DNA of 64,000 bases, from positions 148,800,568-148,864,567 of the forward strand of contig CM067359.1 in the NCBI GenBank assembly GCA_034401795.1. Direction: 5' to 3'. The stretch comes from Chaetoderma sp. LZ-2023a. Taxonomy: Eukaryota > Mollusca > Caudofoveata > Chaetodermatida > Chaetodermatidae. Below, one piece after another: positions 1 to 64,000 of the stretch. A program made the position numbers and the translations under genes. Positions within the stretch are counted from its first letter, which is position 1; each line of letters begins with the position of its first letter. Below the pieces are notes generated by a model, which searched no databases, was not told the DNA's origin, and saw nothing but the letters and a program-made list of their open reading frames with translations.

Positions 1-152
1 CATACCCTGGCGTGACGGCTTGGCTGCTTTAGGTTTGGAGAAAGTTGCCTAAAGAAGACTGCTGGGACGGCAATAATATTGCACTACTTATATTTTCGCA
101 GTGTTTCCTACTTTGGCATAAAAAGTCTTGCTTAATAGGTATCCGAAGATAC
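1..152. other. No feature recognised
   Basis: Mixed-composition DNA upstream of the first dispersed repeat. I see no gene or repeat signature here. Confidence 0.5.
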
Positions 153-340
153 TGTGGAACTGGCGGTATACCGCAATCCCGGAATTCACGTTTCGCGGCT
201 AGCTGATTCCCGCTGTTTCTACAGATGCCCGGCAGTCGTACCTTGGAATCCAAAACGTGGGCACCTGTCGCCGGTTCCCTGGGCGATCCGAGATCCCTGT
301 TGGTGTGTACCATTATAATATACTAGTAGTATTACTACAA
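153..340. repeat. ~190-bp dispersed repeat, copy 1
   Basis: This stretch runs from TGTGGAACTGGC to TAGTATTACTACAA and matches 8965-9160 in the same orientation over nearly its whole length, with scattered substitutions and a 7-base indel. It is GC-richer than its surroundings. Both copies end in the same near-palindrome around ACTAGTAGTATTACTA. It could be a SINE-like family or a remnant of an LTR; the two copies bracket the first Gypsy element, but clear LTR hallmarks were not found. Orientation and class are unassigned. Confidence 0.7.
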
Positions 341-938
341 ATTGTGTCAGGAGTAGGCCTACCTTGGGCCCTAAATTAAAATTATTGTTAATTATTTCTA
401 AATTCCACTCACGATTTTGCTGTTTAAAAAAAGATAGAATTCTCGGAAATATAAGGACTACTCTAGTCCTGTCCGTACGTCATAATTTGACAAACTCTGG
501 CCGCCATTTTGATTTTGTTATTAGGTTTTTATATATCATCTACCAATCACGGATGGGAGGTGAGTTATAGTTAGATATATATTTTTTATTTAACTATAGC
601 ATACCAATGTCGGGTATATAGATTGATATACCGTACTTACATACATACGTCATATACGTCATAGCTTCAAGATTCAATGTTATTTATTTGAACTGTAACG
701 AATCAAGGTATATTTTGGTGGTATGTTTCTATGTCATTATTCCGTGGAATGACAACCCTATACTTTCTGGAATTGATATTGTTAATTGTCTTCAGTGTCA
801 TATGTAGGAAACCACGATTCTGAGCTGTAGGTTAACCATCAGATTTTTTACATTTCTTTATACTTTAATTACAGTTCAATTTATTGTTTATTTCAGAATT
901 ATTTGAAATAAATTATAAAGAAGTGATATAAATCACTG

Positions 939-997
<59 letters not shown>

Positions 998-1100
998 TTT
1001 ATTTTTATTATCATTGTTAACTTTTTGAACATTAGAGGGTAATCTCCCTTCTAATCAACAAACATTTTTCAATTGTAGTATTAGGTTTACTAATTACGGT
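341..1100. other. Noncoding AT-rich stretch
   Basis: No coding potential is seen apart from short chance ORFs. It contains the ATT microsatellite at 941-996 and an AATAAA-like run just before it. If the downstream Gypsy element has a 5' LTR it should lie in or after this stretch, but no matching 3' copy was found. Confidence 0.45.
941..996. repeat. (TTA)n microsatellite
   Basis: An almost perfect trinucleotide array of about 18 units of TTA/ATT. Confidence 0.95.
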
Positions 1101-1121
1101 CTATTTGTCTATTTAAGGAAG

Positions 1122-1409
1122 GCCAATGATGAACTCCCGGTAGAGAGCATTTGCCAACACTATCACCATGCCATAGACATAGTAAGGCATTATGGCCAAA
1201 CGATGAAGTTTATCGATATCTCAGCATATTCTCTGGTCCTGTATAATGAGCAACTGCACCATTTGAATCCATGTTTCTTCAAAGACCAAGAGCTACAACT
1301 GCATGACTCTCTCTCTCTCATCAATGATAGGATTGAGAAAATCAATGCATATATTGGTGTACACACCATCAAATGCAGTGTGGAGTTAATACTCCGTAAA
1401 GAAATCTAG
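1122..1409 (+). pseudogene. Unidentified coding-like fragment upstream of Gypsy gag
   Basis: The frame is open for about 95 codons with protein-like composition (a stretch reading PVESICQHYHHAIDIVRHYG, then a Leu/His-rich part) and ends at a TAG. An in-frame ATG lies at 1203. It sits about 250 bp before the gag start of the Gypsy element on the same strand, so it may be a captured exon, an upstream ORF of the element, or unrelated. No family is recognised. Confidence 0.3.
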
Positions 1410-1657
1410 TGCAAGTAAACGCGTCCGTTATCATTATACTTTCGAGTTTCTGAATGACGGCTTGCATGCAGGTACGCTACTGAATCTGGTCTGGCTTCGG
1501 AAAATCCATTTAGACGTTCTCCGGAGTTGCACCACCATCACTACTTTGTGAGTTATATTTTTCAGTAAGCGATATTACTTTTTTCGCGAATATTAATTTC
1601 GCTTCTCTGGTATAAATCAACAAGTGACCCATAATGCCAACACCTTTGTGTATTAAC

Positions 1658-2934
1658 ATGGCAACCGTGGAGGAACTTAGGGCATTCCATAATATTGGTA
1701 AAATTCCAGCTGCTGGCATAGTGAGTTTCCGTGAGGCCAAAGGAGGTTCCATATCACTGGCCGACATTAAGGTAGATCCTGATCTGCCTGCCACAGCTAC
1801 TATCCCTGAATGATTGCTCCATGCTGGGGATGTCGTATTTGCCATCGATGATGAAGGTGCTGTTGGTGGGGTCGACTCGCACCCAAGGGAAGAATCCCTG
1901 GAAGAGCAAGTAGCTAGACTGAACATGGGACTGCTAGCTCAATGTATCAAATATAAGGTACTTCTTAACTCAACTAGTCGGCAAAGGGGTGATCAGACGC
2001 TAGTTGATAACCTGGCTCCTAGGGGGTATATACCCCTAGAGCGCCTAAGATGGAGTCGAGGTTAGTTTCTCACCATGACACTAGGATTTCATCACAACGT
2101 TGCAGACGCTACTCTGGTGGCCCGCCTCCACTAAAATGTCAACTTCTGATGGAAAATGTAAGTGGAAACCATTTTTTATTCAAAGTACCGTTTGTCTGAT
2201 ACATATAAATTAGACATGCTCATCTCACCTTTAAGGGGCAAGGCCTTAAAGTTTTACTGCACCTGTTCTGTGCAAGTCCAGAATGATTATGTCAGGTTAT
2301 GTGACAAATTAATGTTGCGATTCTGGAAGAAAGGCCTGCCTCACATCATCAGAAAAAAATGCAAGACATTCGACAAGAGGGTAACTCTTTAGAAGAAATC
2401 GCAGATACCATTCAGGAGCTCACTTTAGATGGCTACCCTGATGCCTCGGAGAGTTTGGGCGAGACAATTTCCATTGATGCATTCCTACGGGGTGTTGAGC
2501 ATAAATGAGCGACCCTCATAGCTATGGATAAAGATCCAAGCACCCTGGAGGAGGAAGTGCAAATGGTCAATGCAGCTATCCATAATCAAAGATTGGTTAT
2601 GGGTTCCAGAAGACCTGAGTTTCGAAAAGTCCATTTTCCGGATGATGCTTGTGGTTTGATGGAGGCAGATAATCCTTAGCAGTTGGGAGGCATAACAGCT
2701 CCTAGCAGGATAGATAAATTAGAGAAAGATGTCGAAGGACTTAGGAAGAGCATGGTGGGTATGAAGGTGGGGGTTGCTAAGATTTTGAATTTTATATCTG
2801 GTCAATTCGGTCGAGCTCGTTCTCCTCCAAGAGGGAAGGTTGTTCCATCGCATTCCCCTTCTCTTCCTCTCAGATCCGGAAAGTGCTTTAATTGCAATTT
2901 AGAGGGCCATTTTCCTATAAGTGTCTGGAGCCAA
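1658..2934 (+). pseudogene. gag: Gypsy gag (capsid and zinc knuckle), broken
   Basis: Gag packages the element RNA. The frame begins at an ATG at 1658 (MATVEELRAFHNIGKIP...), meets a TGA near 1806, and continues in frame through an acidic coiled segment (EESLEEQVARLN). A capsid-like region follows at about 2162-2650 in other frames (SPLRGKALKFY; later FLRGVEHK followed by a stop). The last part, from 2683, has a heptad-like helix and an SR/PR-rich linker, then the first half of a CCHC zinc knuckle (CFNC, then GH). The frame shifts inside the knuckle, so its last Cys lies in the next frame. At least two stops and two frameshifts are present. Confidence 0.8.
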
Positions 2935-3668
2935 GGCGTACACAGTCGCCATCACCTTCTGCTTCACCGAGATCTTCACATGTGCAATCATATGATGTTC
3001 ACATGTATGAGTTTAATCGTGACCCAATGCCACTAGCCATTCCCATTAAAGTAAATGGTGTTTCCGTTAATGCAGTAGTGGACACTGCGGCACAAGTGAC
3101 TGTAATTGGAAAGAACTTTGCAAAGAAATTACCTTACCCTTTAAAAATGTTGGTCTCTATTTCATTGAAAGGTGCAGGTAGAGACAATATTATCCCTGCA
3201 GAAACTGTTGAGCCAGTCACAATTGCATTAGGCTCAATGATGTGCAACTGGCCAGTCCTTCTTGCCAATATTAATGATTCAATTATATTAGGTCTGGATT
3301 TCTTGAAGGCACACAAGGCGACCATTGATCTGACTAGACTGTGTCTGACAATTAATGGAGTACCGGTCCAAGCATCAATGTTGAGAGCTCATGGGAAGGA
3401 AGGCCAAGTAGTCTGTCTGTCTGTCTGTCTGGTAACATTGAAGCAGAAAGTGGTCGTTGGTCCTTTTGAGGCCATGAAGACCACAGGCATTCTGGATCGG
3501 GAGGTACAGAATGATGTTGTGCTCCAGCCCTCATCTAAACTGGAGGGTCTGGTAATGCCTCATACAGTGGCCACTGCCAAAGATTTGCAGAATCCTATTT
3601 TGTTAAGGAACCTGTCGGCCCAATATATTACACTGGAACAAGACCACAACATTGGTATTGTCACATAA
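2935..3668 (+). pseudogene. pro: Gypsy aspartic protease region
   Basis: The frame is open from the zinc-knuckle frameshift to a TAA at 3666. The retropepsin active site appears as VVDTAAQVTVIG (about 3075-3110), with Ala where DTGAQ or DSGAQ is usual. The C-terminal half shows the expected ILGLDFLKAHKATID (about 3283-3330), equivalent to the ILG-D/N-F motif. After it comes about 110 residues of linker leading toward RT. A TCTG tetranucleotide run (about 3414-3430) lies inside the frame. The changed Gly suggests reduced activity or decay. Confidence 0.8.
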
Positions 3669-3755
3669 ATTGACGCGGTTTTAGACCCTGGAGCAGAATT
3701 TCAATTTGCTGGTAACCCCATAAACCAGGATGGTTTACAGACTTCTACAGCCATT

Positions 3756-4570
3756 ATGGCAAATGAAGATCTTGATGTGGGTTTGTTCAAGGGGATAAGA
3801 CATAAGATTGACACAGATAACGCACAACCTGTTCGTTCTAAACTTAGACGAACTCCTCTTGGTTTTGAGAATGAGGGAGAGAAACACCTTGCAGAAATGT
3901 TAGAGAAAGGTATCATAGTTCCGTCAAAATCTGAGTGGTCATCAGCCCAGCATTAGTTCAGAAGAAAGACAGTACTGTGTGGTATTGCGTTGATTTTCGT
4001 GCTCTGAGCAGTCTAACTCGCAAAGACCTTTACCCCCTACCAAACACTGACACATGTCTGGATGCACTTGATGGTGATAAATTCATCAGCACACTTGATA
4101 TGGCAGCTGGGTATTGACAGGTCGAGGTTGACCCAGAGGACCGCCAGAAGCTCGCATTTATCAGAAGATATGGGCTCTTTGAATTTGTCCAGATGTCATT
4201 TGGTGCATGCAATGGCCCTGCTACTTCTCACAGGGTCGTTCAGCTGGTGCTGCAAGGTCTTAACTGGTGCAAGTGTCTTGCATATTTAGATGATGTGGTA
4301 GTGACAGGGACTGACCTTTACAGGCATATGGCCAACTTGTAGGCTGTTCTTTCCCGATTCCTGTCGCACAACCTTAAATTAAAACCTAAGAAGTGTAACT
4401 CTGTTTCTTAGGTAAGTTGGTGAGTGATAAGGGAGTCGCTAATTGGCCTGTTCCTAAGACCAGGAAAGAGCTGGAATCTTTCCTATGGTTCATGAATTAC
4501 AACCGAGAGCACATACAGGGTGAATCCCAAATTCAGAATGGGAAAGAGGTGCTTATTGGTTTTGCGAGGT
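3756..4570 (+). pseudogene. pol: Gypsy reverse transcriptase, broken
   Basis: RT copies the element RNA into DNA. Visible in order: a leader ending LRRTPLGFENEGEKHLAEML; after a frameshift near 3950, the fingers and palm with VDFRALSSLTRKDLYPLP, then FISTLDMAAGY followed by TGA where Trp is usual; then the motif around SFGACNGPAT; then CLAYLDDVVV (catalytic YLDD, about 4271-4300). A TAG follows near 4340. The thumb-like segment WPVPKTRKELESF (about 4445-4483) is next. From there the sequence jumps almost directly into the interior of RNase H, so the connection region and the first RNase H aspartate appear deleted. Confidence 0.88.
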
Positions 4571-5080
4571 GAACATTGACACCGGCCCAGCGTAAATATT
4601 ATGTCACATGCATAGAGTTGCTAGCCATGGTAGCATTTACTAGGCAGTACCATATGTACTTGCTAGGATGGTCATTTATTGTGTGGACTGACCATCACAG
4701 TCTCACTTGGCTGCTCAGTTTCAAGCACATCGAAGGACAACTAGCTAGATGGCTAGAAGAACTGTCACAATATAATATGACGACGCAGTACATGCCCAGT
4801 AAACAGCACTCTAATGCTAACTCTATTACGAGTTCCAAGAGATTCGTCACCTTGGCACTATTATAAAGCTGGCCAATCTCTTAGTGCATTACCATGTGGT
4901 GGGTGCGAATATTGTACCAATCTTCAACAGCAATGGTCTCAATTTGAACAAGATGATGATGATGATGTAATATCTTTGGCTTTTCAAACCATAAGGGCCC
5001 TTCAACTGAGTAATAATGACCTAGCAGACAGGGACACAGACAGCGACGATCCAGATGGACTCCTGGATGGTGTCCCCTAA
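4571..5080 (+). pseudogene. pol: Gypsy RNase H remnant and linker
   Basis: LTPAQRKYYVTCIELLAMVAF at 4576 and the following HHSLTWLLSFKHIEGQLARW are the conserved second half of Gypsy RNase H, including the Glu of the CIELLA block and the Asp of VWTDHHSL. The upstream part with the first catalytic Asp is missing. After a frameshift near 4840 comes a Cys-rich linker (LPCGGCEYC) and an acidic Asp run typical of the segment between RNase H and integrase in this group of Gypsy elements. Confidence 0.85.
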
Positions 5081-5125
5081 ATAGACCAGGTTATCGGATG
5101 GTCAAACTGGTTAGATGCATTCTCC

Positions 5126-5520
5126 TTGGAAGATCGAAGGGAGTGTCAGTTGGAGGATCCTGATCTGAGGACAGTTGGATCATGGATTGAGCAGCTACAC
5201 ACACATTCTGACGTGGAGCTATATTTAGCTTGTCCAGCTGTCAAGTTTTGGTGGGCTCATTGTGATCAATTGATTTTTGTAGATAGCATTTGGCACTATC
5301 TCTGGGTAGAAGCAAATACCACACGGAATCTACTGGTAGTCCCAAAGTCCCTCCAGAACCTGGTTTTGGAAAATTGTTATGATTCCAAGCTTGCCAGTCA
5401 CATGGGTGAGCAGAAAACATAAGAGAGCATGAAGGCTAAATATATCTGGCACGGATACTCTCATGATGTGGTGGCATATGTGAAATCCTGTAAGATTTGT
5501 AGCTGTAGTAAAAAAGGGTA
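5126..5520 (+). pseudogene. pol: Gypsy integrase N-terminal zinc-binding region
   Basis: The segment reads QLEDPDLRTVGSWIEQL and then a VVPKSLQNLVLENCYDSKLA block, in which Tyr stands where the first zinc-binding His is expected. The second His (SHMGEQKT) and the CKIC pair near 5488-5500 remain. A TAA after EQKT (about 5420) interrupts the frame. Confidence 0.8.
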
Positions 5521-6050
5521 CATCCGACCTAGAGCCACTCTGGGCGAGTTCCATGCTGGTTTTCTCTTGGACATTTAGGGCCCCTTTATCACATCTATAC
5601 TGGGAAATAGATATGTGTTGATGATCATAGATCAGTTCACTTAATAGGTTGTGTACTATGCACTCCCTGGACAAGGGGCACAACTAGTAGCCAAAACGTA
5701 TGTGGAGCATTTCGCCGGCACATTTGGCTGTTCATATTTATTACACAACGACCAGGGTCGTAACTTTGAGAGCAACTTATTTAAGGAACTGTGCCATCTA
5801 CTGGAGATTTCAAAAACACGCACCACCGCTTATAGACCATGTTCGAATTGACAGATTAAACGTATAAACCATACCATCTTGCAGTGTATACGGTGTTACC
5901 TGCAAGAGCATGACAGCCAGAAAGATTGGCACATGTGTATTCCTTTCATCGCTGGAGCTATACCATCTACTGTAAGCCGGCAGACGGGTTATACTCCCAA
6001 CATGATGATGCTTGGTCAAGAGGTGCTAAAGCCTATTGACATAATGTGAA
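5521..6050 (+). pseudogene. pol: Gypsy integrase catalytic core, broken
   Basis: The D,D-35-E core is recognisable. The second Asp lies in LLHNDQGRNFESNLFKEL (about 5733-5785) and is followed by KTRTTAYRP. A stop sits where the conserved Gly-Gln precedes the Glu (C-S-N-stop-Q), and the position expected to hold the catalytic Glu reads KRINHT, i.e. Lys/Arg rather than Glu. The end of the core reads TGYTPNMMMLGQEV. Stops occur near 5577, 5643 and 5850. Inactive. Confidence 0.85.
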
Positions 6051-6440
6051 AATGTCCTGTGTCTGCGACTACAGATGATATCCCTTCAGATGCCAGTGAC
6101 TTCGTCCAACAGTTACAGCAAACGTTGTACGAAACTCATGAGATAGCACGGGATCGCCTTAAAATGGCTCAGAAGCGCCAGAAAAAAGAGTATGATCTAC
6201 GTTTGCATGAGCGTGCCTAACATGTTGGTGATGTAGGTTTATCTTGCTAATTCTGCAACTAAGATAGGTCAGTCCAGTAAACTACAACCTCCTTGGACTG
6301 GTCCATTCATTATTTATAAAACGTTGTCAGAAGCACTGTTTGGTATCAAAAACCAATGCCGAGAATGAGTTGTTCACCATGATAGATTAAAGCTGTGCAG
6401 AGATCATGATTTACCTCTCTGGATATTGCGAATGAGACAT
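6051..6440 (+). pseudogene. pol: Gypsy integrase C-terminal GPF module
   Basis: A basic helix (RLKMAQKRQKKEYD) is followed, across a stop and frameshift, by PPWTGPFIIYKTLSEALFGI. This is the WxGP(Y/F) module that ends many Gypsy integrases. A VVHHDRLKLC element follows, matching the usual V-H-x-DRLK ending. Confidence 0.8.
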
Positions 6441-6671
6441 GCTATATGATCTGAAGATCATGGCGATGATGATTACTTGTTATCCCACGATAATGGCTGT
6501 AGGTTATCTGATTGTAACCATGTATCCATTTTTAGAGAGGATTTGGATAAAACCATTCCATATGGTATTGATCCATCGTCATCAACTCTGCATGATGATC
6601 TAGATGGGGTTTTGACAGATGACCTGGATATCGACTCTGTTTCACCCGTCCCACAACCACAGCATCACTCT

Positions 6672-6822
6672 CCTAGGCACATGAGGTGTCAGGCTGGAGG
6701 AGAAACGTTTCACACTTCCCCTAGGTGCATGAGGTGTCATGCCCGAGGGTAACCGCATCACACTTTTTCCCATAGGCGCATGAGGTGTCAGATCCGAGGG
6801 GAAACACATCACACATCTCCTA
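6672..6822 (+). repeat. Three ~50-bp tandem units at the end of Gypsy-1
   Basis: Three units each contain ATGAGGTGTCA preceded by CCTAGG, CTAGG or ATAGG and followed by a GA-rich part and CATCACAC. They lie just after the end of the integrase C-terminal region and may be part of the element's 3' coding or untranslated tail. Confidence 0.8.
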
Positions 6823-6829
6823 GGGATGA

Positions 6830-8964
<2,135 letters not shown>

Positions 8965-9160
8965 TGTGGAACTGGCAGTCTCCCGCAATCCCAGAATTCG
9001 CATTTCGCGGCTGCCGGGCTAGCTGATTCCCGCTGTTTCTATGGATGCCCGGCAGTCATACCTTGGAACCTGAAATGTGAGCACCTGCCGCGGGTTCCCT
9101 GTGTGATCCGAGACCCCTGTTGGTGACTACCACTATAATGTACTAGTAGTATTACTACAA
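8965..9160. repeat. ~190-bp dispersed repeat, copy 2
   Basis: Second copy of the repeat at 153-340, in the same orientation. It has an extra 7 bases (TGCCGGG) after CGCGGC and scattered substitutions. The flanks outside the repeat are unrelated. Confidence 0.7.
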
Positions 9161-10215
9161 TACATGGGGTATGTATGTGAACGACAGATTGATTCTGGCT
9201 GGCAAGAAACCAGCTGTACTTTCTTGAGACTGTCCTAACCATTCTGACGGTAGGAATTCAAACAATTATTTCGGCCAGACGGCCAGAGAAGCGTAGTCAA
9301 AGGGAGTCACTCTCCACTTTACTTTAAGAGGCCTTAATATGAATAGCCAACTAGGAAAATCAGAAGTACCATTTATAAAACAGTCTTATTGACAGTAGAG
9401 AAGAGTTTTTAATAACCGTTCTCCATTTGTACAGTATCGCCATTAGATAGTTTATAAAACTATCCTACCGAGCTACCATAGGTCTAGGTTTAACGGTGGC
9501 ATGCCATGTTCTCTGGCGAGAGCATGCGCAGCGACCTTAATGTAAAATTGGTGCCATTGGGAGAAAACAGGGTGATGCATTTGTTGTTGATGTATAGTGT
9601 AACCAAGGTGTACTGCAGTCCAGATATTTTTCTAGTATTTACTGCTAAACTAATAATATGGGCAAAATGCCTAATTACAATTATACATTCGTTGAAGTAT
9701 AAGGCAAACTTAGCATATGGCGCTGTTTAATTTCTGACAGCGTTTACAATGCATAACATTATATCCAATATCATTCTAACACGGAGGTTGCACCCGACCG
9801 TCGGCACCACATAGTATGGTACTTTATTTATTAATCACGGTGTAATGTAACTATAATATGTTCCTATGTGGTGCCCCTATTAGCCATCAGTGCAAATTAA
9901 ACGTCACATGTAGTCTTTACACCGTCTTCTTATGGTGTGAGTAGATGCATGGTGTAGTTGCCGCCTGAAGAATTGCTGCAGGATGGTCGCCGGTATGTTT
10001 CATACTCAAAAACAGTGAATAAAGACATAGCTGTTGGCCAACAGATCATGATACAGTTTGTGCTGTGATAGTGACGAATGCCTCCATTGTGTAGAGATGG
10101 TAAGTACATATATCAAATCATTTCTCGGCAATTAACGATCCATGCCGCTTAGCTCTTACAGTGCGCAAAGCAATGTTCTGGTCGGGACTACGTTCAAAAC
10201 ATAAATTCAGTGATG
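9161..10215. other. Noncoding, no gene seen
   Basis: No family was recognised. A minus-strand AATAAATAAA lies near 9820-9830; together with the minus-strand promoter-like sequence at 10.6 kb it could mark the end of a short transcription unit or a solo LTR. Confidence 0.35.
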
Positions 10216-10452
10216 CTAGATGGGTCCATTAATTGGTACCACTGTTTCTGTAATGGTATGGCAAGTCTCGAGAGACGTTGCAAACACCACCGTTCTTACA
10301 TATTGGTTCGGTTGGTAATAGTCAAAAGTCTTACATCGCAGTGAAGGCACCACAGGTGACGGTAGTAAGAATAAAGAGCCTTCTTTTAATTTAGGGTTTT
10401 GTCCCTGTTGATCTAGCAGGTGCATCCATAAACTTAATGCGGTGTGGAGCAT
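10216..10452 (-). CDS. Short hypothetical ORF downstream of a TATA box
   Basis: 78 codons from ATG 10452. The only reason to list it is position: it is the first ATG about 120 bp downstream of a well-formed minus-strand TATA box. It has no recognised domain, signal peptide or membrane segment, and composition alone does not prove coding. It could equally lie within an LTR or in a noncoding transcript. Confidence 0.2.
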   Translation of the reverse strand: MLHTALSLWMHLLDQQGQNPKLKEGSLFLLPSPVVPSLRCKTFDYYQPNQYVRTVVFATSLETCHTITETVVPINGPI

Positions 10453-10597
10453 GGATGTCTTGAGAGGGAACCTGACTGTAATACGCTGCGTTGGTGTAGA
10501 TTGCAGAATGCGAGCTCTACGCAGTAGGCAGATAAGGAATGCGTTCCCAATCAGGCCGAAGCCGCCTTACTTCTAACTGAGTCTGACTGTGAGAGTG

Positions 10598-10642
10598 CCT
10601 TTTATACTCAGTGAGAGGCTTGCCAGCGGGCTCAGCCAATCA
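10598..10642 (-). promoter_or_regulatory. Candidate CCAAT + TATA promoter
   Basis: Read on the minus strand, CTGATTGGCT (inverted CCAAT box, about 10634-10643) is followed 30 bp later by GAGTATAAAAGGC (TATA box, 10600-10606), with a start expected near 10570. This arrangement is typical of pol II promoters and of retrotransposon LTRs. Confidence 0.45.
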
Positions 10643-10649
10643 GAGCATG

Positions 10650-13088
10650 CGTTGTCTATGAGGCGAGGTAGTTAGAGCAATCGTGCCTGGCTCTCACCCG
10701 ATCAAGTAAGCATGCAGGCGATGTCTATTCTTTAGCCGGAGCTTTCAATAGTCCGTCTTAACTTTACCGTTTCTTTGCCAGATCTGAACTGATTTTATTT
10801 GTGTTCAGAGCTTTGAATTTTCCATCTAATTCAGCTAATGATACATACCAAAATCATGGAGAACGGTCCCATATTACGGAATCGCCATAATATGAGCAAC
10901 TATATACATAAGTTGCCAGTCTACATAGTCTAGTGCGTCAATGTGTGTTTACCTATCATGGCTGCGCATGCGCATCGGGTCATCTCACATGCTTTGTCAT
11001 TCTATTCTCCTTCCAAATGGCTCATATATGGGTGGTTCTTATGTAGCTAGTGAAGGAGTGAGCGTGGAGTATTCCCTACCTGGCCCTTTCGTACCCAGGT
11101 GAACGGGGCCGGTACATACCCGACAGGGCAGTCCGCGCTACACCACCCCTCCCAGTTTGGCACTTGTGCCAAACTTTACCGCATTGCGGATCGCCGATCA
11201 CAGGGCCTATGCCGGGCGAGAATTATAGACTTCTCAGGTAGGCGCATAGCCAAGAGGAGAAAGAGTGACGTGCGAGGCGCGTATTTATGAGAGGTAGGCA
11301 TATAGACGTGTAACGGTTTTAGGGAGAGAGGCATACTTTTTATTTTGATTCTTGGCCTGGTTTTTATTTGTCCAGGCCTTTTCTCTTTTTTTCGCTTTTG
11401 ATTTTTAGTAAGAGTCCGCACGAGAGGCTCTCGCCACTCTTTCTATCTATTCTGCTATGCAGGAAGAAAAGTGATAACAAAAATAGTATCATTAAAAATA
11501 AGTGGAATTATCGCCAAGCAGCTCCAGTTCTCTGCTGGGACAGTATGACCAAGTTACTTCCAATTTACGATGAGCCATATCAGTAAACCGCATACAGTGT
11601 ATTTGGTGGGATATACACCATAAGAAGAATATATGAGGCAGAGCTATATTGCATATATTCATGCAAGCTCTGTATGTATGAGAATATGTGCAATTCTCTC
11701 GGTATTTTGACTGTTTAAGTTCTGATGCTGATTAATTAGCCCGCTATTTACATGCATAATAATTGCGGTAGAACTTATTTAGTGTTTAATCAAACGTATA
11801 ACAGTCTAGCTGATTGTGCCGTCTTGTCTTATTTTCTTGTCTTTTAACAATCTCATGTCTTACAACTGGCAAGTCACTGACCGTGTTAAGCGTGGTTGTT
11901 TTTAAACGGTGTGAGGACGGTCAAGCATCCCTTTCCCGTAGGAGGCGCTTGTCCTATCACGCCCATGCACGAATACAAGCCGTACAATACAGCTCACGTA
12001 AAACATGTCACAGTTACAGTATCACAATATATCCTTACCCTTGTTTGGAGATATCGTGATTCAACCGTCCTGAGTCTCCGTATTTCTTGACGTGTTGGTG
12101 TTTGTTTTAGTATGCCTGGCTAGTTATTTTCAATTGGCCCGGCTCCATAGTGTGATGTTGTTTTTATTGCAACAGCGATGTATTGTTGCGGTGTTAGCGG
12201 TGACAACCTTGACAGATTTTGATAGTTTTTCACTCCGTAATGGCCGAGCCTTATAGAAGGTGGGGTAGATATGTAGGGCGGGGATTACTATTAGAATTGC
12301 TGCCATGCTTGGATCAATCCATTATCGAATTTCCTTTCGGTAGCAAATTCCTACTCGTACTGATGGCAGACTGCTGTGTATCCTGCACTCTTATCAAAGC
12401 GGTCTGAAATTACGTGTATACATGAAGCTGTGTACCGTTATTTGATTTTTATGTCGTTCCCTATGGAGAGATGTACCAAGGGGCGCGTAATGGTGCTTTT
12501 ACATGTAGTTCACTTTCACCACTGTGAAGGCTACCCCATTCTTTTGGTGAAAGGGGGATGTAGGGCGGTATCTGTTGGCATGTTTTTTGTAAAGCGTGAT
12601 GTTTGGTGCGGGGGAAATTTGTTATGAGCGTTTATGTTGATTGTGTCGTGTGGTGGGCCATGATCTGTTTTCCACGATTGGCATGCCAATCTGATGCAGG
12701 GTTGTTTTGGTGAATACAGTGAGCAGTAAGTTCACCATATTTGTGTAGTGTGGGATAAAACGAATTCTGAGTACTAACCGATTCTGTTTGAGCCGGCTAG
12801 GTGTTTGATTACTTACGTGATTTTTGGTGTATTACAACATTTATCAAATGCTGCAGGTATGATGCCTGTTCTCACCATATGTGGTAAATACGGTGGTGAG
12901 TGTGTGATGTTTCTAGTGCGCTACGGATTTTTATTTTCCTAGCCTGGTGGCGAGTGATGATGATGAATTTAGCGTTCTATGTTTAGTGTCTGTCCTGATT
13001 GATCACATAGATTTGGGAAGTGGAATAGGGAAAAGGGAAACGGTATAGGGAAGGAGAAGTCATGTCCCATTGCACAATGGTCAGACGC
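10650..13088. other. Unassigned; possibly contains the 3' LTR of Gypsy-2
   Basis: No confident gene. Around 11,040-11,300 the sequence is GC-richer and CpG-containing, and GCTGCGCATGCGCATC near 10,963 resembles an NRF1-type site. The 3' end and LTR of the minus-strand Gypsy at 13.1-17.96 kb should fall here, but no second LTR is available for comparison. Confidence 0.35.
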
Positions 13089-13730
13089 TTAGTCATTCTT
13101 TTTCCTGTGTCTTGGGAATAAACGAGCCGAAAATCTGTGGATCATGCTGCCCTCATTATTACGATTAGCTGCATTAGCAGCTACCGTACCAGGGGTCATC
13201 CTTCCTGCAACAGCAGAATTTTTCATATCGGAGGCATGACGGTCCTCGGACGACAGGGGAAGTGGGAGGAGTGTGGGAGCGGTGATGTCCAAACCCGGTG
13301 TAACTCCTTGGGATATGGGCTGGTCTGGGCGGTGTACCACAATGGAGACAGGTGCCACACATGGGGTCTGTGGCACTGTCATTGGGGTATTGGGTAATGG
13401 ATGAAATGGGCGCAATGGAGCCAGCCTAACAGTAGCTGCTGGGAGAGGGAATGGAGCCGTGTTCAACTCGAGGGATTCTGTACATGGATGGATTGGTCCC
13501 GTATTTTGGGGGTTTGGTCTGGCGTTGCACCATGTTGTGCGGTTTTCCTGTTGTCTAGAACAGGCCAAGGTTTCATCAAACTTATTCACTCTCATGCTAT
13601 TTATTATAGGTTCCACCAGGCAGGGGTCATCCCACATTGGGACCACTTCATCCTCCGCTTGTGGCAACTCTAAACATAATAACATGAAGTAGATGGCAGT
13701 GGGAAGAGGAAGGGTGAACAACTTTTCCAT
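13089..13730 (-). CDS. Env-position third ORF of Gypsy-2
   Basis: 213 codons from ATG 13730, starting 83 bp before the end of the pol frame and overlapping it in another frame. The N-terminus has a basic Lys followed by a hydrophobic stretch (LFTLPLPTAIYFMLLCLEL) ending in Ala and then acidic residues, as in a signal peptide. One NxT glycosylation site (NRT) and four to five Cys follow, then a Pro/Thr-rich segment and a basic tail (RHRKKND). No transmembrane anchor or cleavage site is visible, so this is not a complete envelope protein. It may be a truncated env-like ORF or a fortuitous frame over the pol tail. Confidence 0.4.
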   Translation of the reverse strand: MEKLFTLPLPTAIYFMLLCLELPQAEDEVVPMWDDPCLVEPIINSMRVNKFDETLACSRQQENRTTWCNARPNPQNTGPIHPCTESLELNTAPFPLPAATVRLAPLRPFHPLPNTPMTVPQTPCVAPVSIVVHRPDQPISQGVTPGLDITAPTLLPLPLSSEDRHASDMKNSAVAGRMTPGTVAANAANRNNEGSMIHRFSARLFPRHRKKND

Positions 13731-14289
13731 CCTTCCCCTTTGACAATGCAAACGAAAACGTCTTCAGACACGGTTTTCCAGATCTGGTGGTCCCATGCAG
13801 AGGAGGAAATGGACGAATATGTATCTCGCCATCGTGCCCTGCGTTAGTTCCTTGTTCAGCCTGCCCCTGGCTTGGTAGGGGGAGAGGCGAACTAGTACCA
13901 TGGTGCTTTTGGCTAATGGGGGGAGCAACTATCTCCGTGGAGAGGTTTGTCGAGGTACCGGTGTCAGGTGTTTTGCTCAGTCCGAGCTCTGGCACCGGAC
14001 TATCATCAACACAAGGTTTTAACCGATCGAAGTGGATGACTGAGGTCAAACCATGCGAGGCGCGGATTTGGTAGGTCACGTCCGACTTCTTACCTACTAC
14101 CACATAGGGACCTTTCCACTGGTAACTCAGCTTACTCGGTACATTTGGTGAACATCGTGTGTCGCGAACACATACCGTTTTTCCTACCTCATATGGATTT
14201 ACATGTACACGACGACAGTCATGCCAGGTTTTCTGACGCCGGTGTATGGTGGAACGTGTTTCTCTTACTAGCTCATGGGTGCTACCCAT
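13648..14289 (-). pseudogene. pol: Gypsy-2 integrase C-terminal domain
   Basis: The frame includes the basic RRQKTWHDCRRVHVNPYEVG block, then YQWKGPYVVVGKKSDVTYQI, the WxGPY module, then VIHFDRLKPC. About 120 residues of Pro/Ser/Thr-rich tail follow to a stop at 13648. The segment is intact in itself but cut off from the upstream core by stops around 14,290-14,390. Confidence 0.82.
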
Positions 14290-14386
14290 TGCTGCATGCG
14301 TGCTGTGTATAGAGACAGTGAGTTTATTTCCCCAGGTATCCTAGGCATGGTTAGATCCAGGGGTAAGGCCAACTCGCAGCCTAGCA

Positions 14387-15140
14387 TTAACTTAGCAGGG
14401 TATAACCCGTGCTAGAATGCACTGAAGTGTGGTATGCCATTAACACATATGGGAGCCGTAGATCCCAATCTCGACAGTCAAGGTGTGTTTCTTTAGTCAA
14501 CATCACCGCTAGCGTTCTGTTGAATCTTTCCACCATGCCATCTCCTTGTGGATGGTATAGTGTATTGCGGGTTTTGACTATGTGAAACAATTTGCAGAGC
14601 TCAGATATTAACCAGCTCTCAAAATTACTATCTTGGTCAGAATATAATTCATGCAGCATACCAAAATGGCAGAATATATTGCCTGCAGTACCTCTGCTAT
14701 GGAAGATGCCTCTTGGTCGGGCAATGCAAAAGCTTCTACCCACTTCGTAAAATAATCCTGTAATACAAGGATGTATTTATTTCATTCATCCGTTGTATTC
14801 AGGGGGCCAAGCACATCTATTGCTACTCGTTCTCACGATGCACTAACAATCTTAGTTTGCAATGGTGCAAAGTGGTGCTGGCCAACAGCATGGCGCTGGC
14901 AGGGCACACATTTCGCTACCCATGCCTTTACACTATCGCATATGCCAATCCAGTTGAATCAGTGCTTAATCTGTTCTACCGTCCTTTCTATGGCTAGGTG
15001 GCCAGCATTGTCATGTAACTGTTCCAGTATCATGACTCTAAATCGCTCTGGTATCACTATTCTATCATTGAGATATAAGACACCATTATGCATTTGGCAT
15101 TCTTCATATCTCTGATAGTAATATTTGGCCATAGTGGATA
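14387..15140 (-). pseudogene. pol: Gypsy-2 integrase zinc-binding domain and core
   Basis: Upstream, in broken frames (about 14,760-15,060), are HDNAGHLAIERTVEQI and CVPCQRH, the HHCC module. The core then shows LYSDQDSNFES (second catalytic Asp, about 14,635), HPQGDGMVERFNRTL (catalytic Glu, about 14,540) and SSTGYTL. Residues of the core are retained, but the frame is interrupted between the zinc module and the core (AS-stop-ERVAIDVLGPL). Confidence 0.85.
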
Positions 15141-15189
15141 GTGGACTAACAGATTCCTTGGGAGGGTGTACCCCCTTGTGAAGCCAGGC

Positions 15190-15700
15190 CTACACATTTC
15201 GTGTCTGAGCGTCTGTGGTTTGCACTTTAGCCAACTTCACCGCATCCCAGTCCAAACATCGCAGCTCATGGAATGTTGGGAACGGTGATGTGTTTTGTGT
15301 TAGTATATTGACCACTTCTGGTTCATCCTCGAGTCCTATCATTCTCAAGGCATCGGCATTGCCATGTAATTTACCGGGTCTATGAACCACATTGAAGTTA
15401 TAGGCCTGCAGGGATTCCTGCTATCTTGCTACTTGGCTTTCAGGATCCTTCAGATTCCTGAGCCTCCATATCGAGGGATGATCCATATGCAACGTAAAGG
15501 GATGTCCATACAGAAAATGTTCATAATATTTGATGAAATGCACTGCTGCCAATAGCCCCCTCTTAGTGCTGGCGTACTGTTTTTCAGTTTTATTTAACGT
15601 ATGCGAACCATACCCTAGCACTTGATCTGTTCCATCCTCCAAGATCTGAGATAGAATGGCGTCTATAGCATAAGCAGATGCATCAGTATCTCAGATGAAA
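15190..15700 (-). pseudogene. pol: Gypsy-2 RNase H
   Basis: DASAYAIDAILSQI precedes an open stretch LEDGTDQVLGYGSHTLNKTE, then KRGLLAAVHFIKYYEHFLYG (Lys-Arg-Gly where the usual motif is RKE/RRELLA) and TLHMDHPSIWRLR. After a stop at 15421 it continues YNFNVVHRPGKLHGNADAL, the end of the domain. The E-L-L-A position reads GLLA, so the catalytic Glu is lost. Confidence 0.82.
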
Positions 15701-15722
15701 TCAAGGTTAAGGTTTGGGTGAG

Positions 15723-15962
15723 CTAATATGGGGCGGTCATCAAATGGTCCTTTAACTCTGTAAAGGAGACCTCACACTCTGTCGTCCATTCAACCGCTCT
15801 ATCTTCTTCTGTGCTCTGGAATAATGGTGCCGCTATCTCACTGAAATGGCGTATGTACCGTCTATAATACTGGTAGAGCCCAAGGAAGCTTCGAGTGGTT
15901 GTCACTGAAGCAGGGGTCTTCCAGTCGGCTACTGCTCGAGTTTTAGTGGGGTGAGTGGCCAC
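15723..15962 (-). pseudogene. pol: Gypsy-2 RT thumb/connection
   Basis: THPTKTRAVADWKTPASVTT, then FLGLYQYYRRYIRHFSEIAA and PLFQ, match the segment that follows the RT palm in Gypsy elements. The frame joins an FLGEVISADGVA-like block immediately upstream, which in intact elements lies about 50 residues after YLDD. Confidence 0.85.
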
Positions 15963-16591
15963 TCCATCAGCAGATATTACCTCGCCCAGAAATGTAATGT
16001 GGAAAGTACTTGTTCAATTAGCCATTCAAAGGTTCCCGGTGCATTGCATGGGCCATAAGGCATCTTGTGAAACTGAAACAGGCCATCACCGCAAACAAAT
16101 GCCATCTTTTCATGGTCCCGTTCATCCATGGCTACTTGCCAATAGTCGCTTGCAAGATCTAATGTCTGATCAGTTCTTGGGAAAGGATAGGCATCCTTAA
16201 CGCTTAAGTCATTTAAATGGTGGTAGTCAATAGAAAACTGCAGTGACCCATCTTTCTTGCCAGCTAGGAATATGGGACTTGCCCATGGAGATGCAGAAGG
16301 CACCATCATTCCTATTCTCAACATGTCATTGACTTGTTGGTGTGCTTCTGCTTCTTTGTGAAAAACTGTCTCTGTATTTATACAATAGATGGTGCACATC
16401 AGTTTTTGAGTGTGAGTTAATCCAACTGTGGCACGTAAATATAGGTCGTGTAGATGCTCAGATAGGTCCGTGTGAGCCGTTGTAGTGCTGGTGGGTGCTG
16501 TGGGAAGTGTTTCCACCGAATCTATGTCCATCAAATGGCCACAGCATACCCCAGGGACCAGGGTAATGGGGTTAGCGGTGCCGATAAACAC
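15963..16591 (-). pseudogene. pol: Gypsy-2 RT fingers/palm with active-site deletion
   Basis: Open from 16591 to 15977. GMMVPSASPWASPIFLAGKK, then DGSLQFSIDYHHLNDLSVKD and AYPFPRTDQTLD, lead to LASDYWQVAMDERDHEKMAF and MPYGPCNAPGTFEWLIEQVL. Two losses are visible. The residues between QTLD and LASDYWQV are missing, including the usual FSTLD context. Right after LSTLH the sequence jumps to FLGEVISADGVA, so the whole YxDD active-site segment is gone. Confidence 0.87.
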
Positions 16592-16599
16592 CTGGTAAT

Positions 16600-17067
16600 T
16601 CTAGCATTCATGGAATAACACATTTTGAGGCCAACATATATTCATGGTCAGATTCCAATAAAGGCACCTGTATCGACGGTGGCATTTCTAGCCATACCAC
16701 CAAATAAACAGGCACATTTATATATTACTTTATCCGGTATTGGAGAAAGTTTCTTTATCCCAGTTTCTTGGCCGTTTTTCGGTGGCACGGTATAGTCTTG
16801 TATGTATACAGTCTGCTTACCAATAATTTTAGCAAGATTCATTGGAGACTGAGGGAAGAATGGAGCGACTCGACGTTCTGCTGCCTGATAGGTTTTGGCT
16901 GTGATGGTATCAATGGTGTGGACGGTATGGTATCTATAGGAGGAGGCAGTTGCAGGGTTGGTGCCACAGTGGTAAAGCACCACATGTGCGGCCCACCGGT
17001 GGCAATGCATCAAAATACACTTAGTAGAAGTACAGAAGAAACTAGCCCAAATGTGTGGCTTACTCAA
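16600..17067 (-). pseudogene. pro: Gypsy-2 protease N-terminal part
   Basis: A frame of 139 codons ends in GGMARNATVDTGAFIGI, which carries the DTGA aspartic protease active site. It is followed by a frameshift and more broken protease-like sequence to RT. The upstream half (YIQDYTVPPKNGQETGIKKL) is a Gypsy gag-pol linker by position. Confidence 0.7.
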
Positions 17068-17439
17068 ACATCTTGGTTTGGTCTTTTTTTATCCATGGAT
17101 GCGAACGGTGTGATTTTTCAGACTCCGTGCTGTGAGGCGAGTCTGTTCATGACGATGAAAGAGATTGGTTGTTACACACCACTAGAGGACACCGTTATTG
17201 TGGTGACATAGCGGCTGGTCTAGTAGCTTGAATAAAAGTTGTTTCTGTTGTATTATTATTATTACCTACTAGTGCCGTTCTACATAAGAAAGGAGTTTGG
17301 GTGTGAACGACTGGGACTCAGGCGCCGTTCACCATATGGGAATTGGTATTTGGCACCATAGACACCATGCGTGTCTGTAGTACCATTGATTGGGTTTTTT
17401 TATGATATTATCATTCCTTATAGGTTCATAGGTTCAGCC

Positions 17440-17960
17440 GGAGGGGATAATGCTAAATTAATTTGAAAGGGTCTTGGTGAACCATGATTATTGGTATTAG
17501 ACCTGTGGGACTGGCCATGGCCTCTGCCACGTAGTGCAAAATTCTTTCGAGGTGGTGTATTTTGTCTGGTGTCTGCTTAAGTTACGGTATGTGAAACAGA
17601 TGCGGTGTCGGCAGTACTATTGGTACTGGTGTTGGTTACCTCATTAGCAGGGTGAAATTGATGTTTGGCGTTCTTTTCCCATTCCAGGAAGTCCTTTGTA
17701 CGAATGGCCGTGGCCGTTAACGTTTGTAGGATTCCGTGTTCTAACAGAAGCCCATGTGACTAATCACCTAATACGACTTGCCAGTTCAGGAAGAGTTTCA
17801 TTCGCATGCCGTCGTAAGTTCTTTAATTGTAAATGTCTAGTTTCTCCAGCAGCCGTATCTCAAAACCATTCTGACAATGCGTTTTCCAACTCACTATAAT
17901 TTGGTGTTATCTCAGACCCCATGTCAGCCAAAACCTGTAATGCTTTCCCAGATAGTTTTG
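17440..17960 (-). pseudogene. gag: Gypsy-2 gag fragment
   Basis: On the minus strand the frame reads KLSGKALQVLADMGSEITPN, then a capsid-like helix with LENALSEWF, a stop, and LKNLRRHANETLPELASRIR with another stop. Downstream is an RG-rich segment (ALRGRGHGQSHRSNTNNHGS) that may be the nucleocapsid/RNA-binding part. The fragment starts at the (CACG)n tract, so its N-terminus is absent. Confidence 0.7.
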
Positions 17961-17961
17961 T

Positions 17962-17962
<1 letters not shown>

Positions 17963-18026
<64 letters not shown>

Positions 18027-18038
18027 CACACACACCAA
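17963..18038. repeat. (CACG)n microsatellite
   Basis: About 16 units of CACG/ACGC followed by a short CA run. It marks the truncation point of the Gypsy-2 gag fragment. Confidence 0.97.
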
Positions 18039-20220
18039 ATGAAGTCCACCGGTAGATCCGAATTTGCGAATTTGCCTAAGGTATCGCAATCAATTGAGTT
18101 GTTTAAGTCTAAGACTGGAGAAAGCTAGACCCATATTGGATACATTTTATAGGCCTAAATTAAATCTCCTGTAGACGTAAGACAAACTATTTGTGACAAT
18201 CTAAAACATCAATTTTAACAAGCATTGATTACAATATCATTTAGGGATATACATTATGCCAGCAATGAGTGCCCGGGGTGGGGGGGGGGTGACTTCTCAT
18301 AAGCTACGTGATTAAACTACTTGAACAAGCAAATAACGCTGCATTCAGTTGCAAAGAGTATGCCAAAAATGCCCGTGGTCGGGCCTACACATTGCCACTT
18401 ATGTTTCCTGTCGTTCTAAACATAGGCCTACACATGCGTGCGTATCCTATATGTATGTGGGCGAGGAGGTAAATTCTGGGTATATATCTACCACTTCTTT
18501 GAATGTATGTATGCTAACGTATGAATTTACACATAACGACACTCACTCTCCCACGTTTTACTGGAGTAATTTGTAGGTGTACGTACTAGTGACAAATACT
18601 GGTCCTGAGCGTGTACAATTGTCGCGTATACTGAAAAAGCACATATGTGAGTGAAGATGCGCAAAAAAAACGTGACACTAATAATTTCTAACAGGTGGGT
18701 AAGATGAACTAAATTGTCATATTTAGATAGGCCTACGTTTATTAACAGTGCACAAATTTACGTTGGATAGCTTACGCGTCAAAGACTGTTTATTTACTAT
18801 AAGCTTTCATGGACGTCCGCATGAACTGAAAGAGAGACGATCGATAACCGATATGTCACTTTTGTCAGTCTTCGTTCTGAATTCGTTCATCTTATTTATG
18901 CGCTTCCATCACACGGAATGCTTGTTTTATCGCTCGGTGGTAATTTTCAATAAGCCCGGTGGTAATTTCTCAAAATAATATGCTTTGCATCAACGTGAAA
19001 ATATGCAGGCCCGTCGATTCCCCAACTGGCAGCCCCTCCCCACTGCACTCCCCCTCCCCATACACCTCCCCCACCATCCAACCATTGTTACGGTCATGTA
19101 ATATCGAATATTTTTCTTCGCGTATTCAACTGTAATCTTACTAGTGACACAGGCCTATGCATGGTAGGTAAAACCAGAAGGGTTTCTAATAAAACCTACA
19201 AACAGTTGGTCTCGAAAATGATGAGTATATGCTAAGCTTTAAAATCTTACACACGTTGAAGATTTCTGATGTCTATCCTGTATCTATGCTACGTATACGT
19301 TTTTATGAGATATACTTGACTATGAAGTCTCTTCCGTTTTGGGTAAGGTTTGTATGTAAGGTTGCTGCGACAACCCACCTTACCGAGAACGAAAGAAATA
19401 GATATCAGGTCGCCTCGTTTATAGATGAACTTTAACGATACTTGTATTTGATATCCGGGCCTGATCTGACTGACTACTAGAACTTGCAGGTAAGCTACGG
19501 TGATCTTCCGTAGTCTCCAGAGTCAACAACAAACTATGCGCCAAAGTTTTGCCTTGTATTGATATCACAAGGTGATCGTTTTATTCGCTATTTTAACTAT
19601 ACAGTAATTCTACAAAGTCGGTAACTTTTACTGTTACCAGTTTACGTATTTACGACAGATTTAATTTAATGTTTCCTAATCTTTCACAATGAACTAGCAT
19701 TACTCTCAGCTGCTCTGGTTTGCTATACTATTCAAATTAGCTCTTGCCTACTTAAAGCCATTCAGCAAGAGCGTTTCACAAGGTGCGAGGCGGACCGGAT
19801 CCCGAACTAAAGTTAAAGTCCCGTTTATATACCATTTTCGTTTCTATTCTCCCTCCATCTTGGTTTCGTACCGCCGGAAGTTGCTCTGATTCTCATTGGA
19901 TTATGACATCATTTTGACCAATCAAAACCCCGACCCTCCTTACAGGGGAGGACGCCTTTTACCTAGCGCGTTTGGGATTCATGTTTGATTAGCACGTCAT
20001 TTCTGACGAATGACTTGCCACAAATGACGGATGCTTATTTGATAGCAAGGCCTATTGGTGAATTAGCTTGCCTCTAATTGCTACGTTTTCGATAGTAACT
20101 TTCGGTTGTGCCCATTAGTGCCTACAGGAAGCCACTATGTCCATGTCCTGTCCATTACCTATTAGTCGACAATTTGTAGAATGCTAGAGTTAATCGGTAC
20201 ACTAGTTACCATTGCACCCA
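18039..20220. other. Noncoding, no gene seen
   Basis: It contains a poly-G run near 18,280 and a C-rich CTCCCC stretch near 19,020-19,075. Around 19,880-19,930 two CCAAT-type motifs (CATTGGATT and CCAATCAAA) occur within 45 bp of each other, without a clear TATA box or ORF. Confidence 0.4.
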
Positions 20221-20510
20221 GCTGCCTCCACTTATCTGGCCATGAGAATTCGTGGGAACACAGACCGCTACGTAATTAACTAAGTCCGTTTGTCATATCT
20301 AATTCCTTAATTGACTCCAACATTTCAAACTGGTGCTAATCATCAAAAGTCATACTCGATTCACAGCTGACTCCGCTTATCTGGCCACGAGAATTCGTGG
20401 GAACCACAGACCGCTACGTAATTAACTAAGTCCGTTTGTCATATTTATTTCCTTAATTGACTCCAACATTCCAAACTGGTGCTAATCATCAAAGGTCGTA
20501 CTCGATTCAG
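20221..20510. repeat. 145-bp tandem duplication
   Basis: Two adjacent units (20,221-20,365 and 20,366-20,510) are nearly identical. Each begins GCTGNCTCC and contains CTGGCCAYGAGAATTCGTGG, CGCTACGTAATTAACTAAG and GTGCTAATCATCAAA. Few differences imply a fairly recent duplication. Confidence 0.93.
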
Positions 20511-22163
20511 TTTCTGCGGATTGTACCCGCGCATTAACCGACGTATCCATTGCCAGTCATCCAGTGCTGATTATATATATCTAAATAATAAGATGCTATA
20601 GGTGATGCTCATACATTCAGATGCTCATGCATTCAATCATACACGGTGACATAGTCTTTTAGCTTACCTGGTGTTCAAACATGTAATTTCACTGAGGTCT
20701 TATACTCGTAAACATAAGATGTGCGCAGGGTCATGACTCCCTACGTACAGTCCGATATCTACAACGTGTACATTAAAGTATCTTGTCATTTACAGGCTAT
20801 TTTGTTCACGCACATTTCTATCGAGCCAAAATCGCCATTGAAGCAACCGTGTTCTCAAACATGTCTGGAAACATAAAAACGAGAAAAATCTGCCGCATTG
20901 GTTTTTCGAAGCTGTAGCCGTTTTTGCGTGATTCTAACCACACACCCACCCTCTAGGCCTACACCATGTAGCCTACATGGCCGCAGAAAAAAATGTCAGA
21001 ATTAAGGAAAATGCCTTGAGATCTCATAAAATTTTTGTTTTAGACAGGTAAGAAAGATCTAGCTGACCTACGTGTGTCTGTTTTTTGTATGCACATGTAT
21101 TTAATTCAGTAACAAAAAACTGTCATTCCGCTATGTAGGCTATATTATGTATGTTAAGTAAGAGCGCGCATTAGACTCTATGGTCAGTTGTTTATTTAGG
21201 GTTAAAATCAATCAACATTTAAATTTCTATTATTTTTATTGGCATAAGACCTGAAAAAGCTATTTTTATCTTTGCATAATCGGGAAAATGCCAGAAACTG
21301 TACTTATTTCCTGCTGAAGTTGAACGAAGCTGCATGTATTCAACGTTACGGTATAATAGCTTGTTCCACTATTACGATATTATTGACCCTGAAGAATTCA
21401 AAATCAAGGGAGGTAAGTCATCACGTAATTTCGTGTATTCGATCATACGCCGACTTCCCGGCTTAATATTAGCTATTTGGTGAATGTTAGACACATACAG
21501 CTGGTTTGTTATTAATTACTAGACAATAATGCCTTAAATACTTGTAAAATTGTACATAAAAGGGATTTCTCCAAATATGACCTTTAAGTGGAGTAAGTGG
21601 TTGGTTGTTGCGGAGTGCTGTTTTAATGCTTTGCTTGCCCTGAACATTTTTCGACAATCATCATTAGACGTAATCTCGTTTACCAAGTCACCTACTCTTT
21701 TGATGGCTAGTTCTTTCAATCGTTCATTGATTTGGTGCAGGATATAATTGGGGTTCTATTTTACTTCAGTTTGATGTTCATTTCAATTACTTTGATAGAT
21801 GCGTGTACGTTTAATCACAGTTCTACTTCTTGATCACCAGTGCAATTGAGTTAGATTACTATCAAACTGTACAATAAAAAAGGAATGTGTCGAATCTGGG
21901 AATAATATGATAATATACATTCGCTTAAAAATTTGAATAGTGAACTCCAAGAATCTCAATTCCATAGTAGGAATATATGTACATGTAAACTGTTGATTAT
22001 TTTAAGGGTCAGTTGACAAGAACTTACTGAAATTAAGTAATATGAAATAACTATTCAAGAACAGATAGGCCGTTATATATACAATATGGCATATACCATG
22101 CTTTTAAATATCCATTTAATGACATTTAGACATATGCCCGAATTTCCTAAGGGGTGTGAGTCG
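20511..22163. other. Noncoding, no gene seen
   Basis: AT-rich; only short chance ORFs. No repeat family was recognised until the family A element at 22,164. Confidence 0.45.
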
Positions 22164-22518
22164 ATGGACATTTCAATTTTTTGCTATCCCCGCCCATCTA
22201 TAGCTAAGCTCCACTCAAGAACGATCTCTGAACTCCCAGACTATCAATTTCCAGAAAACTATACAGGTAAGCTGTTGAATATTTTGAAACTAATTTGACT
22301 GGGTGCCCAGTCAAATTAGTTTCAAAGTGGTCACCAGAATGTTTTTTAAATAGTAAAGACATACAATTCGTACAACGGGTCGGACTATTAAGCGTTAAAG
22401 ACGGACTATGTTGAGTCATTCACGACGGCATGGTTATGACGACATCTCACACGTCCCGTATTTGATTATGACGTCAAAAGACGTCATGTGATGGATGGAT
22501 AAACTTGGAAAGGTCCAT
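22164..22518 (+). mobile_element. Family A inverted-repeat element, full length
   Basis: Begins ATGGACATTTCAATTTTTT and ends TGGAAAGGTCCAT, so the ends are inverted repeats of about 12 bp. Internal order shared by the family: CCCGCCCAT...AGCTAAGCTCCAC, AAACTATACAGGTAAGC, a long palindrome starting CTGTTGAATATTTTGAAA, TTAAATAGTAAAGACATAC, and a 3' part with TATGACGTCA. The palindrome loop is short here (TGGGTGCCCA), lacking the GCTGTTGCTGCC/GGCAGCAACAGC stem tip. No target-site duplication could be assigned. Confidence 0.85.
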
Positions 22519-22721
22519 CGGGTTGAAACGTTAACATCTACATAGTAATATTAGACGTTCCTATTTAGAGGTCCATGGATGAAAATAGAGTCCCTAGAGT
22601 GATGATTAGAACCGTGTTCATCTTGCATACAGTACAGCCCAGAAATAACTTACCACGTTTCTCAAGCAAAAAACAGAAATTTAGTTAGTACACTTTTGAA
22701 CACGATTTAAGAAATGTTCTG

Positions 22722-22828
22722 TTGAATATTTTGGAGTTAATTTGATTGGAAGACATTTCTGCTAAACTTTGCTACCTTCAATGTCTTCCAATCAGATTAA
22801 GTCCAAAATATTCAAGACACTTTATTTT
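22722..22828. repeat. Variant family A palindrome with a different stem tip
   Basis: TGTTGAATATTTTGGAGTTAA pairs with a right arm ending TCCAAAATATTCAAGACA, as in family A. The inner stem is TTGATTGGAAGACATT pairing with AATGTCTTCCAATCAG, unrelated to the usual CTGGGTGCTGTTGCTGCC. None of the family A flanks are present. Confidence 0.75.
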
Positions 22829-23294
22829 GTCTTGTAAATGTGTTTAGTTATTTCTGATCTGTACTGAATGTTAGGAAAATTCGTTACCCAGAGGTCTTCG
22901 TTGAGTCTCCGGGAGTTCAGCTGGGATGTTGACAGTTACACGGAGATAAATACGCGAATCATTTCTGCCAGGACCATTTACCATGCTGTAATTACTACCG
23001 GTCAAGGAATCATTATCTTACTAAATCCGGTATTTTACTATCATTGGTCAAGTATGGTTGTGGGTGGGTGATCAGTGGGCGCTCGCATCCGGTGCTGCCG
23101 GGTGATGCCTGTACGGTGCGGCTTCCTGAAAGCAATCTTTCTCCTGTAGCTAGAAGCTTATATGGTAATTTTTGTAATTACTGAATTCGCAAGTGACATA
23201 GTTGAACTGATTATTCTGAAAACAACCTGATCACGATATTAAAAGCGAAATGGATGGATCAAACCTGTCACCCAGCTCACTGGCGTCATAATCA

Positions 23295-23625
23295 ATGGCA
23301 CATTTACAGTTTATCCATCCATTATATGACGTTATAATCAGCTACGTGCCGATTTGGATGACGTCATAATCAATGACGCCATGAATGGCGCAAATATGTA
23401 TGTCACGAACGCTTAATTGAAGATGGACTAAGCGTTTTTGGTCGAATTGTATGTCTTTACTAATGAATGAACACTATGTTGAATATTGTGAAACTAATTT
23501 GACTCGGTACTTATTTAACTATAAGCAGCAACAGCACCTAGTCAAACTAGCTTCAAAATAGTCATCGTCTCACCTCTATAGTTACCTTGAAAACTGGATT
23601 CTTGAAAGTCATGGTACAAAATATA
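23295..23625 (-). mobile_element. Family A element, reverse, 5'-end lost
   Basis: Starts with the family's 3' end (ACAGTTTATCCATCCATTATA) and runs through TGACGTCA, the GTATGTCTTTACTA block and the palindrome, ending about 23,625 at TATATAAATCACGACG. The terminal CCGCCC part is missing. Confidence 0.8.
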
Positions 23626-23689
23626 TAAATCACGACGACGACGGCTGTGCATGTAGGCCTATCATTTTCTCTTATTTTATTTTAACCGT

Positions 23690-23910
23690 TTCGTGACGAA
23701 GCCGGTCAAACCGGCCTCTGTGTACAGTAATCTTCAGGAATGTCAATTTGCAGGCCAGGAGAAGATAGTTTTTGACACATTACCACTGGAATGACTGTCG
23801 AGCCAGTCATTCCAGATTCCAGTGGCAAATCTGCAAAAGCAGTCTTCTATTATGGACATTCAATATGCATATATTTTTATATTCTTGACCAAATTTAGGT
23901 ACTAAAGTGT
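23690..23910. repeat. Family C repeat (GCCAGTCATTCCAG hairpin)
   Basis: ACCACTGGAATGACT and GAGCCAGTCATTCCAG form a short hairpin, followed by TCTGCAAAAGCAGTCTTC and TGGACATTCAATATGC. Related copies occur at 30,228-30,475, 38,280-38,420 and 44,215-44,335, with weaker ones at 37,960-38,110, 57,368-57,440 and 57,628-57,705. Confidence 0.65.
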
Positions 23911-24125
23911 TAATAAATCATGACGATAAGGATGACGTCAATACGGAGTATTATGTATGTTTGATCTTTCCCGTATTGCACTATAGTATAAGGCTGAACA
24001 TTCGAGATCGTGTATAAATTTTTAAATGGTGGGGCATCGACGCAAAATTTGTAATATCGTGGACATATTTACTAGGCTGAGCTTGTCTTCTTATTCACAT
24101 TCGTCGCGTTCGCGATAGTGTATAA

Positions 24126-24510
24126 ATGGACCTTTCCGGTGTTAGCCATGCCTCGCCCATCTCTAGCTAAGCTCCACCCACACCTCGCTCGTGCTGGGAT
24201 CGATCGATCGCTGAACACCCTGACTATCAATTTCCAAAAAACTAGACAGGTAAGCTGTTGAATATTTTGAAACTAATTTGACTGGGTGCTGTTGTCAAAT
24301 TTGTTTCAAAATATTCAACAGCATGTTTATTAAATAGCAAAGAATTACAAAGATATACAATTCACACAACGTGTCGGACCATTTCGGATTTGGTGACGGT
24401 CTATATTGAACCCTTTGTGACGTAATGATTATGACGTCATCACGCACGCGCTGAGCTGATTATGACGTCATACGAGGTCTGATGAAGAATGGATAGTCTT
24501 GAAAGGTGAT
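24126..24510 (+). mobile_element. Family A element, full length
   Basis: Begins ATGGACCTTTCCGG and ends TCTTGAAAGGTGAT. It contains CAGGTAAGCTGTTGAATAT, a palindrome with a shortened tip, and two exact TGACGTCA octamers in GATTATGACGTCAT context. Confidence 0.88.
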
Positions 24511-25720
24511 TTACCATTATTACGTCTCGTCGGGAATCAGCACACCTTTTAACAGTGTGGACGTCTCCGACTCGTATAGAGGTGTACTATGTGTGTGGTA
24601 AATTTCAAGTAAAAAACATGTATAATAATATTGTAGAGTAGTAATTCATATTCCTTAATCGATCACCGTATCCATGCATTTATTATTATATTATACCGAT
24701 GTTCCGAATTTCCAGTCGGCTGTCAATAACATTGCAGCAGGTACATGAAAACAGAAATCAACGGAACGTGTGTGCGTGTGCTATGTTAGTAATGCCTGCC
24801 ATATGGTTGGCCCCAGAATTTCACCCATATTGTTAGATAAGTGTCTGAAATTGTTAGCGAAGTATTGAGTTTTAACAATTTACACTCTACCATAAAGTAA
24901 TTTCGTTGTACACAATTTCATACAGAAAATTGGCTTAAATTTCAGCTGATTCACGGTTTTCGGTTCCCTACTGTCTGTAAGTTATGCTCGACTCCGAGTT
25001 TCACACATATATATACTTGAGTTTATTTACGCTAGTTATATTCCGAATTAAAAAAATTTCTAGATGGAGTAATTTCGTAGTTCGCAAATCCATGCCAAAA
25101 ATAGGTGTAGATTTTGTACAATTCGCAGTTTTCTGTGCTCTACTGTTTGTAATATGTTCGGGCTCAGAATTTCAGCCACATATGCTTATACGTGTCTCAA
25201 TACTAGCTATATTATGAATTAAAAAAATTGTACAGTAGACCAATTTCCTAGTACGCAAATCCATACCTAAAACTGGCTCAAATTCACGGTTTTCAGAACC
25301 ATACTGTCTGAAATAAGTTCGGTCCCAGAATTTCACCCATTTGGTTCGATAGATATATAAATACACAAGTAAAATAGCAGTACCAAAATATGCGTACTCT
25401 GGTTTGTAACCAGCTTTCGAACAACTGGTCACATAGAACTCAATGTGTAGTATTACGTACTGGATCTGATACTACAATCAAATAATATCATAAGTATGTG
25501 GTTACTTATTCGACATAATTGTAAGATAGTTGGTTCACATTCATGACATTCGCCACATTCAGATATTTGTCGGTATGTCCTGGCATACCGTTTGTAATAG
25601 GTTCGGCACCAAAATTTCAGCCATATGGTTAGATAGGTATATGAATACTTTAATGTGGTGAAAGGATATAGCCATTGCTAAAATTCAAATGAATAGACTG
25701 TGTGTGGGATCGCAGTATTC
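24511..25720. other. Noncoding; diverged ~250-bp internal similarity
   Basis: Three segments around 24,790-24,970, 25,080-25,260 and 25,260-25,400 share motifs such as CCAGAATTTCACCCAT or TCAGAATTTCAGCCA, AATTTCGTAGT and TACTGTTTGTAATAG, suggesting an old tandem array; a further unit lies near 25,590-25,640. No gene. Confidence 0.5.
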
Positions 25721-25811
25721 TGCGTAATATTTTGAAGCTAATTTGCTTGGGTGTTATGAGATCAGTATGTACTCTGATCAATGCATGTTTAGGTAGGATT
25801 TATTTTTGATA

Positions 25812-26130
25812 ATGAGCCTTTCCAGTTTTGGATAAGCTCCACCCACACTTCGCTATGTTGGGAGTGATTGATCCCCGAATGTCCTGACTATTAATTTCCT
25901 GAAAACTATACAGCTAAGTTGTTGAATATTTTGTAACTAATGCGGCTGCGTGCTGTTGCTACCTATGGCAGCAACAGCGTCCAGTCACATTAGTTTCAAA
26001 ACATTCACCATGATGTTTTTTTAATAGTAAAGACATACAATTCGTACAACAACGCATAGTCCGTCTTCAACTATGCATTCTTAACGTACTCATCTACGTC
26101 ATTCACGGCGCCATTACCATCATGTAGTAA
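25812..26130 (+). mobile_element. Family A element, 3'-truncated
   Basis: Starts ATGAGCCTTTCCAGTTTT, lacks part of the CCGCCC block, and has the complete palindrome with GTTGCTACCTATGGCAGCAAC at its tip. It ends near 26,130 before the usual TGACGTCA-rich end. Confidence 0.8.
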
Positions 26131-26639
26131 TTTTATAATACACAATTTAGTAGCAACTCCTATGTGATATTGACGGAGATAAATTGATGCTTTTATCATT
26201 AATGTATTTGCACCAGAAGAACAGGCGACCAGAAAGCATCGATAGTGGGTTCATAACATTATCCAAGCGACATCTAGAATTGTTTGGAATGCCCCTTGAA
26301 AATTACGTCAGAAATCGAATTTCACATCCTATTAGTACACATCTCCGAATAAAAATCGATTCTCAACCGATGCCGCCAAAACCGAAGACGGACATCAGAG
26401 AGCGACAGTGCAGATTGAGGTAGTCTACGTGCAGTCGTTTAAATGGAATTTAATAACATTTAAAACGTGGTTTTGATTTTATCGGAAACGGAGTCGAATA
26501 TCGGAGATGGAGATCGGAGACTCATCTCGAGCATACGGATGATGGATTTCCGGCTTTTGCCAAGAATGGACGAGAGAGCAATGACTCAGTGACCGCGTCA
26601 GGCGTTAGCGTTTCAGTAGGCGTTCTGGTCACGAAGTGC

Positions 26640-26705
26640 TGTCCATATAAACGTTGCTAAGTCGCGTTTATTCAGTCTTTTCTGTTGTGAGATCAAACGA
26701 GAAAG
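26640..26705 (+). promoter_or_regulatory. Candidate TATA box upstream of the Harbinger-like ORF
   Basis: TCCATATAAACGTTGC (about 26,641-26,656) lies about 55 bp before ATG 26,706, with a CAGTCTT initiator-like sequence in between. The spacing fits a pol II promoter with a short leader. Confidence 0.35.
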
Positions 26706-27028
26706 ATGGCACCGACGTTTTCTAAGCTTGATCAATCTCTTCTTGGTGGAGAGAGGTTAATCATCATTTGTCATTTACAAAATACATAAGAAAAGAAAGC
26801 CTTGAGAACGCGTACACATAAATGGTGGATTCATAACTTGCGTGTATATAAAGATACACGAACAAGGGACTTTTTCAGATCTTTTTTCGAGAAATAAAAA
26901 AATGAAAAGAAGTTCCAACAGTATTTGCTATTAAACAAGGACCAGCTTAACGAAGTATTGCTACTTGTGGGAGAAGACATCTTTAAACCTGGTCTCAGGA
27001 GGGAAGTGATAGCCCATGACAAATGCTA
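26706..27028 (+). pseudogene. PIF/Harbinger-like transposase N-terminal fragment
   Basis: From ATG 26,706 the frame reads MAPTFSKLDQSLLGGERLII, hits TAA at 26,787, continues in the same frame with ALRTRTHKWWIHNLRVYKDT and RDFFRSFFEK, and stops at a second TAA in an A-run near 26,893. One base shift later it continues EKKFQQYLLLNKDQLNEVLL, LVGEDIFK and LRREVIAHDKC, ending in TAA at 27,026. The pattern W-W-I/V-H, a short basic/aromatic spacer, then FxxYLxxxxxQxxxxLxxVGxDIxK and RRExI is that of the region just before the DDE domain in HARBI1-type transposases. The catalytic DDE domain was not found downstream. Confidence 0.55.
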
Positions 27029-27430
27029 ACTATATATTTATGGTTAATGCAATAATATATGCACAACTTAATAAAGGGCACTGGGAATTGTGTGCGCTTG
27101 CGCGCGTTACGAATGATACGAACGAATTTTTATGAAACTTTAAATCAACGATAGCTTTTTCACTGTATGCGTTCGATTTGACAGACACGGGAGACTACGG
27201 ATTTCTGGAATTAAAATGCTTTTACTAAAAATCATTCGTATCGCCGCCTTCACACTCGACCTGTCCAAGCAATTAGTGTGTGCCGTTTATCCTCTCTTCC
27301 TCCCCATACTGCTAGTCAGTATGTTTGACGAGAAACTCCTATCAGAGGTATCAAATTCTCAGGTGTTATATCATCCTTCCAACCCGCATTATAATGACGT
27401 AAAACGAAATCACAAGGCGGTGGGGGTGCA

Positions 27431-27819
27431 ATGGACCTTTCCATATTTAGCCCATCACTAGCTAAGCTCCACCATTACCTGGCCGTGTTGGGATTGATCG
27501 ATCCCCAAATGCCCTAGCTATCAATTTCCTGAAAACTATACAGGGAAGCTGTTGAATATTTTGTAACTAATTTGACTGGGCGCTGTTGCTGCCTATGGCA
27601 GCAACAGCGCCCAGTCAAATTAGTTTCAAAATAGTTAACAGAATATTTATTAAATAGTAAAAGCAAACAATTTGTACAACAACACATAGACCGTCTTCAA
27701 ATATGCGTTCATGACGTACTTATCGACGTCATTCATGACGTCATTCATTATGATGTCATTGTACACATCACGCAGTTCATTATGACGTCATATGATGGGT
27801 GGGTACTCTGGAAAGGTGA
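27431..27819 (+). mobile_element. Family A element, full length
   Basis: Ends are ATGGACCTTTCC and GGAAAGGTGAAT. The palindrome is complete, with the tip GCTGTTGCTGCC-TAT-GGCAGCAACAGC. The 3' part carries CATGACGTCATTC and TATGACGTCATATG plus near matches. Confidence 0.92.
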
Positions 27820-28221
27820 ATTGGCAAATCGCCTTCCATTTCAGGCAAAATAAGGCCAATACACTCCATAAAATACATTGCATAATCGTGTTGATTTCAC
27901 CAAGGAATAGGGCCTAAGATGAGCGAAACGCTCTCATGAGCGGAATGTCACCGTGACGTTGTAAGTTATGAATTGTATTGCATTTGTCAGTCAGTCGGTA
28001 AAGAATTAAACGAAATGTGTTAGGGATCGCGTACAGTTAATTGAAACACATTTTTCGTTTCGTACGTTTCGTCCGTATTGTTTGTATCGTTCGCACCACA
28101 CGAACGCAGTGGAAAAACACCTTACGGAAATTCTTCTCAAAGTATTCGACATCATAGAAGTAGGACAATCATTCTATCGATTTACCACATGACATGGCTC
28201 ATCTCATGTTATCATCAGGCT

Positions 28222-28490
28222 GTACAGTATGAATGGATGGATCCGATATGTCACTCAAGTATAATACACCATAAGCAATTACTTGACATGCAGGCTGACG
28301 TCACAATCAAAATGCAAAAATGAATGGCATATCTAGCTCCATCGTGAGCATTTAAAAGTCCTTCTTGAATGTGTATTAATTGTATTTCTATGACGGATTT
28401 ACTCTTTAATAAACATTATGTTGGATATTTTGAAAGTAATTTGACGACGCTGTTGCTGCCATAAAACATATTCAACAGCTATATGATCAT
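28222..28490 (-). mobile_element. Family A-related element (subfamily with GTCACTCAAG end), reverse
   Basis: GGATGGATCCGATATGTCAC, then CTGACGTCACAATCAAAATG and TTTAATAAACATTATGTTGG, lead into a partial palindrome. The outer end resembles 58,975-59,060 and 36,480-36,560 rather than the standard family A end, defining a subfamily. Confidence 0.65.
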
Positions 28491-28577
28491 TGCGATGCCT
28501 ATGGTCATCGTAGTGTCTAGTTGGCTTGTTTCAATACTAACATATGTATTAAGATATTGACTACTAACTGCTAATCA

Positions 28578-28989
28578 ATGGACCTTTGCAGTTTTAGCTA
28601 TGCCCCACCCACCTCTGACTAAGCTCCACCCCCACTTCGCCGTGTTAGGATTGATCGATCCCAGAATACATTGACGATCAATTTCCTGAAAACTATACAG
28701 TTAAGCTGTTGAATATTCTGTAACTAATTTGATTGGGTGCTGTTGCTGCCTATGGCAGCAACAGTGCCCAGTCAAATTAATTTCAAAATAATCAACAGAA
28801 TATGTGTTAAATAGTAAAGGCATACAATTCGCACACCAACTCATAGTCCGTCTTCAATTATGCGTTCGTGACACACTTATCCTCGTCATTCATAACGTCA
28901 TAATGACGTCATTGATTGTAATGTCATTCCACATGCCACGTAGTTGATTATGACGTCATATGCTGGATGGATACATTGGAACGATCCAT
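28578..28989 (+). mobile_element. Family A element, full length
   Basis: Begins ATGGACCTTTGCAGTTTTAG and ends TTGGAACGATCCAT. It has a complete palindrome with a perfect 12-bp tip and two exact TGACGTCA octamers near 28,900 and 28,955. Confidence 0.9.
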
Positions 28990-29123
28990 TACTTGTAAAT
29001 TTATATGAGCAGGTAAGCACAGTTTCATTCACTTCTCACCCGTAGATGGCTCTCGTCTAGGCTGCCACGTTCGGGTAAGTTCGAGAGTTTCCGTAGACTG
29101 TCGGGATGGCTTGAACCCCACAG

Positions 29124-29250
<127 letters not shown>

Positions 29251-29374
29251 CAATTCCATGGCTGCTACTTCCATTGGTGACTCTTCATTGTTATGATCAG
29301 ATGAATCGTTGTCTGACATCAAAACTCTTGACGAAGCTACCCAATGAGACCCATGATTGGGCGGGTCCATCTTA

Positions 29375-29460
29375 TATTATGTTTATTAAATAGTAAGAAC
29401 ATACAATTCGTACTACAACGCTTAGTCCGCCACCAATTACGCGTTCGTGACGAAATTGTG
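29375..29460 (+). mobile_element. Family A fragment
   Basis: Only the middle block ATGTTTATTAAATAGTAAG, the ACATACAATTCGTAC block and the GCGTTCGTGACG part are present. Confidence 0.7.
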
Positions 29461-30227
29461 GTAACATAAGACGGGTCAAAGATTTATTTAGGATGGCACA
29501 CAGAATCCTCTACTGGTTAGTTACAGACCGGCCAATGATTAGTTATTTACAATTCGTGGGGTGCATTGGAATGCCCCTTCATTGGAAGGGCGGTAACCAC
29601 CCAGAACACTGATTCTGGGTGCTACCCCAAATAAACGTGTTAAAAGACATAGAGGGAATATCTCCCGCATAGGTTGTGCATAGCAAATGTGTTATTGCGG
29701 AATTTGTTGACAATTGCTCAGTTTATCCGCCTACGAACAACAATTTAATTGTAAAATACATTTGTATATTTCAGTACTTAATCTAAATTTAACGCAATTC
29801 CAGAGCAAAATGTCCTTTCTGTATCTCTCATTCGCTAACACCGTGATAAGCATACGGCTGTCATTCTGGGAGCACGTACACTACAAGGTCCTATTATGTC
29901 TAGGCCCCTGAAGTGGCGTATATATACAGATAAGCCTTCTATACTACAGACAGAGACGAGAGGGGTGCATTTCAATCTATGTCCAATGAGGTGATCATTT
30001 AAAACAGGTTTTACTCTTAAATCTGTGATTTAAACAGATTTCTAACACGCTAATCTTCTACATAAACGCGAGCAGATATTGAGCAGGAAAAGCCGGAATT
30101 TTTAGGTTAAATTCACCATAGACCACAAAATGTATATATTTAACCCTTTAATGGCTAAGTTTTGTCAAGAATATCAAAATATTGACTTATTAATGTCTAT
30201 TTGCTAGCCGTTTTTGAAGAGAACCCC
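29461..30227. other. Noncoding, no gene seen
   Basis: A short inverted motif (CATTGGAATGCCCCTTC/CATTGGAAGGGCGG) lies near 29,565-29,590. No coding region was recognised. Confidence 0.4.
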
Positions 30228-30475
30228 GTTTTTGAAATATACCACTGGAATGACAGAGTCGGTCATCGAGCCAGTCATTTCAGCGGTAAATATTCAATAT
30301 TCTCTTGGCCTGCAAATGAACATTCCTCAATATTACTGTATATGCTGGTTTTGACGTCGATTACCGAGCCAGTCATTCCAGTAGTGAATGTTCAAAAAGA
30401 GGCTTCGCTTGACTTGCAAATGGACATTCAATAAGCAAATATTTTAATTTTCTTGACGAAACTTAGCCACTAAAG
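30228..30475. repeat. Family C repeat, two joined units
   Basis: Two hairpin-like units in tandem, each with GAGCCAGTCATTYCAG followed by a TTCAAAAAG/TTGGCCTGCAAATG-like part and ATGGACATTC. The first unit pairs ACCACTGGAATGAC with the right arm. Confidence 0.65.
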
Positions 30476-30560
30476 GGCTAAGTATGCTAAGCTATATTAT
30501 GTGGGCATATATGTCAATGGAGAGATCCGATCTGTCATTCAGGCATTTGACGTCATAACC

Positions 30561-30908
30561 AACAGACCTTTCCAAATTTATCCATCCATCATATGATGTC
30601 ATAATCAGCTACGTGAAGTGTAGGATGACGTCATAATCATGACGTCATGAATGATTATAAATAGTCTGTCTTTAACGCTTAATAGTCTGACACGTTGTAC
30701 GAATTGTATGTAATTGCTATTTAATAAACATCCTGTTGAATATTTTGAATAGTAATTTGGCTGGACGCTGTTGCTTCCACGGGCAGCAACAGCGCCCAGT
30801 CAAATTACTTTCAAGATATTTAGCGACTTATCTGCATAGTTTTCTGGAAATTTATTGATGGAGTTTAGCTAGTGATGGGCGGAGCATAGCTAAACTGGAA
30901 ACGCCCAT
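30561..30908 (-). mobile_element. Family A element, reverse, full length
   Basis: Starts AACAGACCTTTCCAAATTTA and ends GGGCGGAGCATAGCTAAACT-GGAAACGCCCATT. The palindrome tip reads GCTGTTGCTTCCACGGGCAGCAAC. Two exact TGACGTCA sites lie at about 30,625-30,645. Confidence 0.88.
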
Positions 30909-30989
30909 TGCGCCAATAGTTAGCTGACGTCACGATCTACGACGTATCTGACGTGTCAAACTCCGCTAACTCACGCCGTTGCGTTCTGT

Positions 30990-31725
30990 CTTGACAATGC
31001 ACTTAGTGACCCCATGACCTGGCTATATGACTCGCTGACCTCAAACTCATAAGCTGTCGCAATATGAAGGTGTGTGCTAAATCTTGTGATTCTACCTTCT
31101 TGCATTCCAAAGTTATGGCTAAAACCTTTATTCAAGTATGCACTTTGTGACCCCGTGACATAGATAATTGATGCGTTGTCCTGAGACTCATAGAATATCT
31201 AGCCACCTATAATATGAAAAGACGGGTCAAATTTTGCGATTCTACCTATACATGTATTCCCGATTCCTGCCTAAAATGTGTATTTCGGGATTTCACTTAA
31301 TGACCACGTGACCTAGATATTTAAACTTTTGACCTGAAACAAAATTGTCCTTTTAGCCAACTGCAAGATCAATGTATGTTGCCGATTTGGTGGTTCTACC
31401 TTCTTGCATTACAGAGTTATTGACGAAAATAGGTATTCCGAAATGCACTAAACAAGCCCGTAACCTCGATTCTTCACCTATTCGGCCCAAACTAAAGTAT
31501 TTTCTAGCCACTCGTAATAACAGGGAATTGGGTGATTCTAGGTACTTTTGTTCCGGATTTATGGCTACAAATGTGTATTTTGGGATGCGCTAAGTGATCC
31601 CGTGACCTAGATTTTTTATCTTTTGACGCCAAACTAAAGATTTTTCTAGCCACTCATAATATCAGTGTATTTACCAAATTTAGTGATTCTATCTCATAGG
31701 ATTCCCGAGATATGCCTCGGATAAA
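30990..31725. repeat. Diverged ~150-bp tandem array with TGACC motifs
   Basis: About five units, each containing a TGCACTTAGTGACC-like box, then GTGACCTAGAT, ACCTCAAACTCAT or similar, a CTAGCCACTCATAATATCAG-like part, and GTGATTCTACCTTCTTGCAT. Units near 30,995, 31,140, 31,290, 31,440 and 31,590 align by eye with much divergence. Confidence 0.8.
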
Positions 31726-31989
31726 CACGCACGCACGCAGACGGCGCCAACCGCAATACGCACACCGGTCTTTTGCGGCGTGAGTAATAAATAGGGTCAT
31801 CTCAAATTATAATTTCATATGAAAAATTATGACATACGTATAGAATCGACACTATTTCCATATCTGTACTATCTTCACTTCAATTTCTCCATCCCGTCGG
31901 CTGCGATCTTGATGAACTACACACGGTGAGACGCGTGTTGTCAAAGACAATAATAGATGTTCGCATCAAATCAACTCTTTCTACACAGT

Positions 31990-32285
31990 TTGAAAACATC
32001 AATAGGATGACCACGAGGTGATGGTTTATCACCAGTGCTCTTCGCTTGCTACCTCACCACAGCACTACCATCTGTTTGAGAGCACTCCACAACACCAAAC
32101 CCGCCAATCTTAATGATAAGTATGCCACTAGAGATGGAGTAAGCGGATTATGTTGGTTTTATCGACGAGGGTAAAGGTACCATTGATAGCCTACTTCCAA
32201 TGGCCACAGAACAGCTCAACGCTGCAAACCTCTTCCAAAACTGATTTCACTCACGTATACCTATCCGACACCACATAAAGTGACA
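31990..32285 (+). pseudogene. RT fragment of the 45.5-kb non-LTR family
   Basis: Broken frames encode RGDGLSPVLFACYLTTALPS, the conserved SPQGDGLSPVLF block with Arg for Gln. They continue to a LEMEYADDVDFIDE-like stretch reading EME-stop-ADYVGFIDE, then the NAA..F part and the terminal IPIRH. DNA identity to 46,385-46,680 is obvious. It is a 5'- and 3'-truncated copy with stops. Confidence 0.75.
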
Positions 32286-33084
32286 GTGACGTTACCTGCA
32301 ACCCCCCCCCCCCCCAACCCCACCCCACACCAGCTGGAAACTGAGAACTCAGAAGTGAAGGAAGCGCATTTCAACCTGTTCTAATACGACCATATGGAAC
32401 ACAAACATATCCTCTGTCTGCCAGTTATACAATTCTCCCAACCATAACATTGCAGATCACAATCTTTGCTGTACCAGGATGCCACGTGAGGTTCATCGAG
32501 ACACACGTTGATGATGCCCATGTCGAACGAATCGGCTGGGTTGTGCATGCACTGCCACTCATAGAGACGGGACAACTCGCTCGTGTTGATAGCCTTCCAT
32601 GCATCTCGACAACAGCCAATAGGTAACCCACCAGCTATGTGTGCATTCATTCATATATTCTATGAGAATTCAGACATTCCAGCAATGACATGGATATACA
32701 GAAACGAGCAATCACATGTCTCAACCCTGGACAATTCCAGTTACTACATTCAACCATCCATTGTTTGCCCTGGCCAAATTTGTACAATGGAAGTGGCCAT
32801 CTGCACATGATAAGGCAGTGTATGTCGTTATGATAGGTGATCTGCCCATGTGAATACCCCTTTAAAATACACTAGGAGATATGTCGGACGGCTCTGCCTG
32901 GACAATAGCTCGGACACAGGCAGAAGTACCATCGTCCGGTATTGGTGTTTGATTCCTGACGGTGGCACGCCTAACGCGAGGCAGATATGTATGTCCACCA
33001 GGTCACGGATGTCATAACTCATACAAGAGCCGGTCAGCTCGCCGATCAAGCAATAGATAACGAGTCGGCAGTAGTGATCTGAAA
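32286..33084. other. Unassigned; two minus-strand ORFs of unknown status
   Basis: A poly-C tract occurs near 32,305. Minus-strand frames at 32,381-32,650 (Cys/Trp-rich, 89 codons) and 32,828-33,049 (73 codons, RDLVDIHICLALGVPPSGI) have protein-like composition, but no family was recognised and no splice structure could be set. Confidence 0.3.
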
Positions 33085-33575
33085 AATCTAAAAATAGTAT
33101 AGGTATAGGTGTTCTAGCCGGGGATCGGCTTCAGTGACCGTGAAAACCTGGTACGTCATTTGCATTTCTCTGATTTCTACCTGTATAGATATGTGATATT
33201 CTAATCCCACTGGTGGCCATTTTAGATTCTGGCCGCCATTTCGGAAAATCTGAAACACTGAGTAGGTGTCATTGGTCAGAATCTGTTTCAGTGACCTTGA
33301 AACCTCATATTTTGACACCTTATGTACCTTTTTCTGATTTCTAGAACTAATGATATGTAATACTGTCACTGGCGGCCATCTAGGATTGTGGAATTCCAAA
33401 TACTGAATATGTGTCTTATCTCAGAATTTGCTTTAGTGACCTTCAGACACCCTATTTTGACGTCACATTTGCCTTTGTGGAATTTCTAGAAACAGAGGTA
33501 TGTAATGATCTACTCTGACTGGTGGCTATCTTGGCTTTTGACCGCCATCTTGGAATATCGGAATAATTGAAGAGG
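33085..33575. repeat. Diverged ~160-bp tandem array with GGCGGCCAT motifs
   Basis: Three to four units each contain TCAGTGACCNTGAAA, CTGATTTCTA, ATATGTAAT/ATATGTGATA and CTGGTGGCCATYTTGG/CGGCCATCT. Confidence 0.75.
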
Positions 33576-34114
33576 GCTACTAGGCAAATATTAACTGACA
33601 TTGAAATGATGCCTCGCACGAAGGTTTCTGCTTTTATCCGCCAATTAACGGTAACTTTGTTAGGCTACCTGACTATAACATGTCACATGTAACCCTAGAA
33701 ATTGTGGTCCAGTTTCGACGTAGGGAAATCTAAATCCGAATTACGCGCTGCCACACATGTTCTGGTAACTGACATTACATTGTATATAAGTTCTTAATTA
33801 ATGAGACGAGATGGGGATCCTCAAGCCCGATAAATAGCCACCTGACGCCTGAAACCGTTCAAAGGTCCGTTACATCAGCAACGCCAGTAAAATTATTAAA
33901 TTCCATCAAGAACTATCTATCTACACAGCGAAATGCCTTACATAACCACAATCTTGCTGGAATGCATTTCTGATTGCCTGGCCAATAACTAAGATAGTAA
34001 CCATGGTCTCCAATTGTTCTGTGTTTAGTATTTTGAGAACAGTCTCTGAAGTTTGTAAACATCAACCCGAAACATATTAGCAGGACACCTGAAGGCTAAG
34101 CATCTGGGGAGCTG
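33576..34114. other. Noncoding, no gene seen
   Basis: No repeat or coding signature was recognised. Confidence 0.4.
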
Positions 34115-34210
34115 TTAGAATAACGCTAGGCTGATGCTCGCTTTACAAATGAATTTCAAAATATTCAACAGAATAAGTTTTATGTCGTAAGCAATATACA
34201 TTGTCAGGGG
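34115..34210. mobile_element. Family A fragment (half palindrome)
   Basis: AATTTCAAAATATTCAACAG is the right arm of the family A palindrome, followed by diverged AATAAGTTTTATGTCGTAAG. No left arm is present. Confidence 0.45.
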
Positions 34211-34439
34211 TTTCTCAGTAAATTTACACCCAAATAAAAAATACCCATCTTTGGGAAGCTGAATCAGCGTATCTAACACACTGTTAAAGTATGCTACATA
34301 GTATGCTATGTGGTGCATAGTCTATGGTCTTCCATATTAGGCCAAGACATGACGTCAAACACGCGTCATCACAGGAGTGCTGCGCTGGTTGGTCGAAGAC
34401 CGTTATATCATCCCCCATAGGAGTATAAAAGCAGGTAAA

Positions 34440-34732
34440 TCCTTACGGTTTGATAGAATTAGGAGGCGGCAGCTTGGTGTAGGGGCTAGCACTCAGGACT
34501 ACTTAACCAGAGAATCAGCTTCGCGCCTGAGATGTGCACTAGTTCGCCATCGTTGGAAACATGGGCAATCTCCTTCGCTCCATGCTTCTTCCCACCCAGT
34601 GTAAAGAGCAGAGGAAGTTACCAATAACAGCCTGAAATAAAACCAGTCTAGATATTGTGTGAATGGGACCTGGAATCAGGGACCCGATAGATGCCAATTA
34701 AACCAATAACTTCTTCAAGTTCTACATGAAAG
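34440..34732 (+). repeat. tRNA-derived SINE-like unit 1
   Basis: AGCTTGGTGTAGGGGCTAGC resembles a pol III A box. The 3' part from CAGTGTAAAGAGCAGAGGAA (about 34,598) through GTCTAGATATTGTG to AACTTCTTCAAGTTCTAC is shared with 34,894-35,020, so the two units have a common tail. No clear B box was identified. Confidence 0.45.
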
Positions 34733-35025
34733 GTGGTAATAGCTCAGGCGGTATCGAGCAGAGCAGTGAAACCGCCGATCCCAGGATCCTGTCTATGGTC
34801 GGCTGGATGGCGGCGCAACCGACATCACTCCCCATTGCCCCCCCCCCCCTATCTATCTCTCTCTCTCTCTCTCTCCATGAGTATGAATGGGTACCAGTGT
34901 AAAACTGAGGAAGTTATCAATAATAGACTGAAATAAAATCCAACCTAGATATAGCATGAATGGGAACTCTAACATGGATTCGATGGACGCAGTCAAACTA
35001 ATAACGTCTAGTTCTATACGATCGA
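34733..35025 (+). repeat. tRNA-derived SINE-like unit 2
   Basis: TAGCTCAGGCGGTATCGAGC matches a tRNA A box and D-arm. It is followed by a degenerate T-arm-like segment, then GGCGGCGCAACCGACATCAC, a C run, a (TC)n tract and ATGAATGGGTACC, and then the same tail as unit 1. Confidence 0.5.
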
Positions 35026-35346
35026 TGTCGGATAAGCTGCCTCGTCGTGGTGCATGAGCGGAAAGCATATACGATCACGGTCAGATCATTCGAGAGCACG
35101 TGCACGAGTTAGCATGGCAAGCAGAGTTAGCATGGAGAGCACGAGAACTAATAGCTTGGTGCATTGAATCTGAGTGAAGTCACTACGGCGTCGTCTCTCC
35201 GCAGAGCATGCCTGTTCACTGTTCTACAGCTGATTAGTGATACAACTGCTGCCGAGTATGGTCTGCATATCCATTGTACCAGAGGTCAATACCCTGTGGG
35301 TCTACTACCCTGGTGAGTCAACCATATGACGTGAAGTCCATGTGAA
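35026..35346. other. Noncoding, no gene seen
   Basis: It contains a short imperfect duplication AGTTAGCATGGCAAGCAG/AGTTAGCATGGAGAGCAC near 35,108-35,145. Confidence 0.4.
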
Positions 35347-35414
35347 ATTGGATGTACTTCTTCTTCTTCTTTTCGTTCGCTGATCATACCGCCAGTCCTG
35401 TATTGGATGTACTT
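35347..35414 (-). mobile_element. Minimal 5'-truncated non-LTR insertion with 13-bp target duplication
   Basis: Identical ATTGGATGTACTT copies (35,347-35,359 and 35,402-35,414) flank a 42-bp insert. On the minus strand the insert ends in GCGAACGAAAAGAAGAAGAA. The first ~23 bases (plus strand) match the 3' end of the large non-LTR element at 39,500 with one mismatch (CTTCTTCTTCTTTTCG...), so this is the extreme 3' end of a related element integrated after abortive reverse transcription. Confidence 0.75.
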
Positions 35415-35689
35415 ATTCGTCGTCTATTAGGAGAGAATTCATATTCTACAACTCTACTTCTGACACAACGTCTGCCCAGCCACCCCCCCCCTCCACCCTA
35501 CCCCCAACAAAACAAGCAGGTAGACAACAACGTCGCCTGCCTAGAATTGACACCATCTTGAATTTCACGATTGCGTATTAACCCCATAGCATTCTAAGTA
35601 ATCTTACTTGATTGCTATATGACAAGAATCTATTTGGAGGCATTAAAATCACCAGTCTAGTAGTCTGCTATGAACAGTTAATAAATGCT

Positions 35690-36080
35690 GGACATTTTTA
35701 TGGTTTGGTGGCCATCTTTAACGCCATGTTGAATTTCCTAAATATCGTGTAACCCCATGGGTCTTTGCCTGGTAGTAATACCTGGTCATACTATGTTGCT
35801 AGGATCCAACACATGGAGTAGATACCAAAATCACTAGAATAGTATGAATAGCTAACGACTTATAGCCTTTTTAGTATTTCCGCGGCCATCTTGGACGCCA
35901 TGCTCGATTTCTCATATATTTAATAGCCCCATCGGATTCTACCTGGTCTTAATGCGTTGCTAGGTACCATGAACTTAGTGGTAGACACCAAAATCTCCAG
36001 TCTAGTATGAATAGTTAACGACTTATGGACATTTTAGGGTTTGGGCGGCCACCTTTGATGCCATCTTGAAAGTAATTACT
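35690..36080. repeat. ~170-bp diverged tandem array
   Basis: About three units each contain GGCGGCCATCTTNGANGCCAT (or GGTGGCCATCTTTAACGCCA), CCCCATNGG, a CTGGT..TAAT part, GATACCAAAATCACTAG/GACACCAAAATCTCCAG and TATGAATAGTTAACGACTTA. Confidence 0.8.
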
Positions 36081-36440
36081 TTCCAATGGTCAGATTGTGG
36101 TAGACTTGTAGTAGGTTCTTTAGTACACCAAACCCTACCATGAAACGCTGGAAAAGCTTTTGGAGCAATGTCTGGGGGTTAAGGTGGTTATTTTTCATAG
36201 ATTGACCCACTACAAACAAAACTGTAACAACGGTGCTAATCTGGAAAATAAAGAAAATATCAAATTAAATGTGTTTAAGAACGGAAGTTAGTGTCCAGTA
36301 AGTAACGCCGATGTTGATATTGTGCCCCACTATAATGTTGACTTCAGGGATATTAATAGTAAAAAATATCCAATAATTTCGAGATTGGCCTTCTTTAATT
36401 ATAACATACTTTATCGTTCATACTCACAATGGGAACCCAG
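36081..36440. other. Noncoding, no gene seen
   Basis: No recognised feature before the family A-related element. Confidence 0.4.
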
Positions 36441-36884
36441 TCAGAAGTTGTCAGCATCATAGTTACGACTCTCTCCCTACGTCGTAATCGACTACATCAC
36501 GATTTATGTTGATGTCACAATCAAACTGCACGCTGAATGAATGTTTAGCTCCGTCACGAACATTGAATGTCCGCCAAGTGTATCAATTATATAATAGGTC
36601 ATCTTTGATGGATTTACTATTTTATAATCATTCCATGGATTAAGTTGAAACTAATTTGACTGGGCTTCTGAGGTAACGGCGTCCGGTCAAATTAGTTTCA
36701 ACCTATTACACAGAATGATTATAACATAGTAAATCTATCAAAGAACAACAGCACCCTGTCAAATTAGTTTCTAAATATTGTACAGCTTACCTGTATAGTT
36801 AGCTTGAAAATGGGAACGTGAGAATTCAAGGTTCAAAGTATATAAATCGATCCCAACATGCGTAAAACGTTGGCGGAACTTAGG
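36441..36884 (-). mobile_element. Family A-related element, reverse, giving rise to the adjacent minisatellite
   Basis: The subfamily end (TCGTAATCGACTACATCACG, ATGTCACAATCAAACTGCAC) leads to TTTACTATTTTATAATCATT, a palindrome core with CTGGGCTTCTGAGG, a second palindrome arm, then CAGCTTACCTGTATAGTTAG, GTTCAAAGTATATAAATCGA and CCCAACATGCG. At the position where the family continues with GGAGCTTAGCTAGAGATGGG, the 21-bp array begins. Confidence 0.8.
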
Positions 36885-37437
36885 TAGAAATGGGCGGGGA
36901 ATAGCTAGAAATGGGCAGAACTTAGTTAGAAATGGGCGGGGAATAGCTAGAAATGGGCGGGGAATAGCTAGAAATGGGAGGGGAATAGCTAGAAATGGGA
37001 GGGGAATAGCTAGAAATGGGAGGGGAATAGCTAGAAATGGGCGGGGAATAGCTAGAAATGGGAGGGGAATAGCTAGAAATGGGAGGGGAATAGCTAGAAA
37101 TGGGAGGGGAATAGCTAGAAATGGGAGGGGAATAGCTAGAAATGGGCGGGGAATAGCTAGAAATGGGAGGGGAATAGCTAGAAATGGGAGGGGAATAGCT
37201 AGAAATGGGAGGGGAATAGCTAGAAATGGGAGGGGAATAGCTAGAAATGGGCGGGGAATAGCTAGAAATGGGCGGGGAATAGCTAGAAATGGGAGGGGAA
37301 TAGCTAGAAATGGGCGGGGAATAGCTAGAAATGGGAGGGGAATAGCTAGAAATGGGAGGGGAATAGCTAGAAATGGGAGGGAATATCTAGAAACGGGCTG
37401 GGTATTTAGAAATTGGCGGGTCTTAGATAGCAATGGG
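36885..37437. repeat. 21-bp minisatellite derived from family A
   Basis: About 26 units of AATAGCTAGAAATGGGAGGGG, with a C/A variant (GGGCGGGG or GGGAGGGG) and more diverged units at both ends. The unit equals a segment of the reverse-orientation family A element (TAGCTAGAGATGGGCGGGG). As 21 is divisible by three, both strands show long repetitive frames; these are not considered genes. Confidence 0.97.
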
Positions 37438-37955
37438 CGGGAATAGGTATAACTTGATTCCTCGGTTGTATACAATCATAATGGAAGCAATTGTAATCAC
37501 ATTACATCATAGTTTAGTATTTATCTAACGTGTAATCATATGCATTGTCTCATTACTCGTCATAGCAACAATACTGTAAATGCATTGCCCTCATATGCTA
37601 TGTGTATAGACTCTGAGAAAGAAATAAAGAGAAAAGGAAAAAAGAAAAAAAGGTGGTTACAAGTTTTGAATTGAAAAGGATTGTATCTAAACCATTGTAT
37701 TGGCTGTGTCTCTATATTCATGTTATATTTTATAGGACATACGCCCCGCCCCCCTAAAACCGTAATGCGTATGATTAGGTGTTTACTTGTTCACGCCAAC
37801 CTCCATTCATGTAATGGTATTGTAGGTGTGTCAACTCTTTGTATTGCGTATTAGCTAACCCCTTTTGTGGCAACAGTCGCGCCTCAAAGTGCTACACATA
37901 CTACTTATATCAACTAAGCATTTTAATGGTCAACACTGTTCAAGAAATTTTAAAA
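37438..37955. other. Noncoding, no gene seen
   Basis: A purine-rich AAAGAAATAAAGAGAAAAGG run occurs near 37,620. Nothing coding. Confidence 0.4.
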
Positions 37956-38111
37956 TTAGAAGACTAGACTATTTTTTTTGTAAATTTACCTCTGAACTTT
38001 TTGACCGGCTTAACCATCAACGGGGTAATGGTAAAGAAAATTCCAGCTTTGGCGTACCCAGTATCCATTTGCAGGTCAAGAAAAGAGTATTTTTCAAAAA
38101 TTATAACTGGA

Positions 38112-38280
38112 ATAACTTGCAGACACCAAGCTGAGGGTACGAGTCAAGTCGGTGAAGTATGTAGAGTTTGAGACATTAATCGGCTCCCCACAGGGAGATG
38201 GTCTATCTCCTGTGCTTTTCACCTGTTACCTTGCCGCTGCATTGAAATGTGTCTACTGCTACAGCCGCGGAATACAGTAA
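38112..38280 (+). pseudogene. RT fragment with internal deletion (45.5-kb family)
   Basis: Encodes DTKLRVRVKSVKYVEFETLI and GSPQGDGLSPVLFTCYLAAA, matching 46,345-46,460. Right after ATTGAA it joins ATGTGTCTACTGCTACAGCC, which matches the extreme 3' end of the family near 47,284-47,310. The ~820 bp in between in the longer copy are missing. Confidence 0.85.
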
Positions 38281-38420
38281 TCATACATAATGAATGGCTC
38301 GGTTATCGAGCTAGTCATTTGGGTGGTTAATTTTCAAAAACTCTTCTCTTGACCTGCTAATAGACATGCCTCAAGACCACTGCAGAGTTATTTTGGTCAG
38401 TCTGACCATTAAAATGTTAA
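38281..38420. repeat. Family C repeat
   Basis: GAATGGCTCGGTTATCGAGC, GTCATTTGGGTGGTTAATTT, then TCTTGACCTGCTAATAGACA match the other family C units. Confidence 0.6.
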
Positions 38421-38498
38421 GTTGACACAAGAGATTTTAATCACGAATCTTTTGCTGTATAACCATATTACATTGGGGTTCCAGATTGGGGGGTCTCA

Positions 38499-38888
38499 AT
38501 GGAAGATTTCAGTTTTAGGCTATGCCCCGCCCATCTCTAGCTAAGATCCACCCACACTTTGCCCCTGTTGGAATCGATTGACCCTGAACTCCCTGACTAT
38601 CACTTTCCAGAAAGCTATACGGCCAATCTGTTGAATATTTTGAAACTATTTTGACTGGGTGATGTTGCTGCCTATGGCAACAACAGCACCCAGTCTCATT
38701 AGTTTCAAAGTATTCAGCAGAATGTTTATTAAGTAGTAGACATACAATTCGTACAATAACCCTTAGTCCTTCGTCCGTGTCGAACTTATCTACATCATTC
38801 GTGACCTAATTGATTATGATCTCATCCTACACGACACGTAGTTGATTATGACGTCATATGATTGATGGATAAACTAGAAAGGTCCATA
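38499..38888 (+). mobile_element. Family A element, full length
   Basis: Ends ATGGAAGATTTCAGTTTT and AACTAGAAAGGTCCAT. The palindrome tip is GATGTTGCTGCCTATGGCAA, and there is one exact TGACGTCA near 38,850. Confidence 0.9.
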
Positions 38889-39450
38889 ATTGCCATGCTT
38901 CTATTTTCCTGCAATCATTAGTACCGTCGTATCTAGCTCCGTAAGTGGGTGGGGTATTGCATTCTGGCATGGGTGCATACGCACACACGAATGCGCGATT
39001 ATAATACCCTCATACACACTTACGGGGCGAGAGTAACAAATAAGGCAATATGTTCAATATCTATCAGCTATCCCACGAAATGCTGATCAATGTCCGCAAA
39101 ACATCATACAACGGCTAGCATGCAGGGGAGATAATCGCGGTAAACCGTGTGTGCCAGTGGTTTCGAATCACACACTGCTTACCTCCTTTGGACGGTGAGT
39201 CCACTGGTAATTTGTCAACATTCTGAAATTAGATACCAACTCTTCCATTCACTATATCAAAACCGGTTTGTTTAATACCAATAGTGTCTCAGTGTGAGGG
39301 CATTCAGCAATACAATTACTTCAGAAGCATTTGAAATGACGCTGATTTCGGTATTTATTTCCCCTACGCCGCTCCAAATATCCGCGTCTTCGCTATTAGT
39401 TGCAACGAATTAATCGTGACTATTGCCCCAAGGCGAGTGCACGGGCGCAC
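38889..39450. other. Noncoding, no gene seen
   Basis: No recognised feature up to the target-site duplication of the non-LTR element. Confidence 0.4.
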
Positions 39451-39499
39451 CAGAGTGTACGTGCGTGCTTGCTCGCGTGCGTGTTTACTATTCAATAGT
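39451..39499. repeat. 49-bp target-site duplication, left copy
   Basis: CAGAGTGTACGTGC to TTTACTATTCAATAGT matches 43,462-43,510 with two mismatches. It adjoins the (CTT)n end of the non-LTR element. Confidence 0.93.
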
Positions 39500-42400
39500 C
39501 TTCTTCTTCTTTTCGATCGCTGGTATCACACTTGGAGAGCCGTTCTCAAGATGAAATCTGTGGTTTTCTGCAGTTCTTCCACAGGCCCATACAGCTTATC
39601 AAGAATAGAGGTTGACAAAGGCCAGATCTCTTCTCTCAGCAGCTGATACGTACTGCAACATTGAAGTATGTGCTCTGTGGTCTGTTCTGCTTCTCCACAA
39701 GGACAAGCGGGCGATGTCGTAAGGTGGAACCGCCTGTACATGTGTTGGTTTAGTCTGTTGTGTCCAGTTCTGAGACGAAAAATGGTCACTTGCTCTGGCC
39801 TCGAGAGATGATGGTAGGCATCTTCTGATTGAGGTGTTCTATAGAGGGACTTAATGATAGTCTTCATCTCTGTATGGGTAACCATGTTTTCTGTCTGATT
39901 CTCTTCTGCACCCACCTTTGCCATCTTGTCTGCTTCCTCATTTCCTTGGACTCCACAGTGTGAGGGGATCCACTGCAGTGCTATCCGAAAGCATTTGATG
40001 GTTTGTAGTGCTTCTTCAAGTTGTGGCAGCTTACCTTTGGTGATAGCCTCAAGGACGGAGCGGGCATTAGATAAAAAGACAATCTGTGCAATAGGGTCTG
40101 CTGTTCTGCTGATGGTATTAGCTGCATGAACCAGTGCTTCGACTTCAGCTCTGTAGTTTGTGCAGTGTTTGCCTGTCGGTATTGCAGCTGACTCATGTTG
40201 TCCGTTTGGATACTGTATGTGCAGTCCGGCACCTCCGCTCCTAATTGCATCTTTGGCTGATCCATCTGTGTAGATCCTTATCCATGTCTCCTGAGGGTAC
40301 ATTTCTTCCAGCATGGCTACGGTCAGGGCCTTCTTGCTCACATCACTGTGTTCATTTTTGGTTGTGAGATGAGGTACTGTGGTGCGAATAGCTATGCTCT
40401 CTAGTTTGTTTTCCCAGGGTGGAGGATCAAGGGTGTGGTTTGGATCTTCTATTTGTGCTGGCAACATCTCTTGGTGTTTCCTTTGAAGTGCTTTTGTCTC
40501 TTTCACAAAACTTGATCTTTTAAGTCTTCCTGATGACAGCTGTGCTTGCCTGATCTTCATCGGGTGGTTATTGAACGATTTGAACTTTGCAGCTTGGATC
40601 AGTGCTTTGCATTCCCTTCCTTTGCTAAGTGGGGGAATGCCTGCTATCTGCTCCATTTTTTCTATTGGTGTTGATCTCATTCCACCAGTGATGATGCGCA
40701 GTGCCTGGTTTTGTACTCTGTCGAGGTTCTGTTGATGAGATTTAGCTGTTGTCATCCATGAGCTGGATCCATACTCAAGGTGTGGTCGTACGGCACCTAG
40801 GTAGATAGTCTTGAGGATCCTTTCATTGGCACCCCACTTTGTTCCTGCCAGCTTCCTCATGATGTTTAGCTTTCTTCTGGCCTTTGCCTCTGCATTCTGG
40901 ATGTGCTCCTTCCATGTTAATCTTCTGTCATATGTGACTCCCAGGTATGTCTGCTGGTCCTCGTATTCGAGTGGAGTACCGCCCAGTGTCAGATTGCCAA
41001 CCTTGGTTTTGGTGGACAGTGTGAATAGCATGGCTGATGATTTTTCTTTGTTGATGGTAATACACCAGCGATTGGCCCAAGCTGTAATTCTGTCCAAGGC
41101 GAGCTGCATTCTGTACGTGGCAGTCGTTGTGTACTCCTCGGTGCACCAGATTACGAGGTCATCTGCATAGAGGGCTGCTTGGATCCCATTGGGCAGCTCT
41201 GCTACAATGTCATTGATGAAGAGTATGAACAGAGTAGGTGATAATACTCCGCCTTGTGGCACCCCTTGTCTCAGCAATACATTCTGTCCAGATTGTCCAT
41301 CCACCAGCACCCTAGCTCTGCGATTGTGTAGGTATGACTTGGTCCATCGGAACATGTTGCCACCGATGCCTGTGCGCCGGAGCTTCACGAGGAGGCCATC
41401 CTTCCACACCTTGTCAAATGCTTTCTGCAGATCGATAAAGGCAGCTAGCATCACCTTCTTGGCTTGAAAAGTGTCCTCTATGACCTGTGCAAGATGTGTT
41501 GTTTGATCTTCTGTGCTCCTGTATCTTCTGAATCCGGCCTGCTCTGAAACTATAATGTTCTCTGACTCCAGGTACCACTGCAACCGCTGGTTGATGATGC
41601 GCTCCATGGTCTTGCATATGCAGCTTGTAAGACTGATAGGACGGTAGCTCAGCACTTTCGTCTTGTTCTTTCCTTTTTTCAGAATAGGAGTCATTCTGGC
41701 TTCCTTCCAGCACTGAGGAACCTCTCCATTGGTCCAACTGAGATTAAAGATGTCTAGCAACTTGCGAAGAGATGCATTACCAAGGTGTTGGATCATTTCA
41801 TTCGTAATGCCATCTGGCCCGGGAGATTTCTTCTTTTTCAGTTGGCGGATAGCCTTCTTCAGTTCTGTTAAACTAATGTCAACTTTCATTGCATCGTGAG
41901 TGTTGGTGTCTGTTCTTTCCTTTTGCTCTTTTCTAACCTCCCTTTGACGCATTCGTGGTATAGAAATGTTGCTTTCTTTTGCATATGCCTTCGCAAAGGC
42001 ATCTGCTGCCATCTTTCCTGTCAGTGTTTGTCCATCTTCTTCAAGAGTAATCTTCTCTCCCCTGACACCCTCATCATTGAGTGCTTTAGTCAGTCTCCAT
42101 AGTTTTGTGGTGTCTCTCTCTAAATTAAACCCTGCCGTCTTTTCCCTCCAGCTTCTTCTTTTGGCCTCCAGCTTGGTCTTTAGATACCTGGCTTTAGTTT
42201 GTTGTAGCGTGAAGTGGTTTTCATGACAGGGATTACCCTCTGCATCTTCTCTGGCCTTGTCTAGTTTATCATGTGCTGCTTGCAGTTCTGTTGTCCAGTA
42301 GGGGCGGTAGTTTTTCCTGAACCCTCGAGGAATCGCTTCATTGGCAGCCTTGAGGATACTTGAATTAAATTCCTTGACCACATTGTTGATGTTTCTCCCT

Positions 42401-43461
42401 TCTACTGCTATATTATGGGTAAGCTCATTGGAACGAATGCCGAACAGACTCCAATTTGCCTTTTTGTAGTTCCACCTTGGATGTTGAGGTGAACTGGTCG
42501 AAATACTTCCAGAAAGAGAGAGGAGGACTGGGCGGTGGTCGCTTCCTCCTAACTGCGATCCGACCACTCTACTGAGGTTTCTGTGAATGTCTTCTGTACA
42601 AAATGCCAAGTCCGGCGTTGTTGTCGAGTGCCATCGGCGCGAGTAGAAGGTAGGCTGATCTGTGGGATTGTTGACAAGTAAAAGGTGCTTTTCATCTTGC
42701 CATGCTTCAATGTCTTCTCCTCGTTTATCAAGTGTTCTGTATCCCCAGCTCTGGGACTGGCTATTAAAGTCTCCCGCAATGAGGAAGTGGCAGTCCGGGA
42801 CCTGGATTGTGTCAAGTGAGAGATTCTTGTCATTAGGGCAGTAATAATTGACAATTTCAATCACAGAGTTGCTGGTTGTTACCTTGATCTTGATATATTC
42901 TGCCTCTTCCATAAAGGTTTTGATCTGGCTGGCGTTCACGCTGTTTCGGACCAAGGTCGTCACCCCACCTTTCTTTCTTCCTCTTCGATCACACCGGAAA
43001 ATCTGGTAACCTCTGATCTTAAATGGTTTTCCTTCCTGCAGGTGTGTCTCTTGAATGCAGCAGATATCAATGTTGTTTTCGTACAGGAACTGTTCGAGCT
43101 CTGATTTCTTGTTGGTAACCCCTTCTGCATTCCAGTGCATGATGTTGATACTGGGGTTCTCTTTGGGTTTGGTCTTCTCTTTCCGTTGGCCAGTAGCTCT
43201 CCATCCTCGTCCCCTGGCTCCACAAGACGAGTTGATGGGACCTCCAGTAGCTGAGGGTGGGCTCCTTCGAGGCATGGAGCCCGGCGCTGCACCTGCCTGG
43301 CGGATCCTCACAGGGCGAGCACCATTTCGATTGATTCGATCTCCAAGTGTAATTTCATTAGCGTTGTGCATAATGCTCTGGTTAGCCCCTCCAAATGTCT
43401 GGATTGACACCCAGTGGGTTACACCCCTGCGCCACGTTGAGGCCGAGCATATAGTCTTAAA
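39500..43461 (-). mobile_element. Full-length non-LTR retrotransposon (endonuclease-RT-RNase H; I/Nimb-like)
   Basis: 3,962 bp on the minus strand between two 49-bp target-site duplications. It ends 3' in a (GAA)n tail after a 26-bp untranslated region and starts about 90 bp before the ORF. An apurinic-like endonuclease, an RT, an RNase H and a C-terminal CxC..H..C module in one ORF indicate the I superfamily (I, Nimb, Ingi or Loa-like clades); the exact clade needs a tree. No separate gag-like ORF1 is present, so either ORF1 is missing in this family or this copy starts within the element. Confidence 0.93.
39526..43371 (-). CDS. Non-LTR polyprotein: endonuclease, reverse transcriptase, RNase H
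   Basis: 1,281 codons from ATG 43371 to TGA. The frame stays open to 43593, but that ATG lies outside the element, beyond the duplication, so 43371 is the first usable start inside it. It makes target-primed cDNA. Endonuclease, residues ~75-285: HWNAEG (81), QETHL (E108), GDFNSQS (200-203), SDHRPV (277-280). RT, ~510-910: KKSPGPDGI, FIDLQKAFDKVW (D647), QGVPQGGVLSPTLF, catalytic YADD (735-738). RNase H, ~1025-1155: TDGSA (D1036), YRAEVEAL (E1076), FLSNARSV, where Asn1102 stands at the usual third catalytic Asp, and GNEEAD (D1148). C-terminus: CPCG...TTEHILQC zinc-like motif. No internal stop, so the copy is young or selected; the single Asp-to-Asn change would be expected to cripple RNase H. 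Confidence 0.93.
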   Translation of the reverse strand: MHNANEITLGDRINRNGARPVRIRQAGAAPGSMPRRSPPSATGGPINSSCGARGRGWRATGQRKEKTKPKENPSINIMHWNAEGVTNKKSELEQFLYENNIDICCIQETHLQEGKPFKIRGYQIFRCDRRGRKKGGVTTLVRNSVNASQIKTFMEEAEYIKIKVTTSNSVIEIVNYYCPNDKNLSLDTIQVPDCHFLIAGDFNSQSQSWGYRTLDKRGEDIEAWQDEKHLLLVNNPTDQPTFYSRRWHSTTTPDLAFCTEDIHRNLSRVVGSQLGGSDHRPVLLSLSGSISTSSPQHPRWNYKKANWSLFGIRSNELTHNIAVEGRNINNVVKEFNSSILKAANEAIPRGFRKNYRPYWTTELQAAHDKLDKAREDAEGNPCHENHFTLQQTKARYLKTKLEAKRRSWREKTAGFNLERDTTKLWRLTKALNDEGVRGEKITLEEDGQTLTGKMAADAFAKAYAKESNISIPRMRQREVRKEQKERTDTNTHDAMKVDISLTELKKAIRQLKKKKSPGPDGITNEMIQHLGNASLRKLLDIFNLSWTNGEVPQCWKEARMTPILKKGKNKTKVLSYRPISLTSCICKTMERIINQRLQWYLESENIIVSEQAGFRRYRSTEDQTTHLAQVIEDTFQAKKVMLAAFIDLQKAFDKVWKDGLLVKLRRTGIGGNMFRWTKSYLHNRRARVLVDGQSGQNVLLRQGVPQGGVLSPTLFILFINDIVAELPNGIQAALYADDLVIWCTEEYTTTATYRMQLALDRITAWANRWCITINKEKSSAMLFTLSTKTKVGNLTLGGTPLEYEDQQTYLGVTYDRRLTWKEHIQNAEAKARRKLNIMRKLAGTKWGANERILKTIYLGAVRPHLEYGSSSWMTTAKSHQQNLDRVQNQALRIITGGMRSTPIEKMEQIAGIPPLSKGRECKALIQAAKFKSFNNHPMKIRQAQLSSGRLKRSSFVKETKALQRKHQEMLPAQIEDPNHTLDPPPWENKLESIAIRTTVPHLTTKNEHSDVSKKALTVAMLEEMYPQETWIRIYTDGSAKDAIRSGGAGLHIQYPNGQHESAAIPTGKHCTNYRAEVEALVHAANTISRTADPIAQIVFLSNARSVLEAITKGKLPQLEEALQTIKCFRIALQWIPSHCGVQGNEEADKMAKVGAEENQTENMVTHTEMKTIIKSLYRTPQSEDAYHHLSRPEQVTIFRLRTGHNRLNQHMYRRFHLTTSPACPCGEAEQTTEHILQCCSTYQLLREEIWPLSTSILDKLYGPVEELQKTTDFILRTALQV

Positions 43462-43510
43462 CAGAGTGTACGTGCTTGCTTGCGCGCGTGCGTGTTTACT
43501 ATTCAATAGT
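43462..43510. repeat. 49-bp target-site duplication, right copy
   Basis: Matches 39,451-39,499 with two mismatches (T/G at two positions in the GTGC-repeat part). Confidence 0.93.
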
Positions 43511-44214
43511 GATATCAGGAATCTCAGAGGCTCACAACTAAAAAATCGCTGTGCGTTATTTGTCACTGGAAACCAGAAAATCTTTGCATCCATTGGTGTT
43601 TAAGACACGTGTATAATAGGGAGAAGTTGTCAGCGCTTGAATCATACCGGACTCACAGTGGTGTCCAACCTTCGCATGCTTATGGGAGATAACTCCTTGT
43701 GGTTGATTGGGAATGCCTATGAACAGTACAGTAAACTCCCTTTCTGATATACGCGTTTCTATTATGATCGACAGTTTCAACAAAATACATTATCTCCCCA
43801 TTGCACATATGGCATATACCTGCCCCTATAAGACACCTGATATGGGGAAACCAAGTGATTGTGATTCTGTAAGACGAACAGGTGGTCCTGGAACAACTCA
43901 TCTGAATGAAATCTCGCATTGTAAAGGTTAACATGAGCTTGATTTGTTTGGTTTACACTCTAACGTTGATATAATGTTTTCAAGTCCCCAACCGTCGTGT
44001 TGCCTGAACAGATGTTTCAGATAAGAATTGATTTGAAAAAGGACAGTGCCGCGTTTCTATTCAAGAATGTATGGGCTACAATTAAGCTGCATTCTATCAT
44101 GAGTTGGTGTCTTGAATGACTTTATTACACCCGAGTAGCATTTGGGTCGTTTGAGTTGTTTAAGAAAATGTATCTTTCTCGTAGGAAATTGTGATGTTCG
44201 GTCTAAGAGCTTAT
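43511..44214. other. Noncoding, no gene seen
   Basis: Short frames on both strands but no recognised protein. Confidence 0.4.
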
Positions 44215-44335
44215 TTCTTAAAATTTACCACTGGAAATACTGGCATGGTTATCGAGCCAATCATTCCAGTGCTAAATTTTCTGAAATAGGCTTCTCCTTT
44301 TCTACAAATGGACATATCACAACACCACTATAGAA
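44215..44335. repeat. Family C repeat
   Basis: ACCACTGGAAATACTGG, TATCGAGCCAATCATTCCAG and TGCTAAATTTTCTGAAATAG, then AAATGGACAT, as in the other units. Confidence 0.6.
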
Positions 44336-44972
44336 GCCGTTTTTTGCAATCTTGCGCGTTAAACAGAACATTTCCTACTAATTAAAGGTGCATATTCACA
44401 CCAGAATACTTGAAAATAAAATTGGTAAAATTGTATACTTATACTGTTTAGAGGTTTAGATTGTGTGGCTAGATGTAATTAAACGAAATAAATCTTAACA
44501 TATGATTTCATTATGTATAAATTAATATAATTGTTTTTAAGTGGTGGAATTGAATTGGTCCTATTTCAACTTCACAATTAAAAATTTATGTTTTACCTTA
44601 TACGTAATGAAATCATAACTTGATTAAGATTTAAATTTACGCTTCTAAATGGATCCAATTTAAATAATCTTATTTTAGAGCATTCTGGTGAAAAAGTGCA
44701 CCTTTAAATGGATAAACGGTATTTAATCATGGTTTAGAGGCTACACTAGTAGATGTGTGCTGTCTCTAACGTTGACCTTTTCATGGTTGTGTATAACTTT
44801 CTCACTCTCACTTTTGAGTAGTTTCTGTGCCCTTGGAGTCCTTCGAAACCTTGCTGGTTTACAGGAAAATATCGCTCGTAGTATGTCTCTGCAGAGTGTA
44901 CGTCTTCATTGGGTCATCTTATTGTCTCTGGTGGATTCATTGTGGCGCGGAATTCTTACATTTAGTCTGTGT
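44336..44972. other. Noncoding AT-rich, with a diverged inverted repeat
   Basis: AAAGGTGCATATTCACACCAG (44,384) and CTGGTGAAAAAGTGCACCTT (44,685) are inverted. Inner parts such as CATATGATTTCATTATGTAT/ATACGTAATGAAATCATAAC also pair, so 44,384-44,705 looks like a ~320-bp palindromic foldback element. Confidence 0.6.
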
Positions 44973-45066
44973 AAGGCCGTGTTCTCACTAGAGAGTTAAT
45001 AGAGAATAGCGCCATACTTCAGTATGGCGTTATTCCAGATTAAGACTCTAGTGAGAAAACGGCCTT
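44973..45066. mobile_element. Family B 94-bp palindromic element, copy 1
   Basis: AAGGCCGTGTTCTCACTAGA pairs with TCTAGTGAGAAAACGGCCTT, and the inner stem is CGCCATAC-TTCA-GTATGGCG. The whole unit is nearly one hairpin. Confidence 0.9.
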
Positions 45067-45102
45067 GCAGTCAGCGATATACAAAGCACATAGTCTAAGA
45101 CT

Positions 45103-45184
45103 GTGTTCTCACTAGAGAGTGTAGCAGGAATAACGCTATACGTCAGTATAGAGTTATTCCTGATTAAGCCTTTAGTGAGAACAA
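45103..45184. mobile_element. Family B palindromic element, copy 2
   Basis: GTGTTCTCACTAGAGAGT pairs with GCCTTTAGTGAGAAC, and the inner stem is GGAATAACGCTATACGTCAG. It lies 36 bp from copy 1, in the same apparent design. Confidence 0.87.
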
Positions 45185-45279
45185 GATATAAGTTAATTAA
45201 ACACGTGACCCGGAGTAATATTGGAGTTCAGTGATGCCATTAGCGGATTCAGAATTGTACAAGGACCAGGAATAGCCCG

Positions 45280-45480
45280 TCAAGTGTACGAATTGTATGG
45301 CTTTGATAGATGTACTATTTAATAAACATTATATTGAATATTTTGAAATTAATTTGACTTGTCGCTGTTGCTGTCATATGCAACCATAGGCAGCTATAGG
45401 CAGCAACAGCACCAGTCAAAGTAGTTTCAAAGTAATCAACATGTTACATGTATAGTTACCATGAAATTGGGATCACCATA
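45280..45480 (-). mobile_element. Family A element, reverse, partial
   Basis: GTACGAATTGTATGGCTTTG, ATTTAATAAACATTATATTG and the palindrome with CTGTTGCTGTCATATGCAAC; ends near ATGTATAGTTACCATGAAAT. The outer ends are lost. Confidence 0.75.
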
Positions 45481-45539
45481 GGTGTTCTTAAAAACAACTG
45501 AACCAACCATACTGACGAACTCTAGTAGTAAAACTGTCA

Positions 45540-47312
45540 GCAGAGCCGAAAGCATTCTGGCTGCGCATCTATCAAAGTGGCCAAAGTGAAGACCGCAGAA
45601 AACTACACCGGGAGCGCAATAACAATCTGCGCCATATTAGCGAATGCTTAAAAGATCTTGCTATTCAACAAGCAGACTCCCTAGCAGATGAGATCATTGC
45701 CACAGAATGTTTCGGGGAGCCCGAGTGCTGAAAGTTACTGACTGCACACCACCACTCACTGTACACAATTCTGAAGGACACTATCAGGATTGACCTGGGC
45801 AAAGGCGAGGCGATTCAAGAATGGTTCAAGAAACAGTTCACTGACCACGATGATGAGCCCTTTCAACCGTTCTAGGGAGAACTCAGGTCATTACTAACAC
45901 CAATTCAGACATCAGAAACTGAGAAGGCACTGAAAGCCCTAGAAAATGGGCGTGCATCTGTACCTGATGGCATGAGCGATGAAATATTCAAATATGCAAG
46001 TGGCATTATCTCAAAACCGATCCAGCACTTAATCAATTCAGTTTTTATTTGCTCCTCAACAACATACGGAAAATCCTATCCAATGTTACTCTATGCCGCA
46101 TCCGAGACAAGATCGATGAGATCACCGGATCATGTCAAAGTGGCTTCAAACTTGGACGCAGCTGCACAGACAGTGTATGGGCTCAATGTATGCTTGTGTC
46201 GGTAGTCATCTCAAAGCACTGGGATTTCCACAAAATAGGCATTTACATGGCACGTACCTCCGACACAATTAAACACTCAAAGATCCTAGATGTACTAGAG
46301 TTGCAAAGAAGATGAACTACGACTAGTGAGACTACTGCTTGCAAACACCAAGCTGAGAGTACGAGTCAAGTCAGTGAAGTCTGCAGAAATTGAGACAGCA
46401 ACCGGCTCCCCACAGGGAGATGGTTATCTCCTGTGCTTTTCACCTGTTACCTGGCTGCTGTATTGAAATCCGTGCGGGAAAGTTCCACAACACCAAACCC
46501 CGCAGTGTCAATATTGGGCATGCCGCTAGAGATGGAATATGCCCACGATGTGGACTTCATAGACGAGAGAAAGAAACCCTTTGATGAACGTCTCCCAACA
46601 GTTGCAGGCAAACTAAAAATTAATAACCTCGTTATAAATGCATCCAAAACAGAGTTTACCCACATATACCTATCCACAAAGCATGAAACTAAAGAAAACA
46701 ACGATCCACTTGGTGGCGGCGACCCACGGAGGAAAAGTAAAATTCGGGGCTCACTGCTTTGCAGTACTGCTGACATTGCTGCAAGCTGCGTCATGGGGAG
46801 TATAGCATTCCAGTCCTTCTGGAAACTCTGCGTATCCTTGATGATGTTAACTGTAACAGCTGAGCAGCTCCAAAGGCAGCTATAGACAAACTTGATGCCT
46901 GCCAGCGCAAAGACCTATGCGCCATCACTGGACACCGATGGCCATACAGCATAATTTCCAATGATGCACTCTACAAGATGCGTAATACGTCGCCGCTGTC
47001 TGTAAAAGTCGCCCAGCAAAGATGGTCCATGTTTGGACATGTGCTAAGGATGCCAGAAGAGACACCAGCACAGAGGGTCTTGGAATTCGTCCTACACGGA
47101 GCCAGCAAATACAAGGCCAGGAGAGGACGCCATTGCATAAATCTGCTAAGCGTGCTACGAGGTGACCTCAAGAAAGCAGGACTAGGTAAACTCAAACCAA
47201 GAATGGACCTGAGGAAGCTAAGGATTTCGGCTGAGGATAAGACACAGTGGGCAAAAGCGAAGAAGGACTGATTGCAGCTGTAAAATGTTTCTACTACTAC
47301 AGCCGCAGAATA
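45540..47312 (+). pseudogene. Non-LTR retrotransposon RT remnant (longest copy)
   Basis: Frames on the plus strand join into an RT-like protein. In order: a Lys/Arg-rich linker with stops (FGEPEC-stop near 45,730), LKALENGRASVPDGMSDEIF (Val where Gly is usual in SGPDG), QSGFKLGRSCTDSVWAQCML, TKLRVRVKSVKSAEIETATG, SPQGDG with a 1-base loss after it, EYAHDVDFIDE (His where the second catalytic residue of YADD would be Asp), NNLVINASKTEFTHIYLSTK, and a C-terminal part with SPLSVKVAQQRWSMFGHVLR, MPEETPAQRVLEF and AEDKTQWAKAKKD. The 3' end is TGTTTCTACTACTACAGCCG. Frameshifts and stops are numerous. No endonuclease domain was identified upstream; the clade is not assigned. Confidence 0.85.
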
Positions 47313-47420
47313 TTTACTGATCAGTAAAAAAATTAATTAACGCTATAGTCATTGTAATTCCGCTAGCGCCAACGCAGATAGAGCTATTTAAAAGCTGGAA
47401 AGACTGGTTGACACACAGTT

Positions 47421-47426
47421 ACCACC
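47421..47426. repeat. 6-bp target-site duplication of the 11.2-kb element, left
   Basis: ACCACC directly precedes the left inverted-repeat terminus AGTAGTAA. The same ACCACC directly follows the right terminus at 58,624-58,629. Confidence 0.8.
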
Positions 47427-48495
47427 AGTAGTAAAGGGTGGGGCTGAGCGTTATTGTTCTTCCCAGCAGGGGGTCTTCGAGACCAATGGGTTTTTCACGA
47501 GAACAAAAGAAAAGCTTGCGGAATGGAATGTGGAGAACAATGGCGACTATAACGACACGCATTCTAGAGAACAATGACGACTATAACGCCACATTTTTCT
47601 CGATAACAATGACGCACAGCCGCACACGTTTTTTTGGATTTGCAACACTCTGGAATGTTATATTATTTTGAATTAGTTAACCCTTAAAAGTTTAAAAGTT
47701 GTGTATTTTATGTTTAAACGTAGTGGCGGCGCCCCCCCCCCCCTCCATGGTTATCTACCGTTGTAAAAATAATAAGAGAGTAATGTAAAAGAATAGAGTT
47801 TAAGAGGTGGTCTGATAATGGAGGTCGTATGAGGTTGAGCATGTATGAGGAATTATGGTATTAATGTTTGAAAATAATTTGACTGTTTCGTCGATAACGT
47901 TATTAGTAAACTGTAGAATATTTAGAGACTGCCTGTACGATGTTACTGTCTTAGCATCAGCTATCAGACAGATTAGTAACAAAATAGATTTTAAGAGGTG
48001 GTCAGATAGTAAACTGTAGAATATTTAGAGACTGCCTGTAAGCTGTTACTGTCATAGCAACAGCTACCAGATAGATTAGTAACAAAATAGATTTTAAGAG
48101 GTGGTCTGATAATGGAGGTCGTAGGAGGAGGAGGTTGAGGATGTATGAGGAATTACGGTATTGCTGTATATTTTGAAAATAATTTGACTGTTTCGTCGCT
48201 AACGTTATTAGTAAACTGTAGAATATTTAGAGACTGTCTGTAAGCTGTTACTGTCTTAGCAACAGCTACCAGACAGATTAGCAACAAAATATTTTTAAAA
48301 ATCTTGTATTAATGGTATGTTCGGTTGGAATGGTAACAAAGACTTGGTGGTGATGGATTGGATTGTATCATGGGTTAAAAAAGTTAACCCCTTCACCGAT
48401 GAATTCCCCATATCTCATTTTCATCGATACCATACAGGAAAACTGTTGAATATTTTGAAAATAATTTGACTGTTTCGTCGCTAACGTTATTAGTA
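47427..48495. repeat. Left terminal inverted repeat, internally expanded
   Basis: It pairs with 57,860-58,623. The outer ~560 bp (47,427-47,985) align almost base for base with the right end, including GTTTAAACGTAGTGGCGGCGC and a poly-C run. From about 47,990 to 48,285 there are extra copies of a module (TTTTAAGAGGTGGTC, GTAAACTGTAGAATATTTAG, AGCAACAGCTACCAGA) absent from the right end. The inner part TGTATTAATGGTATGTTCGG to TTTGACTGTTTCGTCGCTAA is shared again. Confidence 0.92.
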
Positions 48496-49030
48496 AACTG
48501 CAGAATATTTTGAGACTGCCTGTAACCTGTTACTATCTTAGCAACAGCTACCAGACAGATTAGCAACAAAATATTAAAAATAATCTTGTATTAATGGTAT
48601 GTTCGGTTGGAATGGTAACCAAGACTTGGTGGTGATGGATTGGATTCTATCATGGGTTAAAAAGAAGTTAACCCTTTCACCGATGAATTCTCCATATCTC
48701 ATTTTCATCGATACCATACAGGAAAACTGTTGAATATTTTGTAAATAATTTGACTGTCTGTGTCAGTTGAGGCAGAATGATATAGCATTCCTCCTCAGTT
48801 GATATTGCTGGGTGATTATGAGGGCGATGCTAGCGTACTTGTTTACAAGGTATGCACGATGTACGAATATTTTGATAATTTGTTGCTGAATATTTTGATA
48901 ATTTGAGTGGTAGCTGAATATTTTGATAATTGGTTGCTGAATATTATGATAATCAGTTGCTGAATATTTTGATTGGTTGCTGAATAAATTGATTGGTTGA
49001 TGAATATTTTGAAAACGATTTGACTGTGTA
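48496..49030. repeat. Subterminal repeats with reiterated GAATATTTTGA boxes
   Basis: A second copy of the ~240-bp inner terminal-repeat module (48,495-48,750) is followed by at least seven closely spaced TGAATATTTTGAT-like boxes between 48,860 and 49,015, separated by TTGGTTGC-type spacers. Confidence 0.85.
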
Positions 49031-50000
49031 AATTTTAATTTCTTATCAGACGATGTTAGGTAAGAGAGAGGTGGTCTGATAACGAAGGTCGAAGGAGGAG
49101 GAAGGAATGCTATCTCGGCCACCCTCTGCTCGGCATTGTTCTCCGCGCATGAGCGTGCCTTTATTCGGCTGGTGGTCCTTTAAGAAAATGCAGGTGGTCG
49201 CTCATAGAGGTGTCGCGAGGGATGAGGAGGATGGCTGATGTATATGCTAGCATATTCGCCATGGCAACGTCTTGCGCGATATCTCTGTACGAATATTTTG
49301 AAAATAATTTATTGTAAGCCGCTGGCGGTTTAGTCACCATTAACCCCCTCCTTGGTTTAAGTCATTTTAAAAAATGGCAGTCATTTAAGTATTAAATTTT
49401 CAAAATTGTTATGGAAATGGTCATCGTTGACGAGCGATGTTGTATAATATTATATAGATAGTTTTTTATCTACCATATTTATGTCTTTAAAGCGTCAATC
49501 ATTTAATTATTAAATTTTTTTTAAATATGAACAAACTCCCAGTCATTTAATTTTCCAAAATATCAGAGCATTGCGTTACACGGGTTATAGTGATCTACGT
49601 TGTATATATATATTTTTATCTTACGTATTTAAGGCGATTCTTTAAAGTGGAAGTCATTTAATTATTAAAATTTCAAAAATATGAGCAAAATGTGTTCCCC
49701 AGTCATTTAATTTTAAAAAATCAGACACATACACAGTAAGTTTTCCTATGCTATTATATAGATAGTGTTATCTATCGTATTTATGTCTTTAAAATGGCAG
49801 TCATTTAATTATAAATTTTTCAAAAATATGAACAAAATGCGTTCCTAGTCAATGGCAATGCATTAATCGTCCACGAACAATAGCGTACAGATGGCCATTT
49901 AGAACAGTAGCATCCATCGACCACTTTTGATGGATCAGAATGTGTGCTTGCGTATGCATGTGTGAAGTGGGTTGTTGTGTGTGAAAACTTTATTACATTA
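49031..50000. repeat. Left subterminal and ATTTAATTATTAAATTTT repeat block
   Basis: 49,060-49,310 (GGTGGTCTGATAACGAAGGTCG, GAGGAGGA, ATGCTAGCATA) is related to 55,240-55,400. 49,375-49,860 contains about five units of CAGTCATTTAATTATTAAAT with AAAAATATGAACAAAATGCG and TATTATATAGATAG, and similar units recur at 54,740-54,915. Minus-strand AATAAA signals for gene 1 lie at 49,989-49,994 and 50,002-50,007. Confidence 0.75.
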
Positions 50001-50079
50001 TTTTATTTTTTGAACAGATAAATAGTTCTCTTTCAAATGATTTGTGGGCCCTGAAAAGGGGCATGTTTTGAGATAGGTC

Positions 50080-50388
50080 TCAGTCTTCGCAGATCCGCAC
50101 AGGCGCGGTTGTCAGTTTGGTAACAAACTGTGTCATGTATGCTTTTTGTATATCAGTCGGAGTATCACCGATTACAGGACATCCATGCGGATAATGTTTG
50201 ATTGGTAATAGACAATAGCACTCCTTGCAGGTGTACACCATCTCTTTAGGTTCTGTTTTGTTGATCATATGCCTACAGACCCTCTCGTGTTTCGACCGTC
50301 GGCATATGGTGTTGCGGATGTCGATGGAACACCAACGACATCGCACATACCCAGTTTCTGATCCGTCAAAGTTTGTACTGCTGGCCAT
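50080..50388 (-). CDS. Gene 1: small zinc-binding-like protein, 102 aa
   Basis: 102 codons from ATG 50388. Residues 16-40 hold CRWC, then 13 residues to His and HERVCRH, giving CX2CX13HX3C with another His two residues on, close to a C2H2/C2HC finger. A second cluster, CKECYCLLPIKHYPHGC (about residues 54-70), may bind another zinc. The C-terminal 30 residues (TDIQKAYMTQFVTKL) look helical. It is basic overall, with no signal peptide or membrane segment; nucleic-acid binding is a guess from the Cys/His pattern. Two AATAAA signals lie 73-91 bp past the stop. Its upstream sequence is homologous to that of gene 2, which argues it is a real transcribed unit. A TATAAA at 50,416-50,421 is so close to the ATG that it would leave almost no leader. 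No family is recognised. Confidence 0.6.
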   Translation of the reverse strand: MASSTNFDGSETGYVRCRWCSIDIRNTICRRSKHERVCRHMINKTEPKEMVYTCKECYCLLPIKHYPHGCPVIGDTPTDIQKAYMTQFVTKLTTAPVRICED

Positions 50389-50473
50389 TTTAGCAAATGT
50401 ACATTAACATTTACATTTATACCACATCGCTCTACTACAAAAAAAATATATAAGGAATATCACGTGAGATGAA

Positions 50474-50585
50474 GTCTGACTGCCTAAGGCTACCTAACTA
50501 CTCTGCAGGTAGACATCCAACCACTTTGCTATGTTTAAACTGGAATGAGAAAATGGATTGAATTTGTACCGTTTATAGGAATATA
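50474..50585 (-). promoter_or_regulatory. Conserved upstream block of gene 1
   Basis: Aligns with 56,706-56,815 upstream of gene 2: ACTACTCTGCAG, CATCCAACCACTTTGCTATG, TTTAAACTGGAATGAGAAAA, TTGAATTTGTACC, TATATGTACTGCGGCCGC (plus-strand spellings). Read in the gene direction, TTTTCTCATTCCAG looks like a 3' splice site, so the block may be the end of a leader intron as well as or instead of a promoter. Confidence 0.65.
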
Positions 50586-50835
50586 TGTACTGCGGCCGCA
50601 AATCTGCAAATCCGCAACACGCGGCCCGCATGCGGCCGCACATGTATGCATGCATTTTGGCGTGTATGCATGTTCAGGCATGTGCATATACTTGTTGCCA
50701 TCCGCAACACGAGCCCGCAAATCCGCAACACGTGGCCCGCATGTGGCCGCACATGTACGCATGCATTTTGGCGTGTATGCATGTCAGGCATGTGCATATA
50801 CTTGTTGCCATCCGCAACACGCGCCCGCAAATTGT
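50575..50835. repeat. CpG-rich minisatellite upstream of gene 1
   Basis: Units of AAATCCGCAACACG(C/T)GGCCCGCA alternate with a ~75-bp segment (ACATGTATGCATGCATTTTGG, CGTGTATGCATGTCAGGCAT, TACTTGTTGCCATCCGCAAC) present twice here and once at 56,950-57,030. Contains GCGGCCGC. It is CpG-dense in AT-rich surroundings. Confidence 0.88.
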
Positions 50836-53800
50836 TAAGGTTTTCATGGGATATGCTCAGGTCAAAATCAGGGAATCGTATCAGATGTTAAGTTACACTT
50901 CTACCGGTATATGTCATATAGGTTACTTATATTATTTGCGTGAGAGATCTGGTGTTGTTATTGGGAACAGTAGTCTGCTCGGTTTACATTCCTAGCATAG
51001 TATTGTTGTTAAATATGACCCCATTTGCCCGTAATATTAAGTTATTGTAGAGTGTCTGCATATGCATAGTAAATGCATGTCAATGGATTGTGAATAGAGG
51101 TGTAAATCTGTGTTGGTTTTCAGGGCATTTGTTTGCTTGTATTATATATTCAGAACAGAATGTATATATCGTATCGCCTCTCAATTAGTAGTGGCTATAC
51201 ATTCTGCGACATGCATAGTTGTATCTGCTATGAAAGATTAGGACATGATTGGAATTTATCATTGATTTTCAAATTGCTATCATTAACCCTTTTAAGGCCA
51301 GATCACTGGAAATGTATATTCTTTACAATGTATGCAGTATTTTGTTGGGTAATTTGGGGTTAACATGACTGTAAATGACTTGCAGCCATGATAATTTCAA
51401 AATATTCAACAGCTCCTACTTGTTTGCACTGAAATGTATCGGCAAAAAACTTAGACATTCTTTTCTATTCGCCATACAAGTTATAGTTTGCATAGCAATG
51501 GATGCTATGCCAATATCAAATTCTAAATAGGTCCTGATGGTAACATGATTGAACATTTAAAGCTGAAAGGTCGTGTTAAATATTATATTCATTAGGGACG
51601 AAAATCCGTAAAGCAAACTATAAATAAATTGTGTAGCTATGTATGAGCAATTTATTTAAATTATGATAATTAAAGTTCTCATGTATTGATAAAAGGAAGT
51701 CCTGATTTTGACAATTAAAGTTCTCATGTATTGATAAGAGCAAGCCGTGATTTTGACAATTAAAGTTCTCATGTATTGATAAAAGGAAGTCCTGATTTTG
51801 ACAATTAACGTTCTCATGTATTGATAAGATCAAGCCGTGATTTTGACAATTAAAGTTCTCATGTATTGATAAAAGGAAGTCCTGATTTTGGAAACTCTGA
51901 ATAAGAAATGATGTTTACTTGATATGGAATACCGTGTCCAGATATCCAATATAAGTTTGGAAGAAAGTTTGAAATAAGCCTTAAATTATTGGTTGTTTTG
52001 TTAATCAAAGTCTTCAGAAGAGTTGCTGTTTTAGAATGGTAAACTCTTTTGATTTTATTGATTTAAAATACTCAATAATAAATTAGCTGTCCCCGATAGC
52101 CAGTAATATAGAATGAAGTCACAGTCAAAGATTAAATTGGTGAGAAGCATGTGGTCTTGAAGTAAATAGACTGTAGGATTGTACATTGTTCGTTTTGTTA
52201 TAGACAAAGATAATTTACTCTTGTTTCATTCTTTACAGGGTGAGGCGTATGTTGGTGCGTGATGGGTAATAAAATGCTGAAGCGGTGATGTGTCGGACCT
52301 GACATTCTTGTCCTGTATATTCCGGTAAGCGCTGTAGATTTTGGGAAATGACATGGGAAGTTTCTGTCCGGTAGGAAGTTTTGCTAAAATTTGCATTTGG
52401 ACGACAGTTTGACACGGTTTTCAATGTTCATCTTTGTTAAAAAGCTGTTTATTGACAACAATGTCAGAGTGACCTAGATATTAAAGGATTTTAACGTTTC
52501 TGCGGACAGAATTTCCATCTAGGAAGCTATTCATGGCTACAATTTGATTTTGGCTGGGATTTGATGTTTGATCATTTGAGCTTGATTGCAATCTTGGTTG
52601 ATGGTCAAATCCTTATCAGGATTAGATTGAGGTAACTTAGAGTGTTTGTGAATGACTTGGATTTGAATATACTTTGGACAGCTTGCCTGTTCAGTTCCAT
52701 TGACTATTGGGAAACGGAATGCACAGTCAAAGTGTTTTCAAAAGTATCATCAATGTTTATCTTGAACACAATTGGTTGAAGGCTTTCTATAGGTTTCCAA
52801 TTGCGCTGTTGTAAAATTGGAATTTTGCAGTACAATTTTACTTCAAAGTTGGGATCTCCCAATTTGCGGTTGAATTGTTTTCAGAATTTCATCTAATATT
52901 GTGATGACTCGAAATAGACCAGAGACACGAATGACAGGTACACTGGTTCGCGAATATCTCATTTAATTTGGGGATAAATGTGAAAATTGCATTTAGGAAA
53001 TATTTTAGATTGTTATCAAACTAGTTAATTTAAATTCGGCTTTAAACCCATGGCACAATGATGTCAATATTACGTTTTTATGTTGTCAAAGGCTAAGGAA
53101 CTTGTGTGCATTTTTCAATGTTTTTTTGGGGAATATGTTGCTGTATAGGACAGCATCACCTTCCACCAAATTGGTTGAACAATGAACACCAGTTCATACA
53201 TTAGTTTAAATAGAAGTTTAAGAATTTTGACATGAGATTTCAGATTTATATTTGTATTGATGTAATCTATTTTCAAACTTGTACTGACCTTGTTACTCTA
53301 AAGAGATTTGAATTGCTATATCGGTATCTATAAGCTGTTATCCCAGGTTTTCTATAGTCCAGCCCATATCCAAAAGAATATTCAGTTTAAAATGGATGGA
53401 TGTAATCTGTGACTCACTGTATCTTGAAACATTATTGATAAAAATTAATTATGTTCCGGGGTGACATTGCGTTTGGGATTGTATTTCTCTTTGAAATATT
53501 TGGCGATGAAATGTGACAGAGTAGAGAAGTATTTGGTGTATATTGAAACATCGTAATCATATGGAATCATGACTTTGCTCTTACTTGGTGTGATCTACAA
53601 TGTAATATCCAGTTCAGAAATATGTGGAAAGATATGAAAGTCTAATTAAGTTACTATCTTTGTTCTGAGGTGATTGAATATTCATTATTTTCAAAATCTT
53701 ACTAATTGAGAAGATAATGATGGTCAATGACTTCACATGGATTATTATATTTTGGAACCTCCATGGCAGGAAAATTGTGAAATTATTTGACATTGATTTG

Positions 53801-54430
53801 CCGCCCTCTAAGTCATTGATCTTTCAAGTTTACTATGGCTGCCGCCTTAATCTGAGAATTTATAATAATACAGTGATTTAACATAGTATAAGAACCTATT
53901 ATTTATAGTTGGTGTTTCCTTGAAATTGAAATTGACATGCTTGCCGCCATGTATGTGCATGTATAAAATGTTGACACATTATTGAATATACATTCGCAAA
54001 CATGGAAACGTATTTTTAAATGTTGATGATAACTGATCTAATAAATTCTTTGTTATATTTTTTTATGGTTGTTCAGGGGGTCAGTGAGGGGAGAAATTTT
54101 GCTCATGTAAATTCAATACTGTACCGGAGCAGAGATGGTGTCATTGATCAGTCAGTGAATCAATGCAATAAAATTTGGACACTGGAAGTTTGGATGTCAC
54201 GTTATCAATGAAAGGAATTTAAGTTAATGAAAAATTTAAGGTTTTGTCAACTTCTTCAAAATTTTGGACCATTACATATAGGATAATTTTAGGATTAGGT
54301 ATTATTTAGAATTATAAATATTGTACATTATAAAGAAAGAAAGTAAACATTTGATTTTGAATTTTATCACTCATTCGTTGCATATTTCTTCATTACTCTA
54401 CTAAAGGCTGATTGCAAATATTGAAAAATC
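50836..54430. other. Gene-free interior of the 11.2-kb element
   Basis: AT-rich with no frame over about 75 codons on either strand except within repeats. Scattered TTTGGAT/TTTGATTTT motifs give it a uniform texture, and part may be an intron, a noncoding transcript or a decayed gene region. Confidence 0.45.
51665..51889. repeat. 45-bp tandem array with alternating unit types
   Basis: Five units of GACAATTAAAGTTCTCATGT plus ATTGATAA, ending either in AAGGAAGTCCTGATTTT (type a) or in GAGCAAGCCGTGATTTT (type b), in the order a-b-a-b-a. The array therefore grew by 90-bp dimers. Confidence 0.93.
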
Positions 54431-54739
54431 CTATAATTACTAAAGCCCTGTAGATCAAATTTGACCCTTCGAACCATGTAAGTGGACTGAAACTTTTTAA
54501 GGAATATATTCCCCATAAATTCTTCTAGGAAATCGTTAAAAAATTAGGCTTTAGAACTCCCGTCAGAAAGTTGACAATTTACACTTTCGATCGCCACTAT
54601 CCAATCAACGTCCATAAAATTGTGACATATAATTCATACGATTAGCTCCCTTACATATGATTCGCTTTTAATCCTTCAATTTGTATGCAAACGCGTTAAC
54701 CTTCATCTAAAACACTCAAACATGAAACTAAGCGGCTTC

Positions 54740-55540
54740 CTACCAGTCATTTAATTTTTTTAAAAGCGAGCAAAGTACATCTCTATATGGGTAAAATATA
54801 GCTAAGCCAAGCGATGTTGTATGCATAATATTACATAGATAATAATCATGCATCTCGTATTTAAGGAGTGGTCTTTAAAGCGTCAGTCATTTAATTATTA
54901 AATTTTAAAAATTGTTATAAAAATGGTGGGAACAATGTCCACCATCGTCATCGTTGACGAAGAATGTCGAGCACCCTTGTATCATTTAACGTATTAGGTG
55001 GTCGATGCGGTCCCTCGTGGTTGTAGTAAAATAGTATTTTGAAACTAAGCGGAATTGTGGCTTTCTATGTCAAATTGTCGCATTGAACAGCACTTTTTTA
55101 AGAGTTTGTGCGCACGAAGGCGCTAGTGCGAATTGTAGCTTCCTATGTCAAATTAGTATCAAAACTATTCGCTTAAACTACCAATGCGCCATGATATAGG
55201 GTTGAAAAATCAGAAAATAACATCCCTGGAATGAGTGTAGGGGTGGTCGCATAACTGAGGTCGAACGAGTGAGGAGGAGGAGGGATGAGGTATGCTAGCA
55301 CGGTGCTGCCTGGCATGATGGGTGAGGTATACTAGCATACTTGTTTACAAGATCGGCAATGTGTGTTGTACGAATATTTTGAAAATAATTTAACTGCGGT
55401 GTAAGCAACAACTTTCTATCAAATCATTTCCATGATATTTAGTGGATATTTTGAAAATAATTTGACTGTCTGCATCAACTTTTGCTCAAATCGTTTCCAA
55501 AATATTTTGCTAGGAAGTAGATCCCTGGAATGTCTGAAAC
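54740..55540. repeat. Right AT-repeat and subterminal block of the 11.2-kb element
   Basis: CAGTCATTTAATTATTAAAT, GCGATGTTGTATGCATAATA, TACATAGATA and GTCATCGTTGACGAAGAATG match 49,375-49,465. 55,240-55,400 (GGTGGTCGCATAACTGAGGT, GAGGAGGAGGG, GCTAGCAC, GTTTACAAGAT) matches 48,820-48,860 and 49,060-49,280. 55,375-55,460 again carries GAATATTTTGAAAATAATTT. Confidence 0.75.
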
Positions 55541-55659
55541 ACCTCTCCAGTCAGCCATGTCCGGGTACACACAGTATGAATGCATTATGAGTACTTAGTC
55601 AATGAGACCCCGACAACAAAAATAATATAGTTGGCTAACCATTGTCTGGACACTGCGGC

Positions 55660-55860
55660 GGCAACCACCTACTACCAATACCGACCATCATCACCATCAC
55701 CACCACCATCACCATCACCATCCCTATATCACCACCAGCACCACCACCCACTAAGCACCAACACCCACCACCAAGCATTAACCCCACCCCATCATCCACC
55801 ACAACACCTATTTTCATCAACCGCCAACCCCACCGCCACCACCACTAAGTACAACAGCAC
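55660..55860. repeat. (CCA/CCAT)n low-complexity tract
   Basis: Pyrimidine-A rich CACCATCACC repeats containing GCATTAACCCCACC, which recurs inverted near 57,755-57,775 next to (GGT)n. Apparent Pro/His and Thr-rich frames are composition artefacts. Confidence 0.9.
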
Positions 55861-56035
55861 TCCGATTTGTATATTGAGGGATGTGGGGGGACCTGGCTGG
55901 GTAGTTACAATCATCAAATAAACACGCGCATAAAGAACCAATGTTTTATTTGTATCCATATTTTTACATTGAAGTAAATATTACATATGATAAAACGTAT
56001 AGTTCTGGAGATCCATTTTATCGATGACTGATTCC

Positions 56036-56650
56036 TTATGGATCAGATCCATCACCGTCAGAATCACCATCATTATCCTCAGCATCTAGATGGGTCCTTA
56101 TGTACTTCTTGATCAGAAACTCTATTTTTCGAAAAGCTGAGAAGACTGCTTCATCGTATGCGTACCCCTCGACGATAAAATCTTTAATTTCCTGACGAAT
56201 TATTTTAATGAGCGTAGAGTTCTGTAATCTTCTCGACTGGAGCATTATGTCCATGCACTTTGTAACTAAAGCATCAGCATATAAGAAAATAGGCACATTG
56301 CCTACACCATTTTGGTCTGTGTCCACGTCACCATCCTCATCTTCTAAACCTGATTGTTCAGCGTCTAAGACCTGCTTAATATTTTGGAATATGGTAAATA
56401 GTTCCTCATTGCCTATGGCATCTTTTTCATCTTCACCTTCATCTTCACTCTCAGTCTCCGCTGAGTCATTACCGGCTTCACTCTCTGACTCTGCTGGCTC
56501 ATCATTGTCACTATTCATCTCTGTCATTTCTTCATCTTCACTGTCTAGATTTTTGCTATCTTCATCGTTATGGAATCGGATCTTATGCCACTTCAGGTCA
56601 TTTGACCTATTAAAAGTTGAAGCACATGCAAAACATTTATGTCTCGGCAT
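56036..56650 (-). CDS. Gene 2: C2H2 zinc finger plus acidic and helical regions, 204 aa
   Basis: 204 codons from ATG 56650. Residues 6-27 form one canonical C2H2 finger (CX2CX12HX4H, with Phe and Leu at the usual core positions), starting MPRHKC. Residues 28-80 are a Glu/Asp/Ser-rich acidic stretch. Residues 83-100 (EELFTIFQNIKQVLDAEQ) look helical, then a second acidic linker, then a ~75-residue helical domain (IFLYADALVTKCMDIMLQSR, then LIKIIRQEIKDFIVEGYAYD and AVFSAFRKIEFLIKKYI). An acidic tail ends it. A DNA-binding protein is likely from the finger; the C-terminal domain is not recognised. The stop is followed 86-91 bp later by AATAAA (55,945-55,950). No stops or frameshifts. The upstream block is shared with gene 1. 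Confidence 0.7.
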   Translation of the reverse strand: MPRHKCFACASTFNRSNDLKWHKIRFHNDEDSKNLDSEDEEMTEMNSDNDEPAESESEAGNDSAETESEDEGEDEKDAIGNEELFTIFQNIKQVLDAEQSGLEDEDGDVDTDQNGVGNVPIFLYADALVTKCMDIMLQSRRLQNSTLIKIIRQEIKDFIVEGYAYDEAVFSAFRKIEFLIKKYIRTHLDAEDNDGDSDGDGSDP

Positions 56651-56705
56651 ATTGATTATAGGATAAATCTAGCAAGTATTCAAGTTACAAGGTTCTTCAA
56701 AGAAA

Positions 56706-56817
56706 TCTGACTGCCGAACTACTCTGCAGTTACACGTCCAACCACTTTGCGATGTTTAAACTGGAATGAGAAAAGGGATTGAATTTGTACCATTTATAGG
56801 ATTATATGTACTGCGGC
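56706..56817 (-). promoter_or_regulatory. Conserved upstream block of gene 2
   Basis: Homologous to 50,474-50,585 (CCAACCACTTTGCGATGTTT, AAACTGGAATGAGAAAAGGG, TTTGTACCATTTATAGGATT, TACTGCGGCCGC). It lies 56 bp before the ATG against about 86 bp for gene 1. It carries the same TTTTCTCATTCCAG when read on the minus strand. Confidence 0.65.
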
Positions 56818-57215
56818 CGCAAATCCGCAATATGCACCCGCAAATCCGCAACATGCGCCCACAATCCGCATCATGCACCCGCAATCCGCAACATGCACCC
56901 GCAATCCGCAACATACGCCCAAAAATCCGCAAATGCGACCCGCATGCGGCCACACATGTATGCATGCATTTTGGCGTGTATGCGTGTTCAGGCATGTACA
57001 TACACTTGGTGTCATCTGCAACATGCACCCACAAATCCGCATCATGCGCCCGCAAATCCGCAACATACGACCGCAAATCCGCATCATATGCCCACAATCC
57101 GCAACATAAGCCTGCAAATCCGCATCATGCGCCTGCAATCTGCAACATACGCCCGCAAATCCTCAACATGCAACCGCAATCCGCAATCCACAACGAGAGG
57201 TCGCAATCCACAACA
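56814..57215. repeat. CpG-rich minisatellite upstream of gene 2
   Basis: More than 15 units of CCGCAAATCCGCAACATGCG and shorter AATCCGCATCATGCACCCGC forms, with one copy of the TGCATGCATTTTGGCGTGTA segment at 56,958-57,000. Same origin as 50,575-50,835 but longer. Confidence 0.9.
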
Positions 57216-57859
57216 TGCGGTGGTGGTGCCTAGTGGTTGGTGGTGGATGTCGGTACTGTCATTGCTGGTGCTAGTGGCAGTGGTGTTGAAGGTGGTGGTG
57301 TTGATGCTCGTCGTGATGGTGATGATGATGGGGGTGGAGGATATAGGTGGGTGGTGGGTTGTGTTTGCTTTCGCAATGTCTAGACAAATGGATAGCCAGC
57401 AGAGGCAGTCATTCCGATGATAACTTTTCAAAAATAGTCTTCTGGCGCATGCATGTGCACAAGGGCGCACACTGGGGCATGCACGCACACACAAGGGTAC
57501 AATGTATAACTAGCAGTATCGCGTATTAGCACATGTGCATACGAGCGAGACCTTTATTAAATCCTCATTGACATATCCTCTCCAACCTATATGCCATTTT
57601 TTCAAACACAGAGCTCTCACACATTGCGACCACAATGTCTAGACAAATGGATAGCTGTCAGAGTCAGTCATTCCTGTGATAAATTTTCAAAAATAGCCTT
57701 CTCTAAAGATGCAAGTATGAATATGAAGAAATTTGCTATGGGTTGGCGGGTGCGTGGGTGGTGGGGTTAATGCATGGTGTAGGGTGTAGGTCGTAGTGGT
57801 GGAGGTGGTGGTGTTGTTGGTGGTGGGTGTTGGTGATGATGATGGTGGTTGGTGGGGGT
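57216..57859. repeat. GGT-rich tracts with two family C-like units
   Basis: (GGT)n-type tracts lie at 57,220-57,330 and 57,785-57,860. Direct repeats ATGTCTAGACAAATGGATAG, CAGTCATTCC, TTCAAAAATAG(T/C)CTTCT occur at 57,377-57,440 and 57,632-57,705. Confidence 0.8.
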
Positions 57860-58623
57860 GTTTACTAATAACGTTAGCGACGAAACAGTCAAATTATTTT
57901 CAAAATATTCAACAGTTTTCCTGTATGGTATCGATGAAAATGAGATATGGGGAATTCATCGGTGAAAGGGTTAACCTCTTTTTAACCCATGATACAATCC
58001 AATCCATCACCACCAAGTATTGGTTACCATTCCAACCGAACATACCATTAATACAAGATTATTTTTAATATTTTGTTGCTAATCTGTCTGGTAGCTGTTG
58101 CTAAGACAGTAACAGCTTACAGGCAGTCTCTAAATATTCTACAGTTTACTAATAACGTTGGCGACGAAACAGTCAAATTATTTTCAAACATCAATACCGT
58201 AATTCCTCATACATCCTCAACCTCATACGACCTCCATTATCAGACCACCTCTTAAACTCTATTCTTTTACATTACTCTCTTATTATTTTTACAACGGTAG
58301 ATAACCACGGAGGGGGGCGCGCCGCCACTACGTTTAAACGTAAAATACACAACTTTTAAACTTTTAAGGGTTAACTAATTCAAAATAATAGAACATTCCA
58401 GAGTGTTGCAAATCCAAAAAACGTGTGCGGCTGTGCGTCATTGTTATCGAGAAAAGCGTGGCGTTATAGTCGTCATTGTTCTCTAGAATGTGTGTCGTTA
58501 TAGTCGCCATTGTTCTCAACATTCCATTCCGCAATCTTTTCTTTTGTTCTCGTGAAAAACCCATTGTTCTCGAAGACCCCCTGCTGGGAAGAACAATAAC
58601 GCTCAGCCCCACTCATTACTACT
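57860..58623. repeat. Right terminal inverted repeat
   Basis: Reverse complement of the left repeat, 764 bp, ending TTACTACT at 58,623. It contains a single copy of each module and is therefore the likely unexpanded form. Confidence 0.92.
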
Positions 58624-58629
58624 ACCACC
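58624..58629. repeat. 6-bp target-site duplication of the 11.2-kb element, right
   Basis: ACCACC, identical to 47,421-47,426. Confidence 0.8.
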
Positions 58630-58633
58630 GACA

Positions 58634-58972
58634 ATGGACCTTTCCCTTTTTTGCCATGCCCCGCCCATCTCTAGCTAAGCTCCACCCACACCTCGATCGT
58701 GTTGGGATCGATCTCTGAACTCCCTGACCATCAATTTCCAGAAAACTATACAGGTAAGCTGTTGAATATTTTGAAAGTAATTTGACTGGGTGCTGTTGCT
58801 GCCAAAATATTCAACAGCATGTTTATTAAGTAGTAGAGACATACAATTTGCACAACATGTCGGACTATTAAGCGTTAAAGACGTATAGAATCATTATGAC
58901 GTAATAATTATAACGTCATCCTACACGTCGCTTAGCTGATTATTACGTCATATGACTCTGGAAAGGCCCATT
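58634..58972 (+). mobile_element. Family A element, full length
   Basis: Ends ATGGACCTTTCCC and GGAAAGGCCCAT; the palindrome is shortened at its right arm. It begins 4 bp after the duplication of the 11.2-kb element. No exact TGACGTCA remains (TGACGTAA, TTACGTCA). Confidence 0.88.
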
Positions 58973-59355
58973 AAATTAATCCAATTCGTCACTCAAGTAT
59001 ATGGCGTCATAATAAATTACGTCACATGTAGGCTGACGTCACACTCAAAATGCATAATGATGAGGTAGTCTGTTATGAACTATGAATAGTCCATTAGTTG
59101 TGCAAATGGTATGTCTTTACTATTTAATAAACAGTTTGCTGAATATTTTGAAACTAATCTGACTGGGCGTTGTTGCTGCCATAGACAGCAGGCCACCCAT
59201 TCATGTTAGTGTCAAAATATTCAACTGCTCAACTGTATAGTTACCTTGAAAAAGAGATTCTGGAAAGTCAGGGTTCAAAGTATATAAATCGATCTCAACA
59301 CGGGCAAAGCAGGGGGAGCTTAGCTAGAGATTAGCGCGGCATAGCTAAAAGTGGA
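58973..59355 (-). mobile_element. Family A-related element, reverse
   Basis: CGTCACTCAAGTATATGGCG, CTGACGTCACACTCAAAATG, GTATGTCTTTACTATTTAAT, a palindrome with GTTGTTGCTGCCATAGACAG, then GGAGCTTAGCTAGAGATTAG and CGGCATAGCTAAAAGTGG. It follows the previous element tail to tail. Confidence 0.8.
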
Positions 59356-59467
59356 TTCATCAATTTGCTATCTGGAAATAATGACATTGACAACAGATGC
59401 GTCTCACAGAGACAAATGACACCGTATCTTAAACTGTCCTAGAATATCAATATCAGTGATGATGGTA

Positions 59468-59864
59468 ATGGCTTTTCCAGTTTTAGATATGCCCCGCCCA
59501 TCTCTAGTTAAGCTCCACCCATACATCACACGTGTTGAGATCGATCGATCCCTGAACTCCCTGACTATCAATTTCCAGAAAACTATACAGGTAAGCTGTT
59601 GAATCAGTTGAAACTAATTTAACTGGGTGGGGTGTTGTCGCTGCCTATGGCAGCAACTACACCCAGTCAAATTAGTTTCAAATTATTCAACATAATCTTT
59701 ATTAAATAGTAAAGACATACAATGCATGCAACAACGCAATTATGCGCTCGTGACATACGTGATGATCTACAGCATTTACGACGTCTTTGATTATGACGTC
59801 ATCCTACACGTCACGTAGTTGATTATGACGTGTTATGATGGATGGATAAACTTGAACAGTCAAT
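59468..59864 (+). mobile_element. Family A element, full length
   Basis: Ends ATGGCTTTTCCAGTTTTAG and AAACTTGAACAGTCAATGG. It has the palindrome tip GTTGTCGCTGCCTATGGCAG and one exact TGACGTCA near 59,795. Confidence 0.88.
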
Positions 59865-60571
59865 GGACGGTGGTGATTACATATCAATTCCTCCATGCCA
59901 TTCAGATGATCGCTATAGTATAGACAAGTTTGACAGTTGTCCAACCAGTCATTGGAGCTGAGAGAAAATGTTATTCTGATATTTGGGTACAGTAGTGATC
60001 ATGTTGGTGGGAAATGCACAATCACAAATATTTAGCGTATGTATGGTGCTCCCGGCCCGTATGGTGGGGTGGCGTGGTCGAACGAACCCCCTAAAATTTG
60101 TCAATTTTTGTTTAATATCTGTGTATTAAATTTGCCTATATTTGATATAAATATGAGTCAGATATGACTATGTTGATATCATCTATTTTGTTGATTTGTG
60201 TGCCTAGATTGCGGGAAAATGTGCTCATAGGAAAGAAAGTAGAATTCTCTATATCTGCACATACACAAAGTATTCATTTTACTTTTGTTGGCAATTTTCA
60301 AATTTATCACAGACCAAATATTACAGCAAAGTAAAAAATTGTAGTCAGTAGGAGTAGGGTAATGTCGATTATCCATATATTTCTATAAGCATGTATACAT
60401 TTCTTTGCCATGTGAAAGTGGTGATACGTCCAAAGTGTGTGAACTATCGCAGTTGTCAAACTTTTAATTTCGTTCAGGCTAGTTACTAACTGTTTCGCAG
60501 ATATACTGATATAGCCCATTCCAGATTCTTCTAGTATATTCTTAATCTGCTTTAGCTACATATACTGTATG
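59865..60571. other. Noncoding, no gene seen
   Basis: AT-rich with no recognised repeat or coding region. Confidence 0.4.
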
Positions 60572-60666
60572 TTAGGTCGTGTTCTCACTAGAGTGTTAAT
60601 CGGGAATAACGCCACGGGTCAGTTTTTGCGTTTCGCCGGTTAAGTCTCTAGTGAGAAGCACGGCTT
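60572..60666. mobile_element. Family B palindromic element, copy 3
   Basis: TCGTGTTCTCACTAGAGTGT pairs with TCTCTAGTGAGAAGCACGG. The inner loop is diverged (GCCACGGGTCAGTTTTTGCG). Confidence 0.82.
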
Positions 60667-60792
60667 TAGTTTGAGAGTAATCACTTAAAAATTATTTTTG
60701 TCCATTTGGACAAACAGTTTAGATTTGACAAAATATAAATGGTTTCTAATTTAAATTTTATTTTGTAAATTTTCCCTGAAGCAGACATATGT

Positions 60793-60808
60793 ATAATAAT
60801 AATAATAA

Positions 60809-60851
<43 letters not shown>
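60793..60851. repeat. (TAA)n microsatellite
   Basis: TAA/AAT array with one AAAA interruption. Confidence 0.95.
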
Positions 60852-60854
<3 letters not shown>

Positions 60855-61086
60855 CTGTTTTCGCCGTCCTCATCGTCGTTGATGTTCATGCTCTCGTCTG
60901 TGATTATCAGTGTGAGATACCTTACTTAAGGACCAAAGCAGCTTATGTAGCAACAATATATGGCCAATAAAACCCACCGTATGGTGTTTCAGTCAATAAC
61001 GTGACTCACAGATAATCCATCTTGCAATCCTCTGGAGCAGAAAAACATACTAGGAACGGTAATCCCTCATAATAATGTGAGTTTTG
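60852..61086. other. Noncoding, no gene seen
   Basis: Short gap between repeats without recognised features. Confidence 0.4.
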
Positions 61087-61179
61087 GGCCCCGTTCTCGC
61101 TAGAGACTTAATCCAGAGTAACGCCATACTGAAGTATGGCGTTACTCCCGATTAACTGTCGAGTGAGAAGATAGCCTTA
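61087..61179. mobile_element. Family B palindromic element, copy 4
   Basis: GGCCCCGTTCTCGCTAGAGA pairs with GTCGAGTGAGAAGATAGCC; inner stem GTAACGCCATAC-TGAA-GTATGGCGTTAC is perfect. Confidence 0.86.
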
Positions 61180-61407
61180 GACGTATAAGTAATCTCTGTG
61201 CTAGGCGCGTGTTTGCGCTAAGCGCATGTTTGAGTGTGCGTGATGTAAAACTGTATCAGAACAACATTTTAGATTAAACCCTGTTTATAATAGACACCGC
61301 ATGGGCCGCCAGAATTGGTCATTAATAGCAGGTGGTCACAAACGGCAACTCGTTGGGCATGATACATGCATTTGGAGGCGGTGTAAATATACTGATGGTA
61401 GAGGTAA

Positions 61408-61501
61408 CTAAGGGGTAGTGTTCTCACTAAAGAGTGAATTCAGAGTAACGCCATACTTTAGCATGGCGTTATTCTGGATTAAGTCTCTAGTGAGAACACA
61501 G
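61408..61501. mobile_element. Family B palindromic element, copy 5
   Basis: GTGTTCTCACTAAAGAGT pairs with GTCTCTAGTGAGAACAC; inner stem AACGCCATACTTTAGCATGGCGTT. Confidence 0.88.
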
Positions 61502-61507
61502 TTTAAA

Positions 61508-61800
61508 ACTGGTTGTAAGCTGTTGAATATTCCGAAACTAATTTGAGTAGAGCTTGTTGCTGCCGACGGCAGTAACAGCTGCAGCTCCTATTCAAATTAA
61601 TTTCAAAATAGTCAACATAATGTGTATTAAATTGATAATTTACCAAAGACATACAATTCAAATTCGCATACATCGTGATGAACATTTCAGTTTTCGTGAC
61701 TCAGTCTAGCCAACGCCATTATGATGCTGACGTCAGAAAACAAGTTACGTAATTGATTATGACGTCAGATATATGAGCGACGGCTCGTATTCCTCCAATG
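61508..61800 (+). mobile_element. Family A element, 5'-truncated
   Basis: Starts within GTAAGCTGTTGAATATTCCG. Palindrome tip GTTGCTGCCGACGGCAGTAAC, then TAAATTGATAATTTACCAAAG and GCTGACGTCAG and TATGACGTCAG. It abuts family B copy 5. Confidence 0.78.
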
Positions 61801-62051
61801 AAAAGAATACGTAATATCCAAATGGCGCGATTCCTCGTCTTCTTACAAGTGGACAGCGTTCCTTTAAGTGACCATGATGATAGTGTCTGTGGTTATTTCC
61901 ATAGATTTATGTCCGACCAACCAGTACGTCCGCATAGCCCCCTTTCCCTGCAAACAATAATAATATTAATTAGAAATTAGTTATTATATTACTGTATTAC
62001 CATACTCTGACAAAGCAGAAACAATAAATCTTCTATGCTGTAGGGAATAAC

Positions 62052-62152
62052 ATGGTGAATATTTTGAAGCTAATTTGTCTGGGATCTGTTGCTGCCTATG
62101 GCAGCAACCGATGGCATCAACCGACTCCAGTCAAATTAGTCTCAAAATATTC
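62052..62152. repeat. Isolated family A palindrome core
   Basis: GTGAATATTTTGAAGCTAAT and TCAAATTAGTCTCAAAATAT pair around GTTGCTGCCTATGGCAGCAAC. The flanks do not match family A, so the hairpin is present without the rest. Confidence 0.75.
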
Positions 62153-63778
62153 ACTATCTTTCCATAATTTTTTTAAATCACAGCCAAAAGTTGTGTACAT
62201 TTCCAATAGAAATTACTCGTCACGTGTCTGTTTTTTCCTGAAGTGCTGAAGAAAGACATGTATTTCTATTGAAAATTATGTGGTTAAGTTTTGCAGAATA
62301 AAACCGTTGTCATCTTGGAAACATCCGGACAAATTTTTTTTGTATTTTACTCTTACCTATATGCATAGCCTATCTGAGTAGTAGAATGGAAAATGACTGA
62401 CCGGTTTTCATTTTACTCTAGACAGTGTATCTTCAGGGGGCACCTACCTAGAACACGTTGGGTCGTAAAAGCGGCTTTGCGTTCAGTAGGGAAAACGCTC
62501 CAGAGCGTTCTGCGCGTTCACAATCAGCTTTTCTCGAGTTTTGTATTATATGATGTAATTAATGCGAAACCAGAAGATTGTCACTAGTTTGTAGATTTAA
62601 CAAAACGTTTTGAAACGTTTTCGCTGCTGAACGCAAGGTTGGACACTTGTCTTATATACGTAGTCCTAAGAGTGCATCATTTGATGTAATGATGCGAAAG
62701 TATACACATCAGTGCGCGGTGTAGGACTGTTTCCATCCTGGGATCTTTCTTGTATGGCGGCCATCTTGGATTCCAAGATGGCCGGCATGGAAAATCACAT
62801 TTGCCTGATATCGCAGATTCTAGACTGGATAGAAGCATGGATGTATGTCGATACCCCGGTAATGGCTATATTTAGAACATTATAAGCCGTCTCTGATGGC
62901 AAATATTCCCAATACCATCAGTAAGCCACTTCAGATTCTACCAAAATAAGGAATGTCTACAGTGACGTTGTAGTGCCTCAATGCCCACACGAAGAGTAAG
63001 ATAAACTCCAGCTGATATTCAGCGGGGAAATTGTTTTGCTCGACTTTACACGTCAATCATCTTGAAATCCAAGAGGACCATCAGATTCGCAAGATTCCAG
63101 TGTGGAAACCAGCGTATTGCCATTCAGTAACACAGCTGGGTCTATTGATGAATTAAGCAAACACTATTTGTAAGAGTAATCTTTTTCAATATCTACAACT
63201 GGTCTTCAAATGGATAAAGAACACTTTAAAACCTTAGAATATATTCATGATGAAAACTTACTTATACCAAGCGATTTCTCCACACTGACGATCTCTTTAT
63301 GCTACAGAATGGTGGTCTATATATAAACAGGGTTGTATTTACTGATACAATAACTGTTCTACTTTCTCTCGCTATAAATCGGTTACCACATGTATCGAAG
63401 TAACACCATAGCTAACGAGAAAATATATTTCCAGAAACCCGATACTAACCACATGACTAGTTTAGTTCTTTGGCTTTCCCACCAGACTGGATGGATACAT
63501 TTATCCACGAACTGGACAGACCTATGGCCTTAGAGCAGGCTCGCATATTATGGGCTTCGATGTGGAAGGAAACTACTGTAATTTCAAAAATACTGATATT
63601 GGAAATTGTGGCTGCATTAAGCGCCAACAGGTAACAAGAACGCTGTTCCCAAAATTACACCGGTTAAAATACAAAAGAAATTTGAATAATACACGATTTT
63701 AATTCTAAAATAGAGACATAAGTTCCAACGGTAATTGTTGAATCCATCAATTAATGACTATTACACAATGACTAGTAG
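62153..63778. other. Noncoding, no gene seen
   Basis: A 13-bp-arm palindrome CGGCCATCTTGGA/TCCAAGATGGCCG lies at 62,758-62,784. No recognised gene. Confidence 0.4.
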
Positions 63779-64000
63779 AACAGACCTTTCCATTTTTAGC
63801 TATGCTCCACCCACACCACGTCCGTGCTGGGATCGATCTCTGAGCTCCCTGACTATCAATTGCCAGAAAACTATGCAGGTAAGCTGTTGAATATTTCGAA
63901 ACTAATTTGACAGGGTGCTGTTGCGGCCTATGGCAGCAACAACGCCAAGTCAAATTAGTTTCAAAATATTCAACAGCGTGTTTATTAAATACAATTCGTA
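63779..64000 (+). mobile_element. Family A element, cut by the window end
   Basis: Starts AACAGACCTTTCCATTTTTAG and runs through CAGGTAAGCTGTTGAATATT, a full palindrome with GTTGCGGCCTATGGCAGCAAC, and into the TTTATTAAATACAATTCGTA block. Confidence 0.9.

What the first reader, a model, noticed from the sequence alone, without database searches (positions are those of the whole stretch)
47421..58629. 11.2-kb element with Polinton-type ends but none of the Polinton genes
Seen: inverted terminal repeats of at least 764 bp beginning AGTAGTAA, bounded on both sides by ACCACC. Known: Polinton/Maverick elements have long inverted repeats starting 5'-AG and make 6-bp duplications; the short AGT AGT repetition at the tip would suit protein-primed replication with slide-back. 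Inferred: this is a non-autonomous or cargo-bearing derivative. Polymerase B, integrase, protease, ATPase and capsid frames are absent, and two small zinc-finger-like genes occupy the interior. I know of no described family with this content.
Basis: partly seen in the sequence, partly recalled or inferred. Interest (0 to 1): 0.88.

Follow-up and report, generated by a model that had tools for sequence, protein, structure and literature searches.

The report
Gene-bearing Polinton hitchhiker in a mollusc
This 11-kb stretch is a mobile DNA element that keeps the ends of a virus-like Polinton but not its working replication or capsid genes, probably copied by fuller Polintons in the same (probably mollusc) genome, while carrying two small genes of its own whose role is unknown.

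Summary
The element is real at 47427-58623: AGTAGT...ACTACT ends, inverted repeats of at least 764 bp, a perfect ACCACC duplication, and a paralogous empty site about 120 kb away with one ACCACC. Twelve other copies were examined in the same genome (2.4 Gb, probably a mollusc). In 10 of 11 copies with both edges visible the 6-bp duplications match exactly. Two longer copies with these ends (17.7 and 12.5 kb) carry polB, protease and capsid-like genes, and one of them integrase and ATPase too. All 11 short copies examined instead carry the same two small genes, a related upstream module before each, and the same decayed polB scrap. So one non-autonomous founder amplified. Four mapped loci join short-type and long-type DNA, so the two recombine. 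Selection on the two genes is not established, and mobilisation by helper Polintons is inferred, not shown. New variant of a known kind.

The parts
47421..47426 (.). left copy of the 6-bp target duplication ACCACC
   Evidence: single copy at the paralogous empty site
47427..48757 (+). left inverted terminal repeat (764 bp equivalent plus extra internal repeat copies); tip AGTAGTAA
50080..50388 (-). small gene A: 102-aa Cys/His-rich protein; no homologue found outside this genome in the searches made
   Evidence: polyA-like signal 75 nt past the stop
50490..50807 (-). upstream module of gene A, related to the one before gene B
   Evidence: (family D9)
50835..54656 (+). nested, 5'-truncated copy of an unrelated high-copy repeat; found in none of the 12 other copies
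54644..54736 (+). decayed polB remnant (part of a scrap found in all 11 short copies)
56036..56650 (-). small gene B: 204-aa protein, N-terminal C2H2 finger, acidic middle, four helices predicted at low confidence
56711..57011 (-). upstream module of gene B, related to that of gene A
   Evidence: (D9)
56812..57199 (.). 20-21-bp GC-rich repeats overlapping the gene B module
   Evidence: D1
57860..58623 (-). right inverted terminal repeat; tip TTACTACT
58624..58629 (.). right copy of the 6-bp target duplication ACCACC

Best explanation
A non-autonomous Polinton. Its ends match those of gene-bearing Polintons in the same genome. It was most likely copied by such Polintons' protein-primed polymerase (jump-back on AGT AGT) and inserted by their integrase with a 6-bp duplication, in trans. 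It descends from one founder that had lost nearly all Polinton genes, kept a scrap of polB and carried two small genes, each behind a related upstream module. Shown: shared ends, duplications, empty site, common layout of the 11 short copies, 150 scored places for each gene, loci joining short-type and long-type DNA. Inferred: mobilisation in trans, and that the two proteins serve the element.
For: Ends: tips of 12 other copies are 83-96% identical to W's left 300 bp, among them two long copies with polB, protease and capsid-like genes, one also with integrase, chromodomain and ATPase. Duplications: 10 of 11 identical. Empty site with one ACCACC. Founder: both small genes and the polB scrap in 11 of 11 short copies, the genes in 0 of 2 long copies. 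The scrap is 69-72% identical to the C7 copy's polB (4 short copies tested) but 91-98% identical among 6 short copies, so it had decayed before amplification. Abundance: 150 of 150 scored candidates match, for each gene (capped lists). Possible helpers: 147 polB matches from 75 scored candidates; 8 of 10 fetched polB loci are of the C7 copy's family. Junctions of short- and long-type DNA at four mapped loci.
Against: No replication intermediate, transcript or polymorphic insertion was looked at or seen. Both long copies read here have broken genes. Short copies (8.9-11.2 kb) lie well under the ~17 kb mean size called constrained for vertebrate Mavericks (PMC8097293, passages), so packaging by a helper is doubtful. 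Of the four junction loci, two showed no W-type end in the stretches fetched, one only a weak inner piece, and the C5 one matches W's end only from base 179 inward. Singleton changes in the two genes show no constraint.
Confidence: 0.82

Rival explanations
1. A degraded Polinton: W is simply an ordinary Polinton that lost its genes by local deletion and decay after insertion.
For: A polB scrap survives. One short copy keeps a protease piece (C2a). Copies decay without constraint after insertion.
Against: 11 of 11 short copies share the two genes and the scrap, and the copies with both edges in view lie at sites with different duplications, so the gene loss preceded insertion.
Confidence: 0.05
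2. A true satellite parasite: the two proteins are kept by selection because they help the short element exploit the Polinton machinery or the host, for example as DNA-binding regulators.
For: Both genes have a related upstream module and a polyA-like signal in 11 of 11 short copies. ITR-chosen copies show relatively fewer amino-acid changes among shared than among singleton variants (13N/10S against 99N/18S, p=0.004). The polB scrap beside them decayed while the genes stayed open.
Against: Shared variants alone do not differ from the neutral expectation (p=0.10), singletons carry more amino-acid changes than that expectation (p=0.003), and a 46-copy set shows no contrast (43N/18S against 126N/41S, p=0.50). 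The star-like tree leaves little internal branch length. The age of the genes relative to the scrap is unknown.
Confidence: 0.3
3. The two genes belong to an autonomous Polinton lineage not yet found here, and the short copies are its plain deletion derivatives.
For: Four mapped loci carry small-gene DNA near polB, and a few more pairs lie within about 16 kb in the hit lists (read by eye, not mapped). Only two long copies and four junction loci were read, of many polB loci.
Against: All four mapped loci contain the scrap in addition to polB, which points to recombination between short and long elements rather than to a parent. In the two that share one junction the 204-aa gene is cut.
Confidence: 0.25
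4. Host cargo or a different transposon: captured cellular genes, or a DDE element that merely resembles Polintons.
For: No homologue of either whole protein was found that would show its origin; the only match is a generic C2H2 finger.
Against: Ends, duplication length and gene-bearing relatives are Polinton-type. The 150 listed places of each gene are 86% or more identical to the window copy, like a repeat family; a more distant host gene would not appear in these capped lists, so an old capture is not excluded.
Confidence: 0.07

Closest known systems
Polinton/Maverick elements (vertebrate set of PMC8097293, passages seen)
   Same: (AGT)2//(ACT)2 ends, inverted repeats within the reported 46-1,447 bp, 6-bp duplications; longer copies in this genome carry Polinton genes
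   Different: W lacks working polB, integrase, ATPase, protease and capsid genes, is 11.2 kb (about 7.4 kb without the nested repeat), and carries two unrelated small genes
Non-autonomous DNA transposon families such as MITEs and internally deleted elements (general knowledge)
   Same: share ends with a gene-bearing family and presumably move in trans
   Different: large, with two open reading frames, gene-like signals and related upstream modules; the ends are those of a self-synthesising element
Virophages and satellite viruses (general knowledge)
   Same: dependence on a larger relative's machinery would be analogous
   Different: no capsid gene found in W and no evidence of particles

Membership tests
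Polinton/Maverick (autonomous) | ends start AGT AGT with long inverted repeats | tested here: met
Polinton/Maverick (autonomous) | 6-bp target duplication | tested here: met
   10 of 11 copies identical, 1 with one mismatch; empty site
Polinton/Maverick (autonomous) | protein-primed polB | tested here: not met
   only a decayed scrap in W
Polinton/Maverick (autonomous) | rve integrase, ATPase, protease, capsid proteins | tested here: not met
   no tblastn match in W at E<=1e-4 to pieces of these genes from the C7 copy
Non-autonomous Polinton derivative | same ends as gene-bearing copies in the same genome | tested here: met
Non-autonomous Polinton derivative | internal sequence traceable to the parent | tested here: met
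   polB scrap in 11 of 11 short copies; otherwise W's interior shares only pieces of 27-36 nt with the two long copies
Non-autonomous Polinton derivative | moved by the parent's enzymes | not testable with these tools
   inferred from shared ends and duplication length
Satellite virus / virophage | packaged and transmitted with a helper | not testable with these tools
   no capsid match in W

The most novel reading that the evidence does not exclude
A gene-bearing satellite lineage that lives off Polintons inside an animal genome. It has its own pair of zinc-finger-type regulators under twin control modules, has replicated long enough for its polB scrap to rot while the two genes stayed open, and exchanges segments with its helpers by recombination.
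Probability: 0.3. Interest if true: 0.75.

Novelty: new variant of a known kind. Interest (0 to 1): 0.52.

Why it matters
[quoted passage not shown] A short, gene-bearing derivative sharing ends with resident Polintons offers a concrete route to high copy number: derivatives moved in trans. If the two genes are selected, it would be a satellite parasite of a self-synthesising transposon. Short copies, long copies and loci joining the two lie in one genome, which makes this testable by comparison.

Tried and rejected
Homologues of the two proteins: none in the 5.8-billion-protein set (172 candidates, none at E<=0.01; no candidate), none confirmed in IMG/VR contigs. No Pfam family for the 102-aa window copy at E<=1 and no PDB match. 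The 204-aa protein gives only a C2H2 finger: PDB profile match E=3e-5 and Pfam zf-C2H2 in 20 of 30 copies at E<=0.1, the window copy not among them. AlphaFold models were poor (mean pLDDT 48 and 47), so no fold search was run. A polB piece of the C15 long copy found two distant proteins at 28-30% identity.

Selection test: pairwise dN/dS 0.75 for both genes in ITR-chosen copies (10 copies of the 102-aa gene; 6 of the 204-aa gene, one with a stop) and 0.39-0.53 by divergence bin in 46 copies of the 204-aa gene. The 46 are those 6 plus 40 taken from the protein-score list, which biases toward conserved protein, and include two from the C5 and C14 junction loci. In one search, 10 of the 11 short copies were used for each gene (C15a left out for the 102-aa gene, the partly read C1 copy for the 204-aa gene) and 191 of 204 codons of the latter, gapped codons dropped. 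The shared/singleton contrast is significant only in the ITR-chosen set. I do not claim selection.

Exact census of ends: the pattern search did not complete. First-look candidate numbers (2183 for the end, 3509 and 983 for the genes) are unscored and are not copy counts.

Literature: in the rows listed (15 of 45; 3 of 3; 15 of 57; 15 of 175; 7 of 8; 3 of 3; 10 of 32, none of these holding the word Polinton) I saw no title or abstract start about a gene-bearing non-autonomous Polinton; the exact phrases non-autonomous/nonautonomous Polinton or Maverick had no paper. Beyond listings I saw passages only, of PMC4028283, PMC8097293, PMC5753468 and PMC10294476. The 2006 Polinton paper is not held. 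Repbase was not searchable, so entries there cannot be excluded.
Full report
What was checked. The window lies in contig C1 of a 2.44-Gb genome. The genome has 44 matches to the haemocyanin beta-sandwich family PF14830, which rang in 0 of 14 control genomes. I recall this domain as that of mollusc haemocyanin, so the host is probably a mollusc; the species is unknown. Element W runs from 47427 to 58623 (11,197 bp), begins AGTAGTAA, ends TTACTACT, and is flanked on both sides by ACCACC. Its inverted arms align at 95% (first 555-560 bp) and 93% (to 764 on the right, 1072 on the left). The left arm is longer because it holds extra ~280-305-bp internal repeats.

Other copies. A 301-bp query with the left end (tip plus duplication) gave 40 matches from 40 scored of 2183 first-look candidates. 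I fetched 12 other copies, chosen by their ends. Of 11 copies with both edges in view, W included, ten have identical 6-bp duplications and one (C10) differs at one base. One of the ten lies in a GTG repeat and says little. Two copies had one edge outside the fetched stretch. Joining W's flanks and searching the genome found a continuous 97% match over 274 bases, 120 kb upstream on the same contig, with a single ACCACC. Over 200 bases on each side the left flank is 98% and the right 90% alike. That is a paralogous empty site, so most simply W inserted after that duplication. Different flanks and duplications show that the copies arose by insertion, not only by duplication.

Long and short copies. 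Two copies are long. The one on C7 (17.7 kb, duplication TATGCC) has polB pieces, an rve integrase, a chromodomain and an adenovirus-type protease (the last three over their Pfam cut-offs), and an ATPase whose best match, Pox_A32, lies just under its cut-off. The DNA_pol_B_2 match comes from the C15 copy; the one C7 polB piece given to Pfam matched nothing, but the C7 pieces are about 85-91% identical to the C15 ones. ORFs that I read as capsid proteins rest on position and likeness (recalled; the pieces tried scored nothing in Pfam). The copy on C15 (12.5 kb, duplication GAGCCT) has polB, protease and major-capsid-like pieces, its matches to the C7 pieces being 75-94% identical, and a weak (35%) minor-capsid-like match, but none to the integrase or ATPase pieces. 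Both copies' genes are broken up over several frames. The other 11 copies, W included, are short (8.9-11.2 kb; the one at C1:120.8 Mb was read only in part). All 11 carry the 102-aa and the 204-aa gene, and neither long copy does. The 102-aa frame is open in 10 of 11 and the 204-aa frame in 5 of 11.

One founder. In all 11 short copies a scrap matching part of residues 310-410 of the first C7 polB piece lies between the two genes, on the other strand; in W only residues 360-390 remain. A wider low-identity alignment of one copy reached residue 240. Its DNA is 69-72% identical to the C7 polB (four copies tested) but 91-98% identical among six short copies. It was therefore already decayed when the copies spread, or came from a more distant polB. 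Otherwise W's interior shares only pieces of 27-36 nt with the long copies. The simplest history is one gene-poor founder with the two genes, then amplification. A tree of 46 copies of the 204-aa gene is star-like, with mostly longer tips than internal branches.

Gene-like features. Each gene is preceded by a related module: in W 87% identical over 134 nt, 76% over 327 nt, and 92% over 120 nt in family D9. Such a match is found before both genes in 11 of 11 short copies, and the W modules find no match in the two long copies. A polyA-like signal lies 75-76 nt (102-aa gene) and 88-117 nt (204-aa gene) past the stop in all 11. The 204-aa protein has an N-terminal C2H2 finger, weakly supported (E=3e-5, 20 of 30 copies at E<=0.1, best 0.0024, the window copy not among them). 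The 102-aa protein has no match beyond chance.

Abundance. For each gene 150 of 150 scored candidates matched; the lists are capped. By my count 119 of 150 (204 aa) and 142 of 150 (102 aa) show no internal stop. These lists are ranked by protein score, so they over-represent good copies, and some pairs of small contigs look like duplicate haplotypes. PolB: 147 matches from 75 scored of 2661 first-look candidates. Of 10 polB loci fetched, 8 belong to the C7 copy's family (most pieces 82-94% identical, a few lower) and 2 to another family (27-42%). Some polB frames show no stop, others do.

Loci joining both types. At C5:65.5 Mb a copy switches sharply from short-type DNA (93% to a short copy) to long-type DNA (93% to the C7 copy). 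Its ends match W's only from base 179 inward. At C14:13.24 Mb the scrap adjoins an ATPase and polB region, and the 102-aa gene is missing from the stretch fetched. C12:164.3 Mb and C15:24.3 Mb share one junction, the long-type basic protein (residue 119) against the 204-aa gene (residue 116), followed by scrap and 102-aa gene. W-type ends were not in view at C14 and C15 and only weakly at C12. A few further small-gene/polB pairs lie close in the hit lists but were not mapped. Short and long elements therefore recombine, but whether these joined forms moved as units is open.

Selection. In ITR-chosen copies, singleton changes show no constraint: 102-aa gene 32N/8S against 31.6/13.1 (and 2.6 stops) expected from the noncoding spectrum, 204-aa gene 67N/10S and 3 stops against 56.2/20.4/4.6; together they carry more amino-acid changes than that expectation (99 of 117, p=0.003). 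Shared changes are 13N/10S against 99N/18S singletons (p=0.004), but against the neutral expectation p=0.10, and the 46-copy set shows nothing (p=0.50). Inserted copies decay; constraint in the replicating lineage is possible but unproven.

The nested repeat. W's 50835-54656 gives no match in any of the 20 stretches fetched from the 12 other copies. It occurs elsewhere at 95-96% as full-length matches at 28 of the 40 scored places, W's own not counted among the 28 (my count). In five of these the 3' end is constant with different DNA beyond it, and the 5' side extends further than in W. It is a 5'-truncated repeat that landed in W; without it W would be about 7.4 kb.

Mechanism. Shown: common ends, common duplication length, co-residence and recombination of short and long elements. 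From PMC8097293 (passages): the end repetition is expected to allow jumping-back in protein-primed replication, and 6-bp duplications are reported for intact elements; that the integrase makes them is general knowledge. Inferred: helper Polintons replicate and insert the short element in trans. Whether particles are involved is open, since short copies are far below the ~17-kb size given there. The likely role of the two proteins, DNA binding and regulation, is a guess from the C2H2 finger and acidic region.

Comparison and novelty. W is not an autonomous Polinton, since polB, integrase, ATPase, protease and capsid genes were tested and not met. It fits a non-autonomous derivative, a known kind among transposons in general. 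What is unusual is the two-gene cargo with twin upstream modules, kept in all 11 short copies examined. My searches of open-access papers showed no such description, but Repbase and subscription papers were out of reach.

Noticed in passing
window 50835-54656; G000 C3:44085569, 44098574, 44111579: High-copy ~3.74-kb repeat with constant 3' end and variable 5' extent; one search lists no ORF of 80 aa or more within 50996-54656. On C3 it recurs at a 13.0-kb spacing, suggesting it is part of a longer tandem unit.
   Followed up: partly
window 58630-59400: The right flank is itself a dispersed repeat (38 of the 41 matches are other places matching about its first 120 bases at 89-94%) and holds sequence resembling the internal repeats of the element's ends.
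   Followed up: no
window 46433-47271: ORF remnants in the left flank that look like part of a reverse transcriptase gene by eye; Pfam gave no match.
   Followed up: partly
L014 (C1:170.45 Mb) and L011 (C11:20.69 Mb): A Tc1/mariner-like transposase frame nested in two short copies (343 aa stop to stop in the C1 copy), identified by eye.
   Followed up: no
L033, L034: A second Polinton polB family, only 27-42% identical to the one studied.
   Followed up: no
G000 C8, C17 and C1610 haemocyanin matches: Several closely similar haemocyanin domain clusters on C8, one on C17 and one on a small contig, possibly recent duplication or assembly haplotypes.
   Followed up: no
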